Assembly (NCBI GenBank): GCA_030591685.1
Contig: JAUVAX010000012.1
Coordinates: forward strand, 1 to 62,081
Length of the DNA stretch: 62,081 bases
Direction of reading: 5' to 3'
Source: Pseudobdellovibrionaceae bacterium
GTDB lineage: Bacteria; Bdellovibrionota; Bdellovibrionia; Bdellovibrionales; UBA1609
The notes below the pieces were generated by a model, which worked only from the letters and a program-made list of their open reading frames with translations, did not search any database and had not been told where the DNA came from. Within the stretch, counting starts at the first letter, position 1. Each line of letters starts with the position of its first letter. Below, piece after piece: positions 1 through 62,081 of this stretch. Position numbers and translations under genes: made by a program.

Positions 1-72
1 ACTAAGAAAAAAGCTAAGAAAAAAGTAGCTAAGAAAAAGGCCACTAAAAAAACTACACGTAGAAAAAAGTAA
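1..72 (+). CDS. C-terminal tail of a lysine-rich protein (partial)
   Basis: An open frame runs from the window edge to TAA at 70-72 and encodes 23 residues made almost only of Lys, Ala, Thr, Val and Arg, with AKKK-type repeats. Such tails occur in histone H1-like DNA-binding proteins and on the C-termini of some bacterial nucleoid or RNA-binding proteins. Only the tail is visible, so the protein cannot be named. The underlying DNA is correspondingly repetitive (gctaagaaaaa units). A hairpin plus T-run follows about 30 bases later. Confidence 0.6.
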   Translation, partial: TKKKAKKKVAKKKATKKTTRRKK

Positions 73-101
73 TTTAGTTTTTATAACTAAATAACAAAAA
101 A

Positions 102-129
102 ACCCTCGGCATATGTCGGGGGTTTTTTT
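102..129. terminator. Bidirectional intrinsic terminator between convergent genes
   Basis: A GC-rich inverted repeat (accctcggc, loop atat, gtcgggggt, with two G-U type pairs) is preceded by an A-run (96-102) and followed by seven T (123-129). It can therefore stop transcription from the lysine-rich gene on the plus strand and from the gene ending at 151 on the minus strand. Confidence 0.75.
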
Positions 130-150
130 GTTTATAACTACCTGTAATTA

Positions 151-732
151 TTAGAAATAATACGTATATCCAACAGACCCTACGGCCGCCGAGGCAAAAT
201 CGTCTATGCTTACTAAGAGCAATATCTCTGCCGAAACAGACGAGCCCGCCCATGGCCCCTTTAAGTGCATGTATTGAACTCCAAATCCTGGGTAAATAAT
301 ATTTTTAGAGAATCTCCCGTTTTTTTCGCTCTCTGATAAAAATTTATCAGCTAAAAATTCAGGGCTAGATGAAGTAAAATCTCTTTCTGCACGACTGGCC
401 GTAAACCACCGACTCACCCCTGCTGTTATAAAGGGCAAAAAGTTTTGTCCGCCTATATATTTTTTAAACTGCACGTTCATGGCCTGATACCCACTGCCCA
501 TACCAAAACCAACCGAGGTGCTGAAGTCTGGTTGAAAGTTAAGTTCCAACCCTATTCCGTAAGACCCTAATGCCCCTCCGGCCTGTACTCCCAGCCCTAC
601 TTTCCTTAATTCTCTCATCTTTAGTCCTGTGCCTGCAATTTTCTGGTAAGAGGTCGAGCTTTTAGCAAAACGTGCTCCCCATACGTTTGTTGCTACGGCA
701 AAAGTTAAAAGTAAAATAATGATTTTTTTCAA
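151..732 (-). CDS. Exported outer-membrane beta-barrel-like protein
   Basis: 193 aa with a clear Sec signal peptide (Lys-Lys then a hydrophobic core, A-x-A-like site near residue 20). The mature part is rich in Gly and aromatic residues in alternating patterns and ends in Tyr-Tyr-Phe, the aromatic C-terminus typical of BamA-inserted barrels. It resembles small OmpW/OmpA-barrel-sized outer membrane proteins, but no specific family is recognised. It starts 24 bases after the stop of the MCE gene on the same strand, so the two are probably one operon. Inference: it may be the outer-membrane end of the MCE lipid-transport route. An unrelated barrel that merely shares the operon is equally possible. 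Confidence 0.6.
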   Translation of the reverse strand: MKKIIILLLTFAVATNVWGARFAKSSTSYQKIAGTGLKMRELRKVGLGVQAGGALGSYGIGLELNFQPDFSTSVGFGMGSGYQAMNVQFKKYIGGQNFLPFITAGVSRWFTASRAERDFTSSSPEFLADKFLSESEKNGRFSKNIIYPGFGVQYMHLKGPWAGSSVSAEILLLVSIDDFASAAVGSVGYTYYF

Positions 733-756
733 AGCGTTCTTCTCCTTAACAGTGAA

Positions 757-1533
757 TTAAAATAATCGGGCCTTTATACCCTCTTCTTGTAGAAAATTCG
801 AAATGGCCTTGGCGTCTAGGTTTTTCAGTCGACCTATCAGTTCATTTATTAATTTTAATGTTTTTTGCCCCTCAGTGGTTCTTAACTTTGAAGAAAAATA
901 GGCTAAATCATCAATAAGTTGAGCTGAGTTTTGTACAAGGCCCTGGACCTCTTTTTGACCCGAAACTCGATCCATATTTTTTAATAGCTTATTTAAATTT
1001 ACGACTAATGAGTTTACGGTAGTGATTGTTTCAAAGATTGAACCCTCATTTTTTTCAACAATTTCTATAATTTTTCCAGCCAGTCCATAGCTTTGTGAAA
1101 TCAACTGATCAATGCGTGGAGGGTCCTCTCCGCGCACAAGCTGTCCGTCGATTAATAATTTTTCACTAGAGGCTCCCGGGGTGATCTCTAAAAACTTCTC
1201 ACCAATGACTCCTGCTAAATTAATGTAAAACTGAGAGTCTTGCCTTATGATTTTCCAGGCCTTTTTACTCACAGAGATGACGACTGTTAACTTAACCTCT
1301 TCACCATTTGGCATTTTTTGACCTGAAGAAAATAATATTTTTTTTACCTTACCAACCTTGATCCCCATCACACGGACAGGGGAGCCCACCTCTATCCCGC
1401 CGGCAAAATTAAAGGCCACATTAATATTTAAAGAGCTTGAGAACGGGTTAATGACCCCTAAAAGGTAAGCAAAGACAACGACCATAGCTATTGTAACTAA
1501 AAATATTGCGCCTACTTTTGTCTCTGCCTTCAT
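757..1533 (-). CDS. MCE-domain (MlaD-like) lipid-transport protein
   Basis: 258 aa. An N-terminal transmembrane anchor (about 7-27) is followed by an MCE domain (about 37-120) with the characteristic stretch GSPVRVMGIKVGKV. The rest is a helical tail. MlaD-type proteins form rings in the periplasm that bind lipids and sit on an MlaE/MlaF ABC transporter, moving phospholipid between membranes. The likely partner ABC genes are at 3202-6253 on the same strand but are separated from this gene by lysS in the opposite direction. The C-terminal part is long and helical, as in MCE proteins that build tunnels or needles. The start ATG follows directly on an Ala/Val-rich anchor. Family assignment is firm, substrate unknown. 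Confidence 0.85.
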   Translation of the reverse strand: MKAETKVGAIFLVTIAMVVVFAYLLGVINPFSSSLNINVAFNFAGGIEVGSPVRVMGIKVGKVKKILFSSGQKMPNGEEVKLTVVISVSKKAWKIIRQDSQFYINLAGVIGEKFLEITPGASSEKLLIDGQLVRGEDPPRIDQLISQSYGLAGKIIEIVEKNEGSIFETITTVNSLVVNLNKLLKNMDRVSGQKEVQGLVQNSAQLIDDLAYFSSKLRTTEGQKTLKLINELIGRLKNLDAKAISNFLQEEGIKARLF

Positions 1534-1622
1534 GATGATGTCACCTGCTGTTTATGCCGAATTTAATATAACTTCTATTATATAGACAAAACTTAAATTT
1601 ATTCATTGAAGAATTTTTGTAA

Positions 1623-1650
1623 TTAACATTATGTCGCTTTGAGTTATATT
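1623..1650 (+). promoter_or_regulatory. Probable sigma-70 type promoter of lysS
   Basis: TTAACA (1623-1628), 16 bases, TATATT (1645-1650): each hexamer matches the consensus at five of six positions. It lies about 55 bases before the lysS start, in the divergent gap between the MCE gene and lysS. Assigned by eye. Confidence 0.45.
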
Positions 1651-1704
1651 GACTGCCTCTTAGGGTTGTGACAGTTTATTGGGATCAAAAAAGGGAGTCT
1701 TAAG

Positions 1705-3192
1705 TTGAGCGAAAATACACCTGAACAAATAAAACAGCGCTACGAAACACGTGAACATTTTTTAAGTGTCAATGTGAACCCTTACAAAAATAATTTAGCT
1801 CCCACACACTTCTCGCAACAAATTATTGATGAATTCGATAAGTTTGATCGTGAGGAGTTATCAGAGCATGAGTATAAGTGTTCTGTTGCCGGACGTGTAA
1901 TGATGCTTAGAAGCTTCGGAAAAAGTGCTTTTTTAAAGCTTCGTGATAAAGATGGTGAAATCCAAATTTTTATTGAAAAAAAATCTATTTCTGAGGAACA
2001 ATTCGCCACTTTTAAAAAAATTCAGGTCGGTGATATCGTCTATGGCTCTGGCTTTTTATTTAGAACAAAAACAAACCATCTCACCGTCCATGTCACCGAC
2101 TTTTCTTTATTAACTAAATCCCTAAGGCCACTACCTGAAAAATTCCACGGCCTTAAGGACGTCGAAACCAGGTACAGACAACGCTATATTGACCTCGTAA
2201 TGAACCCTGAGGTTAAAAAAACTTTTGAAATGCGTTCAAAAATAACTACTGAGCTAAGGAGCTTTTTAATAGATCGTCAGTATCTCGAGGTAGAAACGCC
2301 TATGCTCCACTCTATACAAGGCGGGACCATTGCAAAGCCATTTAAAACTCACCATAACACCTTAGATATGCCATTGTTTTTAAGAATCGCCCCCGAGCTT
2401 TACCTAAAGCGCCTCGTTGTTGGGGGGATGGATCGAGTTTTTGAGATCAACCGTTGTTTTAGAAACGAGGGGATTTCTGTAAAGCATAACCCAGAATTTA
2501 CGCTCTTAGAGTTCTACCAGGCTTATGCCACATATGAGGACCTCATCCCCCTCACTCAGGAGATGATTCAACATGTTTGCGATAAAGTCTTAGGGCGAAG
2601 AAACGTTGTCTACCAGGGGACTGAAATTAACTTTGATGGGGACTGGGCCGTTTTAACCGTTGAAGATGCCATTATGAAATATACTGACTTTCCAAGCAAG
2701 GACACCCTTAGAGAGCGCGAGAGTATCATGAAATACGGGACCTCAAAAAAACTGCCCATGAATCCAAAGTCCTCTACTGGGGATTTAATGATGGTTATTT
2801 TTGACGAACTTGTCGAAGAGCACCTTATTGAACCTACTTTTATCACTCATCACCCTGTTGATGTTTCTCCTCTGGCTAGAAAAAGCGAAACCGACCCCTT
2901 TGTTGTTGACCGTTTTGAGCTGTATATTTATGGGCGAGAAATCGCCAATGCCTTTTCTGAGCTCAATGATCCCGTTGATCAAAAAGAACGCTTTGAAAAA
3001 CAAATGGAAGAAAAACTGAAAGGCAACGACGAGGCCTGCGACATGGATGAGGATTACATTAGAGCCCTTGAGTATGGCCTTCCACCAACGGCCGGAGAGG
3101 GCATTGGTATTGACCGCCTCGTTATGCTTTTTACTGACTCGGCGAGTATTCGAGACGTGATACTGTTCCCTCTATTAAAGGCTGAGCATTAA
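1705..3192 (+). CDS. lysS: Lysyl-tRNA synthetase, class II
   Basis: 495 aa, the usual LysS length. It charges tRNA-Lys in the cytoplasm. An N-terminal OB-fold anticodon-binding domain (about 58-150, with GRVMMLRSFGKSAF) is followed by the class II catalytic core: motif 2 around residues 252-266 (FRNEGISVKHNPEFT) and motif 3 around 464-475 (GEGIGIDRLVML). The start is TTG at 1705, supported by AAGGGAG at 1691-1697 with seven bases of spacing; no ATG gives a full OB fold. It lies on the plus strand between genes of an Mla/MCE transporter that run on the minus strand, and its stop is only nine bases from the convergent permease stop at 3202. Confidence 0.97.
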   Translation: MSENTPEQIKQRYETREHFLSVNVNPYKNNLAPTHFSQQIIDEFDKFDREELSEHEYKCSVAGRVMMLRSFGKSAFLKLRDKDGEIQIFIEKKSISEEQFATFKKIQVGDIVYGSGFLFRTKTNHLTVHVTDFSLLTKSLRPLPEKFHGLKDVETRYRQRYIDLVMNPEVKKTFEMRSKITTELRSFLIDRQYLEVETPMLHSIQGGTIAKPFKTHHNTLDMPLFLRIAPELYLKRLVVGGMDRVFEINRCFRNEGISVKHNPEFTLLEFYQAYATYEDLIPLTQEMIQHVCDKVLGRRNVVYQGTEINFDGDWAVLTVEDAIMKYTDFPSKDTLRERESIMKYGTSKKLPMNPKSSTGDLMMVIFDELVEEHLIEPTFITHHPVDVSPLARKSETDPFVVDRFELYIYGREIANAFSELNDPVDQKERFEKQMEEKLKGNDEACDMDEDYIRALEYGLPPTAGEGIGIDRLVMLFTDSASIRDVILFPLLKAEH

Positions 3193-3201
3193 ATATTTTT
3201 A

Positions 3202-3975
3202 TTAGTAAAAGTTTGTAAACACCCACGAGAGCAAAAAATCTAAGCCTATAATGGCCACACTCGACACAACAACACTGTTTGTTGTTGCGCGACCAACCCC
3301 TTCGGGGCCCGCCTGGCAGCGAAGGCCAAAGTAGCAACTCACTAAAGGGATCACTCCGCCAAATACAGCCCCTTTAATGCATGAAAAGCATAAATCTTGC
3401 ATCTCTACAAAGCCGCGAATAGATGTTAAAAATAGTCCTGCCGAATAGCCTAGCTTTATTTGACTCACAAGCATGGCTACATACAAACAAATTAAATTTG
3501 CAATAAGGCTTAGTACAGCCCCCCCCAAAATACACGCTATAAACCGAGGGACAACGATATATTTGACGGGGTCCATGCCTAGCATTTTAAAAGCATCTAT
3601 TTGCTCTGTCACCTTCATGGTGCCCACTTCTGCTGCGATGCCCGCTCCCACTCTGGAGGTCACAAGAAGTAACGCGACAACGACCCCTAACTCTCTTAAA
3701 ATCAAAAGAGCCGCAAACCCCGGCACTAACGAGTCATTTTTTACCACTATTTTCATATGAAACGAGGATTCAACTATGGTCACTGCCGCGGCAGAGCAAA
3801 CACAAAATGCAACAATGGGTGCTGATTCATTTAAAACAAAATGTAGCTGTTTTATGATCTCTTTAACCCTAAAGGGTCTAGTAAATATTTTGTTAATTGT
3901 CTGATACAAAAGAAACCAAAAGCCCAATGAAGTATTATAGCTGTGTATTAAAAATCTCCCTGTTGCAGCCACCAT
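3202..3975 (-). CDS. MlaE-type ABC permease, second paralogue
   Basis: 257 aa, multi-spanning, MlaE/YrbE family: carries the conserved stretch EVGTMKVTEQIDAFKMLG (about residues 115-135), which couples permease to ATPase. This family forms the inner-membrane core of MCE lipid transporters. Last gene of the run 6253 to 3202 (ATPase, ATPase, permease, permease), 29 bases after its paralogue. It is clearly diverged from the paralogue: the N-terminal half is different and an SRVGAGIAAE stretch replaces SGKIGAFTSAE. Two different permeases beside two different ATPases suggest a heteromeric transporter rather than the usual homodimeric MlaFE core. Confidence 0.88.
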   Translation of the reverse strand: MVAATGRFLIHSYNTSLGFWFLLYQTINKIFTRPFRVKEIIKQLHFVLNESAPIVAFCVCSAAAVTIVESSFHMKIVVKNDSLVPGFAALLILRELGVVVALLLVTSRVGAGIAAEVGTMKVTEQIDAFKMLGMDPVKYIVVPRFIACILGGAVLSLIANLICLYVAMLVSQIKLGYSAGLFLTSIRGFVEMQDLCFSCIKGAVFGGVIPLVSCYFGLRCQAGPEGVGRATTNSVVVSSVAIIGLDFLLSWVFTNFY

Positions 3976-4004
3976 GAAAAAAACACTCCTTAAGTATTAA
4001 AATT

Positions 4005-4778
4005 CTAATAAAAAATTATAACACCAACCGCCTCAGAAACGACGCTTGTTAACCAGTCCGCAATCACTATCCCCACCATGGTCCCTACGGCCGTATTTAT
4101 TACCGCCCGACCAACACCTTTAGCCCCACCAAAAGCCGTATAACCTTTAAACGTACAAACACTGGCGATTAAAAGTGAAAATACAAAGCTCTTAAACAGA
4201 CCTAAAGAAATTGATGGCCAAGATACTACTGTTGGCACGTGCCTCATGTACTCTTCAGGGCTAATGCCCGAAAAAAGAACTCCTAAAATTAAACCACCTA
4301 CAATCGACATTAACATACCAATGGCTAATAAAAAAAAGCTTGAAATAACAATACCAATAAACCGAGGGAGAACTATTTCTTGTATAGGATTTGCCCCTAG
4401 GCACTTTATGGCGTCAATTTGTTCTGTAACCCTCATGGTGCCCAGCTCTGCTGAGGTGAACGCTCCAATTTTACCACTTAACATAAATGCGATAAGTAAC
4501 GGACCAATTTCACGTATTGTAGCGCTTGTTGATATCCCTCCTAAAAAACCTAAGGCCCCAAACCCTTTAACTTGCATAGTAAACTGTACTGTCATAACAG
4601 CGCCAACAAAAAAACCGGCCAACGCTGTGGTTACAGCTCCCTGCTGGGTGACCCGCCATGTTTGTTCAAAAATATCTTTTCTTTTGCAGGGGCTATGTTT
4701 TGCTGTGTACAAAATTCGGCCTAAAAACATCACTCCCAAGCCAACATCAGATACAATATTTTTTAAAGAACCTCGCAC
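4005..4778 (-). CDS. MlaE-type ABC permease, first paralogue
   Basis: 257 aa, more canonical than the second copy. Contains the family signature IREIGPLLIAFMLSGKIGA followed by ELGTMRVTEQIDAI, plus the C-terminal GGAKGVGRAV segment and hydrophobic end. Predicted inner-membrane subunit of an MCE/Mla lipid transporter. Its start is one base after the stop of the upstream ATPase gene, so the two are translationally linked. Confidence 0.9.
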   Translation of the reverse strand: MRGSLKNIVSDVGLGVMFLGRILYTAKHSPCKRKDIFEQTWRVTQQGAVTTALAGFFVGAVMTVQFTMQVKGFGALGFLGGISTSATIREIGPLLIAFMLSGKIGAFTSAELGTMRVTEQIDAIKCLGANPIQEIVLPRFIGIVISSFFLLAIGMLMSIVGGLILGVLFSGISPEEYMRHVPTVVSWPSISLGLFKSFVFSLLIASVCTFKGYTAFGGAKGVGRAVINTAVGTMVGIVIADWLTSVVSEAVGVIIFY

Positions 4779-4779
4779 T

Positions 4780-5505
4780 TTAACGAACCTCCATTAAAAA
4801 ATCTTTTACAAGAGGTATAGTGCTTTTAACTAATTCTTTTGGCGAACCTTGAGCGACAATTTGGCCACCATCTAAAACAATGATTCGATCCGCAATATCT
4901 AATGCACAACTAATGTCATGACTAACAACAACCGAGGTGGTGTTGAGTTCGCGAGATAAATCAAATATTAATTTGTTAATCACATTTGTTGTCACTGGGT
5001 CTAAGCCAGTGGTGGGCTCGTCAAAAAGTAAAATTTTAGGCACAACAGCTAATGTTCGAGCCAGGCTGACTCTTTTTTGCATCCCAAAAGACAACTCTTG
5101 AGGCCACTTATGCTCAACACCCTTGAGTTGAACAAGCCTAAGGCTTTCTTTGACTCGCCGATCAATTTCAGCTTCGTCAAAACTGCTGTTTCTCCTGAGC
5201 CCAAAGGCGATATTCTCAAAAACAGTGAATGACTCAAAAAGGGCTGGGCTTTGAAGAACCATCCCGCATTTTTTTCGAACTTCGTAGTATTGACTCTCTT
5301 TGAATCCAGAAATGTCCTCTCCAGCGACAAACAGCTGCCCTGATGTGGGCCGCATTAAGCCCACAATATTTTTTAATAAAACTGATTTTCCAGTCCCCGA
5401 CATGCCAAGAATAAAAACAATTTCACCCTTATTCACTTTAAAAGTTAAGCCCTTTAAGATCTCTTTGTTTCCGAAATTTTTTTTAAAGTTTACAAATTCA
5501 ATCAT
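4780..5505 (-). CDS. MlaF-type ABC ATPase with intact Walker B and H-loop
   Basis: 241 aa. Walker A GMSGTGKS (34-41), Q-loop MVLQSPALF (about 82-90), Walker B ILLFDEPTTGLDP with catalytic Glu163, and H-loop VVSHD with His196. The signature is LSFGM (138-142), where the usual second Gly of LSGG is Phe140. It should energise lipid transport through the two MlaE permeases downstream. It overlaps the upstream ATPase by eight bases and is one base from the permease start. Because its own catalytic residues are intact while its signature is altered, it fits the half that supplies the active Walker motifs and the degenerate signature in a heterodimer. Confidence 0.9.
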   Translation of the reverse strand: MIEFVNFKKNFGNKEILKGLTFKVNKGEIVFILGMSGTGKSVLLKNIVGLMRPTSGQLFVAGEDISGFKESQYYEVRKKCGMVLQSPALFESFTVFENIAFGLRRNSSFDEAEIDRRVKESLRLVQLKGVEHKWPQELSFGMQKRVSLARTLAVVPKILLFDEPTTGLDPVTTNVINKLIFDLSRELNTTSVVVSHDISCALDIADRIIVLDGGQIVAQGSPKELVKSTIPLVKDFLMEVR

Positions 5506-6253
5506 TGAAGTCCCTCGTGAGCGGACCCTTTAGTTGACCATTAATAAATTGCTGCACCCTTTTGTCGGGATGGTTCTTTGTCTGCTCAACACTGCCGGTG
5601 ACAATGAGCTCGCCATCAATAACCACACCTAGTCGGTCGGCCATTTCAAAGGCCCTGTTCATATTGTTTGTAATTGTTACTAGGGTGGACTTTTGCTGGC
5701 TTTTCATGTCTTTGATTAAAGTGATAATTTTTCGACTTGTTATGGGGTCAAGACCTGCTGTGGGATCGTCGTATAAAACAATTTTAGGCGTTAATGATAA
5801 CGCCCTTGCAATGCCGAGGCGCTTTTGCATACCACCACTGATTTCATCTGGATACAGCGCTTTTGCCTCTAAGATCCCTACGGCCTCTAAGTACCTATCC
5901 ACAATGGTGTCTGCCTGTTTTTCATTAAGGCCTCGGACCTCCATCAGCGGAAAGGCTATGTTCTCCCCCACGGTCATAGAGTCAAAAAGAGCATTTTTTT
6001 GAAATAGCATTCCCATGTTGAACATAATTTCATGCTTTTCTAACTCTGTTAAGCCCGCCATGTCGTGGCCGGCAATAATAACTTGCCCCTCCGTTGGGGG
6101 CATAATCCCTGCGATGACTTTCAACAAAATGGACTTTCCGTGACCACTGGGGCCTAAGAGAACAAAGGACTCTTCATCTTTAATTTGTAAATTGACGCCA
6201 GACAACAGCGTTGTGCTTTTAAAGCCTATGCCTAGATTTTTTAGATGAATCAT
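5498..6253 (-). CDS. MlaF-type ABC ATPase with degenerate catalytic site
   Basis: 251 aa, first gene of the ABC run. Walker A GPSGHGKS (34-41) and signature ISGGMQ (138-143) are intact. The Walker B end reads LYDDPTAGLDP, so the catalytic Glu is Asp163. The H-loop position reads TITNNM, so the switch His is Asn196. The positions correspond one to one with the neighbouring ATPase, where they are Glu163 and His196. Known heterodimeric ABC exporters have one such non-catalytic site; here the same pattern is seen in an MCE-type importer or exporter. Family assignment is firm; the low ATPase activity of this half is an inference. Confidence 0.88.
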   Translation of the reverse strand: MIHLKNLGIGFKSTTLLSGVNLQIKDEESFVLLGPSGHGKSILLKVIAGIMPPTEGQVIIAGHDMAGLTELEKHEIMFNMGMLFQKNALFDSMTVGENIAFPLMEVRGLNEKQADTIVDRYLEAVGILEAKALYPDEISGGMQKRLGIARALSLTPKIVLYDDPTAGLDPITSRKIITLIKDMKSQQKSTLVTITNNMNRAFEMADRLGVVIDGELIVTGSVEQTKNHPDKRVQQFINGQLKGPLTRDFND

Positions 6254-6571
6254 CGAAATATTATTTCAAGTTCCGAGTCAAATAGCAAAACAACACTCAC
6301 ATTCAGGAGCAATAGGTTGTGCGCTGCAAAAATCACCCTCCCCGTCCACTTGACCCGTAATTAAAGCCCATGTGTTAGGCTCTATCGGCCCTCTGACAAT
6401 GAATTGAGCAGGGGCATCATGCCCACCATTTTAAGTTAACTCTTAGGGCCATCTTTGCTATAAAAAACGTTCATTAGCTCTTGTGGGTTTTAATTTAATA
6501 CTGAACGCTCATTGCTATGAAAACATTTAAAACTCAACCTCTTAATTATTAGCTCTGAAAGGTACACGCTC
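6254..6571. other. Intergenic region between the ABC operon and mdh, with a protein-like minus-strand stretch
   Basis: 318 bases between divergent genes, so promoters for both directions should lie here. On the minus strand 6430-6278 is open for 50 codons up to a TGA and reads like protein (PIEPNTWALITGQVDG, then a Cys-rich CECCFAI end), but it follows a TAA directly and has no usable start codon or Shine-Dalgarno. It may be a decayed gene end or chance. No RNA gene recognised. Confidence 0.35.
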
Positions 6572-7519
6572 ATGGGTCATACTCGAAAAAAAATAACTGT
6601 TATTGGTGCTGGTTTTGTAGGCTCTACTGCGGCTCATTGGGCCGCAAGTAAAGAACTCGGAGACGTCGTTTTATTAGACATCAACGAAGGCACAGCTAAG
6701 GGCAAGGCCCTGGACCTTTTCGAGGCCTCTCCTGTAAACTTGGGCTTTGATTCTAACATTATAGGTACTAGCGATTACAAAAAATCAGCCCATTCAGATG
6801 TTGTTATCATAACCGCCGGCATACCCCGAAAACCGGGCATGAGCCGTGATGATTTACTCGCAACAAACGCTAAGATTATGAAATCATGCTGTGAAGGCGT
6901 CAAAGAGCACTCCCCTGACGCCGTTGTTATTATTGTCAGCAACCCCTTAGATGCCATGTGTACTGTCGCTAAAGAAACTTTGGGCTTCGCGCCCGAAAAA
7001 GTGATCGGTATGGCCGGAATCTTAGACAGCGCACGGTTTAGAAGCTTTATTGCTGAAGCGGCAAATGTCAGCGTAAAAGATGTCCACGCATTTGTATTAG
7101 GTGGACACGGCGACACAATGGTCCCTATGCCAAGACACTGCTCCATTGGTGGCGCCCCATTAACTCACTTTTTATCTGAAGAAAAAATAAATGAAATTGT
7201 TGTTCGCACCAGAAAAGGGGGCGCTGAAATCGTGGGCCTCTTAAAAACAGGGTCCGCCTACTATGCCCCTTCTGCCAGTGCTGTCGAAATGGCTGAGGCC
7301 ATTTTAAAAGATCAAAAACGAATTTTACCCTGCGCGGCCTTTTTACAGGGCGAGTACGGAGTTAAAGGGCTTTACTTAGGCGTTTTATGTAAGCTCGGCG
7401 GAAACGGCATGGAAGGCGTCATTGAAGTCGACCTCAATGCCGAAGAAAGTGCCGGACTTGAAAACTCCGTCGCCGCAGTCAAGGACCTCGTCGGGGCCCT
7501 TGAGAAGTTAAATTATTAA
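6572..7519 (+). CDS. mdh: Malate dehydrogenase (LDH-like type)
   Basis: 315 aa. Converts malate and NAD to oxaloacetate and NADH in the TCA cycle, cytoplasmic. An N-terminal Rossmann motif ([13 protein letters not shown]) is followed by an acidic NAD-selective residue in LLDINEG, the substrate loop [13 protein letters not shown] with Arg residues, and catalytic His179 in LGGHGDTM. Length and motifs fit the LDH-like MDH group rather than the E. coli type. It is followed by sucC and sucD on the same strand about 100 bases away, forming a TCA-cycle block. Confidence 0.93.
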
Positions 7520-7623
7520 TTTACTCTTTTTTAAAAAATGGCCTCAAAAGCGATTAATTACAAGCGAGTGGGCCGCACCCCTTAACAATAGCCCCTCAAC
7601 ACCCAAGGTAAATCGGAGTTATA

Positions 7624-8793
7624 ATGAACATACATGAGTATCAAGCCAAAGAGGTTTTAAGAAAATTTGGGGTGCCAACCCTGCAAGGACACTCCTGTGA
7701 GAGTGTTGATGAGGCTGTCGCCTCTGCCGAAAAACTGGGGGGCAGCGTTTGGGTGGTCAAAGCACAAATACATGCTGGCGGCCGTGGCAAAGGGGGCGGG
7801 GTTAAAGTCGCTAAATCTCTTGAAGAAGTAAAAACTTTTGCTAGTGATATTTTGGGCATGCAACTCGTTACTCATCAAACAGGGCCTGAGGGCAAAAAGG
7901 TTAACAAGATTTTTGTTGAACAAGGTTGCGATATCGAAAAAGAGTATTATGTCGCTGCCCTTGTTGACCGAGCCACTGGGCGCGTAACAATGATGGCCAG
8001 CTCTGAAGGGGGCATGGACATTGAGGAAGTTGCCGACAAAACCCCTGAAAAAATCCACACCGTTGATGTGTTCCCCGAAACAGGCTTGGCCCCCTTTCAG
8101 GCCCGACAACTTGCCTTTAAAATTGGGATGCGCGGCAAGACCGTTAGCAAGGCCGTCAAAGCCTTTACTAGCCTTTATAATGCTTTTGAAAATACGGACT
8201 GCGCTTTAGCTGAAATTAACCCCTTAGTTACAACCGGTTCTGGTGATGTTGTTGCCCTTGATGCTAAAATGAATTTTGACTCTAACGCTCTTTACCGACA
8301 CACCGACATCGCTGAATACCGTGACCTCACCGAAGAGGACCCCGCCGAGTACGAAGCCTCAAAACATGACCTTGCTTTTATAAAACTAGATGGGAGCATC
8401 GGGTGCCTTGTAAACGGCGCTGGTCTTGCAATGGCAACAATGGACGTTATTAAAATCCACGGCGGCGAGCCCGCAAATTTCTTAGACGTTGGTGGCGGCG
8501 CCACAAAAGAAAAGGTTACGGAGGCCTTTAAAATTATTCTCGGTGACAAAAATGTAAAAGGAATTTTAGTTAATATTTTTGGTGGGATCATGAAGTGCGA
8601 CATCATTGCCGAAGGGGTCATCGCCGCAACAAAAGAGCTGGGTCTAAACGTCCCCCTTGTTGTGCGACTACAGGGGACCAATGTAGACCTGGGCAAAAGC
8701 ATACTGGCTAAAAGTGATTTAAACATTGTCGCTGCAGACGACCTTTCTGATGCTGCTAATAAAATTGTAAACGCCGTAAAGGGAGCCCAGTAA
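7624..8793 (+). CDS. sucC: Succinyl-CoA synthetase beta subunit (ADP-forming)
   Basis: 389 aa, the family length. Starts with the typical [12 protein letters not shown], and carries the ATP-grasp nucleotide-binding part ([16 protein letters not shown]) and the C-terminal CoA-ligase domain ([11 protein letters not shown]). With SucD it makes succinate, ATP and CoA from succinyl-CoA. Preceded by AATCGGAG-type Shine-Dalgarno at about 7611-7619. Its TAA overlaps the sucD ATG by one base (TAATG), so the two subunits are translationally coupled. Confidence 0.97.
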
Positions 8794-9662
8794 TGTCTAT
8801 TTTAGTTAACAATAATACAAAAGTAATTTGCCAAGGCTTTACCGGGGCACAGGGCACCTTTCACTCTGAACAGGCCATTTCCTACGGGACTAAAATGGTC
8901 GGCGGTGTGACGCCCAACAAGGGGGGCGGCACACATTTGGATCTCCCCATTTTTAATACTGTCGAAGAGGCCGTTGAAACCACCGGAGCCAACGCCAGTG
9001 TTGTTTATGTCCCCCCACCATTTGCTGCTGACGCCATTATGGAGGCCGCCGATGCTGGACTTGATTTAGTTATTTGCATCACCGAGGGCATACCTATAAT
9101 GGACATGGTCCGAGTGAAACGCTACATGGAGGGGAAGAAAACAAGACTTATCGGCCCCAACTGCCCAGGGGTAATCACCCCTGGAGAGTGTAAAATTGGC
9201 ATAATGCCCGGACATATCCATAAGCCCGGCCGCATAGGTGTGCTTTCAAGATCCGGAACCCTAACCTATGAGGCGGTTTGGCAACTCAGCCAACTGGGCC
9301 TTGGCCAAAGCACATGTGTCGGCATTGGTGGGGACCCCGTAAATGGGACAAATTTTATAGATATTCTCGATCTCTATAACGGCGACAAGGACACCGATGC
9401 TGTTATTATGATTGGTGAAATCGGAGGAACTGCTGAAGAAGAAGCGGCCGAATATATTAAGCGAGAATTTAAAAAGCCCGTTACCTGTTTTATTGCCGGC
9501 GCCACGGCCCCTCCCGGAAAGCAAATGGGGCATGCCGGAGCTATTATCAGCGGCGGCAAGGGCACTGCTGAGGCCAAATTTGAAGCCCTACAGTCTGCTG
9601 GCTGCAGCATTGCAAGAAGCCCTGCAGACTTAGGAACGACCCTCAGAGACTCAATACAGTAG
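8793..9662 (+). CDS. sucD: Succinyl-CoA synthetase alpha subunit
   Basis: 289 aa. CoA-binding N-terminal domain ([17 protein letters not shown]) and the phospho-histidine site [11 protein letters not shown] with His247, which carries the phosphate between CoA ester and nucleotide. Partner of SucC, with which it shares one base. A weak hairpin follows about 15 bases after the stop. Confidence 0.97.
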
Positions 9663-9677
9663 ATTATTTTTTATAGC

Positions 9678-9694
9678 GCCCTTAAAAGGGCTTT
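9678..9694 (+). terminator. Possible weak terminator after sucCD
   Basis: The dyad gcccttaaaagggc (six-base stem, two-base loop as read) is followed by only three T. It could be a weak or attenuating terminator before ndk. Confidence 0.35.
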
Positions 9695-9855
9695 ATTGAG
9701 TACGATCTACTGGTGACGAGCCTTTTTATCTATTTTTTCACTCACTTAAATCAAACTCTTTATCAGGCATTTCGTCGATAAAGTTTGCCTTTAACTACGA
9801 GCAATTGTAGTTTGGGGTCGAATTTTAAAAACCGAACAAACCCACGGGAGGCCAA

Positions 9856-10281
9856 ATGGCTATCGAAAAAACTTTCAGCATAATTAAACCCAACGCTGTT
9901 AAAAAAAATGTAATTGGTAAAATCATCACTCACTTTGAAGACAATGACCTTAAAATAGCGGCTTCACAATTAATTAACTTAGATCGACCTAAGGCTGAAG
10001 AATTTTATGCCGAGCACAAAGAGCGCCCCTTTTTTGGTGAACTTGTAGATTTTATGACCTCTGGGCCCATTATGATCATGTGCCTCAGCGGAGAAGACGC
10101 TGTTGCAAAAAATCGCAACATCATGGGCGCGACCAACCCGGCAGAAGCCGACGAAGGCACTCTTCGTAAGCTCTATGGTGACAGTCTTGGAGAAAATGCC
10201 GTCCATGGCAGTGACAGCCCCGCCAGTGCTGACAGAGAGCTAGCTTTATTTTTTAGCACCAAAGAGATTTGCAACGCTTAA
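9856..10281 (+). CDS. ndk: Nucleoside diphosphate kinase
   Basis: 141 aa, the typical length. Transfers the gamma-phosphate of ATP to NDPs. The catalytic His117 sits in NAVHGSDS, and the family ending [11 protein letters not shown] is present. Shine-Dalgarno GGGAGG lies just before the ATG. Its stop is followed by a strong terminator, closing the mdh-sucCD-ndk block. Confidence 0.97.
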
Positions 10282-10315
10282 TGGTGTTTATATCTGCACA
10301 ACAAAAATTAACCTT

Positions 10316-10357
10316 AAAAAGGCCTCTATCATCAAGAGGCCTTTTTAGTTTTTTTAA
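10316..10357 (+). terminator. Strong intrinsic terminator after ndk
   Basis: Perfect 12-base stem aaaaaggcctct / agaggccttttt with a seven-base loop, followed by a T-run. It ends about ten bases before the next ATG, so the downstream gene needs its own promoter inside or after it, or is read through. Confidence 0.85.
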
Positions 10358-10366
10358 ACTCAAAAC

Positions 10367-11518
10367 ATGCTAAAACTCGGCGACCAAATAAAACTCTCTA
10401 TTGAAAAGCTCACCTTCAATGGCGGCCGCGGGCTGGCACGTTTTAATGGGGCCGTAGTGTTTGTGCCCTTCACGGCCCCTGGAGATAAAGTAACAGCCAC
10501 AATCACTAAAATAAAAAAAAGATTTATTGAGGCTGAACTTCATGAAATTATTGAGCCCTCAAGTTTACGCACAACCCCTGTGTGCCCTGTCTTTGGACGC
10601 TGCGGAGGGTGCAGCTGGCAACATCTCACCTACAACTCCCAGTTACAAACTAAGTTAATGCTCCTTGGGGAATTTATTAAAAAAGTGGACCCCCATGTAG
10701 AGGTGAGTGAGTTTTTAGAAAGCCCTCAGCAGTGGCACTATAGAAACCGTATCCAGTTACATGCCGAAGACGGCCTGTATGGTTATTATTCAAGAAAAAC
10801 AAACAACCTTATCCCCATAAAAGAATGCCCTATTGCCGATAAAGACATCAATGAAAACATGGCCCTGCTTTATAAAGAGCATCTTTTAAAGGGTCACTTT
10901 AAAAAGAAAACTTCTCGATTTGAACTCACAAAGGGCCCAAAGGGCCGTACCCATTTAATCACCAATCAATTCACAAACAACATAAGGTTGTTTTCACAAG
11001 TTAATGTCGCTCAAAACGAAAACCTTATAAAGCAAGTACTCAACATAATTAATGTTATCAATCCAAAACGGATTTTTGATCTCTACTGTGGAAGTGGTAA
11101 TTTTACGTTCCCAATAAAGGATAATAATCAAAAAGTCTCTGTCTCAGGGGTTGAAATGAGTTCAACCTCCATCAAAGAGGCTCAAAAAAAAGCTCTCCAT
11201 TTAGATGCTGATATTTGTTTTACTCATTCTACAATTGAGGACTTTTTTAAAACCCACCCTGGGTTCACCTCGGAGGATCTTATTTTAATTGATCCGCCTC
11301 GAACCGGCCTATCTAAGAGCGCTCTTGAGGCCCTTGCAAAAAAACAGCCTCCGTCGCTTATTTATATCAGCTGTAATCCCGCGACTTTGACTAGGGATTT
11401 AACGGATCTTTATAAGCTCTCAAACTTAAGAATAAAAACAGTCATTGGTTTTGATATGTTCCCTCAAACAGACCACATAGAGTCCTTGGTTTATCTCACC
11501 TCAAAGTCGACCAAATAG
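10367..11518 (+). CDS. TRAM-domain 23S rRNA (uracil-5-)-methyltransferase, RlmD/RumA family
   Basis: 383 aa. Domain order: N-terminal TRAM RNA-binding domain (about 1-60), Fe-S cysteines CPVFGRCGGC (about 72-81) with a fourth in KECPI (about 150), SAM-binding LYCGSGNF (about 240), DPPRTGLSKSAL, and the nucleophile Cys336 in SCNPATLTRD. This family makes m5U in 23S rRNA (RlmC/RlmD) or tRNA (TrmA); the Fe-S cluster and TRAM domain favour the rRNA enzymes, but which uridine is modified cannot be read from sequence. There is no clear Shine-Dalgarno before the ATG at 10367, which lies just after the ndk terminator. Confidence 0.88.
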   Translation: MLKLGDQIKLSIEKLTFNGGRGLARFNGAVVFVPFTAPGDKVTATITKIKKRFIEAELHEIIEPSSLRTTPVCPVFGRCGGCSWQHLTYNSQLQTKLMLLGEFIKKVDPHVEVSEFLESPQQWHYRNRIQLHAEDGLYGYYSRKTNNLIPIKECPIADKDINENMALLYKEHLLKGHFKKKTSRFELTKGPKGRTHLITNQFTNNIRLFSQVNVAQNENLIKQVLNIINVINPKRIFDLYCGSGNFTFPIKDNNQKVSVSGVEMSSTSIKEAQKKALHLDADICFTHSTIEDFFKTHPGFTSEDLILIDPPRTGLSKSALEALAKKQPPSLIYISCNPATLTRDLTDLYKLSNLRIKTVIGFDMFPQTDHIESLVYLTSKSTK

Positions 11519-11990
11519 CAGCCAACCCTTTAGATTTACTTAGTATATTTAAAACACCTCACTTTTAATATGAACTTCATACTCATTGTTTTTTCATAAA
11601 GCCCCAAGAACCTCAATTTTTCACATCCCTTTGAATCCCCTCTGCACTTTTGAGGGCTTTACGGTAAGTCTCTTTGATTTTACCTTTTTAACATTAATGA
11701 ACTCTTTTTAAAAAACACTTTTAGGCTCTCTAATAGAAATAACCACCCCGGAAACCAAATAAAACTCCCTTATTTTGATACGACGACAAAAAAAGGACGT
11801 TAATAACTTTAAATACAAATATTTAAACAGTTGCCTCACTTTAAAGGTTTACAAAACAAGATTACCATTTAAAGTTATCAACGCAAACAGCCATGCCTGG
11901 TGAGACATGGCCATAAACCTCACCTGCGGCAGCAAATCAATTGCAGATTTTTATTTCTATTAAATAGTTTGTTTGCTAGCGTAGACGTAT
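11519..11990. other. 472-base AT-rich gap with no gene seen
   Basis: Both strands carry only short interrupted frames. Several small dyads are present (for example ggtaag/cttacc-like near 11660 and gccatg/catggc near 11891-11912), none followed by a convincing T-run. It must hold the promoter of the downstream TPR-rodZ operon. No tRNA or riboswitch fold recognised. Confidence 0.4.
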
Positions 11991-12746
11991 ATGGGAAAGT
12001 TTCTGTTTTTACTATTAATACTTTCATTTCTTGGGTGTGCGACCTCAAGCCCTGACCTCGAAAAACAGGGTCGCCTTTATTTACAGCTCGGGACCTCTCA
12101 GCTTTCAAGGGGCATTTACCCTCAAGCCCTTGAAAGCCTGCTTCGCGCTGAAGCTATTTTACCTGACAACCCCAAAGTACAAAACAATTTGGGGTTAGCA
12201 TACTATGTGCGAAAAAAAACTAAAAAAGCAAAACACCACATTCGGCGCGCTGTTGAGTTAGACCCTGGTTACACGGAGGCTCGAAATAACTTATCGCGAA
12301 TACTAACGGAGCACGGTCAATATAAATTAGCCATCAAGCATCTGCTCATTGCAAAAAAAGACCTCACCTATCCAAGCCCCGAAAAAACCCTCGCTAATTT
12401 TGGATATACATACTTTGAGGCTAAAAAATATAAAAAAGCCCTTAAGTACCTTAAGTTGAGCTTAAAATCTCACCGTAAAGACTGTAACTCATACACTTAT
12501 TATGGGCGCTCTTTATATGAATTAAAAAAGTATGTCCTGGCCTCTAAGGCCCTCAGTAATGCCAGCAACATCTGCACAGCTCAACGGTCTGAAACCTCAA
12601 AATACTACAATGCACTTTCTCAAATTAAATTAGGCGAAAAAAGTAACGCTACTGCTATTTTTGAAGAAATCATTCAATTCTCACCTGAGAGCACGTATGC
12701 TAAAAAATCTCAAAAAATGTTAACATTACTTAAAAGGGCCGAATAA
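11991..12746 (+). CDS. TPR lipoprotein, PilF/PilW-like
   Basis: 251 aa. Lipoprotein signal with lipobox LSFLGC and Cys16, then repeated TPR units (LGTSQLSRGIYPQALESL, NLGLAYYVRKKTKKAKHHI and later ones). PilF/PilW lipoproteins help the type IV pilus secretin assemble in the outer membrane. The next gene is rodZ, one base away from the stop. The pilF-rodZ order is also conserved in gammaproteobacteria (rlmN-pilF-rodZ-ispG), which supports the assignment beyond the bare TPR content. Residues after the lipid Cys (ATSS) do not suggest inner-membrane retention. Confidence 0.7.
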   Translation: MGKFLFLLLILSFLGCATSSPDLEKQGRLYLQLGTSQLSRGIYPQALESLLRAEAILPDNPKVQNNLGLAYYVRKKTKKAKHHIRRAVELDPGYTEARNNLSRILTEHGQYKLAIKHLLIAKKDLTYPSPEKTLANFGYTYFEAKKYKKALKYLKLSLKSHRKDCNSYTYYGRSLYELKKYVLASKALSNASNICTAQRSETSKYYNALSQIKLGEKSNATAIFEEIIQFSPESTYAKKSQKMLTLLKRAE

Positions 12747-12747
12747 A

Positions 12748-13698
12748 ATGCAAGGCATTGGAACAAAACTTAAACACCGCAGAGACGAGCTAAAGCTCTC
12801 TATTAGCGAAGTGGCTATCTCAACAAAAATTAATGGGAAAACCCTTCAAGCTATGGAGCTTGGTGACCTAGAGCGCCTCCCCGCTAAAATATTTCTGCGG
12901 GGTTTTGTGCGAACATATGCCACTTACTTAAAAATGGATGTGAAAAGTGTCTTAGATCAATTTCAGGAAGAAATGGGACCTACAAGGCCCCACCCGGGCG
13001 ACCTAACGCCCCCCCAGTTTGATGTTTTCTCTGGGTTTTCTTTAAAAAAACTCTTACCAAGTCGAAAAAAATTATTTTTAGTCACTTTTCTTATTCTTGC
13101 CCTTGTTTCAATTTTTGTTTTAAAAACAGTCTATGATAAATATGAGCGTGAGACCCTTAAAAATACTAACCATGAGTCTCTCGCTGAACTTGTACCGCCG
13201 CCGTCAACAACAGCGACAACCGTTGAGGCCTTACCGAATGATGAACCCTCCCCAAGCGCCTCTAAAGAAAAAGGGCCCTCTGCCGGACTCAAAAAACTGA
13301 AAAATAGCGCGCTGAGCACTGAAAAATCAAAAGTTTTATTAAACACTCCTGCGAAAATAACACCGCCTAAAGCTACTACTAAAAACGAAAGCAAAAAAGT
13401 CATTGCTCAAGAACCCGAAAAAAAACCAATAGCTAACACTCAAAAAAAAGCCCCCCCTCACTCAGGACCTCATCAAATAATTATTGAATCATTAGATGAA
13501 GTCTCTCTTGATTACAGAGCTGACGGAAACAAATTAAAATCAAAAACCCTTTCTCCTGATGAAGTCTTTATTATTAATGCCAAAAATTCTGTTGCCATTG
13601 ATATTGACGACGGAGGGGCTGTAAATATTATACATAATGGTAAAGACAAAGGGGTCCCAGGGGACCTTGGGCAATCTGTCAAAGTTCGATTTCCATAA
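12748..13698 (+). CDS. rodZ: RodZ-like cytoskeletal protein
   Basis: 316 aa. Cytoplasmic helix-turn-helix domain (about 1-75, GTKLKHRRDELKLSISEVA and the EQG-like LRGFVRTYATYL), one transmembrane segment (about 109-126), a long Pro/Ser/Lys-rich periplasmic linker (about 140-240), and a C-terminal beta domain of the DUF4115 type (about 240-316). RodZ ties MreB filaments to the cell-wall elongation complex. It directly follows the TPR gene and is three bases before the glycosyltransferase gene. mreB itself is in this window at 54748-55791. Confidence 0.88.
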   Translation: MQGIGTKLKHRRDELKLSISEVAISTKINGKTLQAMELGDLERLPAKIFLRGFVRTYATYLKMDVKSVLDQFQEEMGPTRPHPGDLTPPQFDVFSGFSLKKLLPSRKKLFLVTFLILALVSIFVLKTVYDKYERETLKNTNHESLAELVPPPSTTATTVEALPNDEPSPSASKEKGPSAGLKKLKNSALSTEKSKVLLNTPAKITPPKATTKNESKKVIAQEPEKKPIANTQKKAPPHSGPHQIIIESLDEVSLDYRADGNKLKSKTLSPDEVFIINAKNSVAIDIDDGGAVNIIHNGKDKGVPGDLGQSVKVRFP

Positions 13699-13701
13699 AC
13701 T

Positions 13702-15048
13702 ATGAAATTAGTCTACAAAGTTTGGTGGGTCTCCCTTCTTATAAAACTTTTAATTGGTATTTTTTTACCTCTTTCTTTTGACGAATCTTATTATTGGGTT
13801 TGGTCCCACCACTTACAGTTAAGCTTTTTTGATCACCCACCGTTTGTTTCTTGGCTCTTATATCTGGGTCAGGCCTTTGAGGGATTTTATCAAGCGGTAA
13901 GGGTTCCCTCGATTATCATGGGCCACCTCACCCTTTGGATTTGGGTTTTAATACTTAAAGATCACCTGAGTGATAAAAAAATTCTTGTTTGGCTCTCTTT
14001 AGCCCTCATCTCTCCCCTCTTAGGGGTTGGAAGTCTTCTTGTTACCCCTGATCTCCCGTTAATGTTTTTTTGGTCCCTCGGAGTTTGGTCCCTTATTCGA
14101 GCTGAAAAATCTCGCTCGTATTTTGATTTCTGCCTTCTTGGGGCCATAACGGGACTCGGATTTCTTGCCAAATACCATATGGTTTTATTTTTACCCTGCT
14201 CATTGGCCTGGCTTATTTTTAACAGGGCCTATTCAGTAAAAAACATCGCCTCTCTTTTAATTGGGTTCTTATGCTTTATGATTTTCTCAAGCCCTGTATG
14301 GATCTGGAATGCCCAAAACGATTTTATTTCTTTTGTCTTTCAACTCAACCATGGACTCGGATCCTCTAGTTGGAGCCCTTCATGGACCTTTGGGTATCTG
14401 CTCTCTCAAACACTTATATTTTTCCCGGTGATTTTATGGTTCTCGATAAAAGTAGCTACTGACTTCTCGAAAAAACAAAGACTGTTGTTTGTTTTTATCG
14501 GCTGGGGGCCTCTTTTGTTTTTCTTGCTTTCTTCTTTTAAGGGGCGCGTAGAGGCAAATTGGCCCAGCGTCGCCTTCCCTGCTATTTTGGCTCTTGCTGT
14601 TGCTAGTTCTCACAAATTTAAATGGGCAAAAATAACTATTGGCTTTTGGGCCCTTTTAACTACACTTATATTATCTCAAGCTTTTTTACAGTGGGTACCC
14701 CGTGAGATTATTAAATTAAAAACTGAAGAGTTCATATTCTTTGACCCCATCATTCATAAAATTAAACCACTAATTGCGGCCCAGCCAAGACCCCTTTATG
14801 CACGCTCTTTTCAAATGGCCTCTCAACTCAGTTTTAAAACTAAGGGGTTTACTTATAAGCTACGGGGTTTAAACCGGTTTGATTTTTTTGACATGAGGCC
14901 CGAGGCTACACCTAAAGAAAACTACTACGTTATTACATTAAAAAATGAACCCCTTCCTATATGGACAGAGGTCGAAGGACATAAAGTCATCGACACTATT
15001 TCAATTAGCAAACTTTATGAATTAAAAACGGTTAACATTAATGACTAA
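13702..15048 (+). CDS. GT-C family integral membrane glycosyltransferase (ArnT/PMT-like)
   Basis: 448 aa, about ten hydrophobic segments. The first loop has SFDESYYWVWSHHLQLSFFDHPP, the acidic DE catalytic loop typical of GT39/GT83 enzymes that use polyprenyl-phosphate sugars. Such enzymes glycosylate lipid A, lipids or proteins on the periplasmic side. The acceptor is not predictable here. Three bases after rodZ and overlapping the next gene by eight bases, so it is in the same operon as the TPR-rodZ pair. Confidence 0.82.
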   Translation: MKLVYKVWWVSLLIKLLIGIFLPLSFDESYYWVWSHHLQLSFFDHPPFVSWLLYLGQAFEGFYQAVRVPSIIMGHLTLWIWVLILKDHLSDKKILVWLSLALISPLLGVGSLLVTPDLPLMFFWSLGVWSLIRAEKSRSYFDFCLLGAITGLGFLAKYHMVLFLPCSLAWLIFNRAYSVKNIASLLIGFLCFMIFSSPVWIWNAQNDFISFVFQLNHGLGSSSWSPSWTFGYLLSQTLIFFPVILWFSIKVATDFSKKQRLLFVFIGWGPLLFFLLSSFKGRVEANWPSVAFPAILALAVASSHKFKWAKITIGFWALLTTLILSQAFLQWVPREIIKLKTEEFIFFDPIIHKIKPLIAAQPRPLYARSFQMASQLSFKTKGFTYKLRGLNRFDFFDMRPEATPKENYYVITLKNEPLPIWTEVEGHKVIDTISISKLYELKTVNIND

Positions 15049-16288
15049 GCGCCGGTTGATAATATTTTTACTTGGGTCTTTATTTTTATATATTTTATCT
15101 GGAATATTTATTATTCAATATGAGGTGGATTTATTTAGCAACTCCCTCAACACAAAAAACCCTGAGTATTTTTATGACTACAGTGGCATCACCCATATAC
15201 ATTCTGATGCCAGCACCGGGAGCGGCAGCAAAGAGCACATCTCAAAAGAGGCCGAACTTAGCAATCTAGATTTTATTTACATCACTGACCTGAATGTTTT
15301 TGACCTTAAGCCACCAAAAGAGTCTAAACAAGGCAAAACACTTGTTTTCATGGCAAAAGAGTTCACCTATTTAGACTCAAAATTACTGCTCTACCACCGG
15401 CAATCCCCTCGGAGGCTCACGGGTCCTGGCAATGTACATATCACCTTCTCTGATATGTTAGGGCGAAAAAAGCGTGACCCTGATGAAGGCCTTCTCGTTT
15501 TGTCACACCCCTATAAGCCTAACTACCAATGGGAGGGCGCCTACCCCCCTGGGCTTGACGGCATAGAGGTCGTTAACCTTAAAACGCTTTGGGAGAATGC
15601 ATGGTTAAAGTCTAAGGCCTCTTTTTTTTGGACACTGCTTGTTTACCCCTTTAACCCCAATTTGTCCTTTATAAGGCTTTTCAAATTCCCAGTAAAAAAT
15701 CTGGCTCTCTTTGATAAGCTCTCAAGTATAAAGCCCACAATTGGGTTTTTAGGGACTGATGCTGAGGCCATGGTTTCTTTGGGGGCCAACAAGGGTTTTA
15801 AATTTCCAAGCTATAATCAGGTTTTCTCTTATGCAAAAACACATGTTTTATTGCAATCAGAGCTTACTGGTACTTTTAAGCGAGATAAAAGTAAAATACA
15901 AAAAGCCATTAGCGAAGGTCAGTTTTATATTAGTCTTGATTCACTGGCGAACCCAAAGGGGTTTTCAGCTTTTATCACAAATAAGTCTCATCAAATTTTA
16001 CCTCTTGGCACCAAAACTACATGGGAAGAGGATATGGTTTTAAATATCACCTACCCCTCAAAACCAAACTTGCCCGTAGAGGCTTTTATTTTTAAAAACG
16101 GAGTACTTGTGGCAAACTCCAGTTCATTGACCCCTAAAGTAAAGCTCCAAACCCCCGGCGTATATAGGGTGCTTATTCGAGTGCGTCTGGATTTACCTCT
16201 GCCCGACGGGCCTAAATGGAAAGATTGGATTTTTACAAACCCCTTTTACTTAAAGCAACCTAACAACAAGCCCATCAAAAGCCTGTAG
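15041..16288 (+). CDS. Membrane-anchored PHP-domain metal-dependent hydrolase-like protein
   Basis: 415 aa. N-terminal transmembrane segment or signal anchor (about 7-25), then a PHP domain beginning THIHSDASTGSGS (HxHxD) with further SHPYKPNY and GTDAEA metal-ligand-like sites. PHP domains hydrolyse phosphoesters with bound metal ions. The C-terminal 110 residues look like a beta-sandwich. Predicted to act on the periplasmic side. It overlaps the glycosyltransferase gene by eight bases, and its last 39 bases overlap the ferredoxin gene on the other strand. Substrate unknown; a surface polysaccharide or lipid role is only suggested by the neighbour. Confidence 0.7.
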   Translation: MTKRRLIIFLLGSLFLYILSGIFIIQYEVDLFSNSLNTKNPEYFYDYSGITHIHSDASTGSGSKEHISKEAELSNLDFIYITDLNVFDLKPPKESKQGKTLVFMAKEFTYLDSKLLLYHRQSPRRLTGPGNVHITFSDMLGRKKRDPDEGLLVLSHPYKPNYQWEGAYPPGLDGIEVVNLKTLWENAWLKSKASFFWTLLVYPFNPNLSFIRLFKFPVKNLALFDKLSSIKPTIGFLGTDAEAMVSLGANKGFKFPSYNQVFSYAKTHVLLQSELTGTFKRDKSKIQKAISEGQFYISLDSLANPKGFSAFITNKSHQILPLGTKTTWEEDMVLNITYPSKPNLPVEAFIFKNGVLVANSSSLTPKVKLQTPGVYRVLIRVRLDLPLPDGPKWKDWIFTNPFYLKQPNNKPIKSL

Positions 16289-16612
16289 TTGACAACTTAA
16301 CCGCTCTTTATCCGCAAAACCTCGGCCTTCAAGTGTCTCTTTTTCTTGTTCTGTGCGCTCGGGGAGCTGACTTAAATGACTCTCAACAAAAACTCTACAT
16401 GTCGTACAAGTTGCGTTGCCGCCGCAAGAGGAGTTGATAAGTAAGTTGTTCTGAGTGGCCAATTCGAGAACCGTCACCTGACCACTAAATGAGCATTCTA
16501 TGTTTACAGGTAAAAATGTAACCTTTGGCTTTTGAGTCATATCAGTATTATAGCCGCTTTGCTGGTGCGCGAAAACAATGTTTTTGAGTTTGTGACGCAA
16601 ATTTTTGTTCAT
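16250..16612 (-). CDS. 2Fe-2S ferredoxin (adrenodoxin/Isc type)
   Basis: Up to 120 aa. Cluster cysteines Cys63, Cys69, Cys72 and Cys107 in the C-x5-C-x2-C...C spacing of adrenodoxin-type ferredoxins. It is a small cytoplasmic electron carrier; its partner is not visible nearby. The start is uncertain: ATG at 16612 has no Shine-Dalgarno, whereas ATG at 16540 (residue 25) gives the usual ferredoxin length of about 96 residues and is preceded six bases upstream by a perfect TATAAT (16552-16547), which would make a leaderless transcript. The 3' end overlaps the PHP gene by 39 bases tail to tail. Confidence 0.85.
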   Translation of the reverse strand: MNKNLRHKLKNIVFAHQQSGYNTDMTQKPKVTFLPVNIECSFSGQVTVLELATQNNLLINSSCGGNATCTTCRVFVESHLSQLPERTEQEKETLEGRGFADKERLSCQLQAFDGLVVRLL

Positions 16613-16647
16613 TGAATTTTTTTTGAATTACAATTAAATTGGCTCCT

Positions 16648-17265
16648 ATGGATTTTATAGCTTTTGACCTTGAAACGACTGGGTTTATCCCCGGCATCGA
16701 CCGTATCATCGAGATAGGTGCGGTGCGGTTTAAAAATGACTCTGTTCAGGCCGTATACTCTACTCTTGTAGACCCAGAAATGTCCATACCTCAAGCCAGC
16801 TCTGCTGTAAACGGGATCACCGACGATATGGTCGTGGGCAAGCCAAAAATTGAAACATTACTCGACTCTTTTGCTGAGTTCTGTGAAGACAGCATCATGG
16901 TGGCCCACAATGCTAGTTTTGACGTGCCCTTTTTATCTGCTGAAATTCAAAAACACGAAACAACAGCCCCTACAGGGCTTGTTTTAGATACACTTGGCTT
17001 GGCCAAAAAAGTTTACCCTGGCCTGGCTAATTATAAACTGGGCACCCTTGTGCAGCACCTTAAGATCCCTGTAACTAACTTTCATCGAGCTGAAGAGGAC
17101 GCCACTTACTGCGGGCTTCTTTTTTATAAAATGATGAACAAAATGACCGGAATGAACCAAATGCCAGAGGTTGAACACTTAATTCAACTCTCCGGAAAAC
17201 CAAAAACTAATTTCCCCATTGTGACTAAGCAGCCCAAACAGCTATCTATGCTTGATTTACTTTAA
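16648..17265 (+). CDS. DnaQ-like 3'-5' exonuclease (DEDDh)
   Basis: 205 aa from the ATG at 16648 (an in-frame TTG lies nine bases upstream). All exonuclease residues are present: Asp7 and Glu9 in FDLETTG, Asp in AHNASFDVPFL, and His and Asp in HRAEEDATYC. It resembles the stand-alone DNA polymerase III epsilon or exonuclease proteins used in proofreading or repair; there is no polymerase or helicase domain. No Shine-Dalgarno is visible. It overlaps nadE by nine bases tail to tail. Confidence 0.85.
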   Translation: MDFIAFDLETTGFIPGIDRIIEIGAVRFKNDSVQAVYSTLVDPEMSIPQASSAVNGITDDMVVGKPKIETLLDSFAEFCEDSIMVAHNASFDVPFLSAEIQKHETTAPTGLVLDTLGLAKKVYPGLANYKLGTLVQHLKIPVTNFHRAEEDATYCGLLFYKMMNKMTGMNQMPEVEHLIQLSGKPKTNFPIVTKQPKQLSMLDLL

Positions 17266-18906
17266 TTTTTTAAAATTTGCACGGTGGGCAATCGGTAATC
17301 GGCGCCCGCGCCCAAAAGCTCTTTCGCTTAATTTTAAAATTGGCGGCGCTTGCCAGCGTTTGAACTCTGTTTTCATTAATGCGCTCACGACCCTTTTATC
17401 TATAGGCGTTTTTGGAGCTTTACCCTGAGTGACTATCTTAAACACAGACCTGTCGAGCCATTCGTATTTCGGCAAGGACTCCTCGTCAGTTTGATCTGGC
17501 CTGAGCTCTGCTGAGGGCGGACGGTCAATTATAAATCGAGGGATCACCTCGGAGTCTTTATTAATAAACTCCGCCAGCTCAAAAACTTCTGTTTTTAATA
17601 AGTCCCCAATGGGCGAAAGCCCCCCACAAAGGTCTCCGTACAGGGTACTATACCCCATTGATAGTTCACTTTTATTGCTTGTATTTAAAAGCAAACTATT
17701 TTTTAAATTTGCATAACTCATTAACAAAAGACCTCTTGTTCTCGCCTGCAGGTTTTCATGCATTAACCCAAACTCTTGTGCCCCGAGGGCGTCCTCAATA
17801 ACATTGACCTCCTCTTTATAAAGTCCTTCAATAGGCATCTCTAAAAACTTTGCGCCAATATTACTTGCTAACTTTTTTGCTGAAGACAAAGACTTTGGGT
17901 CATTGAAGGCTCCGGGCATAGCTATACATGTAACATTTTTTGGTCCCAATGCCTTTACAGCGGCGCAAGCAACAACGGCAGAGTCTATTCCCCCACTAAG
18001 TCCCAGGTGGACTCCATTAAGTCCTGTTTTATTAACAAAGTCTCTAATCCCTAAGCTAATAGCCTCATGGTTTCGCTGCGTCTTATTTTGTATGCCCACC
18101 CTTTTTTGGCCATTAGTTATTTGGTTTGTTTTTTTATCAAAAGATACACTCACCAAGTCTTCTTTAAAAAATTCAGCACGAGCCACAATGTTTGCTTTTT
18201 TATCAATGGCAAAGCTCCCGCCATCAAATACAAGCTCGTCTTGTGCCCCAACCATATTTGTATAAATCATAGGGCACTTAAATAGCTCTACCATTTTTTT
18301 TGTCACGTAAAGTCGTTGTTTTAATTTTTCAGCACAATAGGGGGATGCTGATATATTTAAAACCATATCAAAGCGTTGGCCTTTTAAACCCTTCATTGGG
18401 TTTGTTTTGTATTTTGATGTTTTATGACCCGGCAAAGTCCAGGCCCAAATGTCTTCACAAACTGTCACTAAAAAAGTTTTCCCTTTAAACTTAAGTATGT
18501 TTTTACTCACATCACCCTCTTCAATGTGTCGAGCCTCGTCAAAAACATCGTAAGTAGGGAGTAATTGCTTATTAAAAATTTTAGTTTTTTTACCTGATTG
18601 GGCAAAGACTGCTGAATTAAAATAAGGGCGCCCATTTGTGTTTTTATTTTCACAAATAGCTCCAAAAAGAACACCCACACCTTGTGGGATTTTTTTTTGC
18701 ACCTGTTCAATCATTCGAATTTGTTTTTTCACAATATAGTCATACTCTAACAAATCAAAGGGGTGATACCCAAACAAGCACGATTCTGGAAAGATCACTA
18801 AATCGGACCCCTCATTGCAGGCTCTTTTCACATAAGAAATAATTAACTTTAAATTATATTCAAAGTCCCCTAGGACTGGGTTTATTTGAGCTAATGAGAT
18901 TTTCAT
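17257..18906 (-). CDS. nadE: Glutamine-dependent NAD synthetase
   Basis: 549 aa, two domains. The N-terminal nitrilase-fold glutaminase has the triad Glu41 (FPES), Lys113 (FNKQLLP) and Cys150 (VTVCEDIW). The C-terminal NAD synthase has the ATP pyrophosphatase loop SGGIDS at 304-309. It makes NAD from deamido-NAD using ammonia channelled from glutamine. Length and order fit the glutamine-dependent enzymes rather than short ammonia-dependent NadE. The ATG is preceded by AGGAGG-like sequence (minus strand of about 18915-18925, cctatata side). Confidence 0.95.
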   Translation of the reverse strand: MKISLAQINPVLGDFEYNLKLIISYVKRACNEGSDLVIFPESCLFGYHPFDLLEYDYIVKKQIRMIEQVQKKIPQGVGVLFGAICENKNTNGRPYFNSAVFAQSGKKTKIFNKQLLPTYDVFDEARHIEEGDVSKNILKFKGKTFLVTVCEDIWAWTLPGHKTSKYKTNPMKGLKGQRFDMVLNISASPYCAEKLKQRLYVTKKMVELFKCPMIYTNMVGAQDELVFDGGSFAIDKKANIVARAEFFKEDLVSVSFDKKTNQITNGQKRVGIQNKTQRNHEAISLGIRDFVNKTGLNGVHLGLSGGIDSAVVACAAVKALGPKNVTCIAMPGAFNDPKSLSSAKKLASNIGAKFLEMPIEGLYKEEVNVIEDALGAQEFGLMHENLQARTRGLLLMSYANLKNSLLLNTSNKSELSMGYSTLYGDLCGGLSPIGDLLKTEVFELAEFINKDSEVIPRFIIDRPPSAELRPDQTDEESLPKYEWLDRSVFKIVTQGKAPKTPIDKRVVSALMKTEFKRWQAPPILKLSERAFGRGRRLPIAHRANFKKLK

Positions 18907-18993
18907 AAAAAGAAATATATAGGAGGTTGTTTATCTTTGTCCAGAACGATTCATTTAAAGTTCTAAACTTGCATCATCGCCCCGGGATTTAGA

Positions 18994-19392
18994 TTAATTA
19001 GGAAGGCTCGTCTCTACAAACAGCTTGTCCTCTATAGGAATTCGACCTGTTAATCCTTCAGAATAAGCGTGCCAATAACAAATCTCTTGTTCTGGATGCT
19101 TCCAGCAAAAAAGACCATCACCAGAGTCAAAGTCCACAAGCCATAGTCCCTTTGGAATGCCCCCTAATCGTGAAATTTTAGAGTTCCACTCTGAAAGCAG
19201 TTCATTTACTTGTGCTTCAAGCTCGTCAATTAATTTAAAATTATCTATGTCTATTGTCGATAACCGCGAAAGCAGTGACTCTACTTTATCTCTGTATTCT
19301 TCTGTAATTTTACGAACTACAGGTAAAATCTGTTTTGCCTGTACCAACGTAAAATTTCCGCTTCTGTTTATAGAAACAACTTGAGACTCCAC
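18994..19392 (-). CDS. DUF2203-family protein
   Basis: 132 aa. Matches the DUF2203 pattern as I know it: FTLVQAKQILPVVRKI at the start, a helical middle, then GLWLVDFDSGDGLFCWKHPEQEICYWHAYSEGLTGRIPI with the family's C-W...I-x-Y-W-H and G-R-x-P-I. Function of the family is unknown. It stands between nadE and the pilin-like gene with its own spacing of about 90 to 140 bases on either side. Confidence 0.7.
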   Translation of the reverse strand: MESQVVSINRSGNFTLVQAKQILPVVRKITEEYRDKVESLLSRLSTIDIDNFKLIDELEAQVNELLSEWNSKISRLGGIPKGLWLVDFDSGDGLFCWKHPEQEICYWHAYSEGLTGRIPIEDKLFVETSLPN

Positions 19393-19534
19393 TCATTACC
19401 CCCTCAAACTAAAACCACTGATTTCACCTCTATAAGTACTTATTTACTAAAAATTAAGAAAACTCAACTCGCGAAGTGTTTTGAAAAATTATTCCAATTT
19501 ACCGGGCTGCGTCGTTGGTAAAAAGGTGTCACTT

Positions 19535-20410
19535 TTATTCCATAGATTTACTTATTTGCATGGCCTGGCTGCCGAAAAACAGGATAATGGCTAAAATAAT
19601 AATTATTATTATAAAATATCTTAAAAATTTGCCAAAGCCCATCTCCTCGACCTCTAACTTATGATCTTTTACGAAAGTTCTTTTTTTAACAATAAATTGA
19701 GCATTTTTATCATTCGCCTTTGAGCCCGTGCTTTTTATGCTCGTTTTAATCGGGGCTCGGTCCTTTTTTTGACTTTCAGGATCATCAATATAATACCCCT
19801 CGCCATTTATGAACTCCACTGAAGAGGACTGACCATCGCTTGTTTTTGTTTTTACACTTATCGCCACTTCCGAGTCAGAAACATCACCTGACCCCCCCTT
19901 TGATTTTTTACCAGAGCCGCCACCGCCCCGACGGCCCCTTTTGTTTGAAGCAAGAAAGCTATTTTTTGATCCGCCTCCATCAGTCCCCGACCCAGAGCCT
20001 GAGTAGCCCGACCCAGAACCCCCTCCCACGCCGGAACCAGACCCGCCTCCGTCCTCAGATGAGTCTCCTGCGCTACCGCCCCCATTACCAGACTTTGATG
20101 GGGGTCGGCCACTGGCTAGACTAAACTCTGCATGCTCGTCTTGGCAGACTCCCTTTGAACCTGAGCCTTTGCTATTTAGACTGGGAAGCTCCCCTGTTTC
20201 TAAAAGGCACGTTAAATACTCTCCAAAATAATTACTCGCAAAATTTTTAAAGGCATCATTAAACTGATAGGCCGAACCAACAATAAGTCCAACCACTAGG
20301 ACCAACATCAAGATAAACTCAGTAGCTCCCTGGCCTGATTGTGAAAAATAAGTAGAGTTTTTAATTCTACCTTTTAACTTTCTACATAAACTCTTTATAA
20401 TATACATCAT
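19535..20410 (-). CDS. Long Flp-pilin-like protein with Gly/Ser-rich linker and second membrane segment
   Basis: 291 aa. The N-terminus is a class III (Flp) prepilin: positively charged leader, cleavage site SG/QGATEF with Gly26 and Glu31, then a hydrophobic helix (32-48). This is nearly the same as the true pilin at 21870 (QGATEY). Two cysteines follow (LTCLL and GVCQ), then about 70 residues of Gly/Ser with few charges (about 95-175), a basic patch, a folded-looking charged part, and a second hydrophobic helix of mostly Ile near the C-terminus (about 262-283). An assembled Flp pilin is normally 50-70 residues, so this is not an ordinary subunit. It might be an anchor or tip protein. It is divergent from the TPR lipoprotein gene, start codons touching. 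Confidence 0.65.
   Translation of the reverse strand: MMYIIKSLCRKLKGRIKNSTYFSQSGQGATEFILMLVLVVGLIVGSAYQFNDAFKNFASNYFGEYLTCLLETGELPSLNSKGSGSKGVCQDEHAEFSLASGRPPSKSGNGGGSAGDSSEDGGGSGSGVGGGSGSGYSGSGSGTDGGGSKNSFLASNKRGRRGGGGSGKKSKGGSGDVSDSEVAISVKTKTSDGQSSSVEFINGEGYYIDDPESQKKDRAPIKTSIKSTGSKANDKNAQFIVKKRTFVKDHKLEVEEMGFGKFLRYFIIIIIILAIILFFGSQAMQISKSME
20373..20401 (+). promoter_or_regulatory. Probable promoter giving a leaderless tad-operon lipoprotein mRNA
   Basis: Perfect TATAAT at 20396-20401, with TTTAAC (20373-20378) 17 bases upstream as a weak -35. The expected start of transcription is within about three bases of the ATG at 20411, and no Shine-Dalgarno is present. The box lies inside the coding start of the divergent pilin-like gene. 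Confidence 0.5.
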
Positions 20411-21607
20411 ATGGTTTATCGGTATATTTTATGCTTTTTTATAGTTTTCAGCCTGCTGGGCTGCCATCTTCAAACTTATCCCGTGGCTAATGCCGCCAAG
20501 GGCAGTGGTTCTGCCCCCTCAGCCTTGGGGCCTAAGCAGCTCTACAGACCCCTTTCGCCCTACAAAAAGCAACCCCCGCCAAAAGGACTTAAACTCAGCG
20601 AGACCCCCTCTCACGTTCAGAGCAAAGTTAAATCTCTTCAGGCCCAGATTAAGTCTAAGCCTGAAAGCCAAAAGGTACGGCAAAAATTAATTAAGCTTCT
20701 TTATCGCTCCAAACTCTATGAGCTAGAGATTGAAACAGGCCTCCCTTACCTAGAGGAGCTCAGCAAATCCTCAAAGTTATTTTTATCAAAAGCTCTACAA
20801 AACCGCTATCTCTACGAGCAACAGTCAAAGGTTCTGTTGTCTATTGTGGATTCAAAAAAAGAGGACTTCAGGGTATTCCACTCCCTCGGTCTAGCCCATT
20901 ACAGGCTTAGAAATGCCGAATTGGCTGTTACTTATTTAAGGTCGTCCATTGAGGAAAGTAATAACTATTACCCTTCTTATAAAACATTACTTGAGCTTTT
21001 TAGAGAAACCGAAAACAACTATGAAAGTCGTGAGCTTTTAAAAATTATGCTCCATCGCTTTAACGAACGACCCGAAATACTCGATGGACTTTGTGAACTG
21101 AACTTCAAAGACACCTATATTGAGCCCGGTATTAAGTACTGTTTAAAGGCCTACAAAAAGGGCAAAAAAGATGGGCAAAACCTAACCTACTTAGGGTTAC
21201 TTTTTAAGCTCTCTGACGACCTCAGTAAGGCTAAAAGCACACTGATAAAGGCCGCCAGGGATTTTAAAAAAAATGAATTCTCGCAGTGGGCGGCCGGACA
21301 AATGTACTTTGATGCAAAAAACTATTCAGCGGCTAAGAGGTATTTTTTAAGTGGCATTGCTGCTAACCCCAAAAAAGCCAGAAACCATCTGGGGCTCGCC
21401 GCAAGTTACTTTGCTTTAAATCAGTTTGAACCGGCTCTAGCTGAGTATATTTTATCTTGCTCACTTAACCAAGGGCTCACTAAAACGCCCTTCTTAGTGG
21501 CCGCATCAAAGGTGAGAATGGCAAAAAATTATGATTGGATAAAAAAGTATGACCGTAAATCTCACCAGTGTCGATTTTCAAGCCCGCGACAAGCGAGACC
21601 TCGTTAA
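20411..21607 (+). CDS. TPR lipoprotein of the tad locus (TadD-like)
   Basis: 398 aa. Lipoprotein signal with lipobox SLLGC and Cys18, a Pro-rich stretch, then several TPR repeats (LGLAHYRLRNAELAVTYL, TYLGLLFKLSDDLSKAKSTL, AAGQMYFDAKNYSAAKRYF, HLGLAASYFALNQFEPALAEY). Tad systems use a TPR lipoprotein (TadD) to localise or stabilise the secretin; no other candidate is in the locus, so this one likely fills the role. It lies just upstream of the Flp pilin in the same direction. Confidence 0.7.
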   Translation: MVYRYILCFFIVFSLLGCHLQTYPVANAAKGSGSAPSALGPKQLYRPLSPYKKQPPPKGLKLSETPSHVQSKVKSLQAQIKSKPESQKVRQKLIKLLYRSKLYELEIETGLPYLEELSKSSKLFLSKALQNRYLYEQQSKVLLSIVDSKKEDFRVFHSLGLAHYRLRNAELAVTYLRSSIEESNNYYPSYKTLLELFRETENNYESRELLKIMLHRFNERPEILDGLCELNFKDTYIEPGIKYCLKAYKKGKKDGQNLTYLGLLFKLSDDLSKAKSTLIKAARDFKKNEFSQWAAGQMYFDAKNYSAAKRYFLSGIAANPKKARNHLGLAASYFALNQFEPALAEYILSCSLNQGLTKTPFLVAASKVRMAKNYDWIKKYDRKSHQCRFSSPRQARPR

Positions 21608-21678
21608 ATCTTTAACTGCCCCCCCTCGGGCCTGCGTTTTTTTTGCATCTCAAAATGAGACGCTTTCAACGTATAGTT

Positions 21679-21707
21679 TTGCTCTGTCCGTTTTTTACAT
21701 ATATAAT
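21679..21707 (+). promoter_or_regulatory. Probable promoter of the flp-tad operon
   Basis: TTGCTC (21679-21684), 17 bases, perfect TATAAT (21702-21707). Predicted start near 21714 gives a leader of about 155 bases before the pilin ATG. The 262-base gap 21608-21869 also holds a small tctca/tgaga hairpin near 21646-21662, which may end the TPR gene transcript. Confidence 0.45.
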
Positions 21708-21869
21708 TGATCGTAGGGGCGACATTGTCTCACTTTAAGTCACTAAGCGGTCTTAAGTCTTCTTTTGAAATTTTTTTAACTGAAAATTCAATTAAGGCTG
21801 AGTTGCTAATGTTGCAAAAATGTAAAACCGATAAGCTCTCAGTGAATATGCAAAACAGGAGAAAGCAAT

Positions 21870-22058
21870 ATGAAAAAAATTAAAAATACCATCAGTCGCC
21901 TCATAAAAGATGAATCTGGACAGGGCGCTACTGAGTACATTTTACTTCTTGTCGTCGTTGTGGGCCTCGTTGTTGCCTTTGGACCAAAAATTAAAGGCCT
22001 TGTTGAGGGTAAACTTAATGAAGTCTCGAGCTTATTTGGCGAGGTCACTGGTAAATAA
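21870..22058 (+). CDS. flp: Flp/Tad major pilin
   Basis: 62 aa. Charged leader MKKIKNTISRLIKDESG, cleavage between Gly17 and Gln18, then QGATEY with Glu22 and Tyr23 (the Flp motif) and a hydrophobic helix of Leu and Val. The mature pilin would be about 45 residues. It polymerises into the Flp pilus through the TadA/TadB machine encoded downstream. Shine-Dalgarno AGGAG lies eight bases before the ATG. Confidence 0.92.
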   Translation: MKKIKNTISRLIKDESGQGATEYILLLVVVVGLVVAFGPKIKGLVEGKLNEVSSLFGEVTGK

Positions 22059-22082
22059 ACGAAAATCCATAGGCTTTAAATT

Positions 22083-22280
22083 ATGATGACAACAGAAATG
22101 GTTCTTTTGCTTGCGGTATATGCCTTTGTGCTCTTAGGTGTGTTTTTAGGCCCTGGTGGGCCAGTGAACACCTATAAAACAGCCGCCCCTAATTTGGCCG
22201 GACATATTGAAAGAAACATTTCTACCGGGCGGGGGTTCACTGACAAACAAGGCGCTCACCCCATTGACTGGATAAAATAA
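22083..22280 (+). CDS. Small membrane protein of the tad operon, unknown
   Basis: 65 aa. One N-terminal hydrophobic helix (about 5-24, acidic Thr-Glu before it) and a polar tail with no cysteines. It lacks a prepilin site (no Gly-x4-Glu). It starts 24 bases after the pilin stop and runs in the same direction, so it is probably translated with the pilin. I do not recognise a family. Weak Shine-Dalgarno; the double ATG leaves the exact start open. Confidence 0.55.
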   Translation: MMTTEMVLLLAVYAFVLLGVFLGPGGPVNTYKTAAPNLAGHIERNISTGRGFTDKQGAHPIDWIK

Positions 22281-22364
22281 ACAGGTTTTTAGTCGAGCTA
22301 CAGTTACCATGTGTATGTAAGTTCGTATTATAATATTTGTTTAAAACCAAGGTAGGTTTATAAC

Positions 22365-22886
22365 GTGTTTTTTGAAACTCAAGCCTCATGGCTTTATTTA
22401 ATTGCACCCAGTGCCGTTTTAATTGCGGGCCTTATTGATGACCTTCGATCAAAAAAAATTCATAATAAATTAGTTATTTTGCTTCTTGCGCTTGCTGCGA
22501 TTTATCAATTTGTAGTTTTTGGTCAACCCGGCCTTGTTAATGGGCTTATGGCGAGTGGCTTTGCTTTGCTGATTTTTTTACCCATGGTGCTTTCACGAAT
22601 GCTCGGCGCCGGGGATATGAAACTCATGCTCGCTTTTGGTATGAGCACCCTGTGGATCAATGTTTTATGGACCAGTGTTTATGCCATTATTTGGGGCGCT
22701 GTTTTTGGAATACTCCATGCTCTGTTACAAAAAAAATTCAAGCACTTGTTTTTTAACACCATCAATTTAGTCGCCTCAAAGGGCAAGGTCTCCTCTGAAA
22801 CACAAAAAATCCCCTTTACCGTCCCTCTTTTACTCGGCTGGATCCATCAAATTATAGCCTCCTCTACAAATGGGGGGTTGTGGTGA
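22365..22886 (+). CDS. tadV: Prepilin peptidase TadV/CpaA (A24 family)
   Basis: 173 aa, multi-spanning. Two catalytic aspartates: Asp25 in GLIDDLRSKKIHN and Asp84 in GAGDMKLM (GxGD motif). It cuts the leader from Flp prepilins at the inner membrane and is the size of the short CpaA/TadV peptidases without the methylase domain. GTG start. It overlaps the following minor pilin by four bases. Confidence 0.9.
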   Translation: MFFETQASWLYLIAPSAVLIAGLIDDLRSKKIHNKLVILLLALAAIYQFVVFGQPGLVNGLMASGFALLIFLPMVLSRMLGAGDMKLMLAFGMSTLWINVLWTSVYAIIWGAVFGILHALLQKKFKHLFFNTINLVASKGKVSSETQKIPFTVPLLLGWIHQIIASSTNGGLW

Positions 22887-23143
22887 ATAAACTCAACTCT
22901 CATCGAGGGCAAATGGCCGTTGAGGCGGTTTTAATTTTAACGCTGCTTTTAGGTGTTTCAGTTATGGTTTCTAATTATTTTAAAAGCGAGGAACTTTTAA
23001 TTCGTTTTATACAGAACCCCTGGGGAAAGGTCTCTGGGCTCATTCAAAACGGCCAGTTTTTGCCGCCAGAGGACTCTTTACACTTACATCCAAATAACCG
23101 TGACACACGTTTCTTGTCAGTCATAGGGGAGGACCCTAAATGA
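22883..23143 (+). CDS. Minor pilin-like protein 1 of the tad operon
   Basis: 86 aa from GTG at 22883, chosen because GGGGGG (22872-22877) then has five-base spacing; a GTG three bases earlier is the alternative. Prepilin-like start RG/QMAVEA with Gly9 and Glu14 followed by a hydrophobic helix. TadE/TadF-type minor pilins share this layout. The remainder is short and polar. It overlaps the next gene by four bases. Confidence 0.65.
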   Translation: MNKLNSHRGQMAVEAVLILTLLLGVSVMVSNYFKSEELLIRFIQNPWGKVSGLIQNGQFLPPEDSLHLHPNNRDTRFLSVIGEDPK

Positions 23144-23775
23144 GTTTACGCAATAACCGAGGGTTTTTAGCTGCTGATTTTATTTTCTCTATGATTTTAG
23201 TTATGGGGTTTGGCTCTATATTATTTGCGGTCTCTCTAACGCTAACAACTGTTGAAATCACTCAGTACATTGCCTTTTCAACAGCAAGAACTTTTTTTGC
23301 AGGGCATATAAACTCCGAGACTCAAGGTGAAATCGCGATTCAGAAGTACGTCTCTCTTGTTGAAAGCGATGCTTTTGGACCTCTTCTTCATAGCTCTTGG
23401 TTTGATGCCCCCCCCCTCGGCCCGTCGGGAATGGGAGATCATACAACCTCTGGCAAGCACAATTTAAGTCATGGGGCTACTTATAGCCCCTCAAGTAGCG
23501 GCTTAAATATGTTTTATGGAATTTCGGTAAACTTGCTTATGCCCTTGATGGCTTTAAACGTCCCCTTTTTTGGCCCAACAAGTAGAAATTTGGATGAGCC
23601 TAGTGGTGGCTTTAGTTCTGTTTTAACGGCCTTTTTGGGGCGTGAGATCACTCAAAAAAAATGTTCTGAATTTGTACGCGATCGCCTTTCACGTATTTTA
23701 ACTCTTCATAGCAGTTATAACACCGCCTCAAGTGGGTCTACAAATTACACGCCGGTGGTGGACAATGGCTGTTAG
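23140..23775 (+). CDS. Minor pilin-like protein 2 of the tad operon
   Basis: 211 aa. Starts MSLRNNRG/FLAADF, a prepilin-like site in which the usual Glu at +5 is Asp13, then a hydrophobic helix to about residue 36. A Gly/Ser/Pro-rich middle and a C-terminal part with Cys near 172 and at the last residue (211) suggest a secreted domain, possibly disulphide-bonded. It probably corresponds to a TadE/TadG-like minor pilin. It overlaps the previous gene by four bases and the next by eleven. Confidence 0.65.
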   Translation: MSLRNNRGFLAADFIFSMILVMGFGSILFAVSLTLTTVEITQYIAFSTARTFFAGHINSETQGEIAIQKYVSLVESDAFGPLLHSSWFDAPPLGPSGMGDHTTSGKHNLSHGATYSPSSSGLNMFYGISVNLLMPLMALNVPFFGPTSRNLDEPSGGFSSVLTAFLGREITQKKCSEFVRDRLSRILTLHSSYNTASSGSTNYTPVVDNGC

Positions 23776-24262
23776 AACCACTATTTTGGCCCCTATCAAA
23801 ACCCCAAAGGCTAAAAATAATAAGGGCATGGCCACTTTAGAGAGCCTGCCTTTACTCGTCATCTTTGTTATTCTCACAAGCTACACCATGGGTTTTTTTG
23901 GAGTTATACACACGGCTATACTACACAGTATAGCCGCCAGAACTTACGCCCTTGAAACCTTTAGAAATCGCTCTGATTTAACTTTCTTTAGGCATGATGG
24001 TAATGAGCCTCCAAAACAGTTTCAAACAAAAGGCTTTCGACTGCATACTATTGTTGAGCGCTCTGCTGGCGAATCTGTGTTTCCTGCCACAAAACGAGAC
24101 ATTGTCTTTGGGCGACCCCTGCCCCAGGTAAACCATAACAAGCCTAACGTTCATAATGAAAAAATTCATGATATCAAACCGAGAAACCGATTAGGCGTTA
24201 ATCCCGTGTGGATCATGGTGTCTTATGGCATCTGCATAAATGCAACCTGTGGCGATAATTAA
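23765..24262 (+). CDS. Minor pilin-like protein 3 of the tad operon
   Basis: 165 aa from ATG at 23765, which has GGTGG shortly before it; an in-frame ATG at 23732 lies deeper inside the upstream gene and is less likely. Prepilin-like site KG/MATLES with Gly21 and Glu26, then a hydrophobic helix. The C-terminal part ends with two cysteines in CINATCGDN. Third of three consecutive minor pilin-like genes. Confidence 0.65.
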   Translation: MAVRTTILAPIKTPKAKNNKGMATLESLPLLVIFVILTSYTMGFFGVIHTAILHSIAARTYALETFRNRSDLTFFRHDGNEPPKQFQTKGFRLHTIVERSAGESVFPATKRDIVFGRPLPQVNHNKPNVHNEKIHDIKPRNRLGVNPVWIMVSYGICINATCGDN

Positions 24263-24273
24263 GGAGTCCAGTA

Positions 24274-25089
24274 GTGAACCCCAATGAGACACGTACATTA
24301 TGGATTTCAGTTTTTGCAGCTCTTTTTGCTGTATTTTTACTTTATAGCTATACCCAAGAAAAATCAGATCAACTTACCCGAGATTTTGGCACCATGAGTA
24401 ATGTTGTTGTTGCCGTTAAGGACATTAATGAAATGCAGTCCATTGATGAGACCATGCTCCGCATTGAGGAGAGACCAAGTACCTTTGTCCACGTAGATGC
24501 GCTCAATAACCCCGAACTGGCTGTGGGAAAGGTCGCTCTCGCTCCTATTAAAAAAAATGAGGTCTTATTACAATCAAAAATGCTACTCCCGGGCCCCGTA
24601 ACGGGCCTCTCACTGCAAGTAAATCCCGGCAAAAGAGCCGTCACCATACCCATTGACGAAATGCGAGGGGTGGGCAAGCTCATTAAACCTGGGGACAGAG
24701 TTGATATTGTCGGCGCTCTCACTGTTGGCTCTGGTGTTAACCAAAAAAAGGAAGTTCGCACTCTCTTACAAGACATCCCTATTTTAGCAACAGGGGTGCG
24801 TATTGCTAACGAATTACCACGACTCGTTGAACCCAGTGGTAAAAACTTAATTATTAAAAACTTAAGGTCTGACACCAATTTTAACAACGTCACTGTTGAG
24901 GTTTCACCAAAGCAAGCACAGAGTTTGATTTACATTTTATCAACCTCTCCAGGGTCATTATTTTTAACCCTAAGACACCCCAGTGACGTCGGGCCAAAGG
25001 CCAATTTACCAACTACGACTGTAGAGTCTTTGAGGGGTAACTTTAGAAGTGCCTCCACCTATAAGAAAACAAAGAAAAGAAGAAGGTGA
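24274..25089 (+). CDS. cpaB: Flp pilus assembly protein CpaB/RcpC
   Basis: 271 aa, GTG start with AAGGAG seven bases before. N-terminal membrane anchor, then a SAF domain (VVVAVKDINEMQSID) and the RcpC-type domain (RAVTIPIDEMRGVGKLIKPGDRVDIVG). CpaB is a periplasmic part of the Tad apparatus that works with the secretin. A Lys/Arg tail closes the protein. Confidence 0.9.
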   Translation: MNPNETRTLWISVFAALFAVFLLYSYTQEKSDQLTRDFGTMSNVVVAVKDINEMQSIDETMLRIEERPSTFVHVDALNNPELAVGKVALAPIKKNEVLLQSKMLLPGPVTGLSLQVNPGKRAVTIPIDEMRGVGKLIKPGDRVDIVGALTVGSGVNQKKEVRTLLQDIPILATGVRIANELPRLVEPSGKNLIIKNLRSDTNFNNVTVEVSPKQAQSLIYILSTSPGSLFLTLRHPSDVGPKANLPTTTVESLRGNFRSASTYKKTKKRRR

Positions 25090-25095
25090 CCACTT

Positions 25096-26583
25096 GTGAA
25101 AACTCTTTTTAAAAACTTTATTTTTGCCTTTGTTTTTGCCTCGTTTGTCGCTCCAACGGTGCTTTTGGCAAAAAGGAGAAATCACCCTTACAAGTATATC
25201 TCCCTCTATGTCGGGGTTTATCACGATGAAAAAATACCCGGAGCACCTGGTAAAATTAGTAAATCAGGGACCTTTTCAAAGTATACAAAAATTAACTATT
25301 CTTCTTCTCGAAAAAACTTACGGTTTTACCCCACTAAGCCAGGGCTTGTTACGCTTTTTATAAAGTCCCCAAGCTCAGGAAAAATACTTTATGAGTTTCG
25401 ACTCGAAATACAAAAAACACGACTCAACAAAGTGGCCAAAGAAATTCGTGAACTTATACGTGGGGTTGATGGCATTACAATAAAAATTATCAACTCAAAG
25501 GTTATTGTTGATGGTCAAATTTTATTGCCCCGAGATATGGCTCGAATTCACAATGTAGTTCGACAGTATGGTGATTTAGCTTCGTCACTTGTGACCCTCA
25601 GCCCCTTGGCTCAAAGAAAAATTGCCCAACTCATTGAGCGCGACATCAATAATCCAGAAGTCACAGTACGAGCCATTAACAATAAGTTTATCCTTGAAGG
25701 GACCGTTGACAGCTCTTTACAAAGAGATCAGGCTCAAACTATTGCAGAGGCCTATGTCCCTGACGTTATTATCAACCAAGCCGTTGCCGAAAAAAAGGTC
25801 CTCGCCAAAAGGTCAAAGCCCGTTATAAATTTAATTATTATTCGTGAGGCCAAGGCCGCGGGACCTAAAAAAATAATACAAATGGTCATACATTATGTAG
25901 AGCTTCAAAAGGACTACGGAAAGAGTTTTCGTTTTCAATGGACCCCAGACCTTGGTGATGGTTCAGCTGTTTCTTTTAGCACCGGGAGTCGTGGCGCGGC
26001 CGGAGTGGTCTCCTCAATTACAGGGACCATCTCAAATTTACTTCCTAAGTTAAATTGGGCTAAGGAGCACGGTCACGCTCGCATTTTACAATCCTCAAGT
26101 ATTCTTGTTGAAGATGGTCAGCTTGGTAACGTTAACTCAGTTCAAAAGGTTCCCTATAGAAATATCACAAAAGAAGGTCTAGCCTCTACTAGCTTTGAAG
26201 AAACTGGTATCAGAGCCTCTATTACACCGCAAATTATTGGGGACCGCTCTGATTCAGTAAAACTAAAAATGAACTTCTCGGTAAAGGCTTTAATTGGGAT
26301 CACCCCTGCGGGGCCCCTCACCTCTCAGAGGGAAATTCAGTCAGTTATCGTTGTGCGAAGTGGGCAAAGTGCAGCTGTTGGGGGGCTCATCTCTAGTGAA
26401 AAAGGGACCAGTTACAATAAATTACCCACAAACGTCAGCTCAAACCCTTTGTTCTCGTTATACTCATCAAAAACATTTAGAAACAACAAGAGTCAGTTTG
26501 TTGTCTTTGTCACCCCATTGATTAAGAGTTCTGCCAGCGAGGGTTCTGATAAAATTAAGCGAAAATTCAGGCTCCGCAAATAA
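25096..26583 (+). CDS. cpaC: Tad secretin CpaC/RcpA
   Basis: 495 aa with an N-terminal signal peptide, a pilus-assembly N-terminal domain, BON-like segments (about 110-250: GITIKIINSKVIVDGQI, then VTVRAINNKFILEGTV), and a C-terminal secretin domain (about 330-480: ILVEDGQLGNVNSVQKVPY, QSAAVGGLISSEKG, FVVFVTPLI). It forms the outer-membrane channel for the Flp pilus. Six bases after cpaB. The signal region is preceded by GTG as start. Confidence 0.93.
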   Translation: MKTLFKNFIFAFVFASFVAPTVLLAKRRNHPYKYISLYVGVYHDEKIPGAPGKISKSGTFSKYTKINYSSSRKNLRFYPTKPGLVTLFIKSPSSGKILYEFRLEIQKTRLNKVAKEIRELIRGVDGITIKIINSKVIVDGQILLPRDMARIHNVVRQYGDLASSLVTLSPLAQRKIAQLIERDINNPEVTVRAINNKFILEGTVDSSLQRDQAQTIAEAYVPDVIINQAVAEKKVLAKRSKPVINLIIIREAKAAGPKKIIQMVIHYVELQKDYGKSFRFQWTPDLGDGSAVSFSTGSRGAAGVVSSITGTISNLLPKLNWAKEHGHARILQSSSILVEDGQLGNVNSVQKVPYRNITKEGLASTSFEETGIRASITPQIIGDRSDSVKLKMNFSVKALIGITPAGPLTSQREIQSVIVVRSGQSAAVGGLISSEKGTSYNKLPTNVSSNPLFSLYSSKTFRNNKSQFVVFVTPLIKSSASEGSDKIKRKFRLRK

Positions 26584-26665
26584 AATCTAGACTTACATAT
26601 TAAGACCATAAACCCGATAACTTAGAGAGACGTTTTAAGGTTTTTTTAATCTATGAGGTGTTAAT

Positions 26666-28921
26666 TTGGCGATTCATAAAAACTGTCATGTTATTGGTAT
26701 CACTGGCGGCAAGGGCGGGGTTGGTAAAAGTGTTTTTGCCGCTAACTTAGCCTGTGCGCTGATGAACGAAATGAGGGCACGCGTCTTGCTTGTTGACTTG
26801 GACTCTCGCAGCGCTGGGGATCAAAATATAATTACTGGTATTCGACCTCAAAAGACCGTCTCTGACCTAGTGCAGTTTTCCGGAGGCTTAAATCAACAGG
26901 CTCTAGGCACTATGTTAAATCGTCACCCCTCAGGCTTACAATATTTAGCGGCAGTGTTAAGCCCTGACCAAACTCTCATAGCAAAGCCTGAGGTTTTTAA
27001 AAAACAGCTTGGACTCATCAGCTCACATTTTCAGTACATCATCATTGACCTAGGCAATGACATCGGCGCCCTACAAATGGCCGCTATGGAGGATGCGAGC
27101 TCAGTACTTATCGTAACAACCCCTGAGGTGCTCGTTGTTAACCAAACAAAAAAACTACTCAATGAGCTTTATGCTGCCACCTTCCCTGCTGACATGTTTC
27201 AAATCGTAGTTAATAAGACCTCTAAATCAGGGATCGCCCCACAAGTTATTGGACAAAACCTCAGAAGGCCCATTATTGGGTCTATTCCACAAGATGATGT
27301 GACCACAATGACCGCTTTACAAAGAGCGACGCCTTTTATTTTATCACCACAAAAAAATCAGCTTTCTGCGGCTTACAGCAATGTTGTACGAAACCTAACT
27401 GGTGGTATTTTACAAAAACTAAAAGCGCTCTCAAGGCCTACCGGCACTCAACCGTTACAAAAAGGCGACACCCAAGCCCTAAGTGGTCAAGCCAATGCCT
27501 CCACCTCAATGAAAGCAAAAGGGGGCAAGGAACTTAATGCTAAAACCCTTTTAAAAATTCAGATTCATAAAGAACTCATTAATAAAATGGATTTAAAAAA
27601 AGACCTCTCAAACTCTGAAGGAGACCCCAACAAAGAGGCGCAGTTGCGCCAAAAAACTCTTCAAACCATCACTCAAATCATCGACAAATACGGCAAGGGG
27701 CTTGCTCGTGATGAGCGGTCACAAATTATAAAACAAGTTCTGGATGAATCCCTCGGGCTTGGCGCCCTTGAAGAGCTCCTGGCAGACCCCTCGGTTACTG
27801 AAATCATGGTTAACGGATGTGAAAAAGTCTTTGTTGAAAAAAGCGGAAAACTACAACTGAGTAACGTTGATTTTACCTCCAACCTACAGCTTGAAAATAT
27901 AATAAGCCGTATTATCAGCCCCCTCGGTCGACAAATAAGTAAAAAAACACCCTACGTAGATGCGCGCCTCGCTGATGGCAGCAGGGTAAATGCAATTATT
28001 GAACCTTTAAGCATTGACGGCCCCGCTATTACAATTAGAAAGTTTGCTAAAGAGCGCGTCACCGCTGAGCACTATATAAAATGGGGATCTATAACAAGAC
28101 CTATGATTGATTTTTTACGCATATGTGTTGAGCAGGGCTTAAATTTAATAATTTCTGGCGGCACGGGGACTGGTAAAACAACTCTTTTAAATGTCTTATC
28201 AAGCTATATCCCCTCTACAGACCGCATTATCACTGTAGAGGACGCCGCCGAGCTACAGCTTAATCAAGAGCATGTTGTGCGACTTGAAACTAAACCTGCC
28301 AACACTGAAGACTCCTCTGAAATTACGATTCGAGATTTAATTAAAAACTCTCTACGTATGAGACCTGACCGTATTATTGTGGGTGAGTGTCGCGACGGGG
28401 CCGCTCTCGATATGCTAACAGCCATGAATACGGGCCACGATGGGTCTATGACAACGGTTCACTCTAACTCTCCAAGAGAAGCCATCGCGCGTATTGAGAC
28501 CCTTTGCCTAATGGCAGGCATGAGCCTGCCCGTTAAAGCTATTCGAGATCAAATTGCAGGCGCCGTCCATTTAATCATTCAAATTAGTCGCTTGAGCGAT
28601 GGCTCTCGTAAAGTGACGAACATAACTGAAGTCGTCGGAATGCAGGGCGACACCGTAACTCTCCAGGAGATTTTTGCCTATAAAGAAACTGGGTTTGATA
28701 AAAACAGAAAAATCATTGGACAGTTTCAAGCCAAAGGCCTCATACCCACATTTATTGAGCGCTTTGAGCAAAGGGGGGTTGTAATCCCTAAAAAACTTTT
28801 TACTGGAGGCGATGTCAGCCCCGCATCTGACAATGAAAACAAAAATACTCCCCAAAGAGCCCCTGTGCGCGCCATGCCTCGAAGGAATAGCCCGGCGAAA
28901 AAAGCGAGCGGTGAGGATTAA
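26666..28921 (+). CDS. TadZ-TadA fusion: ParA-like ATPase joined to pilus-assembly ATPase CpaF
   Basis: 751 aa. The N-terminal part (about 1-255) is a MinD/ParA-like ATPase with deviant Walker A GKGGVGKS (15-22) and VDLDSRSAGDQN, as in TadZ/CpaE; the receiver-like domain of classical CpaE is absent. A Gln/Ser-rich linker (about 255-330) leads to a full CpaF/TadA secretion ATPase: Walker A GGTGTGKT (498-505), MRPDRIIVGECRDG, and HDGSMTTVHSNSPREA. The Pro/Arg/Lys tail ends the protein. TadZ normally positions the apparatus and TadA powers pilin extrusion; here both are one chain. TTG start with GGTG upstream. It is 82 bases after cpaC and two bases before tadB. Confidence 0.92.
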   Translation: MAIHKNCHVIGITGGKGGVGKSVFAANLACALMNEMRARVLLVDLDSRSAGDQNIITGIRPQKTVSDLVQFSGGLNQQALGTMLNRHPSGLQYLAAVLSPDQTLIAKPEVFKKQLGLISSHFQYIIIDLGNDIGALQMAAMEDASSVLIVTTPEVLVVNQTKKLLNELYAATFPADMFQIVVNKTSKSGIAPQVIGQNLRRPIIGSIPQDDVTTMTALQRATPFILSPQKNQLSAAYSNVVRNLTGGILQKLKALSRPTGTQPLQKGDTQALSGQANASTSMKAKGGKELNAKTLLKIQIHKELINKMDLKKDLSNSEGDPNKEAQLRQKTLQTITQIIDKYGKGLARDERSQIIKQVLDESLGLGALEELLADPSVTEIMVNGCEKVFVEKSGKLQLSNVDFTSNLQLENIISRIISPLGRQISKKTPYVDARLADGSRVNAIIEPLSIDGPAITIRKFAKERVTAEHYIKWGSITRPMIDFLRICVEQGLNLIISGGTGTGKTTLLNVLSSYIPSTDRIITVEDAAELQLNQEHVVRLETKPANTEDSSEITIRDLIKNSLRMRPDRIIVGECRDGAALDMLTAMNTGHDGSMTTVHSNSPREAIARIETLCLMAGMSLPVKAIRDQIAGAVHLIIQISRLSDGSRKVTNITEVVGMQGDTVTLQEIFAYKETGFDKNRKIIGQFQAKGLIPTFIERFEQRGVVIPKKLFTGGDVSPASDNENKNTPQRAPVRAMPRRNSPAKKASGED

Positions 28922-28923
28922 AA

Positions 28924-29802
28924 ATGAGCGCACTCTTTCAAAATGATTTGATTTTATTTATAGTGTTTGGGGTTTGTATTTTTACAGTGTCCTATTTATG
29001 GTCTGACAAAATAATTAGTTTTTTATACGACAAAAGCTTAGGGTCCAGGCAAGAGGTCATTGAGCTTATGGATAAAATGTTTATCGAAACTGATAAGCAA
29101 AAAATTACTTTAACTCTTTTACTTTTAAGCTTTGGGCTGGGAGCAATTGTTTTTTTATTGTTCTGGCCTAACGTTGTTATTGGTCTCATTATTGGATCTG
29201 GGGTTACAATTGTTGGCTGGTCTATACCAAAAATTATTATGCGCTCCTTATGGGAAAAGCGCTGCCATAGAATTGTAGCTCAAATGGTGGATGGCATGAC
29301 TATTATGTCAAACGGGTTAAAGTCAGGGTTAAGTCTACAGCAATCCCTTGATCGTGTAACAGAAAACTTAACAGGCCCCCTTGCTCAGGAATTCCAACTT
29401 ATGCTTAATAAAATTCGCCTGGGGATGTCCCTTGAAGACTCTATGATTGGGTTTGCTGAGAGAATCCCAATGCCGGACGTACAAATGTTTGTCAGTGCCG
29501 TCAGCGTACTAGAAAGCACTGGGGGTAATTTGTTTGAAACGTTTTCAACTATTTCTTACACCATTCGTGAGAGACAAAAAATTCATAAAAAAATTGAAGC
29601 CATGACCGCCTCTGCAATCACCCAGGGCATTATCATCACATGTGTGCCCTTTGTTATTTTAGTTGTTTTTACGGTGATGGACCCCAATTACATAAAGCCT
29701 CTATTTACCACTGCTTTAGGCTGGTTTGCCCTAGGTTTAATGCTGGTACTACAGCTCATCGGTGGCGTTGTTATGAGAAAAATTGTTACAATAAAAGTAT
29801 AA
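28924..29802 (+). CDS. tadB: Tad pilus inner-membrane platform protein TadB
   Basis: 292 aa. Two N-terminal and two C-terminal membrane segments around a T2SSF domain (QMVDGMTIMSNGLKSGLSLQQSL, ALLVSA-like MPDVQMFVSAVSVLESTGG). It forms the platform that TadA acts on. Usually a tadC paralogue follows; here it is replaced by the Rhs-like gene, so a second F-domain protein is not encoded in this window. Confidence 0.9.
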   Translation: MSALFQNDLILFIVFGVCIFTVSYLWSDKIISFLYDKSLGSRQEVIELMDKMFIETDKQKITLTLLLLSFGLGAIVFLLFWPNVVIGLIIGSGVTIVGWSIPKIIMRSLWEKRCHRIVAQMVDGMTIMSNGLKSGLSLQQSLDRVTENLTGPLAQEFQLMLNKIRLGMSLEDSMIGFAERIPMPDVQMFVSAVSVLESTGGNLFETFSTISYTIRERQKIHKKIEAMTASAITQGIIITCVPFVILVVFTVMDPNYIKPLFTTALGWFALGLMLVLQLIGGVVMRKIVTIKV

Positions 29803-29822
29803 ACTTGAGAGGACCCCAGCAA

Positions 29823-31499
29823 ATGAAAAAAACCCTAGTTATTGTTGTCACATTGCTTATCTCTGGCACATCAGGGGCTGTTATTGACATGAAAAACTCA
29901 AATTTTGCAGACTCATGGAGCGATATTAAGGTCCCAGGGTCAGGTTTTGAGCTGCGTATTAAAAGGACCTATAACAGCCGGTCACTTTTTAACGGAGTTT
30001 TCGGATATGGGTGGTGCTCTGATTACGAAACTAAACTAGAAATCACAGCCGAAAGTGGTCTTCTGTTAACAGAGTGCGGTGGCGGGTTGCAGGTGAACTA
30101 TACTCAGTCCATTGAGGGTTCTAAAAATATTGAGTCGACCATATCAAAAATAATTTCAGAAATTAAAAAACGAAACAAAGCCATGAGTGCTGCAGAGCTG
30201 AACAAACTCTCAAAAGATCTCGTTAATGATCAGTATTTAAGAATTGCTTTCGTTAAGAGATTAAGCCTTCAAGGAAAGGTTGAGGCCAATAAAATATATC
30301 GCGCCAACGGGAGAGAGTCAGAACATATTATATTAAAAAATAATTTTTATACTAGAACGCTCGCCAATGGTACCATGCAAAGATTTAACCTTAAAGGGCA
30401 GCTCACACGTGTCTACGACAAAAATAGAAATTTTGTGAAAATTGAGTATAAAAATAGTAAGCTCCATAGAATTATTGATAACTCCGGAAAGCAGTTGAAC
30501 TTTGTATACTCTCGGGGCTCAAAAGCCCTACAACAAATCAAAGGGCCAAACGGCATCAGCGCCACATATCGATTTAACGGTGAAAACCTCGCCTACTCCA
30601 AAAACCAGTGGCATACGGCTTATAAGTACAAATATGATAAGTTGCATAATTTAACTCGCATTATTTTCCCCGACGGTAGTTTTAAAAAGCTGACCTACAA
30701 CACTGACCGAGATTGGGTGACTCAATTTAGAAACCGTAAGGGCTGTGTTGAGACTTATAAATATAAAATTAACAAAAAAGCAAAATATGACCACTACTGG
30801 TCAACTGTTGTTAAAAAATGTGGCAATAAAATTACAAACAAAAGTACTTATGAGTTTAAATACAAAGGGCTAAAGGGCTCTAAAGCTTCATTTTTAGCCA
30901 ACGTAAACTCTAATGTAAATGGCGACAAGACCTCTATTGTTTATCATTCTATATTTGGTAAGCCGACAAGGGTCTCCCGAAATGGGCTTATTACTACTTA
31001 TAAATATTACGACAATGGTTTTGTTAAAAGAAAGCAGCAACCCTATCGGCACTACTACTATGAGTATAATAACACCTGCTCAAAGGTTTCTTCTGTACAA
31101 ACTAAATACTTTGGCCCCTTTAAAAAGAATCAAAAAAAGCGAAAGGCCGTAAAAACCCGGCTTTCAAAATTTTACTACGACAAGGCAAAGTGTAATTTAA
31201 AAAGAGCTAAAAATTCTGCTGGGCAAACCGTTCAGCTTAGCTACGACTCTAGAGGCCGTATATCAAAAATTATCGATCAAACAAAAAAAGTAGTCGCCAT
31301 TAAATACGAAAGCCGCTTTGGAAAACCAGAGCTCGTACAGCGGCCGGGGCTTGGCAGCCTTAAAATCAGTTACAACTCGCGTGGAGAAATCGATAAGTAC
31401 GACAGCAAACAAGGGGCTCAAGTGGCTGTACAGGTAGCTAGTATTTTAAATAATTTATTAGAACTTATTTCTCCAGCCACAACAGACCTGTCGCTGTAA
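29823..31499 (+). CDS. Exported Rhs/YD-repeat protein, hit-locus Bd0109-like
   Basis: 558 aa from ATG at 29823, supported by GAGAGGACC just upstream and a clear signal peptide (MKKTLVIVVTLLISGTSG). The N-terminal part has the Rhs opening (RTYNSRSLFNGVFGYGWCSDY), then YD-like repeats (GQLTRVYDKNRNFVKIEY, HNLTRIIFPDGSFKKLTYN, GRISKIIDQTKKVVAIKY). There is no C-terminal toxin domain. In Bdellovibrio the exported YD-repeat protein Bd0109 lies next to flp/tad genes and to Bd0108; mutations there allow prey-independent growth, with links to pilus state. Position and features match. Orthology is inferred, not tested. Confidence 0.75.
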   Translation: MKKTLVIVVTLLISGTSGAVIDMKNSNFADSWSDIKVPGSGFELRIKRTYNSRSLFNGVFGYGWCSDYETKLEITAESGLLLTECGGGLQVNYTQSIEGSKNIESTISKIISEIKKRNKAMSAAELNKLSKDLVNDQYLRIAFVKRLSLQGKVEANKIYRANGRESEHIILKNNFYTRTLANGTMQRFNLKGQLTRVYDKNRNFVKIEYKNSKLHRIIDNSGKQLNFVYSRGSKALQQIKGPNGISATYRFNGENLAYSKNQWHTAYKYKYDKLHNLTRIIFPDGSFKKLTYNTDRDWVTQFRNRKGCVETYKYKINKKAKYDHYWSTVVKKCGNKITNKSTYEFKYKGLKGSKASFLANVNSNVNGDKTSIVYHSIFGKPTRVSRNGLITTYKYYDNGFVKRKQQPYRHYYYEYNNTCSKVSSVQTKYFGPFKKNQKKRKAVKTRLSKFYYDKAKCNLKRAKNSAGQTVQLSYDSRGRISKIIDQTKKVVAIKYESRFGKPELVQRPGLGSLKISYNSRGEIDKYDSKQGAQVAVQVASILNNLLELISPATTDLSL

Positions 31500-31512
31500 G
31501 GAGCATATTATT

Positions 31513-31869
31513 ATGAAATTATCTATAGTCGGACTCTTACTTTTAGTTGGCCCATTCGCTTTTGCTTCGAGCGGACAGGACCTTGCCAAAGAAAAACTCG
31601 AAATGTATAAGCAACGATGTAGCGGCTACAATGAAGGCAACAAAGCTAATAGTTCTTTTGTGCTTTGCCGTGATTACAAATTGTACGAGGGCAAACTTGT
31701 TCCTGAGGACCCCGCGCACAAGTCAGAGGCGGCCATTGAAAATCACCCAGGCAACGAGCACTGCTGCCTTGTTGACGGGACACAAACCAACAACTCTACC
31801 TTTAGTGTCAACCCAAATCAATCCAAGGGCAGCAACACCACGACAGAGAAAGAGCATGGAGTGAAGTAA
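31513..31869 (+). CDS. Small exported cysteine protein, hit-locus Bd0108-like
   Basis: 118 aa with signal peptide (MKLSIVGLLLLVGPFAFA), then a short polar mature part with Cys36, Cys52, Cys84 and Cys85 and a Ser/Thr/Asn-rich tail. AAGGAG overlaps the stop of the Rhs-like gene, so the pair is one unit. In Bdellovibrio the protein in this place (Bd0108, about 100 aa) is the main site of host-independence mutations. Size, export and position agree. I see no long direct repeat in the coding sequence like the one that promotes deletion in that species. Confidence 0.65.
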   Translation: MKLSIVGLLLLVGPFAFASSGQDLAKEKLEMYKQRCSGYNEGNKANSSFVLCRDYKLYEGKLVPEDPAHKSEAAIENHPGNEHCCLVDGTQTNNSTFSVNPNQSKGSNTTTEKEHGVK

Positions 31870-32246
31870 GAGCTTGCCACTAAGGCTGCACCCTTCGTTT
31901 TTAAAGCTGCAGCTTAATTTTATGCTTTCACTTCGGCCCTCTAGTGAATTGATCGTTAATCACAAATTTTCAAAGGCTTTAATCGGCGTATTTTTTACAC
32001 CCAGTGACTAGTTTTTTATCATTCAATCCTTTTTTTAGTTTGGTATTTTTTTTATACTACATTTTGTAGCCTTCACAATTTCAAGATTAAATCTGTATTT
32101 AACTAGTAAATTCAACCCGTTAGGCAGGGGCCCCTTTGCTAAAACTGACAAGTTTTTAGTCACTCTTGGGCCTGCTGTGCCTCGCGATTTCGGCACACTA
32201 ATTGCCTTATAGGTTTGTGAAAGATCACTCACACGAAAAGGCTTAA
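31870..32246. other. 377-base gap after the hit-like pair
   Basis: No supported gene on either strand. Contains a perfect 12-base palindrome AAGCTGCAGCTT at 31904-31915 soon after the stop, which could act as a weak terminator or a protein site, and long T-runs around 32033-32052. Promoter for the downstream gene is expected near its 3' end. Confidence 0.4.
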
Positions 32247-33200
32247 ATGATGAACGTATATACAGTTGATATTACAAATAAAAATAAAATAGATAAAAAA
32301 TTTGAGGGTAGCTATAAAAAGCTACAAAAAATCACTCAGTCGCATTATGGGGGAGCATTGTTATATAGAGCCTTTACTACAGAGCCTTCAAAGAGCGAAA
32401 AAACACTTCAAGGGCTTTTAGCTAAAAACAATCCTCTTTCTTTAGGCAATAAAACAATGTTTCCGGTTTTTGTTGATGAGCAAATGACCGGTTTTTGTGA
32501 GGTTGAGACTTACAAAAAAATGAACTCTTTGGGTCAAAAAAGAATTCAAAATTTAATTGATCTATTACTCGTTCATAGTATTAAAAACTCAAGGTCACTC
32601 CAGAAGTTACAGCAAAGTGAAAAATCGCTGGGAGAACCACAAAATACAAGTAGCAATGTTATTTATTTAAAGGACTATGTTCATATAACGGCCCAAAAAA
32701 CGCCCTCATTGCCCGAAAAATACAGATTGGGGTCTTTTAAAAAAGATTTTAATATTAATTTGCCCTGCACTGTCTTTTCGCGTGACCCTGAAGAGTCTTT
32801 TAAAATGGCGCGCGAAATACATGACCAAACAGATCGCTTTGCCTTTTTACGAATAAATGACCTCGACACAAAAGCCCTAGAAAAAGAGGGGCTAAACTCC
32901 CTCGGGCCCGTGAGTATATTTATACCTGAACTGGCGGCCTTAATGAGCGCCGAGGTGCGTTTGATTGAGCGCTTTTTTGCTTCAGAAGCGCGGACTAAAA
33001 ACTCACCACTTATTATTGCAGCCACAAAATATACCCTTAAAAACTTAAACGAACTTCAAATTATTAACACTGACGCGCTTAAGTCTTTATCCCTAATACA
33101 ACTTAATATGAAAAAGAACTTTACCTATTATAAAAGAGCTGGCCTTATGGACTTTATCTTGGACTCAATGACTAAAAAAAATTTAGATCATTTAATCTAA
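32247..33200 (+). CDS. Conserved-looking protein of unknown function
   Basis: 317 aa, cytoplasmic (no signal or membrane segment). The middle of the N-terminal half (FPVFVDEQMTGFCEVETYKKM) is GAF-like in feel, and the C-terminal half (PLIIAATKYTLKNLNELQII) faintly resembles a degenerate sigma-54 activator ATPase, but no Walker motif is present, so both are weak. It starts with a double ATG (32247 or 32250) after AAAGG. It stands alone between the hit-like pair and amgK. I cannot assign a function. Confidence 0.6.
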   Translation: MMNVYTVDITNKNKIDKKFEGSYKKLQKITQSHYGGALLYRAFTTEPSKSEKTLQGLLAKNNPLSLGNKTMFPVFVDEQMTGFCEVETYKKMNSLGQKRIQNLIDLLLVHSIKNSRSLQKLQQSEKSLGEPQNTSSNVIYLKDYVHITAQKTPSLPEKYRLGSFKKDFNINLPCTVFSRDPEESFKMAREIHDQTDRFAFLRINDLDTKALEKEGLNSLGPVSIFIPELAALMSAEVRLIERFFASEARTKNSPLIIAATKYTLKNLNELQIINTDALKSLSLIQLNMKKNFTYYKRAGLMDFILDSMTKKNLDHLI

Positions 33201-33421
33201 CCTATATTTGGCGTAATCCTGAGCCCTCCCTCTGCCCAAAATCACAACCGATGTTTGACGGGGCACACCCCTGCCCCGCCCCTTTGCCCCCTCGCTTTCA
33301 AGGCCTACAAACTCCCATATCAGTAGCAAAACAGCTTGCCAATTGCTGTAACAAGATAAATAATATTTTTAGTATATGCCCTTAAAAAATATTTAATAAC
33401 TTTTCATAAAGAGATCTAATA

Positions 33422-34468
33422 ATGATAAACACGAACGTTTCACCCAAGGCCCTTAATTCAAATATTATTAACTTTTTAAATAAATCTTTAAATACGACTC
33501 AGCATCAAATCATGCCTTTGGCTGGTGATGCCAGCGACAGACGCTACTTTAGAGTTATCGAAGACAATAAGTCTTATGTTTTAATGGTCTGGAAGCCCTT
33601 TAAGGACGTTAAAGATTATCCTTTTCTGAGTATTTTAAATCACTTTATCGCTAACGGCATTAATGCCCCAAGGGCCATCGACATGTCCCCTGAACATGGC
33701 CTAGTACTCCTTGAAGACTTAGGTGATTTAACTTTAGAGCGAAAATTCTGGGAAAACCAAAACCAAGACCTCTCTTTGCCCTTTTACAAACAGGCTCTAG
33801 ACGAACTATTAAAAATCCACTATACCGCTACAGCAAATTACAATCCTCAAGTCAGCTGCTTTAATATTAGCTTTGATACTAAAAAATTTTTATGGGAGCT
33901 TAATTTCGGAAAGACCCACCTCCTTGAGAAACTTTGCGGCTTGCGCCTATCACCCCTTGAGGAAAGGGCCCTCAACGATGACTTTACCATAATTTGTGAG
34001 GCCTTAGATAAAGAGCCAAAACGAATTTCTCACCGTGACTACCACTCAAGAAATTTAATGTTAAAACTTGGTAAAATGCGTGTTATTGATTTTCAAGACG
34101 CACGGTTAGGGCCGATTCAGTATGACTTAGTGAGCCTGCTTTGTGACTCTTATGTTGAGATCAACGATTCTGCCAGCCAGAAGTTAATTTCTTATTACCT
34201 TGAGCGTTCTCAAGTTGATTTTAATAACTATATAAGCCTCGACGAGTTCATGAGTATATATAACCTTCAGGTTTTACAGCGATGCTTTAAGGCCTGTGGT
34301 AGCTTTGCAAGTTTTTACAACTTGCGAGGTGATAAGAGGTACTTGAGTTACTTAAAGCCTACTTTAGGCCGAATCACTAAGCACCTTAAGGATCAACCCC
34401 AGTTTAAGGGCTTTTATAGTGTTCTTTCTAACCGGGGCCTATTAGAAATGGATTTTGAGTCCTTATGA
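33422..34468 (+). CDS. amgK: Aminoglycoside-phosphotransferase family sugar kinase, AmgK-like
   Basis: 348 aa. Opens with MPLAGDASDRRYFRV (the phosphate-binding turn of the AmgK group), and has the catalytic SHRDYHSRNLM and the metal-binding VIDFQDARLGP. AmgK puts a phosphate on the anomeric carbon of MurNAc or GlcNAc, the first step of the MurNAc salvage route to UDP-MurNAc. The stop overlaps the MurU-like gene by four bases (ATGA), which supports the pathway assignment. Confidence 0.82.
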   Translation: MINTNVSPKALNSNIINFLNKSLNTTQHQIMPLAGDASDRRYFRVIEDNKSYVLMVWKPFKDVKDYPFLSILNHFIANGINAPRAIDMSPEHGLVLLEDLGDLTLERKFWENQNQDLSLPFYKQALDELLKIHYTATANYNPQVSCFNISFDTKKFLWELNFGKTHLLEKLCGLRLSPLEERALNDDFTIICEALDKEPKRISHRDYHSRNLMLKLGKMRVIDFQDARLGPIQYDLVSLLCDSYVEINDSASQKLISYYLERSQVDFNNYISLDEFMSIYNLQVLQRCFKACGSFASFYNLRGDKRYLSYLKPTLGRITKHLKDQPQFKGFYSVLSNRGLLEMDFESL

Positions 34469-35466
34469 GTCACGCTCTTTTGCTCAGCGCAGGCCTCGGG
34501 ACACGACTGCGCCCTTATACAGATATTTTACCCAAGCCCGCTATACCTTTTTTTAATATCCCCATGGCGGGCTTTAGTTTTTATTATGCAAAGCTTTCAG
34601 GGGTGAGCCACTTTCACATCAACACCCACCACTTGCCTCAGGCCGTAAAATCAGCCTATCAAAATTTATCGAGCCCCGAGACTACGCTTAGTTTTTTTCA
34701 TGAAAACACGCTTATGGGCAGCGGCGGAGCTCTTTGGGGATTTAAAGAAACTCTAGGGTCACAAAACAGCTTTCTACTCGTAAATTCAGACAGTATTTTT
34801 CTGTCCCCTTCTAAAAATGAGCTCTCTGAACTCGCTAAGTCCCATAAAAACTCAGAGGCCCTGGCGAGTGTTCTACTTATGCCCTTCCCCGACGACAATA
34901 CCGATCGATCGGCTTGCTGGGTAGACGACAACTCGCAAGTAGTTACCTTTGGGACGTCCTGCTCCCACCCTACAGCACGGCCCTTTCATTACTGCGGGGC
35001 CATGGCTCTCTCAAGCCGAGCTTACAATTATTTGCCAGAAGGGGCGTCAAATATTCTTTATGACGTTTTATTGCCCGCAAAGCAAAGGGGTGAAAAAATT
35101 AATGCTCTTATAAGCCCCTCTCTTTTTTGGCACGAAACAGGAAACATCAAAGACTACTTTAAAGCCACCGATTATTTAGTTACTCAACTTGATACAAACT
35201 CACCCCTCGGACAGGAGCTTTTTTTAGTACTAAAGAGTTTTCATAATGACATGGAGATCAAAACCACTCCGTCCAATGCCCTTGTTATCGGCAGCAAGGA
35301 TTTATTAAAAAATTTGGATTCTAATAAATTAAACTTTAAAAACTATTTTATTGCGGGTAATAATGTTTCAGTTTCAGGTTCGGGAATTCTTGACCGCGTT
35401 ATAGTAAACGAAGGGGTTCGCCTTGAGCTTAAAGAAACCCTCGCTCATGAGCTTATTTTAAAATAA
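34465..35466 (+). CDS. murU: MurNAc-1-phosphate uridylyltransferase-like nucleotidyltransferase, MurU-like
   Basis: 333 aa. N-terminal nucleotidyltransferase with LSAGLGTRLRPYTDILPKP and the NSDSIF metal site. Partner of the AmgK-like kinase: together they make UDP-MurNAc from MurNAc without the usual GlcNAc-derived route. It is about 100 residues longer than typical MurU; the extra C-terminal part (GNNVSVSGSGILDRVIVNEG) looks like a left-handed beta-helix segment. Could also be a more general sugar-1-phosphate nucleotidyltransferase; the coupling to amgK favours MurU. Confidence 0.75.
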   Translation: MSHALLLSAGLGTRLRPYTDILPKPAIPFFNIPMAGFSFYYAKLSGVSHFHINTHHLPQAVKSAYQNLSSPETTLSFFHENTLMGSGGALWGFKETLGSQNSFLLVNSDSIFLSPSKNELSELAKSHKNSEALASVLLMPFPDDNTDRSACWVDDNSQVVTFGTSCSHPTARPFHYCGAMALSSRAYNYLPEGASNILYDVLLPAKQRGEKINALISPSLFWHETGNIKDYFKATDYLVTQLDTNSPLGQELFLVLKSFHNDMEIKTTPSNALVIGSKDLLKNLDSNKLNFKNYFIAGNNVSVSGSGILDRVIVNEGVRLELKETLAHELILK

Positions 35467-35753
35467 AGGGCTTACATTATCGATATGGATGCCCCCCTGT
35501 GTAACCATTGATGACGCCCCGCAGGCGATGGGCTGAATCCTAATGAATGGCCGGAAGCGTTGTTCTGCCAACCTAAGAGCCTTATAAAAGACATCACATC
35601 TGGTGTTTTTTATGCCCTTTTGAGAACTCTGAGTCATAAATGTCCTTGGCCGCCGGACCGCGCATTAACTAAATCCCCATGAACTTTAGTTGGAGAAATT
35701 TTCAGTCAATGGTATTAACTTTGTAAAATTTTTCTGTAAAGAGGAGCCTTCAA

Positions 35754-36158
35754 ATGAAAATGAAACGGTCCAATAAGGCCATAATTGCCTTTTTAATACC
35801 CTCAAGCCTGGCCTTTATATATTTCTATCCACGGTTCCTAATTAGCTGGCTAGGCAAAGATAACCCGTGGACTAGTTTTTTATATCAATACACCTTTGGG
35901 TTTATATTTTTTGGCCTAGGTATTTTGTTAATTTTACGCACAAAGGCTGCTGTGCCCGGGCGAGGCCGAGATAGCCTGTGGTTAAAAATACTCTTTGCTG
36001 GGTTTTTGTTTTTCTTTACTCTACATGCCGCATGGGTGGCCGCCTCTCTGTACTTACCTACTCGGCAGGAGGCTCTGAGAAAAAGCAATACAGCCCTTCT
36101 TTTACCTGCAAATAAAATCCAAAATCAAATCACACTACAAAAAAAGGGGGCTCACTAA
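35754..36158 (+). CDS. Small membrane protein preceding an SSS symporter
   Basis: 134 aa with about three transmembrane segments (about 9-27, 43-60 and 77-98) and a polar C-terminal tail. GAGGAG eight bases before the ATG. Its TAA overlaps the symporter ATG by one base, so it is likely a companion subunit of that transporter, as small DUF4212-type proteins are for some acetate-type symporters; length and membrane count differ from those, so family is not claimed. Confidence 0.6.
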   Translation: MKMKRSNKAIIAFLIPSSLAFIYFYPRFLISWLGKDNPWTSFLYQYTFGFIFFGLGILLILRTKAAVPGRGRDSLWLKILFAGFLFFFTLHAAWVAASLYLPTRQEALRKSNTALLLPANKIQNQITLQKKGAH

Positions 36159-38056
36159 TGGGGGAGTTTGGCATTAGTCTTTCTAGTGAGGCAACAACAG
36201 TTATTGCTCTCGTGGCCATTGTATACGTGATTATTATTACTACTTTTGGTGGTTACTTTGCGCGATTTAATAATAACATTAACGACTTTTTCTATTCAGG
36301 CCAACGTTTTGCCTGGTGGTTACCTGCTGCCAGCATGGTCGCAACGGGTATCGGATCGTACAGTTATTTAAAATACTCAGAGCAGGGTTTTAACACAGGC
36401 ATGAGCAGCACAATGACCTATATGAATGATTGGTTTATTGTCCCCTTTTTCATTTTTGGCTGGCTACCCATTATTTATTTTGCTCGCATCAAGTCCATCC
36501 CGGAGTATTTTGAAAAACGATTTAACACAACGGCTCGATATATTTCGTTAGTTATCATTTTAGCGTACATGTTTTTTTACATTGGCTACAACCTCTACAC
36601 AATAAGCCTCGCAATGCAGGGGATGTTTGGCGTACCCATTATGCAGTCAGCCGTTGTGCTCGCCATATTCTTAGGGGCCTATGTGACTTTTGGCGGCCAA
36701 ACAGCCGTCATTTTCACGGATCTCTTTCAGGGGTTTATGCTTTATCTTGCGGGCGGGTTAGCCATTTTTGCTGGTATATATGCCTTAGGAGGGTTTGGTG
36801 AGTGGTGGGGCTGGTTACCTGTTTCCCACAGGCTCCCCTTTGTACATCTCACCGATAACCCTAAGTTTAATACCGCCGGTCTTTTTTGGGGCGAAGCCTT
36901 GGCCGGAAGCATTGCTTTTACTTTTATGAACCAAGGGTTCATCATGAGATACTTAACAATTAAAAGTGTCGACGAGGGCCGAAAGGCTGGGTTTTTTAAC
37001 ATCCTTGTCACCCTGCCTTTATCCGCTGTTATTGTCGGCGCCGTGGGTTGGATCGGCAAAGCTCTTGTTGAAAAACAACAGGCCCTCGGAAAGCTCGATG
37101 GCATTAATTTAATTGATATCCACAACACCTTTCATACCTTTTTAGTCGTATGCTGGGAGACTGTATATCAAAACCCATGGGTGTTTGGATTTATTATCGC
37201 AGCCCTCATGGCGGCCCTTATGTCGACCATTGATACACTCATTAACGCTTGCGCCGCCATTGGTATATATGACCTCTACAAACCTTTATTTAAAAAGCAG
37301 GCCTCTGACCAACATTATTTGAAGGCGGCAAGATGGGCCTCAATAATATCTACGGCTATTGGCTTAATACTCGTGTTTTGGTTTAAGGAGCAAAAGGGCA
37401 GCTTAATGTCTATTCACTATAAGGGAATTATGGTTATTATACCCTCTATAGTAACGACCATATTTTTAGGCGCCTTTTGGCGAGGCTTTACTCCTATTGC
37501 CGCTTGCGTTTCTATGGTCTCGGGGAGTCTGATTACTCTCTCTACCGTTTACTTCCCTTGGATGATTGATGGCATTGCTAGCTTTGTTTCTGGCCCTGAA
37601 AATGGTGAGTACATTTATTTAAGAGCTCTTTTTGGTATGTGCATCACAACTGTGATTGGCGTAGGCACATCATTTGTCACCCCTCTAAAACCAAAAGATG
37701 ACATTGTTGGCTTAACAATAGATACCCTTGATCAATCAATGACTCGCTACAAGGGGGGCAAGCCTAATTTTAAAATTGGCGAAAAAGTCAAAGCCCTGAC
37801 TGTTAAACTTGACGAAACAGTTGGCGACAAACAGGTCCAACTCTCCCCAGCAGTAATGGGTCGACTTGGCGCTAATGATGGCGACTTAATTTACATGGAA
37901 GACTCGCGCTGGTGGCTCGGCGGATTGCGCTCAGAGCACGTAAAGGCCTTTGCAAACACTGAACTGCCTGACAATGAGGCCGCTTTTTCAAAAGAGACCC
38001 ACAGAAGGGCTTACATGCTTAGTGATCGCCTGGTTACATTAGAAAAAATATTTTAA
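36158..38056 (+). CDS. Sodium:solute symporter (SSS family)
   Basis: 632 aa. About 13 membrane segments with SSS features (NDFFYSGQRFAWWLPAASMVATGIGSY near the start, and FGGQTAVIFTDLFQGFMLY). Imports a small solute with sodium; substrate unknown. A cytoplasmic C-terminal domain of about 90 residues (VQLSPAVMGRLGANDGDLIYM then RWWLGGLRSEHVKA) is not part of the core fold. It forms one unit with the small membrane protein upstream (TAATG overlap). Confidence 0.88.
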   Translation: MGEFGISLSSEATTVIALVAIVYVIIITTFGGYFARFNNNINDFFYSGQRFAWWLPAASMVATGIGSYSYLKYSEQGFNTGMSSTMTYMNDWFIVPFFIFGWLPIIYFARIKSIPEYFEKRFNTTARYISLVIILAYMFFYIGYNLYTISLAMQGMFGVPIMQSAVVLAIFLGAYVTFGGQTAVIFTDLFQGFMLYLAGGLAIFAGIYALGGFGEWWGWLPVSHRLPFVHLTDNPKFNTAGLFWGEALAGSIAFTFMNQGFIMRYLTIKSVDEGRKAGFFNILVTLPLSAVIVGAVGWIGKALVEKQQALGKLDGINLIDIHNTFHTFLVVCWETVYQNPWVFGFIIAALMAALMSTIDTLINACAAIGIYDLYKPLFKKQASDQHYLKAARWASIISTAIGLILVFWFKEQKGSLMSIHYKGIMVIIPSIVTTIFLGAFWRGFTPIAACVSMVSGSLITLSTVYFPWMIDGIASFVSGPENGEYIYLRALFGMCITTVIGVGTSFVTPLKPKDDIVGLTIDTLDQSMTRYKGGKPNFKIGEKVKALTVKLDETVGDKQVQLSPAVMGRLGANDGDLIYMEDSRWWLGGLRSEHVKAFANTELPDNEAAFSKETHRRAYMLSDRLVTLEKIF

Positions 38057-38077
38057 CTCACTCTATACTATCTTTTT

Positions 38078-38108
38078 TAGAGCACTCTTTTTTTAAAAGG
38101 TGCTCTAA
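38078..38108. repeat. Inverted repeat between convergent symporter and spoVR genes
   Basis: Nine-base arms TTAGAGCAC and GTGCTCTAA with an AT-only loop of about 13 bases. No T-run follows on the plus strand and only A follows on the minus strand, so a classical intrinsic terminator is not clear, but it lies exactly where convergent transcripts should end. Confidence 0.45.
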
Positions 38109-38169
38109 AGCTTCAGGTGTTTTGTCGGTTTAAGACGCTTTTTGAGCTTCTAAACATGGACGAGGTGAT

Positions 38170-39690
38170 TTATTTACTCTCTTCAGAGCTCGTCGATTGT
38201 TCTGTGTTTTTAGATGTTTTAGAAAGGGCGAAGGACTTAAATTCGTTGCCATCGAAGCGAAAAATTCTTTGCTCCCCCTCCATGACAGTTGCCAAACTAA
38301 TAGGCTTTGTCCATATGGCATAAATGTTTTTCATTGTAGCCTCCATAAAATCAGGCTGCATGTCTACGCCTTCAAATAGGTGAGTCAATAGTAACTCGCC
38401 TCGGTTTTCAAAATTAGCGTCTACCACCTGAATAATGGGCTGGCCAAAGTTAGTGAGCTGAAATAAAAACTTTGCCTTTACGGCCTTAAAGTCCCTGGTA
38501 TCTATCTCAAATTTACCCGATCTCTTATTAAATTTATAAACAAACATTTTATTTTCAACACAAAAGTCCTCTGTTAAAAATTCATCAATAAAAGTAACGT
38601 CATTAAAATCCCTTCGGACTTCGAAAATTTTATCTCTCCCCTGACCTAATTTTTTATTCCAATGGGCTTTTTCCCTTAAATCATTACAGCTCTCCCACTC
38701 GGGCCCAAACTGCCCCTTGTCCCAGCGAGTTTTTATATTTCTAAACAGCTCAATGCCGACCTTATAAGGGTTAAATCCACCGGGCTGCATAGCCATGGTT
38801 CCACTATGTCGATCTGCAAAATCTATAATTTCTGAGTCTTCCATGATTTGCTCTGTCATTAACTTTGAATGCCAAAAAGAGGCCCACCCCTCATTCATAA
38901 TTTTCGTCATTCCTTGAGGAGCAAAGTAATAGGCCTCATCCCTTATAATCGAAAGCACATCTCTTTGCCAATCCTCTAGGGGCGCGTACATCATCATAAA
39001 TTGTAAAATATCTTTTGTTGGCTCAGAGGGGAATCGCTTCGAACCCTCACTTGCACCGCTGCCTGTACCCTCTGGGCTTAAAAAATCCTTCATATACTCT
39101 TTATTAACTTCAAAGCCTTCTGGCTTAACCGGCTCTGGGTCAATTTTTGGCACGTCCTCTTTAACGATCTCTATTTTATTTTTTGCATAAGGGGCGTGAC
39201 GATCAATTAAGTTTTCAACACTAAGGCATTTATCAATAAACTCCTCTACAATGTTTTGACCGTATCTATCTACGTAACGGCGAACTCTTGTTGAGTGATT
39301 CGCCATGGCGTCCATCATTTTACGGTTTGTTTGCGAAAACCACTGATTATTTTTAAAAAAGTCACTGTGACCATAGACATGAGCCATGACTAATTTTTGA
39401 TCTAAAAATTCATTGCCATCCATCAAATAGGCATAACAGGGGTCTGTATTAATCACTAATTCATAAATTTTAGATAATCCGTACTGGTATGATTTTGAAA
39501 GTTGCTCGTAATCCATACCAAAGCGCCAATGAGGGTATCTCACCGGGAACCCACCGTAAGCTGCCACTTGATTTAATGTTTTATAATCAACAAGTTCAAA
39601 TATGGTTTCAAAAAAGTCTAAGCCAACATCTTTTGCAATTTTACAAATTTTCTTTCGCTCACTTTCTAGCTCTGGAGTTATGTTTCCCAT
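38170..39690 (-). CDS. spoVR: SpoVR family protein
   Basis: 506 aa, close to the usual SpoVR/YcgB length. Family stretches HVYGHSDFFKNN (about 108-119), NEGWASFWHS and MQPGGFNPYKVG are easy to see. The family is required for spore cortex in Bacillus and is widespread with PrkA and YeaH in non-sporulating bacteria; biochemical role unknown. Last gene of prkA-yeaH-spoVR; its ATG shares one base with the yeaH stop. Confidence 0.95.
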   Translation of the reverse strand: MGNITPELESERKKICKIAKDVGLDFFETIFELVDYKTLNQVAAYGGFPVRYPHWRFGMDYEQLSKSYQYGLSKIYELVINTDPCYAYLMDGNEFLDQKLVMAHVYGHSDFFKNNQWFSQTNRKMMDAMANHSTRVRRYVDRYGQNIVEEFIDKCLSVENLIDRHAPYAKNKIEIVKEDVPKIDPEPVKPEGFEVNKEYMKDFLSPEGTGSGASEGSKRFPSEPTKDILQFMMMYAPLEDWQRDVLSIIRDEAYYFAPQGMTKIMNEGWASFWHSKLMTEQIMEDSEIIDFADRHSGTMAMQPGGFNPYKVGIELFRNIKTRWDKGQFGPEWESCNDLREKAHWNKKLGQGRDKIFEVRRDFNDVTFIDEFLTEDFCVENKMFVYKFNKRSGKFEIDTRDFKAVKAKFLFQLTNFGQPIIQVVDANFENRGELLLTHLFEGVDMQPDFMEATMKNIYAIWTKPISLATVMEGEQRIFRFDGNEFKSFALSKTSKNTEQSTSSEESK

Positions 39691-40784
39691 TACCGCCCTT
39701 TCCCTAGAAAGTCCTTAATTGAGTTTACTATTTTTTCTCGACTCTCAATTCTACTAACAACAACACTTTCATCATTTGGAAATGATTTTTCTAGATCTTT
39801 AGAAAACTGACCACTCCCATATTTACTCTCAACCTGCCCATAACAAAACATATTAGTAAAGGGCTTAAAGAAGTCCTGAATAAGATTAATGCAAATGCGT
39901 GTATCTTCGCCGCTCCAATTGTCACCGTCAGAAAAATGAAACGGGTAAATGTTCCACTCTTGTGGGGAGAACTCTTCATCAATTAATTTTTTACATAATT
40001 TATAGGCCGAACTAATTAGAGTCCCTCCGGACTCACTAGTTGAAAAAAAGGTCTTTTCATCAACCTCCTTGGCGGCGGCATCATGAATAATAAACCGTGT
40101 CTCCAGGCCTTTATAGTTTTTCTTTAACCATGCATTAATCCAAAAGCTCTCTAGCCTGACAATTTGTTTTTGCTCTTCACCCATAGAGCCAGAGACATCC
40201 ATCATATAAATAACAACGGCATTTGTTCTTGGCTTACTTGATTTTTTAAACGACTTATATCGCATGTCTCTTTTTATCGGTATAATAACTGGGTCATCAG
40301 GGTCATAGGTGCCACTAGCAATTGACCTTTTAAGGGCTTCTTTATATGAGGATTTAAAATGTCTCAGCCCCTCAGGCCCTACCGGCGCTCTCCCTGAGTA
40401 CTTGAGGGCCTCTGAGTTAAGGCGGCTAAGCCCCTTGGGCTCAATTTTTGGCAGCTCTAACTCGTCGCCCATAATTTCAGCCAACTCCTCAATTGAGACC
40501 TCTGCCTCTAAAACATGCTCGCCCTCTGCGTTGCCGGCCTCACCCTTACCGTCACCCTCACCTGAGGCCTCGCCGGATTCGCCCTCTCCTTGGCCAACGC
40601 CGCCCTGCTGTTTAGGGCCATATTTAAATTTTGGTATGTCAATTGATGGTATCGGTATTTTGATAAAATCGTTTTCTTGTTTGCCGATCATTTCGCCATT
40701 TGAAATATACTTTTTAAAATTTTTCTTTATGCGGCCTCTAATAATATCTCGAAACCGCTTATGGTCTTCAACTATCGACATCAA
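39690..40784 (-). CDS. yeaH: YeaH/DUF444 family protein
   Basis: 364 aa. Basic N-terminus typical of DUF444 ([17 protein letters not shown]), a Gly/Glu-rich stretch (about 60-100), then a VWA-like domain with the metal-site pattern [14 protein letters not shown] and [12 protein letters not shown]. Members are co-encoded with PrkA and SpoVR and are linked to stationary-phase and nitrogen-stress survival in E. coli. One-base overlap with spoVR and 28 bases after prkA. Confidence 0.92.
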
Positions 40785-40812
40785 TGTCCCCTAAGCTCTA
40801 AAAAAACCTGCA

Positions 40813-42897
40813 CTACCCTTGCTCTTTAACATCTCCTCTGGCGAAAATGCTGGATACATAGTTTAACACATCCGTTGCTGATACCTCATCGTACCCAAAC
40901 TCTTTAATCAGCCTTGTTTTGACTATATCTATTTTTTCTTGTGTTTCTTTGTCTGCCATAGATGAGACAAGGGTTGTTAACTTTATAGTGTCCTTTTGGT
41001 CTTCAAATAATTTTTGCTCTAAGGCCTTATTAAGACGAGAATTTGTTCGGTAATCAAATTTTTTGCCGTCTAGAGAGATCGCTCCAATGTAGTTCATTAT
41101 CTCACGGCGAAAATCATCTTTGCGACTTTCAGGGATTTCTATTTTTTCCTCAATTGAGCGCATCACCCTTTCGTCAGGATCTTCGTCCCTACCTGTAAAT
41201 TGGTTTCGCACCTTTTCTTTTTGAGTGTAAGCCTTGATGTTGTCTATGTAATTGCCGCAAAGCCTCTGAAGGGCTCCTTCGTCGGCACTAATAGCTCTTT
41301 GCACCTCTGACTTAATGATCTCCTCATACTCTTGTCTTACTACGTTTAGTAGCTCTCGATACTCAGCCTTTAGCTCTTCGTTTGAAATAAGCGAATGGCT
41401 CTTTAGCCCAGACTCGAGTTCATTTAATATCATAAAAGGGTTCACTGAGCCTTTATTAATTTTTTGCGCATTAACAATCGCATTAGAGATTTTATCTTGT
41501 ATATATCTTGGCGAGATTCCGTCTAAGCCCTCTCTAAAGGCTTCTTTTCGAAGCTCCTTTACATTGTCCTCAGTATAGTTGGGGAGCGCCTTGCCATTAT
41601 AAAGTTTTAACTTTTGCACTCTTGTTAAGTTAGACTTTTTAGATTTTTCAAGCCGGGTTAAGATCGCCCACATGGCCGCCATCTCAATTGTATGAGGGGC
41701 AACGCTCACTCCTCTTAATTTTCTAGAATTAAAATCTTTTTTATAAATTTTAATTTCATGATCTAACTTCGTAATATAGGGTATATCAATTTTTACGGTC
41801 CTGTCCCTTAGGGCCTCCATAAATTCATTATCTTGAAGACGTCTATACTCTGGCTCGTTGGTGTGCCCAATTATAACTTCATCAATATGAGTTTGTGCAA
41901 ACTTCTTTGGCTTAATTGTATGCTCTTGCGAAGCGCTTAATAAATCATATAAAAACGCTACGTCCAGCTTTAACACTTCAACAAACTCAATCATCCCTCT
42001 ATTTGCGACATTAAACTCGCCATCAAAATTAAAGGCTCTCGGGTCTGAGTCTGAACCATACTGAGCTATTTTTCTGTAATTAATGTCACCTGTAAGCTCT
42101 GTTGAGTCCTGGTTTTTTTCGTCTTTAGGTTGAAAGGTTCCGATGCCAATTCTATCGGCCTCACTCAGCACTAGTCTTTTCACACGGACGTGCTCCAAAA
42201 CACTCACTAACTCCCCATTATAATGCTCCATCAATGCGTTAAATATAAATCGACTCGGGGGGCATATGTCCCCCTCCACCTTTACTTTAAATTCTGAGTC
42301 TGCTGATTTGTTTATTTGCTCAAATACTTTTTCGCGCATTTCTTTTGGTATTAAAAGTAAGGGGTCCTCGTGCATTGGGCTTTCAAAAACTCTCACGCCT
42401 TCACCAAAAATATGACCTAAACTTCCCGCCTCGTCGACCCACTCAAAAGTATACATGGCCCCTTGCGGTTTTTTTGAATACAGCTCGACGCCCTTTTTTA
42501 ATAAACGACAAATTGTCGACTTAGCGCTCCCTACAGGCCCGTGCAACAGGATCACTCTTTTTTCAGTACCATAGCCAAGCGCCGCTGACCTCAATACATT
42601 TACAAGTTTCATTAAAGCTATGTCTAAACCAAACACAGCATCTTTACCTTCGTTGCCAAGGTCTTCAAAAAATTTATAATGATAAATTTCTTTTTTTGCA
42701 TCTATGTATGACTCTTCACCCGCCTCTACAACCATGTCATATAATCGCTCATATGCATTTCTTGTAATTTTAGGGTCCTTTTTTATTAACTCAAGGTAGT
42801 CATCAAAACTCCCCTTCCAGTTAAAATCATCATACGTCTTTTCATCTTGAAGGTTGGCAACAAGGTCCTTGACCTGTAATTTTGAATCTAAACTCAT
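40813..42897 (-). CDS. prkA: PrkA serine protein kinase / AAA protein
   Basis: 694 aa, somewhat longer than E. coli YeaG (about 640). AAA-type Walker A GPVGSAKS (120-127), an EWVDEAG stretch shortly after, and the C-terminal PrkA kinase-like region. PrkA phosphorylates serine in Bacillus and YeaG does so under nutrient stress. First gene of the three-gene operon, so its promoter should be in the 42898-43255 gap. Confidence 0.94.
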
Positions 42898-43255
42898 ATG
42901 GACCCCCTATTGACTGTTACGCTTTAATGCCTGGCCTGCTGACTCGTTCAAACAGGCCCTACTCTAATTATGCCTAAAGGCCAAAAAATGGGCAATAAAA
43001 GTTAAAAAAAAATTAATATTGTTCGCTTTTTCAGGACTACAGAGGCCATTTTTTTAATTTGTACTATTTTAAGATTTTATTAACCTTTTTAAGAACAGGA
43101 TGTTTTTTGTATTATTACCGTCCCGTTTTTGCTCAAACAACACTTCAAGTGAACTTTAAATCGAAGGTGGCGGCTGCCGCCTTAAGGGGGTGTTCATTTG
43201 CCTTGCGATAATACCAGAGCTAACAAAACTATTGAGTATACCGCTAGCCATTAGG
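42898..43255. other. 358-base gap upstream of prkA with no gene seen
   Basis: Should hold the prkA promoter. Contains a GC-rich dyad GGCGGCTGCCGCC at 43169-43181, close to the end of the neighbouring minus-strand lipoprotein gene, and a long AT-rich part (43000-43100). No plausible small gene or RNA fold recognised. Confidence 0.4.
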
Positions 43256-43954
43256 CTAGAGCGCTTTTGTGCGAAACGATTTGGGCTTTATAAATCGAAA
43301 AGCACCTGGCTTAATTTTGTTTTTAAATTTTTTAAAATTCAATTGCAGCTCAGCATTGGGGTGTTTAATGCTGATTACTCTTCTCGACCCAGCTCTTTTG
43401 CTCCATGCTACTTTTATATGAGTTTTTTCATTTGAACACTCGCTCAACTGACCGCTTGTTTTTTGACAACGCCATCCCTTAGACTCTGGTTTTGTTTCAA
43501 ACAAAATCCCATAAAAATCGCTAGGGTTTATGGGTAAATTAAATAATGGCTTGAAAGATGTTTTACTGGGTGGACCCGTATAATAAACCCTTTTTCTCAT
43601 ATCAATGAGTTCAAATTTTTTGGGGGTAAGTTTAAAGCTCCCGAGGTGATCCCCAAGTGGAGATATTAAATCCATTTTAAGCTTTTCGTTTTTTATAGCG
43701 TACACATCAATAATTGCCACGTAAGTGTTTGAGCGAGCTTTGTCTTTTATGAGTGCTCGAACTTCCCATTGCCCTTCTGTCAGGGTTAAATAATTGGTTT
43801 GAAAGGTTTGGCACCCTGTAAAAATAAAAACGGCACAAATTAATAGTAAATTATTTTTTGTTGCCTGTAGATGCGGGCAAACGTCTTTGAAAAACAGGGA
43901 TTTGATTTTCAATTGCTGAAAGTTTAGATTTAATTTTTTCAATTTTAATGGCAT
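43256..43954 (-). CDS. LolB-like outer-membrane lipoprotein
   Basis: Up to 232 aa. A lipobox FIFTGC with Cys48 lies far from the longest start, so the true start is probably inside, for example TTG at 43912 (residue 15). Whichever is right, the 5' end overlaps the TPR gene by more than 50 bases. The mature domain (WEVRALIKDKARSNTYVAIIDVYA, MDLISPLGDHLGSFKLT, KFELIDMRKRVYY) has the look of LolB/DUF4292 beta-barrel-like lipid carriers that receive lipoproteins at the outer membrane; the match is by pattern only. C-terminus is Lys-rich. Confidence 0.6.
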   Translation of the reverse strand: MPLKLKKLNLNFQQLKIKSLFFKDVCPHLQATKNNLLLICAVFIFTGCQTFQTNYLTLTEGQWEVRALIKDKARSNTYVAIIDVYAIKNEKLKMDLISPLGDHLGSFKLTPKKFELIDMRKRVYYTGPPSKTSFKPLFNLPINPSDFYGILFETKPESKGWRCQKTSGQLSECSNEKTHIKVAWSKRAGSRRVISIKHPNAELQLNFKKFKNKIKPGAFRFIKPKSFRTKAL

Positions 43955-45701
43955 CGGTTTCTGTCCTAACAGCCTGAATATACATCTTACGTGCTTTTTC
44001 TACAAGTTGGTGTCTAAAGTAAGCATCCCCAAGATGTTCAGTAATGATGCTCTCTCCGCCCGTGAGGTGATATGCGGCCTCTAGCATCGTAATGGCCTCT
44101 CTTGTTTTACCTTGCTTGAATAGCACCCAACCTTTAGTGTCCAGAATATAACCATCTTTTGGCTTGAGCTCAACAGCCCTATTAATTAACCGCTCGGCCT
44201 CCTGAAGATTTACACCTAAAACGGCATACGTGTACGCCAAGTAATTGAGCGCCTGCACATGTTCGGGGTCAATATTTAAGATTTCTTTCATAACCTCAAT
44301 GGTTTTCTTTTTATTTCCCTTATGATCGTAAACGGTACCCAGCAAAAATTTGATTTGAATATTGGACTCAAAAGCCTTAGACGCCGTCTGTAAAACGGGC
44401 AAGGCTTCATCGTAGCGCTTCATTTTTTCAAGGGCTGTAGCATAGAATATATATATTGTGGGCGAGTCCTTGCGCTTAGAGATTGCGGTTTGTAAAATTT
44501 TAAGCGCTTCCTTGTTTTTCCCCTGTTGGCCTAAAATATATACCGAACGTGCAATGGCATCGGTATAAAAAACACTGCGGGTGGGTACTTTTTGAAATGC
44601 CTCTACGGCCAAGCTCAACTCTCCCACCTCTTGGTAGGTATAGCCTAAGTAAAATCTAACCTTATCTGAGTCCGGCTCTACTAGTAAAATATTTTTTAAT
44701 TTTTTTACTGCTTCTGAATTCTTTTCTTGCTTAATTAGTAACAGAGCTATTCTCAATTTTACATTAAGGTTTCCAGGGTCATAGCCTGCAATTATCTCAA
44801 GCTGCTCATAGGCCTTTTCAAAGTCTTCACGCTCAATATATAAATCGGCAAGAACTTTTGCAATGTCTCTTTTGGGCACAAAACTCTCTTGATAAGAGCC
44901 CAGAAGCCCCATGGCCGCCTTTTCTTTTTTTAATAACAAATACAGTTTAGCTAGGGCTAGCGTGGAAGTTGCGTTTTCTGGCCTTAAACTTATACTTTTT
45001 GATAAAAACTTCTCGGCCTGTTTATAATGCTTTTTGCCCTGTTCAATGCGAATACGACCCATATAGTAGTAAAATAAAAACTCTTTTTCGGCCCCCATAT
45101 TTGCTTTGGCGAGTTTTGAAAAGTGCTTTATGGCCTCGTCATATTTATGCTGTTCGGCATAGATGGCCCCAATATACATAGGCGCTTCAAAGTCTTCAGG
45201 AGCAAGGTCCATGGCTACAAAATACTGACTTAGAGCAAGATCATACATTTTCAAAGTTGAGTACAAACTCCCCAATACCAAGCGAGCCTCTAAGTTTGTG
45301 GGGTTTATTTCCATTGCCGCTTCGGCCTGCTCTAGAGCCTCTGAAACGTGCCCTAATTTTGCATATTCAGTGGCCAACCTTGTTCTCAGCGTAATGGATT
45401 GTGGATCATAAACTAATGCCGACTTATAAGCCTCAATAGACCTTTTGGGTTCGCCAGATAGTGAGTAAGCCTCCGCCATTGTGAAATAATAATCGGCCTG
45501 AGCCTGTAAATGAAGGTCGTCGACGACGCCAACACTGGGAGTTGGCGATAAACTACTGGGGGCTGGGTTTAAATTGTTTAGCGTTGAGTTGCGGAAGCTG
45601 GAGAGTTTCTCCATCCCCGAGCAGCCCAAAGTCATCATTGATGCTGACACTAAGACAATCTTCGCACTTAATATTTTTGCTTTTTTTAGCCCTACAAACA
45701 T
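43851..45701 (-). CDS. Large TPR lipoprotein
   Basis: 616 aa. Lipobox TLGC with Cys27, then at least ten TPR units through the whole protein (for example AYKSALVYDPQSITLRTRLATEY, QYFVAMDLAPEDFEAPMYIGAIY, ALNYLAYTYAVLGVNLQEAERL). Probably an outer-membrane or periplasmic scaffold. The LolB-like gene follows with overlapping ends. In Bdellovibrio-type genomes such tandem TPR lipoproteins are common; no specific pathway can be named. Confidence 0.75.
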   Translation of the reverse strand: MFVGLKKAKILSAKIVLVSASMMTLGCSGMEKLSSFRNSTLNNLNPAPSSLSPTPSVGVVDDLHLQAQADYYFTMAEAYSLSGEPKRSIEAYKSALVYDPQSITLRTRLATEYAKLGHVSEALEQAEAAMEINPTNLEARLVLGSLYSTLKMYDLALSQYFVAMDLAPEDFEAPMYIGAIYAEQHKYDEAIKHFSKLAKANMGAEKEFLFYYYMGRIRIEQGKKHYKQAEKFLSKSISLRPENATSTLALAKLYLLLKKEKAAMGLLGSYQESFVPKRDIAKVLADLYIEREDFEKAYEQLEIIAGYDPGNLNVKLRIALLLIKQEKNSEAVKKLKNILLVEPDSDKVRFYLGYTYQEVGELSLAVEAFQKVPTRSVFYTDAIARSVYILGQQGKNKEALKILQTAISKRKDSPTIYIFYATALEKMKRYDEALPVLQTASKAFESNIQIKFLLGTVYDHKGNKKKTIEVMKEILNIDPEHVQALNYLAYTYAVLGVNLQEAERLINRAVELKPKDGYILDTKGWVLFKQGKTREAITMLEAAYHLTGGESIITEHLGDAYFRHQLVEKARKMYIQAVRTETDAIKIEKIKSKLSAIENQIPVFQRRLPASTGNKK

Positions 45702-45843
45702 ATGTATCTTTTCGGCCTACATCCCCCTAAGCTTAAGCCTCAAAAGAAATCTAGACCAAAAGCTGCTGGCTACTTTTTTGTGCTCATTTAAGCCTGAAAT
45801 GTCTTTATTTTTTAAAGCTATAAACTGGATTTATATAAGAATT

Positions 45844-46332
45844 TTAATGAAAGGTTTTGATGTACCCGACATCATCGGCGGCAAATTTTGCCCCCAGCAA
45901 GTGACCATTGGGGCCCGACTTGATCGCCATGTAGTCTGTCTGTATCGAGCCATCAGGCCCGCCACTAATGACGACGATGTACCCCACCTTCTGACCCGTA
46001 AGCACCTTATAGTGAAAGGCGGCGCCCCATGGATCTTTACCAATACGCCCCTCTCCTCCTGTGGCGGCTAGGCCAAGCCCCCCGGTGGTGATGCTCGCAA
46101 GGCCCCTTTGTCTTACTAGAGGCCCTGCCTCTGGAAGGGACTTAAGTCCACCTGCTAGCAACTGAGAGGATAGGCTCTCCATGTCTCGAAGAGCAAAGTC
46201 TCTGGCTCCGTCCCCTATGTTATTTAATAATATGGCTCCCAAAATAAAAGTCACGGCCCCCAGAAGGGCTAACGAAACGAGTGCGTCTGAGGTCTTAAAT
46301 GACTGATTTTCTTCAAGTTTCACTATACTCAT
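45844..46332 (-). CDS. GspG-like pseudopilin with an atypical processing site
   Basis: About 162 aa from ATG at 46332; a GTG at 46323 has better spacing from AAAAAGG, and a longer frame to 46404 has no support. N-terminus QS/FKTSDALVSLALLGAV closely follows the type IV prepilin form (F at +1, hydrophobic helix) but Ser replaces Gly at -1 and Asp replaces Glu at +5. The C-terminal part has DPWGAAFHYKV and VVISGGPDGSIQT, like the calcium loop region of GspG pseudopilins. Stands alone with no secretion genes beside it. Could be a pseudopilin or a quasi-pilin no longer cut. Confidence 0.6.
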   Translation of the reverse strand: MSIVKLEENQSFKTSDALVSLALLGAVTFILGAILLNNIGDGARDFALRDMESLSSQLLAGGLKSLPEAGPLVRQRGLASITTGGLGLAATGGEGRIGKDPWGAAFHYKVLTGQKVGYIVVISGGPDGSIQTDYMAIKSGPNGHLLGAKFAADDVGYIKTFH

Positions 46333-46418
46333 ACCTTTTTGTTGAAGAGCCCTACAAAGGTCCAATCGGCTGAGCCATGGCGATTCTTTAAGAAAAACGT
46401 ACAATAAGTACTAACCGC

Positions 46419-46433
46419 TTGCGCGTCGCGCAA
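46419..46433. promoter_or_regulatory. Perfect dyad, possible operator
   Basis: TTGCGCG T CGCGCAA: seven-base perfect arms around one base, in the divergent gap between the pseudopilin-like gene and the PhaR-type regulator. A TTGACA box follows at 46505-46510. Shape and location fit a dimeric regulator site; the binding protein is unknown, PhaR being an obvious candidate. Confidence 0.45.
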
Positions 46434-46670
46434 AGTCTTGGTAAATGTGGTTATTGCAACGCGTTTAAATATGTTGAGTTTCTTAAAAAGTTAGCATTGT
46501 GTGCTTGACAGAGATTAACGCCGAGGGCTAAGTTGAGCCTCGAATTACATACGATTAAGAATATAGCAGCTTTTTGTTTATCAACTCATCGTAAAACAAG
46601 CGAGCCATGATGGCCCGCAAGATAGTAGAAGAGAAATTCAGGGGATAAAACCTCGAGAGGGAGGCATTTA

Positions 46671-47219
46671 GTGAGCCAAGATACAACAATGGTTACAAAA
46701 ACCAGTACACGAACGAAGATTATTAAAAGATATCAAAACAGAAAACTCTATGACACTCAGCAAAGTTGCTATGTGACTCTAGACGATATCGCTAAAATGA
46801 TCCGAGCTAGCGAAGAAGTTATGGTTATCGACAATAAGACTAAAAACGACATCACCGCTGCAACACTGACTCAAATAATGTTTGAAGCTGAAAAAAAGGC
46901 CGCTCAGTACGCGCCTTTGTTCACACTAAGAGAAATCATTCAAAACGGTAACGGAAGCATTTCTAGCTACCTTGCAAAACTAGGCGCGTTTCCTGCTGAT
47001 TATCACAAAAACCAACCCGCTCCTGCGCCTGCGATCACTGAAGTTGTTCAGTCCAAGCCCTCGTTTGATGACGTTAAGCAAACTCTCGAAGAAAGAGTAG
47101 CCAACGCAGCCAATCAAGCGGCTCGATCTACAACCGAAGGGACATCAACGCTACCAAGTAGCTCTGATAACCCACTTGATCTGCCAACATCTAATGCAAA
47201 TCAAAACTTTGAAAACTAA
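46671..47219 (+). CDS. PhaR-type regulator (PHB/PHA accumulation DNA-binding domain)
   Basis: 182 aa. N-terminal domain (about 12-75) KRYQNRKLYDTQQSCYVTLDDIAKMI followed by VIDNKTKNDITAATLTQIM is the PhaR DNA-binding domain that represses granule-associated genes in PHA producers. The C-terminal half is Ala/Pro/Gln-rich and lacks the second PhaR domain. GTG start with GAGGGAGG seven bases before. No PHA synthase is in this window, so it may regulate something else. Own terminator downstream. Confidence 0.85.
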   Translation: MSQDTTMVTKTSTRTKIIKRYQNRKLYDTQQSCYVTLDDIAKMIRASEEVMVIDNKTKNDITAATLTQIMFEAEKKAAQYAPLFTLREIIQNGNGSISSYLAKLGAFPADYHKNQPAPAPAITEVVQSKPSFDDVKQTLEERVANAANQAARSTTEGTSTLPSSSDNPLDLPTSNANQNFEN

Positions 47220-47249
47220 TTTTTAAATTTTTCAAATCAAAAATATATT

Positions 47250-47288
47250 GAAAGGCTCGAAACTTGATTTTGGGCCTTTTTTTTGCCC
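47250..47288 (+). terminator. Intrinsic terminator of the PhaR-type gene
   Basis: Stem AAAGGC / GGCCTTT with a long AT-rich loop, followed by eight T at 47277-47284. Close to the stop of the gene at 47219. Confidence 0.6.
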
Positions 47289-47317
47289 TCATATATGTGC
47301 GCCAAAAGCCTTGCTCA

Positions 47318-47335
47318 TAAAAAGGCGCCTCCTTT
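47318..47335 (-). terminator. Possible terminator of the COG3014-like gene
   Basis: On the minus strand AAAGG AGGCG CCTTTTT: five-base stem, T-run, overlapping the stop codon of the gene ending at 47334. Weak stem. Confidence 0.45.
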
Positions 47336-48569
47336 AATAGTAGCTGCGCCAATATAGATAGGTTTTCTTTATTGGGTTAATAGTAATACTCGTGGGCTCA
47401 AGAGACTCCCCTGTCTCATCCCCAAAAGAATCCACCCCCTTGATTTTGACTTTATGTTTGCCCACCGGCAACCTCACTCGAGCCACCTGAAAGCTCTGTG
47501 GTAAAGTGGACCATTGCCTTAAATCGGCCTGGTCGGCAACGGTCATAACCAACCATGCCAAATTACCTAATCCTTCATTTTTTTGACGTATTTGATCGGC
47601 AGCCACCTCTTTAACAACTTTGGCTGCGAGCCTTTTTGCTAAAAGGGCCCCGTAGTCCTCTTTAAAAGTAGAAAGAGCCACATGCTCTACGTCTAACAAC
47701 AGCTTTGAAGGGTAAGAGGTCGCGCCCTCACCCACATACACTCGGGCTGACTTTGTTTCTGATAACACGGGGTGCAACCATGGAAACCTAAAGTCAGCCC
47801 TATTCGGATGCTTTCTAGGCGCCCACCCTTGAGCAAAAATAACTATAAGTTCTCCATATTTTTTATTAAGCCTTATATCTTTAGGCTTTAAGTTTAGTTT
47901 AAACTTCTTATTTAACCGACGATACTCTCCCATCCTTCTTGATAAATAGGCCGACCTGACCAGGGGCTCTCTCACGAGTGTTAGATCGGGGTACAGTTTA
48001 TGGAGTTTTTTATAATCGATAAAGGCGTCGTCAAATTTTTTATCGTCTTCCCAGATCATTGCAGCTAAATAATGTGCCAACGGATTTTGCTGATATTTTT
48101 TTTTCGCCTCTGACCGAAACAGGTCAAGCATATGGTTGATTTTACGGGTTTCTACCAAGGCCCCCTCTAAATCGCTTTGAATTAAAAAATTAAGAGCGAG
48201 CATAACGTTAATCATTAGTTTTTCGTAATTTTCACCCTTATACTGAACCATTCGTTGGCTAAAAAGCAATGAGCCCGTAAGGTTTGAAAGACTATGGTAG
48301 TCCTTAATTTTAGCAATATCCTCTGCCAACAAAAAATACTTCGTGGCCTCAGAATATTTTTTAGAGGTCTGTAAATACGTTGCATAGTCCAATAAGTAGG
48401 GGAGCTGATCATCGCTTGGTTCAAGAGCTAGGGGCTTAACTAAGGCCGCCGCCTCAGCGGCCCGCCCTTGACTAAAGAGCCTTCTGCTCCCGCCAACCTT
48501 AGATTGGTAGCTCACGCAGGCCAACTGAAAAAGGCATAAAACACAAATGAGCACTTTAACGATGGCCAA
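47334..48569 (-). CDS. COG3014-like TPR lipoprotein
   Basis: 411 aa. Lipobox FQLAC with Cys18, TPR-like helices (about 45-260), then a C-terminal part with PLVRSAYLSRRMG, VARVRLPVGKHKVKIKG and a Tyr/Trp-rich end. The family is often found beside LpoB homologues, as here (LpoB-like gene 111 bases upstream). No catalytic residues. Function unknown; likely envelope. Confidence 0.65.
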   Translation of the reverse strand: MAIVKVLICVLCLFQLACVSYQSKVGGSRRLFSQGRAAEAAALVKPLALEPSDDQLPYLLDYATYLQTSKKYSEATKYFLLAEDIAKIKDYHSLSNLTGSLLFSQRMVQYKGENYEKLMINVMLALNFLIQSDLEGALVETRKINHMLDLFRSEAKKKYQQNPLAHYLAAMIWEDDKKFDDAFIDYKKLHKLYPDLTLVREPLVRSAYLSRRMGEYRRLNKKFKLNLKPKDIRLNKKYGELIVIFAQGWAPRKHPNRADFRFPWLHPVLSETKSARVYVGEGATSYPSKLLLDVEHVALSTFKEDYGALLAKRLAAKVVKEVAADQIRQKNEGLGNLAWLVMTVADQADLRQWSTLPQSFQVARVRLPVGKHKVKIKGVDSFGDETGESLEPTSITINPIKKTYLYWRSYY

Positions 48570-48680
48570 AAACTGCCCCTAAGTTGTTTTTTAAGTTAAA
48601 AGCTGGCCTGATTTTACGCCTGCCAGTTTTCGTGTTTTTACTTTTTGTACACTCTGGCGGCCATCACTGTAGCTTTTAGG

Positions 48681-49286
48681 TTATAGCCCTACTCTTTGCT
48701 TTTCATATATTTTTCGAATTTGCTTGTAGCCTGACCATACAATTAAACCAGACTTCAAATTTGTCATATTTAAAGTGAGCTTGTAATAAACTGTTTTGTC
48801 TCTCCCGACCTGCTGAACAATCGAATCCAAGCGACCATTTAATATATAGTCTGCACCCACCTGGCCCCCTGGGCCTTTTTTTGTAGACCGAGACACCATG
48901 CCGGAGTTTTGATATTTATACTCCTCAGAAATGTCCTCCCTTGCCGATTTGTCAACAAACTGCAGACCCGAGGAGTTCATAAGCTCAACCCTCAACATGT
49001 CTGTAATGTTTTGCGTATCTATATGCTCGGAAGTTTTATTTTGCAAACGAGTGACCATAACTACCGGCGGCCTTTTTGCCCTTTTAATAAGCCTGTGCGA
49101 ATTGAGCTTTCCGACTAAATCCTGCACAGCCTTTTGCATGTCCGTCTCAGACCATTTATCATTTAATAGATTTTCGCCTTGTACGTTTTTGTCGTAACTG
49201 CCTCTTACAAAGTCTTTTGGCCCACAGGCTGCCAAAAGGGATAAAAAACAAAACAAAGATATTATTTTTGTTAACTGACATTTCAT
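48681..49286 (-). CDS. lpoB: LpoB-like lipoprotein, penicillin-binding-protein activator
   Basis: 201 aa. Lipobox LLAAC with Cys21, then the LpoB core: PPVVMVTRLQNKTSEHIDT, FVDKSAREDISEEYKYQNSG and GADYILNGRLDSIVQ. LpoB from the outer membrane activates the synthase PBP1B. There is no long Pro-rich stalk as in E. coli. Paired with the COG3014-like gene in one operon. Which PBP it acts on is unknown. Confidence 0.8.
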   Translation of the reverse strand: MKCQLTKIISLFCFLSLLAACGPKDFVRGSYDKNVQGENLLNDKWSETDMQKAVQDLVGKLNSHRLIKRAKRPPVVMVTRLQNKTSEHIDTQNITDMLRVELMNSSGLQFVDKSAREDISEEYKYQNSGMVSRSTKKGPGGQVGADYILNGRLDSIVQQVGRDKTVYYKLTLNMTNLKSGLIVWSGYKQIRKIYEKQRVGL

Positions 49287-49593
49287 AACAGTCCCCTTAC
49301 CGGTAATTTTAAACTTTTTGGTAGTCTATCAGCTTTTGCTCTTTGCGCAACGCCTTACCTAGACCTGAGTGGGTAAAAACTATTGATGCCGCGTATCAGC
49401 CTCTTTTCACTGCAAATGATGTTAACGCTCGCACCGTTTAACGCACGGAGGGACTGGCACAATAAGCCCTGCAGAGGCACAAAAAACTCTGCAATAAATC
49501 ACCCGTAAAGATCTCTCTTGTTAGCCGAAATAGAATTTTTCACACGACCAATGATTATTTACACTAGAAATAAACCAAACATTTTAAGAAAAA
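49287..49593. other. 307-base gap upstream of the LpoB-like gene, nothing recognised
   Basis: Mixed composition with small dyads only, no T-run terminator that is clear, and no frame with a Shine-Dalgarno. Expected to hold the promoter of the LpoB operon. Confidence 0.35.
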
Positions 49594-50187
49594 TTAAAAC
49601 TGTATGATCTTTGTTCTTTTAACCCTTTTTATGGATTTGAGTTTATATTTTTTATCGAATTCAAAAACAAAACCATCCTTACGGGCAATTTCTTTAAAGT
49701 TTTCATAAAAAAGCCTTTTGTTTTCTTCATCATAATCAGAAAGCCATTTTTTATTTTCAATAACTCTATAGAGCCTATCCTCTGGGCTTGCCCCGTCGAG
49801 CGCCCCAGAGGTGCGTGAGTTTAAATCTTGATACACTTCCTCGGCGGCATTCTTTGGGTTAATGCTAATGCGAAAGTCCTCTTTTACATCTGTTAATTCC
49901 TCTAAAGGCGTAAGCTCGTTTTGTCGTAAATCCCAGGAGTGGTGTGTGTTGTCTACATCAACCTCTACCTCTAGGCCTTGACGATTTATGTTTGCATTAA
50001 GAAGGTTCTCATTTACCTTTTGCAGGGTAGTTTGGCCCTTGCGAGGCTGAGGCTCTGATTTAATTATTGAGTTCATTGATTGGTTCTCGGCACGCTGATC
50101 CTTTATAACAACCACAAGAGCGGCAACGCCCACAAAACAGGTGGCCCAAAGTATGATTTCTTTTACTAATCCTTTTAGGTTTTTCAT
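49594..50187 (-). CDS. Single-membrane-segment protein of unknown function
   Basis: About 197 aa from ATG at 50187 (MKNLKGLVKE); a longer frame from 50232 adds 15 uncertain residues. One transmembrane segment (about 10-28, WATCFVGVAALVVVI), then a charged periplasmic part: a Gln/Lys-rich stretch, an acidic middle (DVDNTHHSWDL), and a basic C-terminus with KKYKLKSIKRVKR. No lipobox or known domain. Its neighbours are transcribed independently. Confidence 0.55.
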   Translation of the reverse strand: MKNLKGLVKEIILWATCFVGVAALVVVIKDQRAENQSMNSIIKSEPQPRKGQTTLQKVNENLLNANINRQGLEVEVDVDNTHHSWDLRQNELTPLEELTDVKEDFRISINPKNAAEEVYQDLNSRTSGALDGASPEDRLYRVIENKKWLSDYDEENKRLFYENFKEIARKDGFVFEFDKKYKLKSIKRVKRTKIIQF

Positions 50188-50405
50188 TAAATACTTATCG
50201 GGGAAAGCTTGATGAAATATTAAAACTCTCATTTTGAGACAACATTAATGTCTCCAGTAATTTTAAATTGCTTGTTTACTACCTTGGGCACTCTGCCTCT
50301 TAATTTTCCTGAACGCATATAAGACTAGGTTAACACGACCTAGACTATTAACTCTGTGACTATTAAATAGAATGTATTTAAATTGAGTATGTGGTGGAGG
50401 AACCT

Positions 50406-51335
50406 TTGAAAACTTCAATTCAAATAATTTTTGTCGCTATTTTAGTGTTTTTTATTAGCAAGCAGTATATCGAAAACCCGCATTGCTGGGCTTTCGCAAA
50501 AAACAACGAACATTGTACAAAGCCGGAGGCTCCATTTATGTTACAACAATTCTTTCTTCATGTTGATACAACTGGGTTGGCAGTCGAAATCCGACTTAAT
50601 GGTATACCTCTTGTAAAAGATGCCGAGGGCTCCGGCTTTCAAGAAACACAGCCTGTAAATATTTGGCTAAAAACTGGGGACAATTCACTCTCCGTACACT
50701 TGAGCGCACCTGAAACCTCTAAAACAGAGGCCCCCCTAGAGCCAACTGGTACTTCAGCACAGGTCAGATTGTTTCGTCACCGTAAAGGCTCTGCGGCCCC
50801 AGACCCTGCAGAAGTGCTGGTAAATTTTTCTTGGTCACCAGATAATAATAATCCGGGAGTAACTTCACATGAGTGGCAAGAAACGGTGGATATCCCCCAG
50901 GAGAGTCTGCCGAAATCAATCCTATGGTCGCAGGCTCAATCTATCAGCAGCATTTCAGAGCAAGATAAGCAGGGTATGTTTAAGTCGTTGAATGCTCTTG
51001 CTACAGCTCTTAATCAGAATCGCTTTGAGGACGCCTTTTTGATGATGCAGTCGCGGTATCAGGATGAAGCCTCCTCAAACGAAAAGCCTCTGGAGCGTGT
51101 AAAATCTGCCGTGTTAGAGCTTTGGACAATGATGCGTAGTGAACCAGGTTTGAATATGGATTTGCCAAAATTTGATGAATTACGGTTTGAGGTTATCGGC
51201 CAAGATAACCTAGTCCACATTCACTGGCCTGATCACGAAGCCCCCATCATGTTTTCAGATAATGAGAACGAAATTGGCTATGGGATAGTCCTTTACTTTG
51301 CGAGTATTGATGGCAAATGGATCATCGCGAGGTGA
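50406..51335 (+). CDS. Membrane-anchored protein of unknown function
   Basis: 309 aa from TTG at 50406; GGAGG at 50396-50400 with five-base spacing decides this start over the GTG codons at 50391-50396. N-terminal anchor (about 4-19), then a beta-rich segment (FFLHVDTTGLAVEIRLNGIPLV, about 50-75), a middle with RHRKGSAAPD, and a helical C-terminal part (NRFEDAFLMMQSRY). The codon choice looks less AT-biased than its neighbours, and it stands alone between convergent and divergent genes, so a late arrival is possible. No function assigned. Confidence 0.55.
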   Translation: MKTSIQIIFVAILVFFISKQYIENPHCWAFAKNNEHCTKPEAPFMLQQFFLHVDTTGLAVEIRLNGIPLVKDAEGSGFQETQPVNIWLKTGDNSLSVHLSAPETSKTEAPLEPTGTSAQVRLFRHRKGSAAPDPAEVLVNFSWSPDNNNPGVTSHEWQETVDIPQESLPKSILWSQAQSISSISEQDKQGMFKSLNALATALNQNRFEDAFLMMQSRYQDEASSNEKPLERVKSAVLELWTMMRSEPGLNMDLPKFDELRFEVIGQDNLVHIHWPDHEAPIMFSDNENEIGYGIVLYFASIDGKWIIAR

Positions 51336-51480
51336 GCGCTAGCATAGGCTTCATAATAACGGGCCTGGCCCCACCTTCGTTGCCGGTGCATTAGGGCTTT
51401 TAAGTGTTATTTTTTCCAAAAAAAAATATTAACTAATAAACAATCAACACCAAGAAAATCCTGTAGAGCTAACGCCCGGC

Positions 51481-53283
51481 TTATTGATTGATTGGCAACT
51501 TAATTTGAAAGTCTGTGCCCTTGCCGGGCTGTGAAACTACATTTATAGAGCCCTTATGCTCTTCTATAATACCAAAGCTAATACTCAACCCTAGGCCCGT
51601 ACCCTCGCCTTGTTTTTTAGTGGTAAAAAATGGATCAAAAATTTTACTCATTACATCCTTTGACATGCCAGGCCCTGTGTCTTTAATACTAACGAGAATT
51701 GTTTTTTTGTCGGCCATAGATACACTGACATATATTTTACCAGCACCCTCTATTGATTGGGCAGCATTGGCTAATATGTTCATAAAAACTTGATTTAACT
51801 GGCTGGGGTAACAGTTAATTTTTGGTACGTCTTCAAGCTGTTTTATAATTTCAATACGTTTTTGAAACTCCCCTGAAAGCAAGTCTATAGTGTTTGTTAA
51901 ATCCACACACAAATCAGTTTCTTTTAACTGAGCCTCATCAAGCCGCGAAAAATTCCTTAAGCCAATGACGATATCTTTTGTTCGCTCAGCACCTGCCTCG
52001 CAGGATTTAATTAATTTTGGCAAATCTTTTTTAATATATAAAAAGTCTTCTTTAGCGAGGACTTCCGTTAATTTTTCTGGCTCGACCTGCGCGGTATTTA
52101 TTATTTTAAACAAACTCTCGGTGTGCTCATTTAAATATTTCATATTAGCATAAATAAATCCAATAGGGTTGTTTAACTCATGTGCGACCCCCGCGACCAG
52201 CTGACCAAGGCTCGCCATTTTTGCTTGATGAACAAGTTGCGACTGTGTGCTGTCTAGTGCCTGAGACATTTCGTTAAAGCTATCAATAACTATACCGAGC
52301 TCGTTTGCAGGCGCCGTCTCTACAAGCACCCCCTTTGACCCCGTCTTCATTTTTTGAATACCAACAATAAGCCGGTCCATAGGAGCTAAAAGCACTTTCG
52401 TTGTTGCGATATAAAAAACAATCAACATAATCATGAGCCCACCGACCGCCCATGCAAAAGCCACACGCACCTGGCCGATGGCTTTAATAATACTTTTTTG
52501 ACTAAGGGCCACAAAACCCAGCATTACAGACTCACCTATTTGCATTGCATTGCCGAAAATTAAATTATTATTTGAATCTGAAAAGTACGGCGCTTTAGAT
52601 ATGTTTTTATTAAGGCTAGATACGTTTAGTTTTGTATTTTTTAGGCTGGTAAAGACTGCAGGGGCATCCAGGACAAGATCAACAACACGAGCCTGGGGAG
52701 AGATAACAATGTCGGCGCCTGTTTTTGCCCTCCAAATGTTTAATGTCTTTTTTGTGATCTCTTGATTAAGTTGTACATAGCCAATAAGCCTTCCCATGCT
52801 TGTTGTTATTGCTGTAAACACTTTTAACAACAATCGCCCTTTTTTATCAAAAACAACAAACAGCTTAGGAGAGGCTTTTATTGGGGAGCTTGCCGACTCT
52901 AAATAGTTTTTAGATAAATAGTACTCCTTTGCTTCAGCCCCGCGCTCTCGAATAAATTGATTTTCTTTGTTTATTAAAGAGAGCAGCAAAAGGCCCTCTC
53001 TATTGTAAACAAGTGCTCTAGAAACTATTTTTTGATTTAAATTCGGGGCAAGCTCTGTGAATATCTTTTTTTTAAATTTATTCGTAATGTAATAGTGAAT
53101 TGATTTGTTTTTTGCAAGAACCCTCACATGAGCCTCTAGTTGGGCCCCTGAATTATTGATTGTTCTATCTAGCTCTAAAAAACTCTCTTTAAGGCGCGAC
53201 TTAACGTCCTGCTGCATAGCCTCTTCGTACTTTGCCAGTGAAAAAAACGTCACCATCACTAACGGCAACAGAGAAAACACCAC
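51481..53283 (-). CDS. Membrane sensor histidine kinase (5' end disrupted by a one-base shift)
   Basis: 600 aa as an uninterrupted frame from GTG at 53283. Membrane segment, periplasmic sensor part (about 25-255), second membrane segment, HAMP (APMDRLIVGIQKM), phospho-acceptor GQLVAGVAHELNNPIGF with His368, and ATPase boxes NQVFMNILANAAQSI, DTGPGM, FDPFFTTKKQGEGTGLGLS. GTG at 53283 leaves a truncated first membrane segment. A proper N-terminus (KKYSLKSVLVIGFVVF) lies upstream in the same frame with no normal start. An ATG at 53345 joins that frame if one base is missing in an A4 tract; see the separate site. No response regulator is adjacent. It follows the anti-sigma-like gene in the same operon. 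Confidence 0.85.
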   Translation of the reverse strand: MVFSLLPLVMVTFFSLAKYEEAMQQDVKSRLKESFLELDRTINNSGAQLEAHVRVLAKNKSIHYYITNKFKKKIFTELAPNLNQKIVSRALVYNREGLLLLSLINKENQFIRERGAEAKEYYLSKNYLESASSPIKASPKLFVVFDKKGRLLLKVFTAITTSMGRLIGYVQLNQEITKKTLNIWRAKTGADIVISPQARVVDLVLDAPAVFTSLKNTKLNVSSLNKNISKAPYFSDSNNNLIFGNAMQIGESVMLGFVALSQKSIIKAIGQVRVAFAWAVGGLMIMLIVFYIATTKVLLAPMDRLIVGIQKMKTGSKGVLVETAPANELGIVIDSFNEMSQALDSTQSQLVHQAKMASLGQLVAGVAHELNNPIGFIYANMKYLNEHTESLFKIINTAQVEPEKLTEVLAKEDFLYIKKDLPKLIKSCEAGAERTKDIVIGLRNFSRLDEAQLKETDLCVDLTNTIDLLSGEFQKRIEIIKQLEDVPKINCYPSQLNQVFMNILANAAQSIEGAGKIYVSVSMADKKTILVSIKDTGPGMSKDVMSKIFDPFFTTKKQGEGTGLGLSISFGIIEEHKGSINVVSQPGKGTDFQIKLPINQ

Positions 53284-53316
53284 AAACCCAATTACAAGGA
53301 CTGATTTTAGGGAATA

Positions 53317-53345
53317 TTTTTTTATTTTAGACCATCCTCGCTCAT
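53317..53345 (-). other. Frameshift or slippage site at the histidine kinase 5' end
   Basis: ATG at 53345-53343, two bases after the TAA of the anti-sigma-like gene, opens MSEDGLK and then hits TAA (53324-53322). A -1 shift at CTA-AAA, where the Lys codon can re-pair exactly, enters the kinase frame at ATA (53325-53323) and yields MSEDGLK-IKKYSLKSVLV. Adding one A to the A4 tract at 53325-53328 has the same effect. Confidence 0.6.
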
Positions 53346-53346
53346 T

Positions 53347-54294
53347 TTAATTTTTCTTTTCAACCCATAAAATAACCCGAACGAACCCTTCGGGCATAAC
53401 TCTTCTATGGGCTGATTTCTCTACCGTTACCGGTGAAATTTTATTTAAATACACAAGAGCCTTTAGATATTGCTCCTCTGAAATTGAAAAGTGAAAGTAA
53501 CTGCCGTTTGGTTTTTTCCAGCCCAACTCGACTTGGCCGGCCTTTTTACCTCCCAGCGTACTAAGGGTGGCAACAATCTCTGGAGTTAATTCGTCTATCC
53601 GGCCTGATGACATAAAAGCACGGTACACAAAGGCGTTACCCTTTACCGCCTTTGTAATCGTTTTTGTTTTTAACTTTTTAGCTTCGGCCTCAATATAAGC
53701 TGAAGTCTCCTTAGGCGAGGGAGCCGTGGCCTTCTTTTGCGAACTCTCTTCGTGAGGCACTGGCGGCGGCAAAGCTATTACGATCTTTACTGGCCCCTCT
53801 TCTATGTTTGAAGCGCTCGCATCAACCTCGGAGAGGTCTTTTAAAATAGGCACCCGGCGATCGTCTACGAGCGTGATCCCAGAAAAATTTTTATTAAAAA
53901 AACCAATTTTATGCCATGGGGTCAAGTATACAAAAACAGCCACACACAAAGATACAGCCCCCGCTTCAAAGGCCCACTTTAGGGGCTCCGGCCAGGTTCT
54001 CCAGCTTGTGCCTCTTTTAATGGCTTGATACCAGGGCGGATCAGCGGATATTTGATCCATAAACGGCTGTGTTATTTCTGTTTTTGAAAGTTGGTCGCAG
54101 TAATTTATGGCTTCACGAAGTGCTAGTTCAGCTTGCTTTAACTCGGGGTCCTTGCTTAAGCACTCCTCAACGGCCAAAACCCTGGCCTTGTCCAATTTGT
54201 TAGTCACGTAATCATACATAATTTCTTGGCAAAGAAATTTACTCAGTGTTCTTTTTTGATTAAAAGGGCTTTTATAGCCTATTATCTCGCTCAT
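53347..54294 (-). CDS. Anti-sigma-factor-like membrane protein
   Basis: 315 aa. The cytoplasmic N-terminal helical part (about 20-90: CQEIMYDYVTNKLDKARVLAVEECLSKDP) resembles anti-sigma domains without the zinc ligands; one membrane segment (about 108-126); a Pro/Lys-rich linker; and a C-terminal periplasmic domain (about 210-310). It overlaps the sigma-like gene by four bases (ATGA), the classical sigma/anti-sigma arrangement. Name based on layout. Confidence 0.65.
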   Translation of the reverse strand: MSEIIGYKSPFNQKRTLSKFLCQEIMYDYVTNKLDKARVLAVEECLSKDPELKQAELALREAINYCDQLSKTEITQPFMDQISADPPWYQAIKRGTSWRTWPEPLKWAFEAGAVSLCVAVFVYLTPWHKIGFFNKNFSGITLVDDRRVPILKDLSEVDASASNIEEGPVKIVIALPPPVPHEESSQKKATAPSPKETSAYIEAEAKKLKTKTITKAVKGNAFVYRAFMSSGRIDELTPEIVATLSTLGGKKAGQVELGWKKPNGSYFHFSISEEQYLKALVYLNKISPVTVEKSAHRRVMPEGFVRVILWVEKKN

Positions 54295-54743
54295 ACGCTT
54301 GTAACCATCATTGAACTTAATTTTTTAAGCCCCCGCCCCGCCCTGTGACGAACCGTTCCTGGGGCTACGCCTATCCCTGATGAGATCTCCTCATCAGAAA
54401 ACTTTAAAATCACGGACCATATCACTGTTAAATATTCTTCGGGCTCACTTTCTCTAATGAAGTGCCTCCACAACCCGAGGTCTGTCCCTGTCGACGGCTT
54501 CCAGCCAACATCTAGAGCATTAAAGCTTCCACGCTTTTCTTTATACTTGATCCAGTTTTTATGAGTTGCGTGAATTAAGGTCGTATTATCAATAAGCTTT
54601 ACGCTTTCCTCATTTTTTAATCGACCCATGGTTTTATAACACTGACGTATTGTTTTTACAGAAGCCTGAAGGGCTTGGGTTTCGTCCATTAAAGAGTAAA
54701 AGAAAAACAAGGACACTGCTTTTTTTTGTGACTCTGTATTCAT
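54291..54743 (-). CDS. Short ECF-like sigma factor with intact region 4
   Basis: 150 aa, shorter than typical ECF factors (170-200). The C-terminal part reads as region 4: PEEYLTVIWSVILKFSDEEI then SSGIGVAPGTVRHRAGRGLKKL, a helix-turn-helix for -35 contact. The N-terminal part has only a vague region 2 (DETQALQASVKTIRQCYK). It starts four bases after mreB and is followed by the anti-sigma-like gene. It may be a real but diverged sigma factor or a region-4 DNA-binding protein. Confidence 0.65.
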   Translation of the reverse strand: MNTESQKKAVSLFFFYSLMDETQALQASVKTIRQCYKTMGRLKNEESVKLIDNTTLIHATHKNWIKYKEKRGSFNALDVGWKPSTGTDLGLWRHFIRESEPEEYLTVIWSVILKFSDEEISSGIGVAPGTVRHRAGRGLKKLSSMMVTSV

Positions 54744-54747
54744 AACC

Positions 54748-55815
<1,068 letters not shown>

Positions 55816-55860
55816 TTAAAATTTAAACATTAAAATTGTAAGATAAATGTAAAAGCATAG

Positions 55861-57522
55861 TCAATGTGAGTTGGTTAGTTTCCACCCCATCTCATGTTTT
55901 ATATGATGCTCTACAGCGCGCCACTGATTCTCTCTCTCTGCGCCCCCCCAACCCAGTTCTGTTGAAAAAACATCCAACAGTAGTTCTTTATAGGCAAGTC
56001 CATGACTTTTAAGCGCCAGCATCAGTGGTGTTCTGCGGAGATAAAAATCAATAAGGTTTAAACACATTGAATTATTAAGGGCGTGATGGGCCTCTAAAGC
56101 CCAAAGCCTTTCGCCGTCTGTGCGCAAATCATTAATTCGTGCCGAATAGTTGAGCAAAATTTCATAGGCCTCAGCCCCATGCCTCGTCACTAAGCGCCTT
56201 ACAAGGCTTTCTGATAGCGCAAAATCAGAGGCCCAGTCATTAACCTTTGCCTCTGCGGCCCGCACAGACTCCTCGCTTATAAATTTATTTAAGGGCACTT
56301 TTGTTTTTGAGGGGCCTACAAGTGCTAGGTCCTCTGGTGTAAATTGGTCAAGAGCAGCATTCACCGTTTGTTCTGACATTAACCTGTAGGTTGTGTACTT
56401 TCCGCCAGCAACAAAGGTGACGTTTCGAGAGTCTGATAAAATTATATGCTCTCGGCTTGTTTTGCCCTCTGAACGTGACCCGTCATGCACTAATGGCCTT
56501 ACACCAGCGTAGCTGGCAACAATATCTTTTTTAGTGAGATTTGCCCCGGGAAAGTACTCGTTAGCCACCCCGAGTAAGTACTCAACGTCCTCAGAGGTTG
56601 TGTGTACCTCTTCTAAATCTTCTGTGTAATCGGTGTCCGTGGTGCCAATAATGACCATGTCGTCACGCGGAATGCCAAAGACAATTCTTTTCTCAGCACC
56701 CATAACTATGGCTTGAGTTAATGGCACTCGCTCTTTTTGAAACGTTAAATGAACCCCTTTTGAGGGCCTCATTAAGTCGGACCAATCCTCAAAAAAACTA
56801 TGCCCCAGCTCATCTGTCCATGGGCCCACCGTGGAAACAATATGCTTGGCGCTTAACTTAAAGCTTTCGCCTGTAAGGGCCTCTTTGCAATTAAGGCCCC
56901 GCACCTCTCCCTTAGAGTCAAAAATTGCTCCCGAAGCCTTAACATGGTTTACGCACACAGCCCCCAGTTGGTTGGCCGAGCGCAGGGTTTCGATCACAAG
57001 CCGATCGTCATCCATGTAAGCATCAGAATAAACATAAGACCCGCAAAGCCCCTGTGATTGTAGCATTGGCAGCCGAGAAAGGGTCTGACTAGGGCTTAAC
57101 CGCTCGTGCATTTCAGGCGCACGAAACAGGCTTAAAACATCATAAAACCACATCCCCAGGCCCATTTTAAACATGCCCACTCGGCTACTTTTAAATATTG
57201 GCATTACAAAGCGCAAAGGGTGAACAAGGGTTGGGGCTATATGAAAAAGTTTCTCTCGTTCGCTCAGTGCCTCAAAAACTAAATCAAATTCAAAGTTCTC
57301 TAAGTACCGAATCCCCCCATGAATAAGCTTCGAGGACCGCGAGCTTGTCCCCTCGGCATAGTCTTGCATTTCAACAAGAGCCACTTTCAAGCCTCGGCTT
57401 GCAGCGTCTCTTGCGACTCCGGCGCCATTTATACCGCCGCCAACAATGGCCAAGTCAAAACGTTCAGTTTTTAAACGCCTTAAATTGTCAACCCTTGTTG
57501 CTGATGAAAACTGCTTATACAT
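55861..57522 (-). CDS. glpD: Aerobic glycerol-3-phosphate dehydrogenase
   Basis: 553 aa. N-terminal FAD site DLAIVGGGINGAGVARDAASRG (split here for length: GGGINGAG at about 28-35), the EGTSSRSSKLIHGGIRYLE stretch, and the C-terminal DAO_C domain. Oxidises sn-glycerol-3-phosphate to DHAP at the membrane, passing electrons to quinone. It would let the cell use glycerol phosphates from prey phospholipids. Twelve bases after the GNAT gene. Confidence 0.93.
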   Translation of the reverse strand: MYKQFSSATRVDNLRRLKTERFDLAIVGGGINGAGVARDAASRGLKVALVEMQDYAEGTSSRSSKLIHGGIRYLENFEFDLVFEALSEREKLFHIAPTLVHPLRFVMPIFKSSRVGMFKMGLGMWFYDVLSLFRAPEMHERLSPSQTLSRLPMLQSQGLCGSYVYSDAYMDDDRLVIETLRSANQLGAVCVNHVKASGAIFDSKGEVRGLNCKEALTGESFKLSAKHIVSTVGPWTDELGHSFFEDWSDLMRPSKGVHLTFQKERVPLTQAIVMGAEKRIVFGIPRDDMVIIGTTDTDYTEDLEEVHTTSEDVEYLLGVANEYFPGANLTKKDIVASYAGVRPLVHDGSRSEGKTSREHIILSDSRNVTFVAGGKYTTYRLMSEQTVNAALDQFTPEDLALVGPSKTKVPLNKFISEESVRAAEAKVNDWASDFALSESLVRRLVTRHGAEAYEILLNYSARINDLRTDGERLWALEAHHALNNSMCLNLIDFYLRRTPLMLALKSHGLAYKELLLDVFSTELGWGGAERENQWRAVEHHIKHEMGWKLTNSH

Positions 57523-57534
57523 TTACTATAAACC

Positions 57535-57984
57535 TTAATGCTTTGTTGTTTTTACTAACAATGTATTCTCTGATAGTTTTTCAGTTTTTACAAAACCTAA
57601 ATGGTCCGAATAAGAGTCGCAATTGTAAAAAAGCACCGACTGAAAATGCTTTGAGCGAGCCGTGCGGTAAGCTACGTCGAGCATCTCCTCGGCCGAAGAC
57701 CCCTCGCTATAGCTAAAGTGTTCAACCCACAAGTTTTGGGTTAAACCTCGATAAAACAAAAGGGGTTGAGCCAAAAAGTAACCTAAAAAATCATTTGTTA
57801 CTGAATCAAAAAAACCAAAACTCCACCCTAAGGGCAGATAATGCTCTAAGGACTCTTTTCGCCATGGGGCACTCCATGAGTCGAGTTCGGCCTGAACAGG
57901 GTTATCTGTTGTGTTTTTGAGCTTTTCTTTTTCAAAAGACAAAACTAAGTCCACGTCTTTTTCACACAGAGTTTTAATTACCAT
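57535..57984 (-). CDS. GNAT-like acetyltransferase
   Basis: 149 aa from ATG at 57984 with AAGAGG just before it (three-base spacing, short); the longer frame to 58128 adds 48 residues with a noncoding look. MVIKTLCEKDVDLVLSFE is a typical GNAT beginning, followed by GYFLAQPLLFYRG, LWVEHFSYSEGSS and a C-terminal DHLGFVKTEKL, which matches the ending GF-x-x of the fold. The pyrophosphate loop (Q/R-x-x-G-x-G/A) is not obvious. Substrate unknown; upstream of glpD. Confidence 0.55.
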   Translation of the reverse strand: MVIKTLCEKDVDLVLSFEKEKLKNTTDNPVQAELDSWSAPWRKESLEHYLPLGWSFGFFDSVTNDFLGYFLAQPLLFYRGLTQNLWVEHFSYSEGSSAEEMLDVAYRTARSKHFQSVLFYNCDSYSDHLGFVKTEKLSENTLLVKTTKH

Positions 57985-58128
57985 ATACCTCTTATGCTTA
58001 ATTATAGCTTTAAATTCAAGCTCTTTATCAAGGCCCTGCCCCCCCCCGGGCGTGGGCCGGCAAGACTTACTCGTGTATAAAAACTCTTGTGATTTGCTCT
58101 GTTTTTGCTGTTCACTCAAAAAAATCAC

Positions 58129-58137
58129 TGCTATAAA
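58129..58137 (+). promoter_or_regulatory. Extended -10 promoter of the NADAR gene
   Basis: TGC-TATAAA: TG at 58129-58130 one base before TATAAA (58132-58137). There is no good -35, which fits an extended -10 site. The ATG at 58146 is eight bases downstream and has no Shine-Dalgarno, so the mRNA is probably leaderless. Confidence 0.5.
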
Positions 58138-58145
58138 TCGCTTGT

Positions 58146-58772
58146 ATGAAAAAAATTTTTATTTCTTTTTTTGTTTTATTATTCGGCGCAAGCTCTTTGG
58201 CTCAATACCCGACTCATTGGTGGGAGGCGGCCTCAAACCCAAAGTCATGGGAGGTCTCTGCGCACACGGCCATTAAAAACAAACAAGTCGTTTTGTCCAA
58301 ACGAAACGAACTGGGGCTGTTTTCAAATTTTGCTCACACGCCTTTTATTTTTAACAAAAAACACTATAAAAGCGTTGAAGGGCTCTGGCAATCCATGAAG
58401 TACCCCGAGAACCTCGATGACCCTAAGGACCCTCGTACCCGCCACAAAGCCTGGCCCCACACAAGGGCCGAGGTGGAGCAAATGATCGGCGCCACCGCCA
58501 AACAAGCTGGCTCAAAAGCCTCTCAAATCATGAAAATTTTAAATATTAACTGGGTGACTTATAATGGTGAGCGGCTTATTTATCGAACCCAAAAAAAAGG
58601 GGCCCACTACCGACTTATAAAACGAATACTCAAGGCCAAAATAGAACAAAACCCTAAAGTTAAGGCACTACTTATAAAAACCCGCTCATTAGTTTTGTTA
58701 TCTGACCATAAAATGCCCTCCCCCACACCCCCGGCCTGGCAATACAACCAAATCTACATGGACCTCAGGTAG
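58146..58772 (+). CDS. Exported NADAR-domain protein (YbiA-like)
   Basis: 208 aa. Sec signal peptide (MKKIFISFFVLLFGASSLAQ, possible cut after residue 19 or 20), then a NADAR/DUF1768 domain: ELGLFSNFAHTPFIF, SVEGLWQSMKYP with Glu78 and Lys85, and RLIKRILKAKIEQNPKVKALL. YbiA has SEHYFQAQKF at the second place, so His is Gly here. The family acts on ADP-ribose-linked or riboflavin-precursor N-glycosides and some members reverse DNA ADP-ribosylation; those are cytoplasmic. Export is unusual. It is preceded by an extended -10 and lies next to a HAD phosphatase gene. Confidence 0.75.
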   Translation: MKKIFISFFVLLFGASSLAQYPTHWWEAASNPKSWEVSAHTAIKNKQVVLSKRNELGLFSNFAHTPFIFNKKHYKSVEGLWQSMKYPENLDDPKDPRTRHKAWPHTRAEVEQMIGATAKQAGSKASQIMKILNINWVTYNGERLIYRTQKKGAHYRLIKRILKAKIEQNPKVKALLIKTRSLVLLSDHKMPSPTPPAWQYNQIYMDLR

Positions 58773-58836
58773 ATAGGTCACTTTTTAGTATTGCAATGCG
58801 TTTAGATCAGGCCTGGGCTTGGTCATTAAAAACTGC

Positions 58837-58865
58837 TTTACAAATTATAGCTTTAAGATGATATT
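58837..58865 (+). promoter_or_regulatory. Probable promoter of the HAD gene, leaderless
   Basis: TTTACA (58837-58842), 17 bases, GATATT (58860-58865). The ATG at 58872 is at the place where transcription should start, and there is no Shine-Dalgarno. Confidence 0.5.
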
Positions 58866-58871
58866 TTTTTT

Positions 58872-59609
58872 ATGCAAATATTTAATCGTTGGGACATGTT
58901 AAAGCAAAAAATTGACTCGGCACTTGAGGCCGGCTCACACCCCGTGGCTGCTTTTGATGCCGACGGTACTTTATGGTCCACCGACATGGGCGAAGAGTAC
59001 TTTCAATACATTATCAAAAACAAACTTGTACCCCTGCCTAAAGACCCCATGAGTCACTATTTAAAACTTAGAAATGGCAATAACCCCCCCGAGGGCTACT
59101 TGTGGCTGGCGCAAATTTTAAAAGGCCAATCTCTTGCTGAAATACAGCAGTGGGGGCATGATTGCCTCAAGCAAGTCTCCCCGCCTCCGTTTTACCCAGA
59201 ACTCAAAAAATTAATTCAATATTTAAAGCTCAATGGGGTCAATATTTTTATTGTTACAGCCTCTGTAAAGTGGGCCATTGAAAGCGCGGCCACTCAATTT
59301 TACGAAATCCAGCCTGAAAACATATTAGGCGTTAAAACTCAAGTCATCAATGAGCTTATCACCGACACACAAGACGGCCCTATAACGTGGAAGCAAGGCA
59401 AAGTAGACGGCCTCAACCTAGCCACTGAAAATAAAAAACCTTTTTTAGCCGTCGGAAATTCTACCGGGGATAGTTTTTTATTAAAAAACTCTACCGATAT
59501 ACAAATTGCTGTACGCTCAGCTAATGAAGGTCATATGATTTACCCCTCTGAACAGGCCCTTTATGATGAGGCTATAAAAAGCAACTGGCTAACCCATGAC
59601 TTTAGATAA
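58872..59609 (+). CDS. HAD-family phosphatase (phosphoserine-phosphatase-like)
   Basis: 245 aa. HAD motif I AFDADGTLW (about 28-36), motif II FIVTASVKWAIE, motif III/IV AVGNSTGDSFLL. The cap between motifs I and II is helical, as in HAD-IB enzymes. Likely a cytoplasmic phosphatase of small substrates; which one is unknown. Convergent with the next gene, seven bases apart. Confidence 0.75.
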   Translation: MQIFNRWDMLKQKIDSALEAGSHPVAAFDADGTLWSTDMGEEYFQYIIKNKLVPLPKDPMSHYLKLRNGNNPPEGYLWLAQILKGQSLAEIQQWGHDCLKQVSPPPFYPELKKLIQYLKLNGVNIFIVTASVKWAIESAATQFYEIQPENILGVKTQVINELITDTQDGPITWKQGKVDGLNLATENKKPFLAVGNSTGDSFLLKNSTDIQIAVRSANEGHMIYPSEQALYDEAIKSNWLTHDFR

Positions 59610-59615
59610 ATAAGT

Positions 59616-60728
59616 TTATTTTTTTAGTACTTTTATAATTTTACCACTATCGGTAGAGAAATATAAATAGCCATCCCGACTTGTTCTGACATGACGGATG
59701 CGCTCGTTAAGGGCCTTAAACAATACCTCTTGCTCGACAACCTTTTTGTTTTTTAAAACTAAACGTCTTAAATGGGTTGAACTTAAGTTTGCTAAAAATA
59801 AATGCCCCCGCCATTCAGGGGTTTTATCGCCCGAATAAAAAGACATTCCTGAGGGCGAAATACTCGGCACCCAATGGGCCACGGGCTGTTGCATCCCCTT
59901 TTTTTGAGTTGTACCAATGCTTGGCCCCCAATACTCCTTGCCGTATGTAATTACAGGCCACCCGTAATTAGCCCCTTTAAGAATTAAATTTAATTCGTCA
60001 CCCCCGCGAGGGCCAAACTCGCTACTGTATATTAAATTATTTATTGGGTTTACATCGAGACCCTGTGGGTTTCGATGCCCGTAGGACCATATTTCAGGCA
60101 AAGCCTTTTTGTTTTTTACAAAAGGATTCCCCTTGGCCGCTTTGCCATTTAAATTGAGCCTTAAAATTTTACCATTATGTAAAGAGAGGTCTTGAGCGAA
60201 CTTTCGCTCCCCTCGATCGCCAATAGACATGTAAATATATTCACCCTGAAACAATAATCGAGAGCCAAAATGCCGAGTGGTATCACTTTTTACCTGAGCC
60301 TGAAAGAGGGTTTCAAGCTCTAATACTTTTTTATTACTATACACTCCACGCGCTAGGCTTGTGGTGATAAGGTCACCGACCCTTTCTGAAAATGTAACGT
60401 ATACGTAGTTTTTGCCCGAGTGTGGATGGTAATGAACATCTAAAAGCCCCCCTTGCCCGGCAGCAGTAACACTTGGGCCTTTGAGCTTTATTTTTTCTTT
60501 GGTCTTAATGTTAAAATAATAAAGGCCCCCAGACCTGTGTGTGATTAATAGTTCATTTGTAGAAATAAAGGCAAAACTCCAAACAACATCATCAGAGTCA
60601 TAAACCGTCAATAATTTATACGGACCCTCTTTGAGGGTCTCAACTTTTTTAATAACCGAGCACGCTGTAGAGCTTAACGTCATCATAAATAATATAAGTA
60701 AAAAATTTTTTAGCCCTTTATTTCTCAT
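59616..60728 (-). CDS. PQQ-dependent-type sugar dehydrogenase lipoprotein (GSDH family)
   Basis: 370 aa. Lipoprotein signal with lipobox SSTAC and Cys23, then the beta-propeller of glucose/sorbosone dehydrogenases: GQGGLLDVHYHPHSG, GDRGERKFAQDL, WSYGHRNPQGLDVNP, SEFGPRGGDELNLI and GANYGWPVITYG. Homologues such as YliI oxidise aldoses with PQQ in the periplasm. No PQQ synthesis genes are in this window. Start ATG 60728; the PepP gene begins on the same strand about 24 bases upstream of it. Confidence 0.8.
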   Translation of the reverse strand: MRNKGLKNFLLILFMMTLSSTACSVIKKVETLKEGPYKLLTVYDSDDVVWSFAFISTNELLITHRSGGLYYFNIKTKEKIKLKGPSVTAAGQGGLLDVHYHPHSGKNYVYVTFSERVGDLITTSLARGVYSNKKVLELETLFQAQVKSDTTRHFGSRLLFQGEYIYMSIGDRGERKFAQDLSLHNGKILRLNLNGKAAKGNPFVKNKKALPEIWSYGHRNPQGLDVNPINNLIYSSEFGPRGGDELNLILKGANYGWPVITYGKEYWGPSIGTTQKKGMQQPVAHWVPSISPSGMSFYSGDKTPEWRGHLFLANLSSTHLRRLVLKNKKVVEQEVLFKALNERIRHVRTSRDGYLYFSTDSGKIIKVLKK

Positions 60729-60752
60729 AGAGGCTCCTTTGAAGAAAGCAAC

Positions 60753-62081
60753 TCACTCCCAAATTTTAGTATTTGTACCTATAATATCTTGTATAACATC
60801 AGGCTCTTTAGGTGCCGAAGACGACATGTTTAAATACCCGGTTCGAGTCACTGCGATGTTGTCTTCAATTCGAACCCCTATGCCCCTTAATTCAGCCGGG
60901 GCCTCCGGGTCATGGGCAGGGACGTAGATCCCCGGCTCAACGGTAAACACCATGTTAGCCTCAAGCTCTCTTGGCTTTCCGTCAAGCTCATGTTTACCGG
61001 CATCATGTACATCAGAGCCCAACCAGTGGCTCACTCCGTGAGGGTAGTACTTTCTGTAAGCGAGGTCTTTAATAAGGGTCTCTTTTTTACCCTTAAGTAA
61101 TTTTTCGTCTATCATAATTTCTGTTAGTTTTTCAATTGTGGTGGTTTGCAGGCTTTTAAATAAAACTCCTGGCTTTATCATTTCAATGATAGATTTTTGA
61201 ACGTTTAATATTTTTTGATATAGTCGCCTTTGTGTGGGCGTAAACTCCCCACCAATGGGGTAGGTTCTTGTAATGTCGCCGGCATAAAAATTGTACTCTC
61301 CCCCGGCATCAACGAGTAATAAGTCACCATTTTTTAGTACCTGGTCGTTAAATTCATAATGGAGAGTTGTTGCACTATTACCGCCGGCCACAATGGCTCC
61401 GTAGGCCTCTCTGGCGCAGCCTCTTTGCATGATTTCTTTTATAAATAACCCGTGCAGGGCTCGCTCGTTAACCCCAGGGGCTGTAGCCCTCATCAGTGCA
61501 ACGTGGGCTTGGGCTGAGATTTCAGCCGCATTTTGTAACATCCTAAGCTCATACTCGTTTTTATAAATTCGCAAGTCTGCAAGCAAGGGGTAAGAGTCAT
61601 TTACGTTTAAATGCCCCTGCCCGGAGCGGCCTCGAAGCTTTCGGACCTCCTCCATGACGTGGTTAAACTCAAAATCAAACTCTGCATTTTGATACATTCG
61701 GTAATAGACCGTCTCGCTTTCGTTTAAAAGCTCGGCGGCCTTGGCCATAAACTCACTGCGCTCATAACACTCATCTATACCAAAAAGAGCTTTGGCCCCC
61801 TCGGTGCCGTACCTAAACCCATCCCAGGTTTCACGCTCGGGGTCTTTGGGGCGAACAAATAAAATAGTTTCTGGGGTTTGCCCCGGCCTGAAGAGTAAAA
61901 TTGATTCTGGCTCCTCAAAACCTGACAAATAATAAAAGTTAGTGTCCTGCCTATAAGCATGATCTACATCATTGTTGCGAATATGATGCGGATGAGAGGC
62001 CAACAACAAACTCGCCCCCTTGGGCACTAACTCTTTTAGCCTCTCTCGGCGGTTTAAGAAAATATTTATATCTATTTCGGG
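60753..62081 (-). CDS. pepP: Xaa-Pro aminopeptidase (partial, 5' end beyond window)
   Basis: At least 443 aa, running off the window edge; there is an in-frame GTG at 62027 but the frame continues with FLNRRERLKELVPKGAS, which matches the PepP N-terminus, so that GTG is not the start. Creatinase-type N-terminal domain, then the M24 fold with metal ligands in VDAGGEYNFYAGDITRTYP, YYPHGVSHWLG, FTVEPGIYV and GIGVRIEDNI. Removes N-terminal residues before proline. Probably the upstream partner of the sugar dehydrogenase gene. Confidence 0.93.
   Translation of the reverse strand, partial: PEIDINIFLNRRERLKELVPKGASLLLASHPHHIRNNDVDHAYRQDTNFYYLSGFEEPESILLFRPGQTPETILFVRPKDPERETWDGFRYGTEGAKALFGIDECYERSEFMAKAAELLNESETVYYRMYQNAEFDFEFNHVMEEVRKLRGRSGQGHLNVNDSYPLLADLRIYKNEYELRMLQNAAEISAQAHVALMRATAPGVNERALHGLFIKEIMQRGCAREAYGAIVAGGNSATTLHYEFNDQVLKNGDLLLVDAGGEYNFYAGDITRTYPIGGEFTPTQRRLYQKILNVQKSIIEMIKPGVLFKSLQTTTIEKLTEIMIDEKLLKGKKETLIKDLAYRKYYPHGVSHWLGSDVHDAGKHELDGKPRELEANMVFTVEPGIYVPAHDPEAPAELRGIGVRIEDNIAVTRTGYLNMSSSAPKEPDVIQDIIGTNTKIWE

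Follow-up and report, generated by a model that had tools for sequence, protein, structure and literature searches.

No genetic handle on a predator's commitment to growth is better known than the hit locus, and one of its genes, bd0108, has to our knowledge been described as unique to Bdellovibrio. Is the gene order found beside a tad operon in an uncultured member of Bdellovibrionales the same locus, and does its presence tell how the organism lives? The window analysed here is a stretch of 62,081 nucleotides from a Pseudobdellovibrionaceae bacterium (family UBA1609), one contig of a 2.66 Mb assembly. Its initial annotation placed a hit-locus homologue at 29823-31869, in the order tadB, exported YD-repeat protein, small exported cysteine protein; ORF reading and Pfam searches confirm both the coordinates and the order. 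According to Pfam and to reading of the translations, the plus strand carries a complete tad operon, followed by the gene of the YD protein and then by that of the small protein, named small1. Signal peptides were called by eye and with a simple script rule, without a dedicated predictor. The features of the locus are listed below.

21870..22058, plus strand: Flp (type IVb) major pilin, 62 aa, with a GATEY motif (translation MKKIKNTISRLIKDESGQGATEYILLL...; motif as in PMC5430801)
22365..22886, plus strand: A24 prepilin peptidase, TadV/CpaA-like (Pfam PF01478, E 8e-10)
22880-23143, 23140-23775 and 23732-24262, plus strand: three short ORFs, by their position probably Tad minor pilin/TadE-F-like
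24274..25089, plus strand: RcpC/CpaB (Pfam PF16976, E 7e-22)
25096..26583, plus strand: RcpA/CpaC secretin (Pfam PF00263, E 1.5e-21)
26666..28921, plus strand: TadZ-TadA fusion, ParA-like domain and T2SSE ATPase (AAA_31, E 3e-14; T2SSE, E 3e-58)
28924..29802, plus strand: TadB inner-membrane platform protein (T2SSF, Pfam PF00482, E 4.9e-19)
29823..31499, plus strand: exported YD/RHS shell protein, Bd0109 orthologue, 558 aa, no toxin (Pfam, alignment, AlphaFold2, Foldseek)
31513..31869, plus strand: small1, exported, 118 aa, four cysteines, positional counterpart of Bd0108 (ORF reading, locus comparison)
31870..32190, plus strand: gap, where most relatives in the order have a second small gene, the sigma-54-driven small2 (three-frame reading, ORF caller)
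32191..32205, plus strand: sigma-54-like -24/-12 site, most likely of the next gene, 32247-33200 (upstream sites of relatives)

With hardly any room for doubt, this is the TAD/hit locus of an uncultured Bdellovibrionales lineage. The TadB-YD-small order is that of bd0110-bd0109-bd0108 in HD100, all on one strand, and this operon order is common to about 80 loci of the order. The HD100 TAD/hit locus (bd0119-bd0108) also shares with the window the Flp pilin, RcpC, the secretin, TadA and TadB, and both end with an exported YD protein followed by a small exported protein. The window, however, has an A24 peptidase of its own, and none was detected in the Bdellovibrio-genus loci compared, the HD100 operon included; the enzyme is likewise reported missing from the Bdellovibrio tad locus (PMC5430801). 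The three short ORFs at 22880..24262, which gave no match in a Pfam search, have one N-terminal hydrophobic helix apiece and syntenic homologues in most loci of the order. A single ORF (26666-28921) combines the TadZ/ParA-like domain and the TadA ATPase. Family relatives of the window lineage are UBA1609 (DCMZ01000003) and SI075_bin85. The reference genes in HD100 were pinned by the published primers Bd0108-F and 103-108sRNAF (PMC3818213): among the fetched loci they match a single one, so that its YD protein is Bd0109 and the following 101-aa ORF is Bd0108. The latter matches the NCBIfam model hit_Bd0108 at 102 bits.

The YD protein of the window is about 44-45% identical to Bd0109. In addition to a signal peptide recognized by eye, it contains only DUF6531 (E 6.9e-12) and RHS_repeat (E 1.7e-9) according to Pfam and no toxin domain, in agreement with its first description as an Rhs-like partner without toxin. 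Relatives occur almost throughout the order (135 of 141 genomes) and the phylum (202 of 212, 95%); matches across the order typically have E values of 1e-100 to 1e-200 and 35-54% identity. Matches to unrelated Rhs proteins with no synteny to Bdellovibrio were clearly not what the searches returned, and the homologue reading stands. In an alignment of 25 sequences, C65, C85, C308 and C333 are invariant. The window genome holds one full-length copy of the gene; a second, partial copy (G000:C46:3930-4748) is broken by a stop.

The AlphaFold2 model of the YD protein is confident (pLDDT 86.7), and its best solved matches in Foldseek are Rhs shells: 8qja, with a query TM of up to 0.58, and RhsA 7q97, with 0.53. 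The protein thus has the RHS beta-shell fold in common with RhsA (7q97) and VgrG-Rhs (8qja), but is about half as long, bears a signal peptide, and has neither a toxin nor a link to T6SS. Such a fold, next to a small and variable downstream gene as in Rhs toxin-immunity pairs, could also be left over from a polymorphic toxin, that is, a shell deprived of its toxin beside a relic immunity gene. We regard this as very improbable: besides the lack of a toxin domain in Pfam, the C-terminus of the YD protein is a helix conserved across the order, a full-length copy is kept phylum-wide, the small protein is exported, and small1 is under strong purifying selection in close Bdellovibrio pairs.

A plasmid search with the window's Bd0109 orthologue returned distant alphaproteobacterial and RHS matches only. 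In alphaproteobacterial loci with Bd0109-like YD proteins (L179; L190, Roseovarius aestuarii; L193, a plasmid of Sinorhizobium sp. K101), the YD gene lies at the downstream end of a large gene or close to it. The Sinorhizobium annotation of this large gene is TIR-domain, and by eye its N-terminus looks alike in L179 and L190. One short gene separates it from the YD gene in the Sinorhizobium plasmid. At these three loci neither tad genes nor a small partner were seen, and the large gene and the YD protein possibly form a defence-type pair.

The identity of the small protein is a more delicate matter. Small1 of the window starts 13 nt past the YD stop; its 118 residues include, as originally noted, four cysteines, at positions 36, 52, 84 and 85 (C84-C85 being adjacent), and a signal peptide was recognized by eye. 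A signal-peptide ORF of 59-137 aa comes right after the YD gene in 64 of 75 loci of the order and in 36 of 38 other loci of the phylum, against 1% by chance in dinucleotide shuffles. As this frequency is far above that of the shuffles and the operon order is conserved, the presence of a small ORF beside the YD gene is not due to chance.

The traits of the Bd0108 family are a CxxC disulfide, an N-terminal Bd0109-binding block, intrinsic disorder and binding of the YD partner. Compared with HD100, small1 of the window, with its 118 aa and four cysteines, has neither CxxC nor the conserved N-terminal block (NPGEDPNE in Bdellovibrio). It gives no match at E <= 1 with NCBIfam NF053838 (hit_Bd0108, predatory lifecycle switch protein; curated cut-off 40 bits), with which it shares position and general character; at the same E value, the model is matched by only 12 of 64 small1 proteins of the order. 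A cysteine pair spaced C-x(0-3)-C occurs in 50 of 74 small1 proteins of the order (14 in shuffles). [ST]EA stands ahead of a cysteine in 23 of these 74 (4 in shuffles); ten members of the set had been missed by the strict caller and were included by eye. The small1 set has a polar, low-hydrophobic composition. Profiles trained on half of the order and tested on the other half recognize it weakly (AUC 0.76 and 0.69); small1 of the window fits the SEA...CC pattern but has a poor score, 1.4 bits, under a profile trained on other families.

With an identity of 8-22% to other small1 proteins and no match to a curated family, the small ORF might be unrelated to Bd0108 and have only its position in common. 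This is unlikely in our opinion, since the 13-nt offset, strand, signal peptide, size, composition and SEA...CC pattern are all the same, and nearly every relative has a small1 gene. Judged from the sequences, small1 of the window is a positional, and probably functional, counterpart of Bd0108 outside the curated family; that it serves the function of Bd0108 appears quite likely. The proposed homology to the hit locus is therefore upheld for the locus and for Bd0109, and for Bd0108 in position only.

Two earlier descriptions of small partners can be read anew. Bd0108 of strain W was reported without its C-terminus and CxxC (PMC4267844). In the genome presumed to be that of strain W (G005; L199, L264), the bd0108 homologue is frameshifted, as in host-independent mutants, and the usual sequence, including CPEC, runs on in another frame. 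The "missing" C-terminus in this presumed strain W genome is apparently a frameshift, which may be a sequencing error. For P. exovorus, PMC4267844 favoured A11Q_2207/2208 rather than the Tad-linked homologue of Bd0109 as counterpart of the hit locus. In the presumed P. exovorus genome, the Tad-linked YD copy is followed, after 10 nt, by a signal-peptide ORF of 124 aa of its own and, farther along, by a small2; a Tad-linked small partner was apparently overlooked there.

Small2, the second signal-peptide ORF, comes next in 47 of 75 loci of the order and 18 of 38 other loci of the phylum (1-2% in shuffles). Exactly one cysteine follows residue 20 in most of them (42 of 47 and 17 of 18, respectively), and a cysteine is invariant in the alignment. 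Phylum-wide, 52 of 61 intergenic regions upstream of small2 contain a -24/-12 sigma-54 site (e.g. L075, L211, L214), where about 1.5 would be expected from a background of 0.122 per kb. The site lies mostly 25-60 nt ahead of the start and is mostly missing from loci without small2; tandem extra copies of small2, present in several genomes, have their own sites. In some other loci of the phylum, a sigma-54 site precedes the sole small ORF, so that part of what was counted as small1 may actually be small2. The idea that small1 and small2 are recognizable paralogues was rejected, as profile comparison aligned their signal peptides only.

An sRNA of the hit locus has reportedly been proposed as a growth toggle. 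Capeness et al. (PMC3818213) described a non-coding RNA at 96455-96716 of HD100, with higher levels in bd0108 mutants. Small2 of HD100, a signal-peptide ORF of 66 codons on the minus strand at 96483-96683 (L075:1784-1984) with an AAGGAG ribosome site, falls inside this sRNA, and both published RT-PCR primers map inside the ORF. The -12 GC of the sigma-54 site stands at 96744-96745, from which the 5' end of the transcript is predicted at about 96,730-96,735, roughly 12 nt further down. Between HD100 and two close relatives, substitutions at the three codon positions number 1/0/12 and 2/1/15, with synonymous to non-synonymous codons at 11:1 and 13:3 (P about 2e-5 each, the two comparisons not being independent), a mark of purifying selection on the ORF. 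Other pairs show less of this bias, e.g. 7 to 12 codons for G017-G019 (P 0.025), so that beyond its nearest relatives small2 is fast-evolving. An RNA structure test found nothing unusual in the folding of the sRNA (z -0.12). The published transcript is thus very probably the mRNA of small2, although it may be a dual-function RNA. No Bd-number for the 66-aa ORF was found in the literature; the ORF may already be listed in the current RefSeq.

Altogether, we hold it highly probable that the hit locus constitutes a secreted system of two partners, in which small2, with its one invariant cysteine and sigma-54 promoter, is ancestral in Bdellovibrionota and has the HD100 'sRNA' as its mRNA. Short secreted ORFs near Bd0109 homologues are already known from a 2023 study (PMC10469934), which describes arrays of them in activated-sludge Bdellovibrionales bins, UBA1609 included: a like phenomenon in the same family as the window. 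The main text of that study ties the arrays neither to the HD100 sRNA nor to a sigma factor.

Unlike HD100, the window has no small2: three-frame reading and the ORF caller found none in 31870-32246. The sigma-54 site at 32191 was considered as a relic of small2 and rejected. It is most likely the site of the following gene (32247-33200), because 4 of 7 checked relatives of that gene, located elsewhere in other genomes, carry a similar upstream site (L249, L250, L251, L253). The gene encodes a 317-aa protein with homologues at other places in 91 of 141 genomes of the order; nothing significant was found for it in Pfam or NCBIfam, and by eye it resembles a degenerate AAA region of a sigma-54 activator. 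Loss of small2 as a consequence of rpoN loss was also rejected, since hardly any genome lacks this gene and the window genome has it, together with an excess of sigma-54 sites (62, against 12 for the reversed pattern). An Rfam search of the window returned no family.

How could such a system work? Binding of Bd0108 to Bd0109, the essentiality of Bd0109 and the pilus and HI phenotypes are documented (PMC3818213 and PMC4267844), and Flp pilins are required for predation (PMC5430801). By analogy with the weak Bd0108-Bd0109 interaction, small1 would bind weakly to the YD shell, at the envelope or within the periplasm, and would tune the action of the shell on pilus assembly or retraction. The state of shell and pilus would then be read into the choice between growing and staying in attack phase. 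Small2, with its single cysteine and sigma-54 promoter, would complete the module in most loci of the order, possibly as a compensating or feedback partner because the HD100 'sRNA' transcript rises on Bd0108 loss; the window lineage would have kept the first partner and lost the second.

It is also conceivable, if somewhat doubtful, that the YD protein and the small ORF are parts of the Tad pilus, the former as a component of its surface or tip and the latter as the secreted chaperone of that component, and that they play no part in a growth switch in the window lineage. The locus is near-universal and tad-linked in the phylum, lineages of different lifestyles included, and is kept in two genomes of only 1.2-1.3 Mb (G096 and G097); Tad pili of Myxococcus have variable tips (PMC12075869). 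The Kil (Tad) system of Myxococcus similarly links a Tad pilus to predation, its described variable part being the minor-pilin tips. In HD100, however, bd0108 mutations alter both growth mode and piliation, and PilA, not Flp, was the pilin observed in the extruded pili (PMC3818213). The pilus/growth-signal mechanism itself, which leans on the published HD100 work, would have about even chances of being right. As a whole, an orthologous TAD/hit locus with a small partner and a pilus/growth signal is the best explanation and seems reasonably likely.

The well-studied cultured members of the order are predators, and from order membership predation is plausible for the window organism. The locus had further been taken as a sign of a predatory organism or of a retained switch to prey-independent growth, which does not follow. 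Present in 202 of 212 genomes (95%), most of them from uncultured organisms of unknown lifestyle, it is a core feature of the phylum. It also occurs in genomes of 1.2-1.8 Mb, in Ca. B. qaytius, an epibiont, and in P. exovorus, from which prey-independent variants can reportedly be obtained with difficulty or not at all (PMC4267844). Being near-universal, the locus is by itself no proof of predation or of a prey-independence switch, and is unsafe as a predation marker in metagenomes. The Bd0108-type small partner, in turn, is recast as a fast-evolving gene spread across the phylum, and the sRNA, very probably, as a messenger that encodes a secreted protein and is driven by a sigma-54 promoter.
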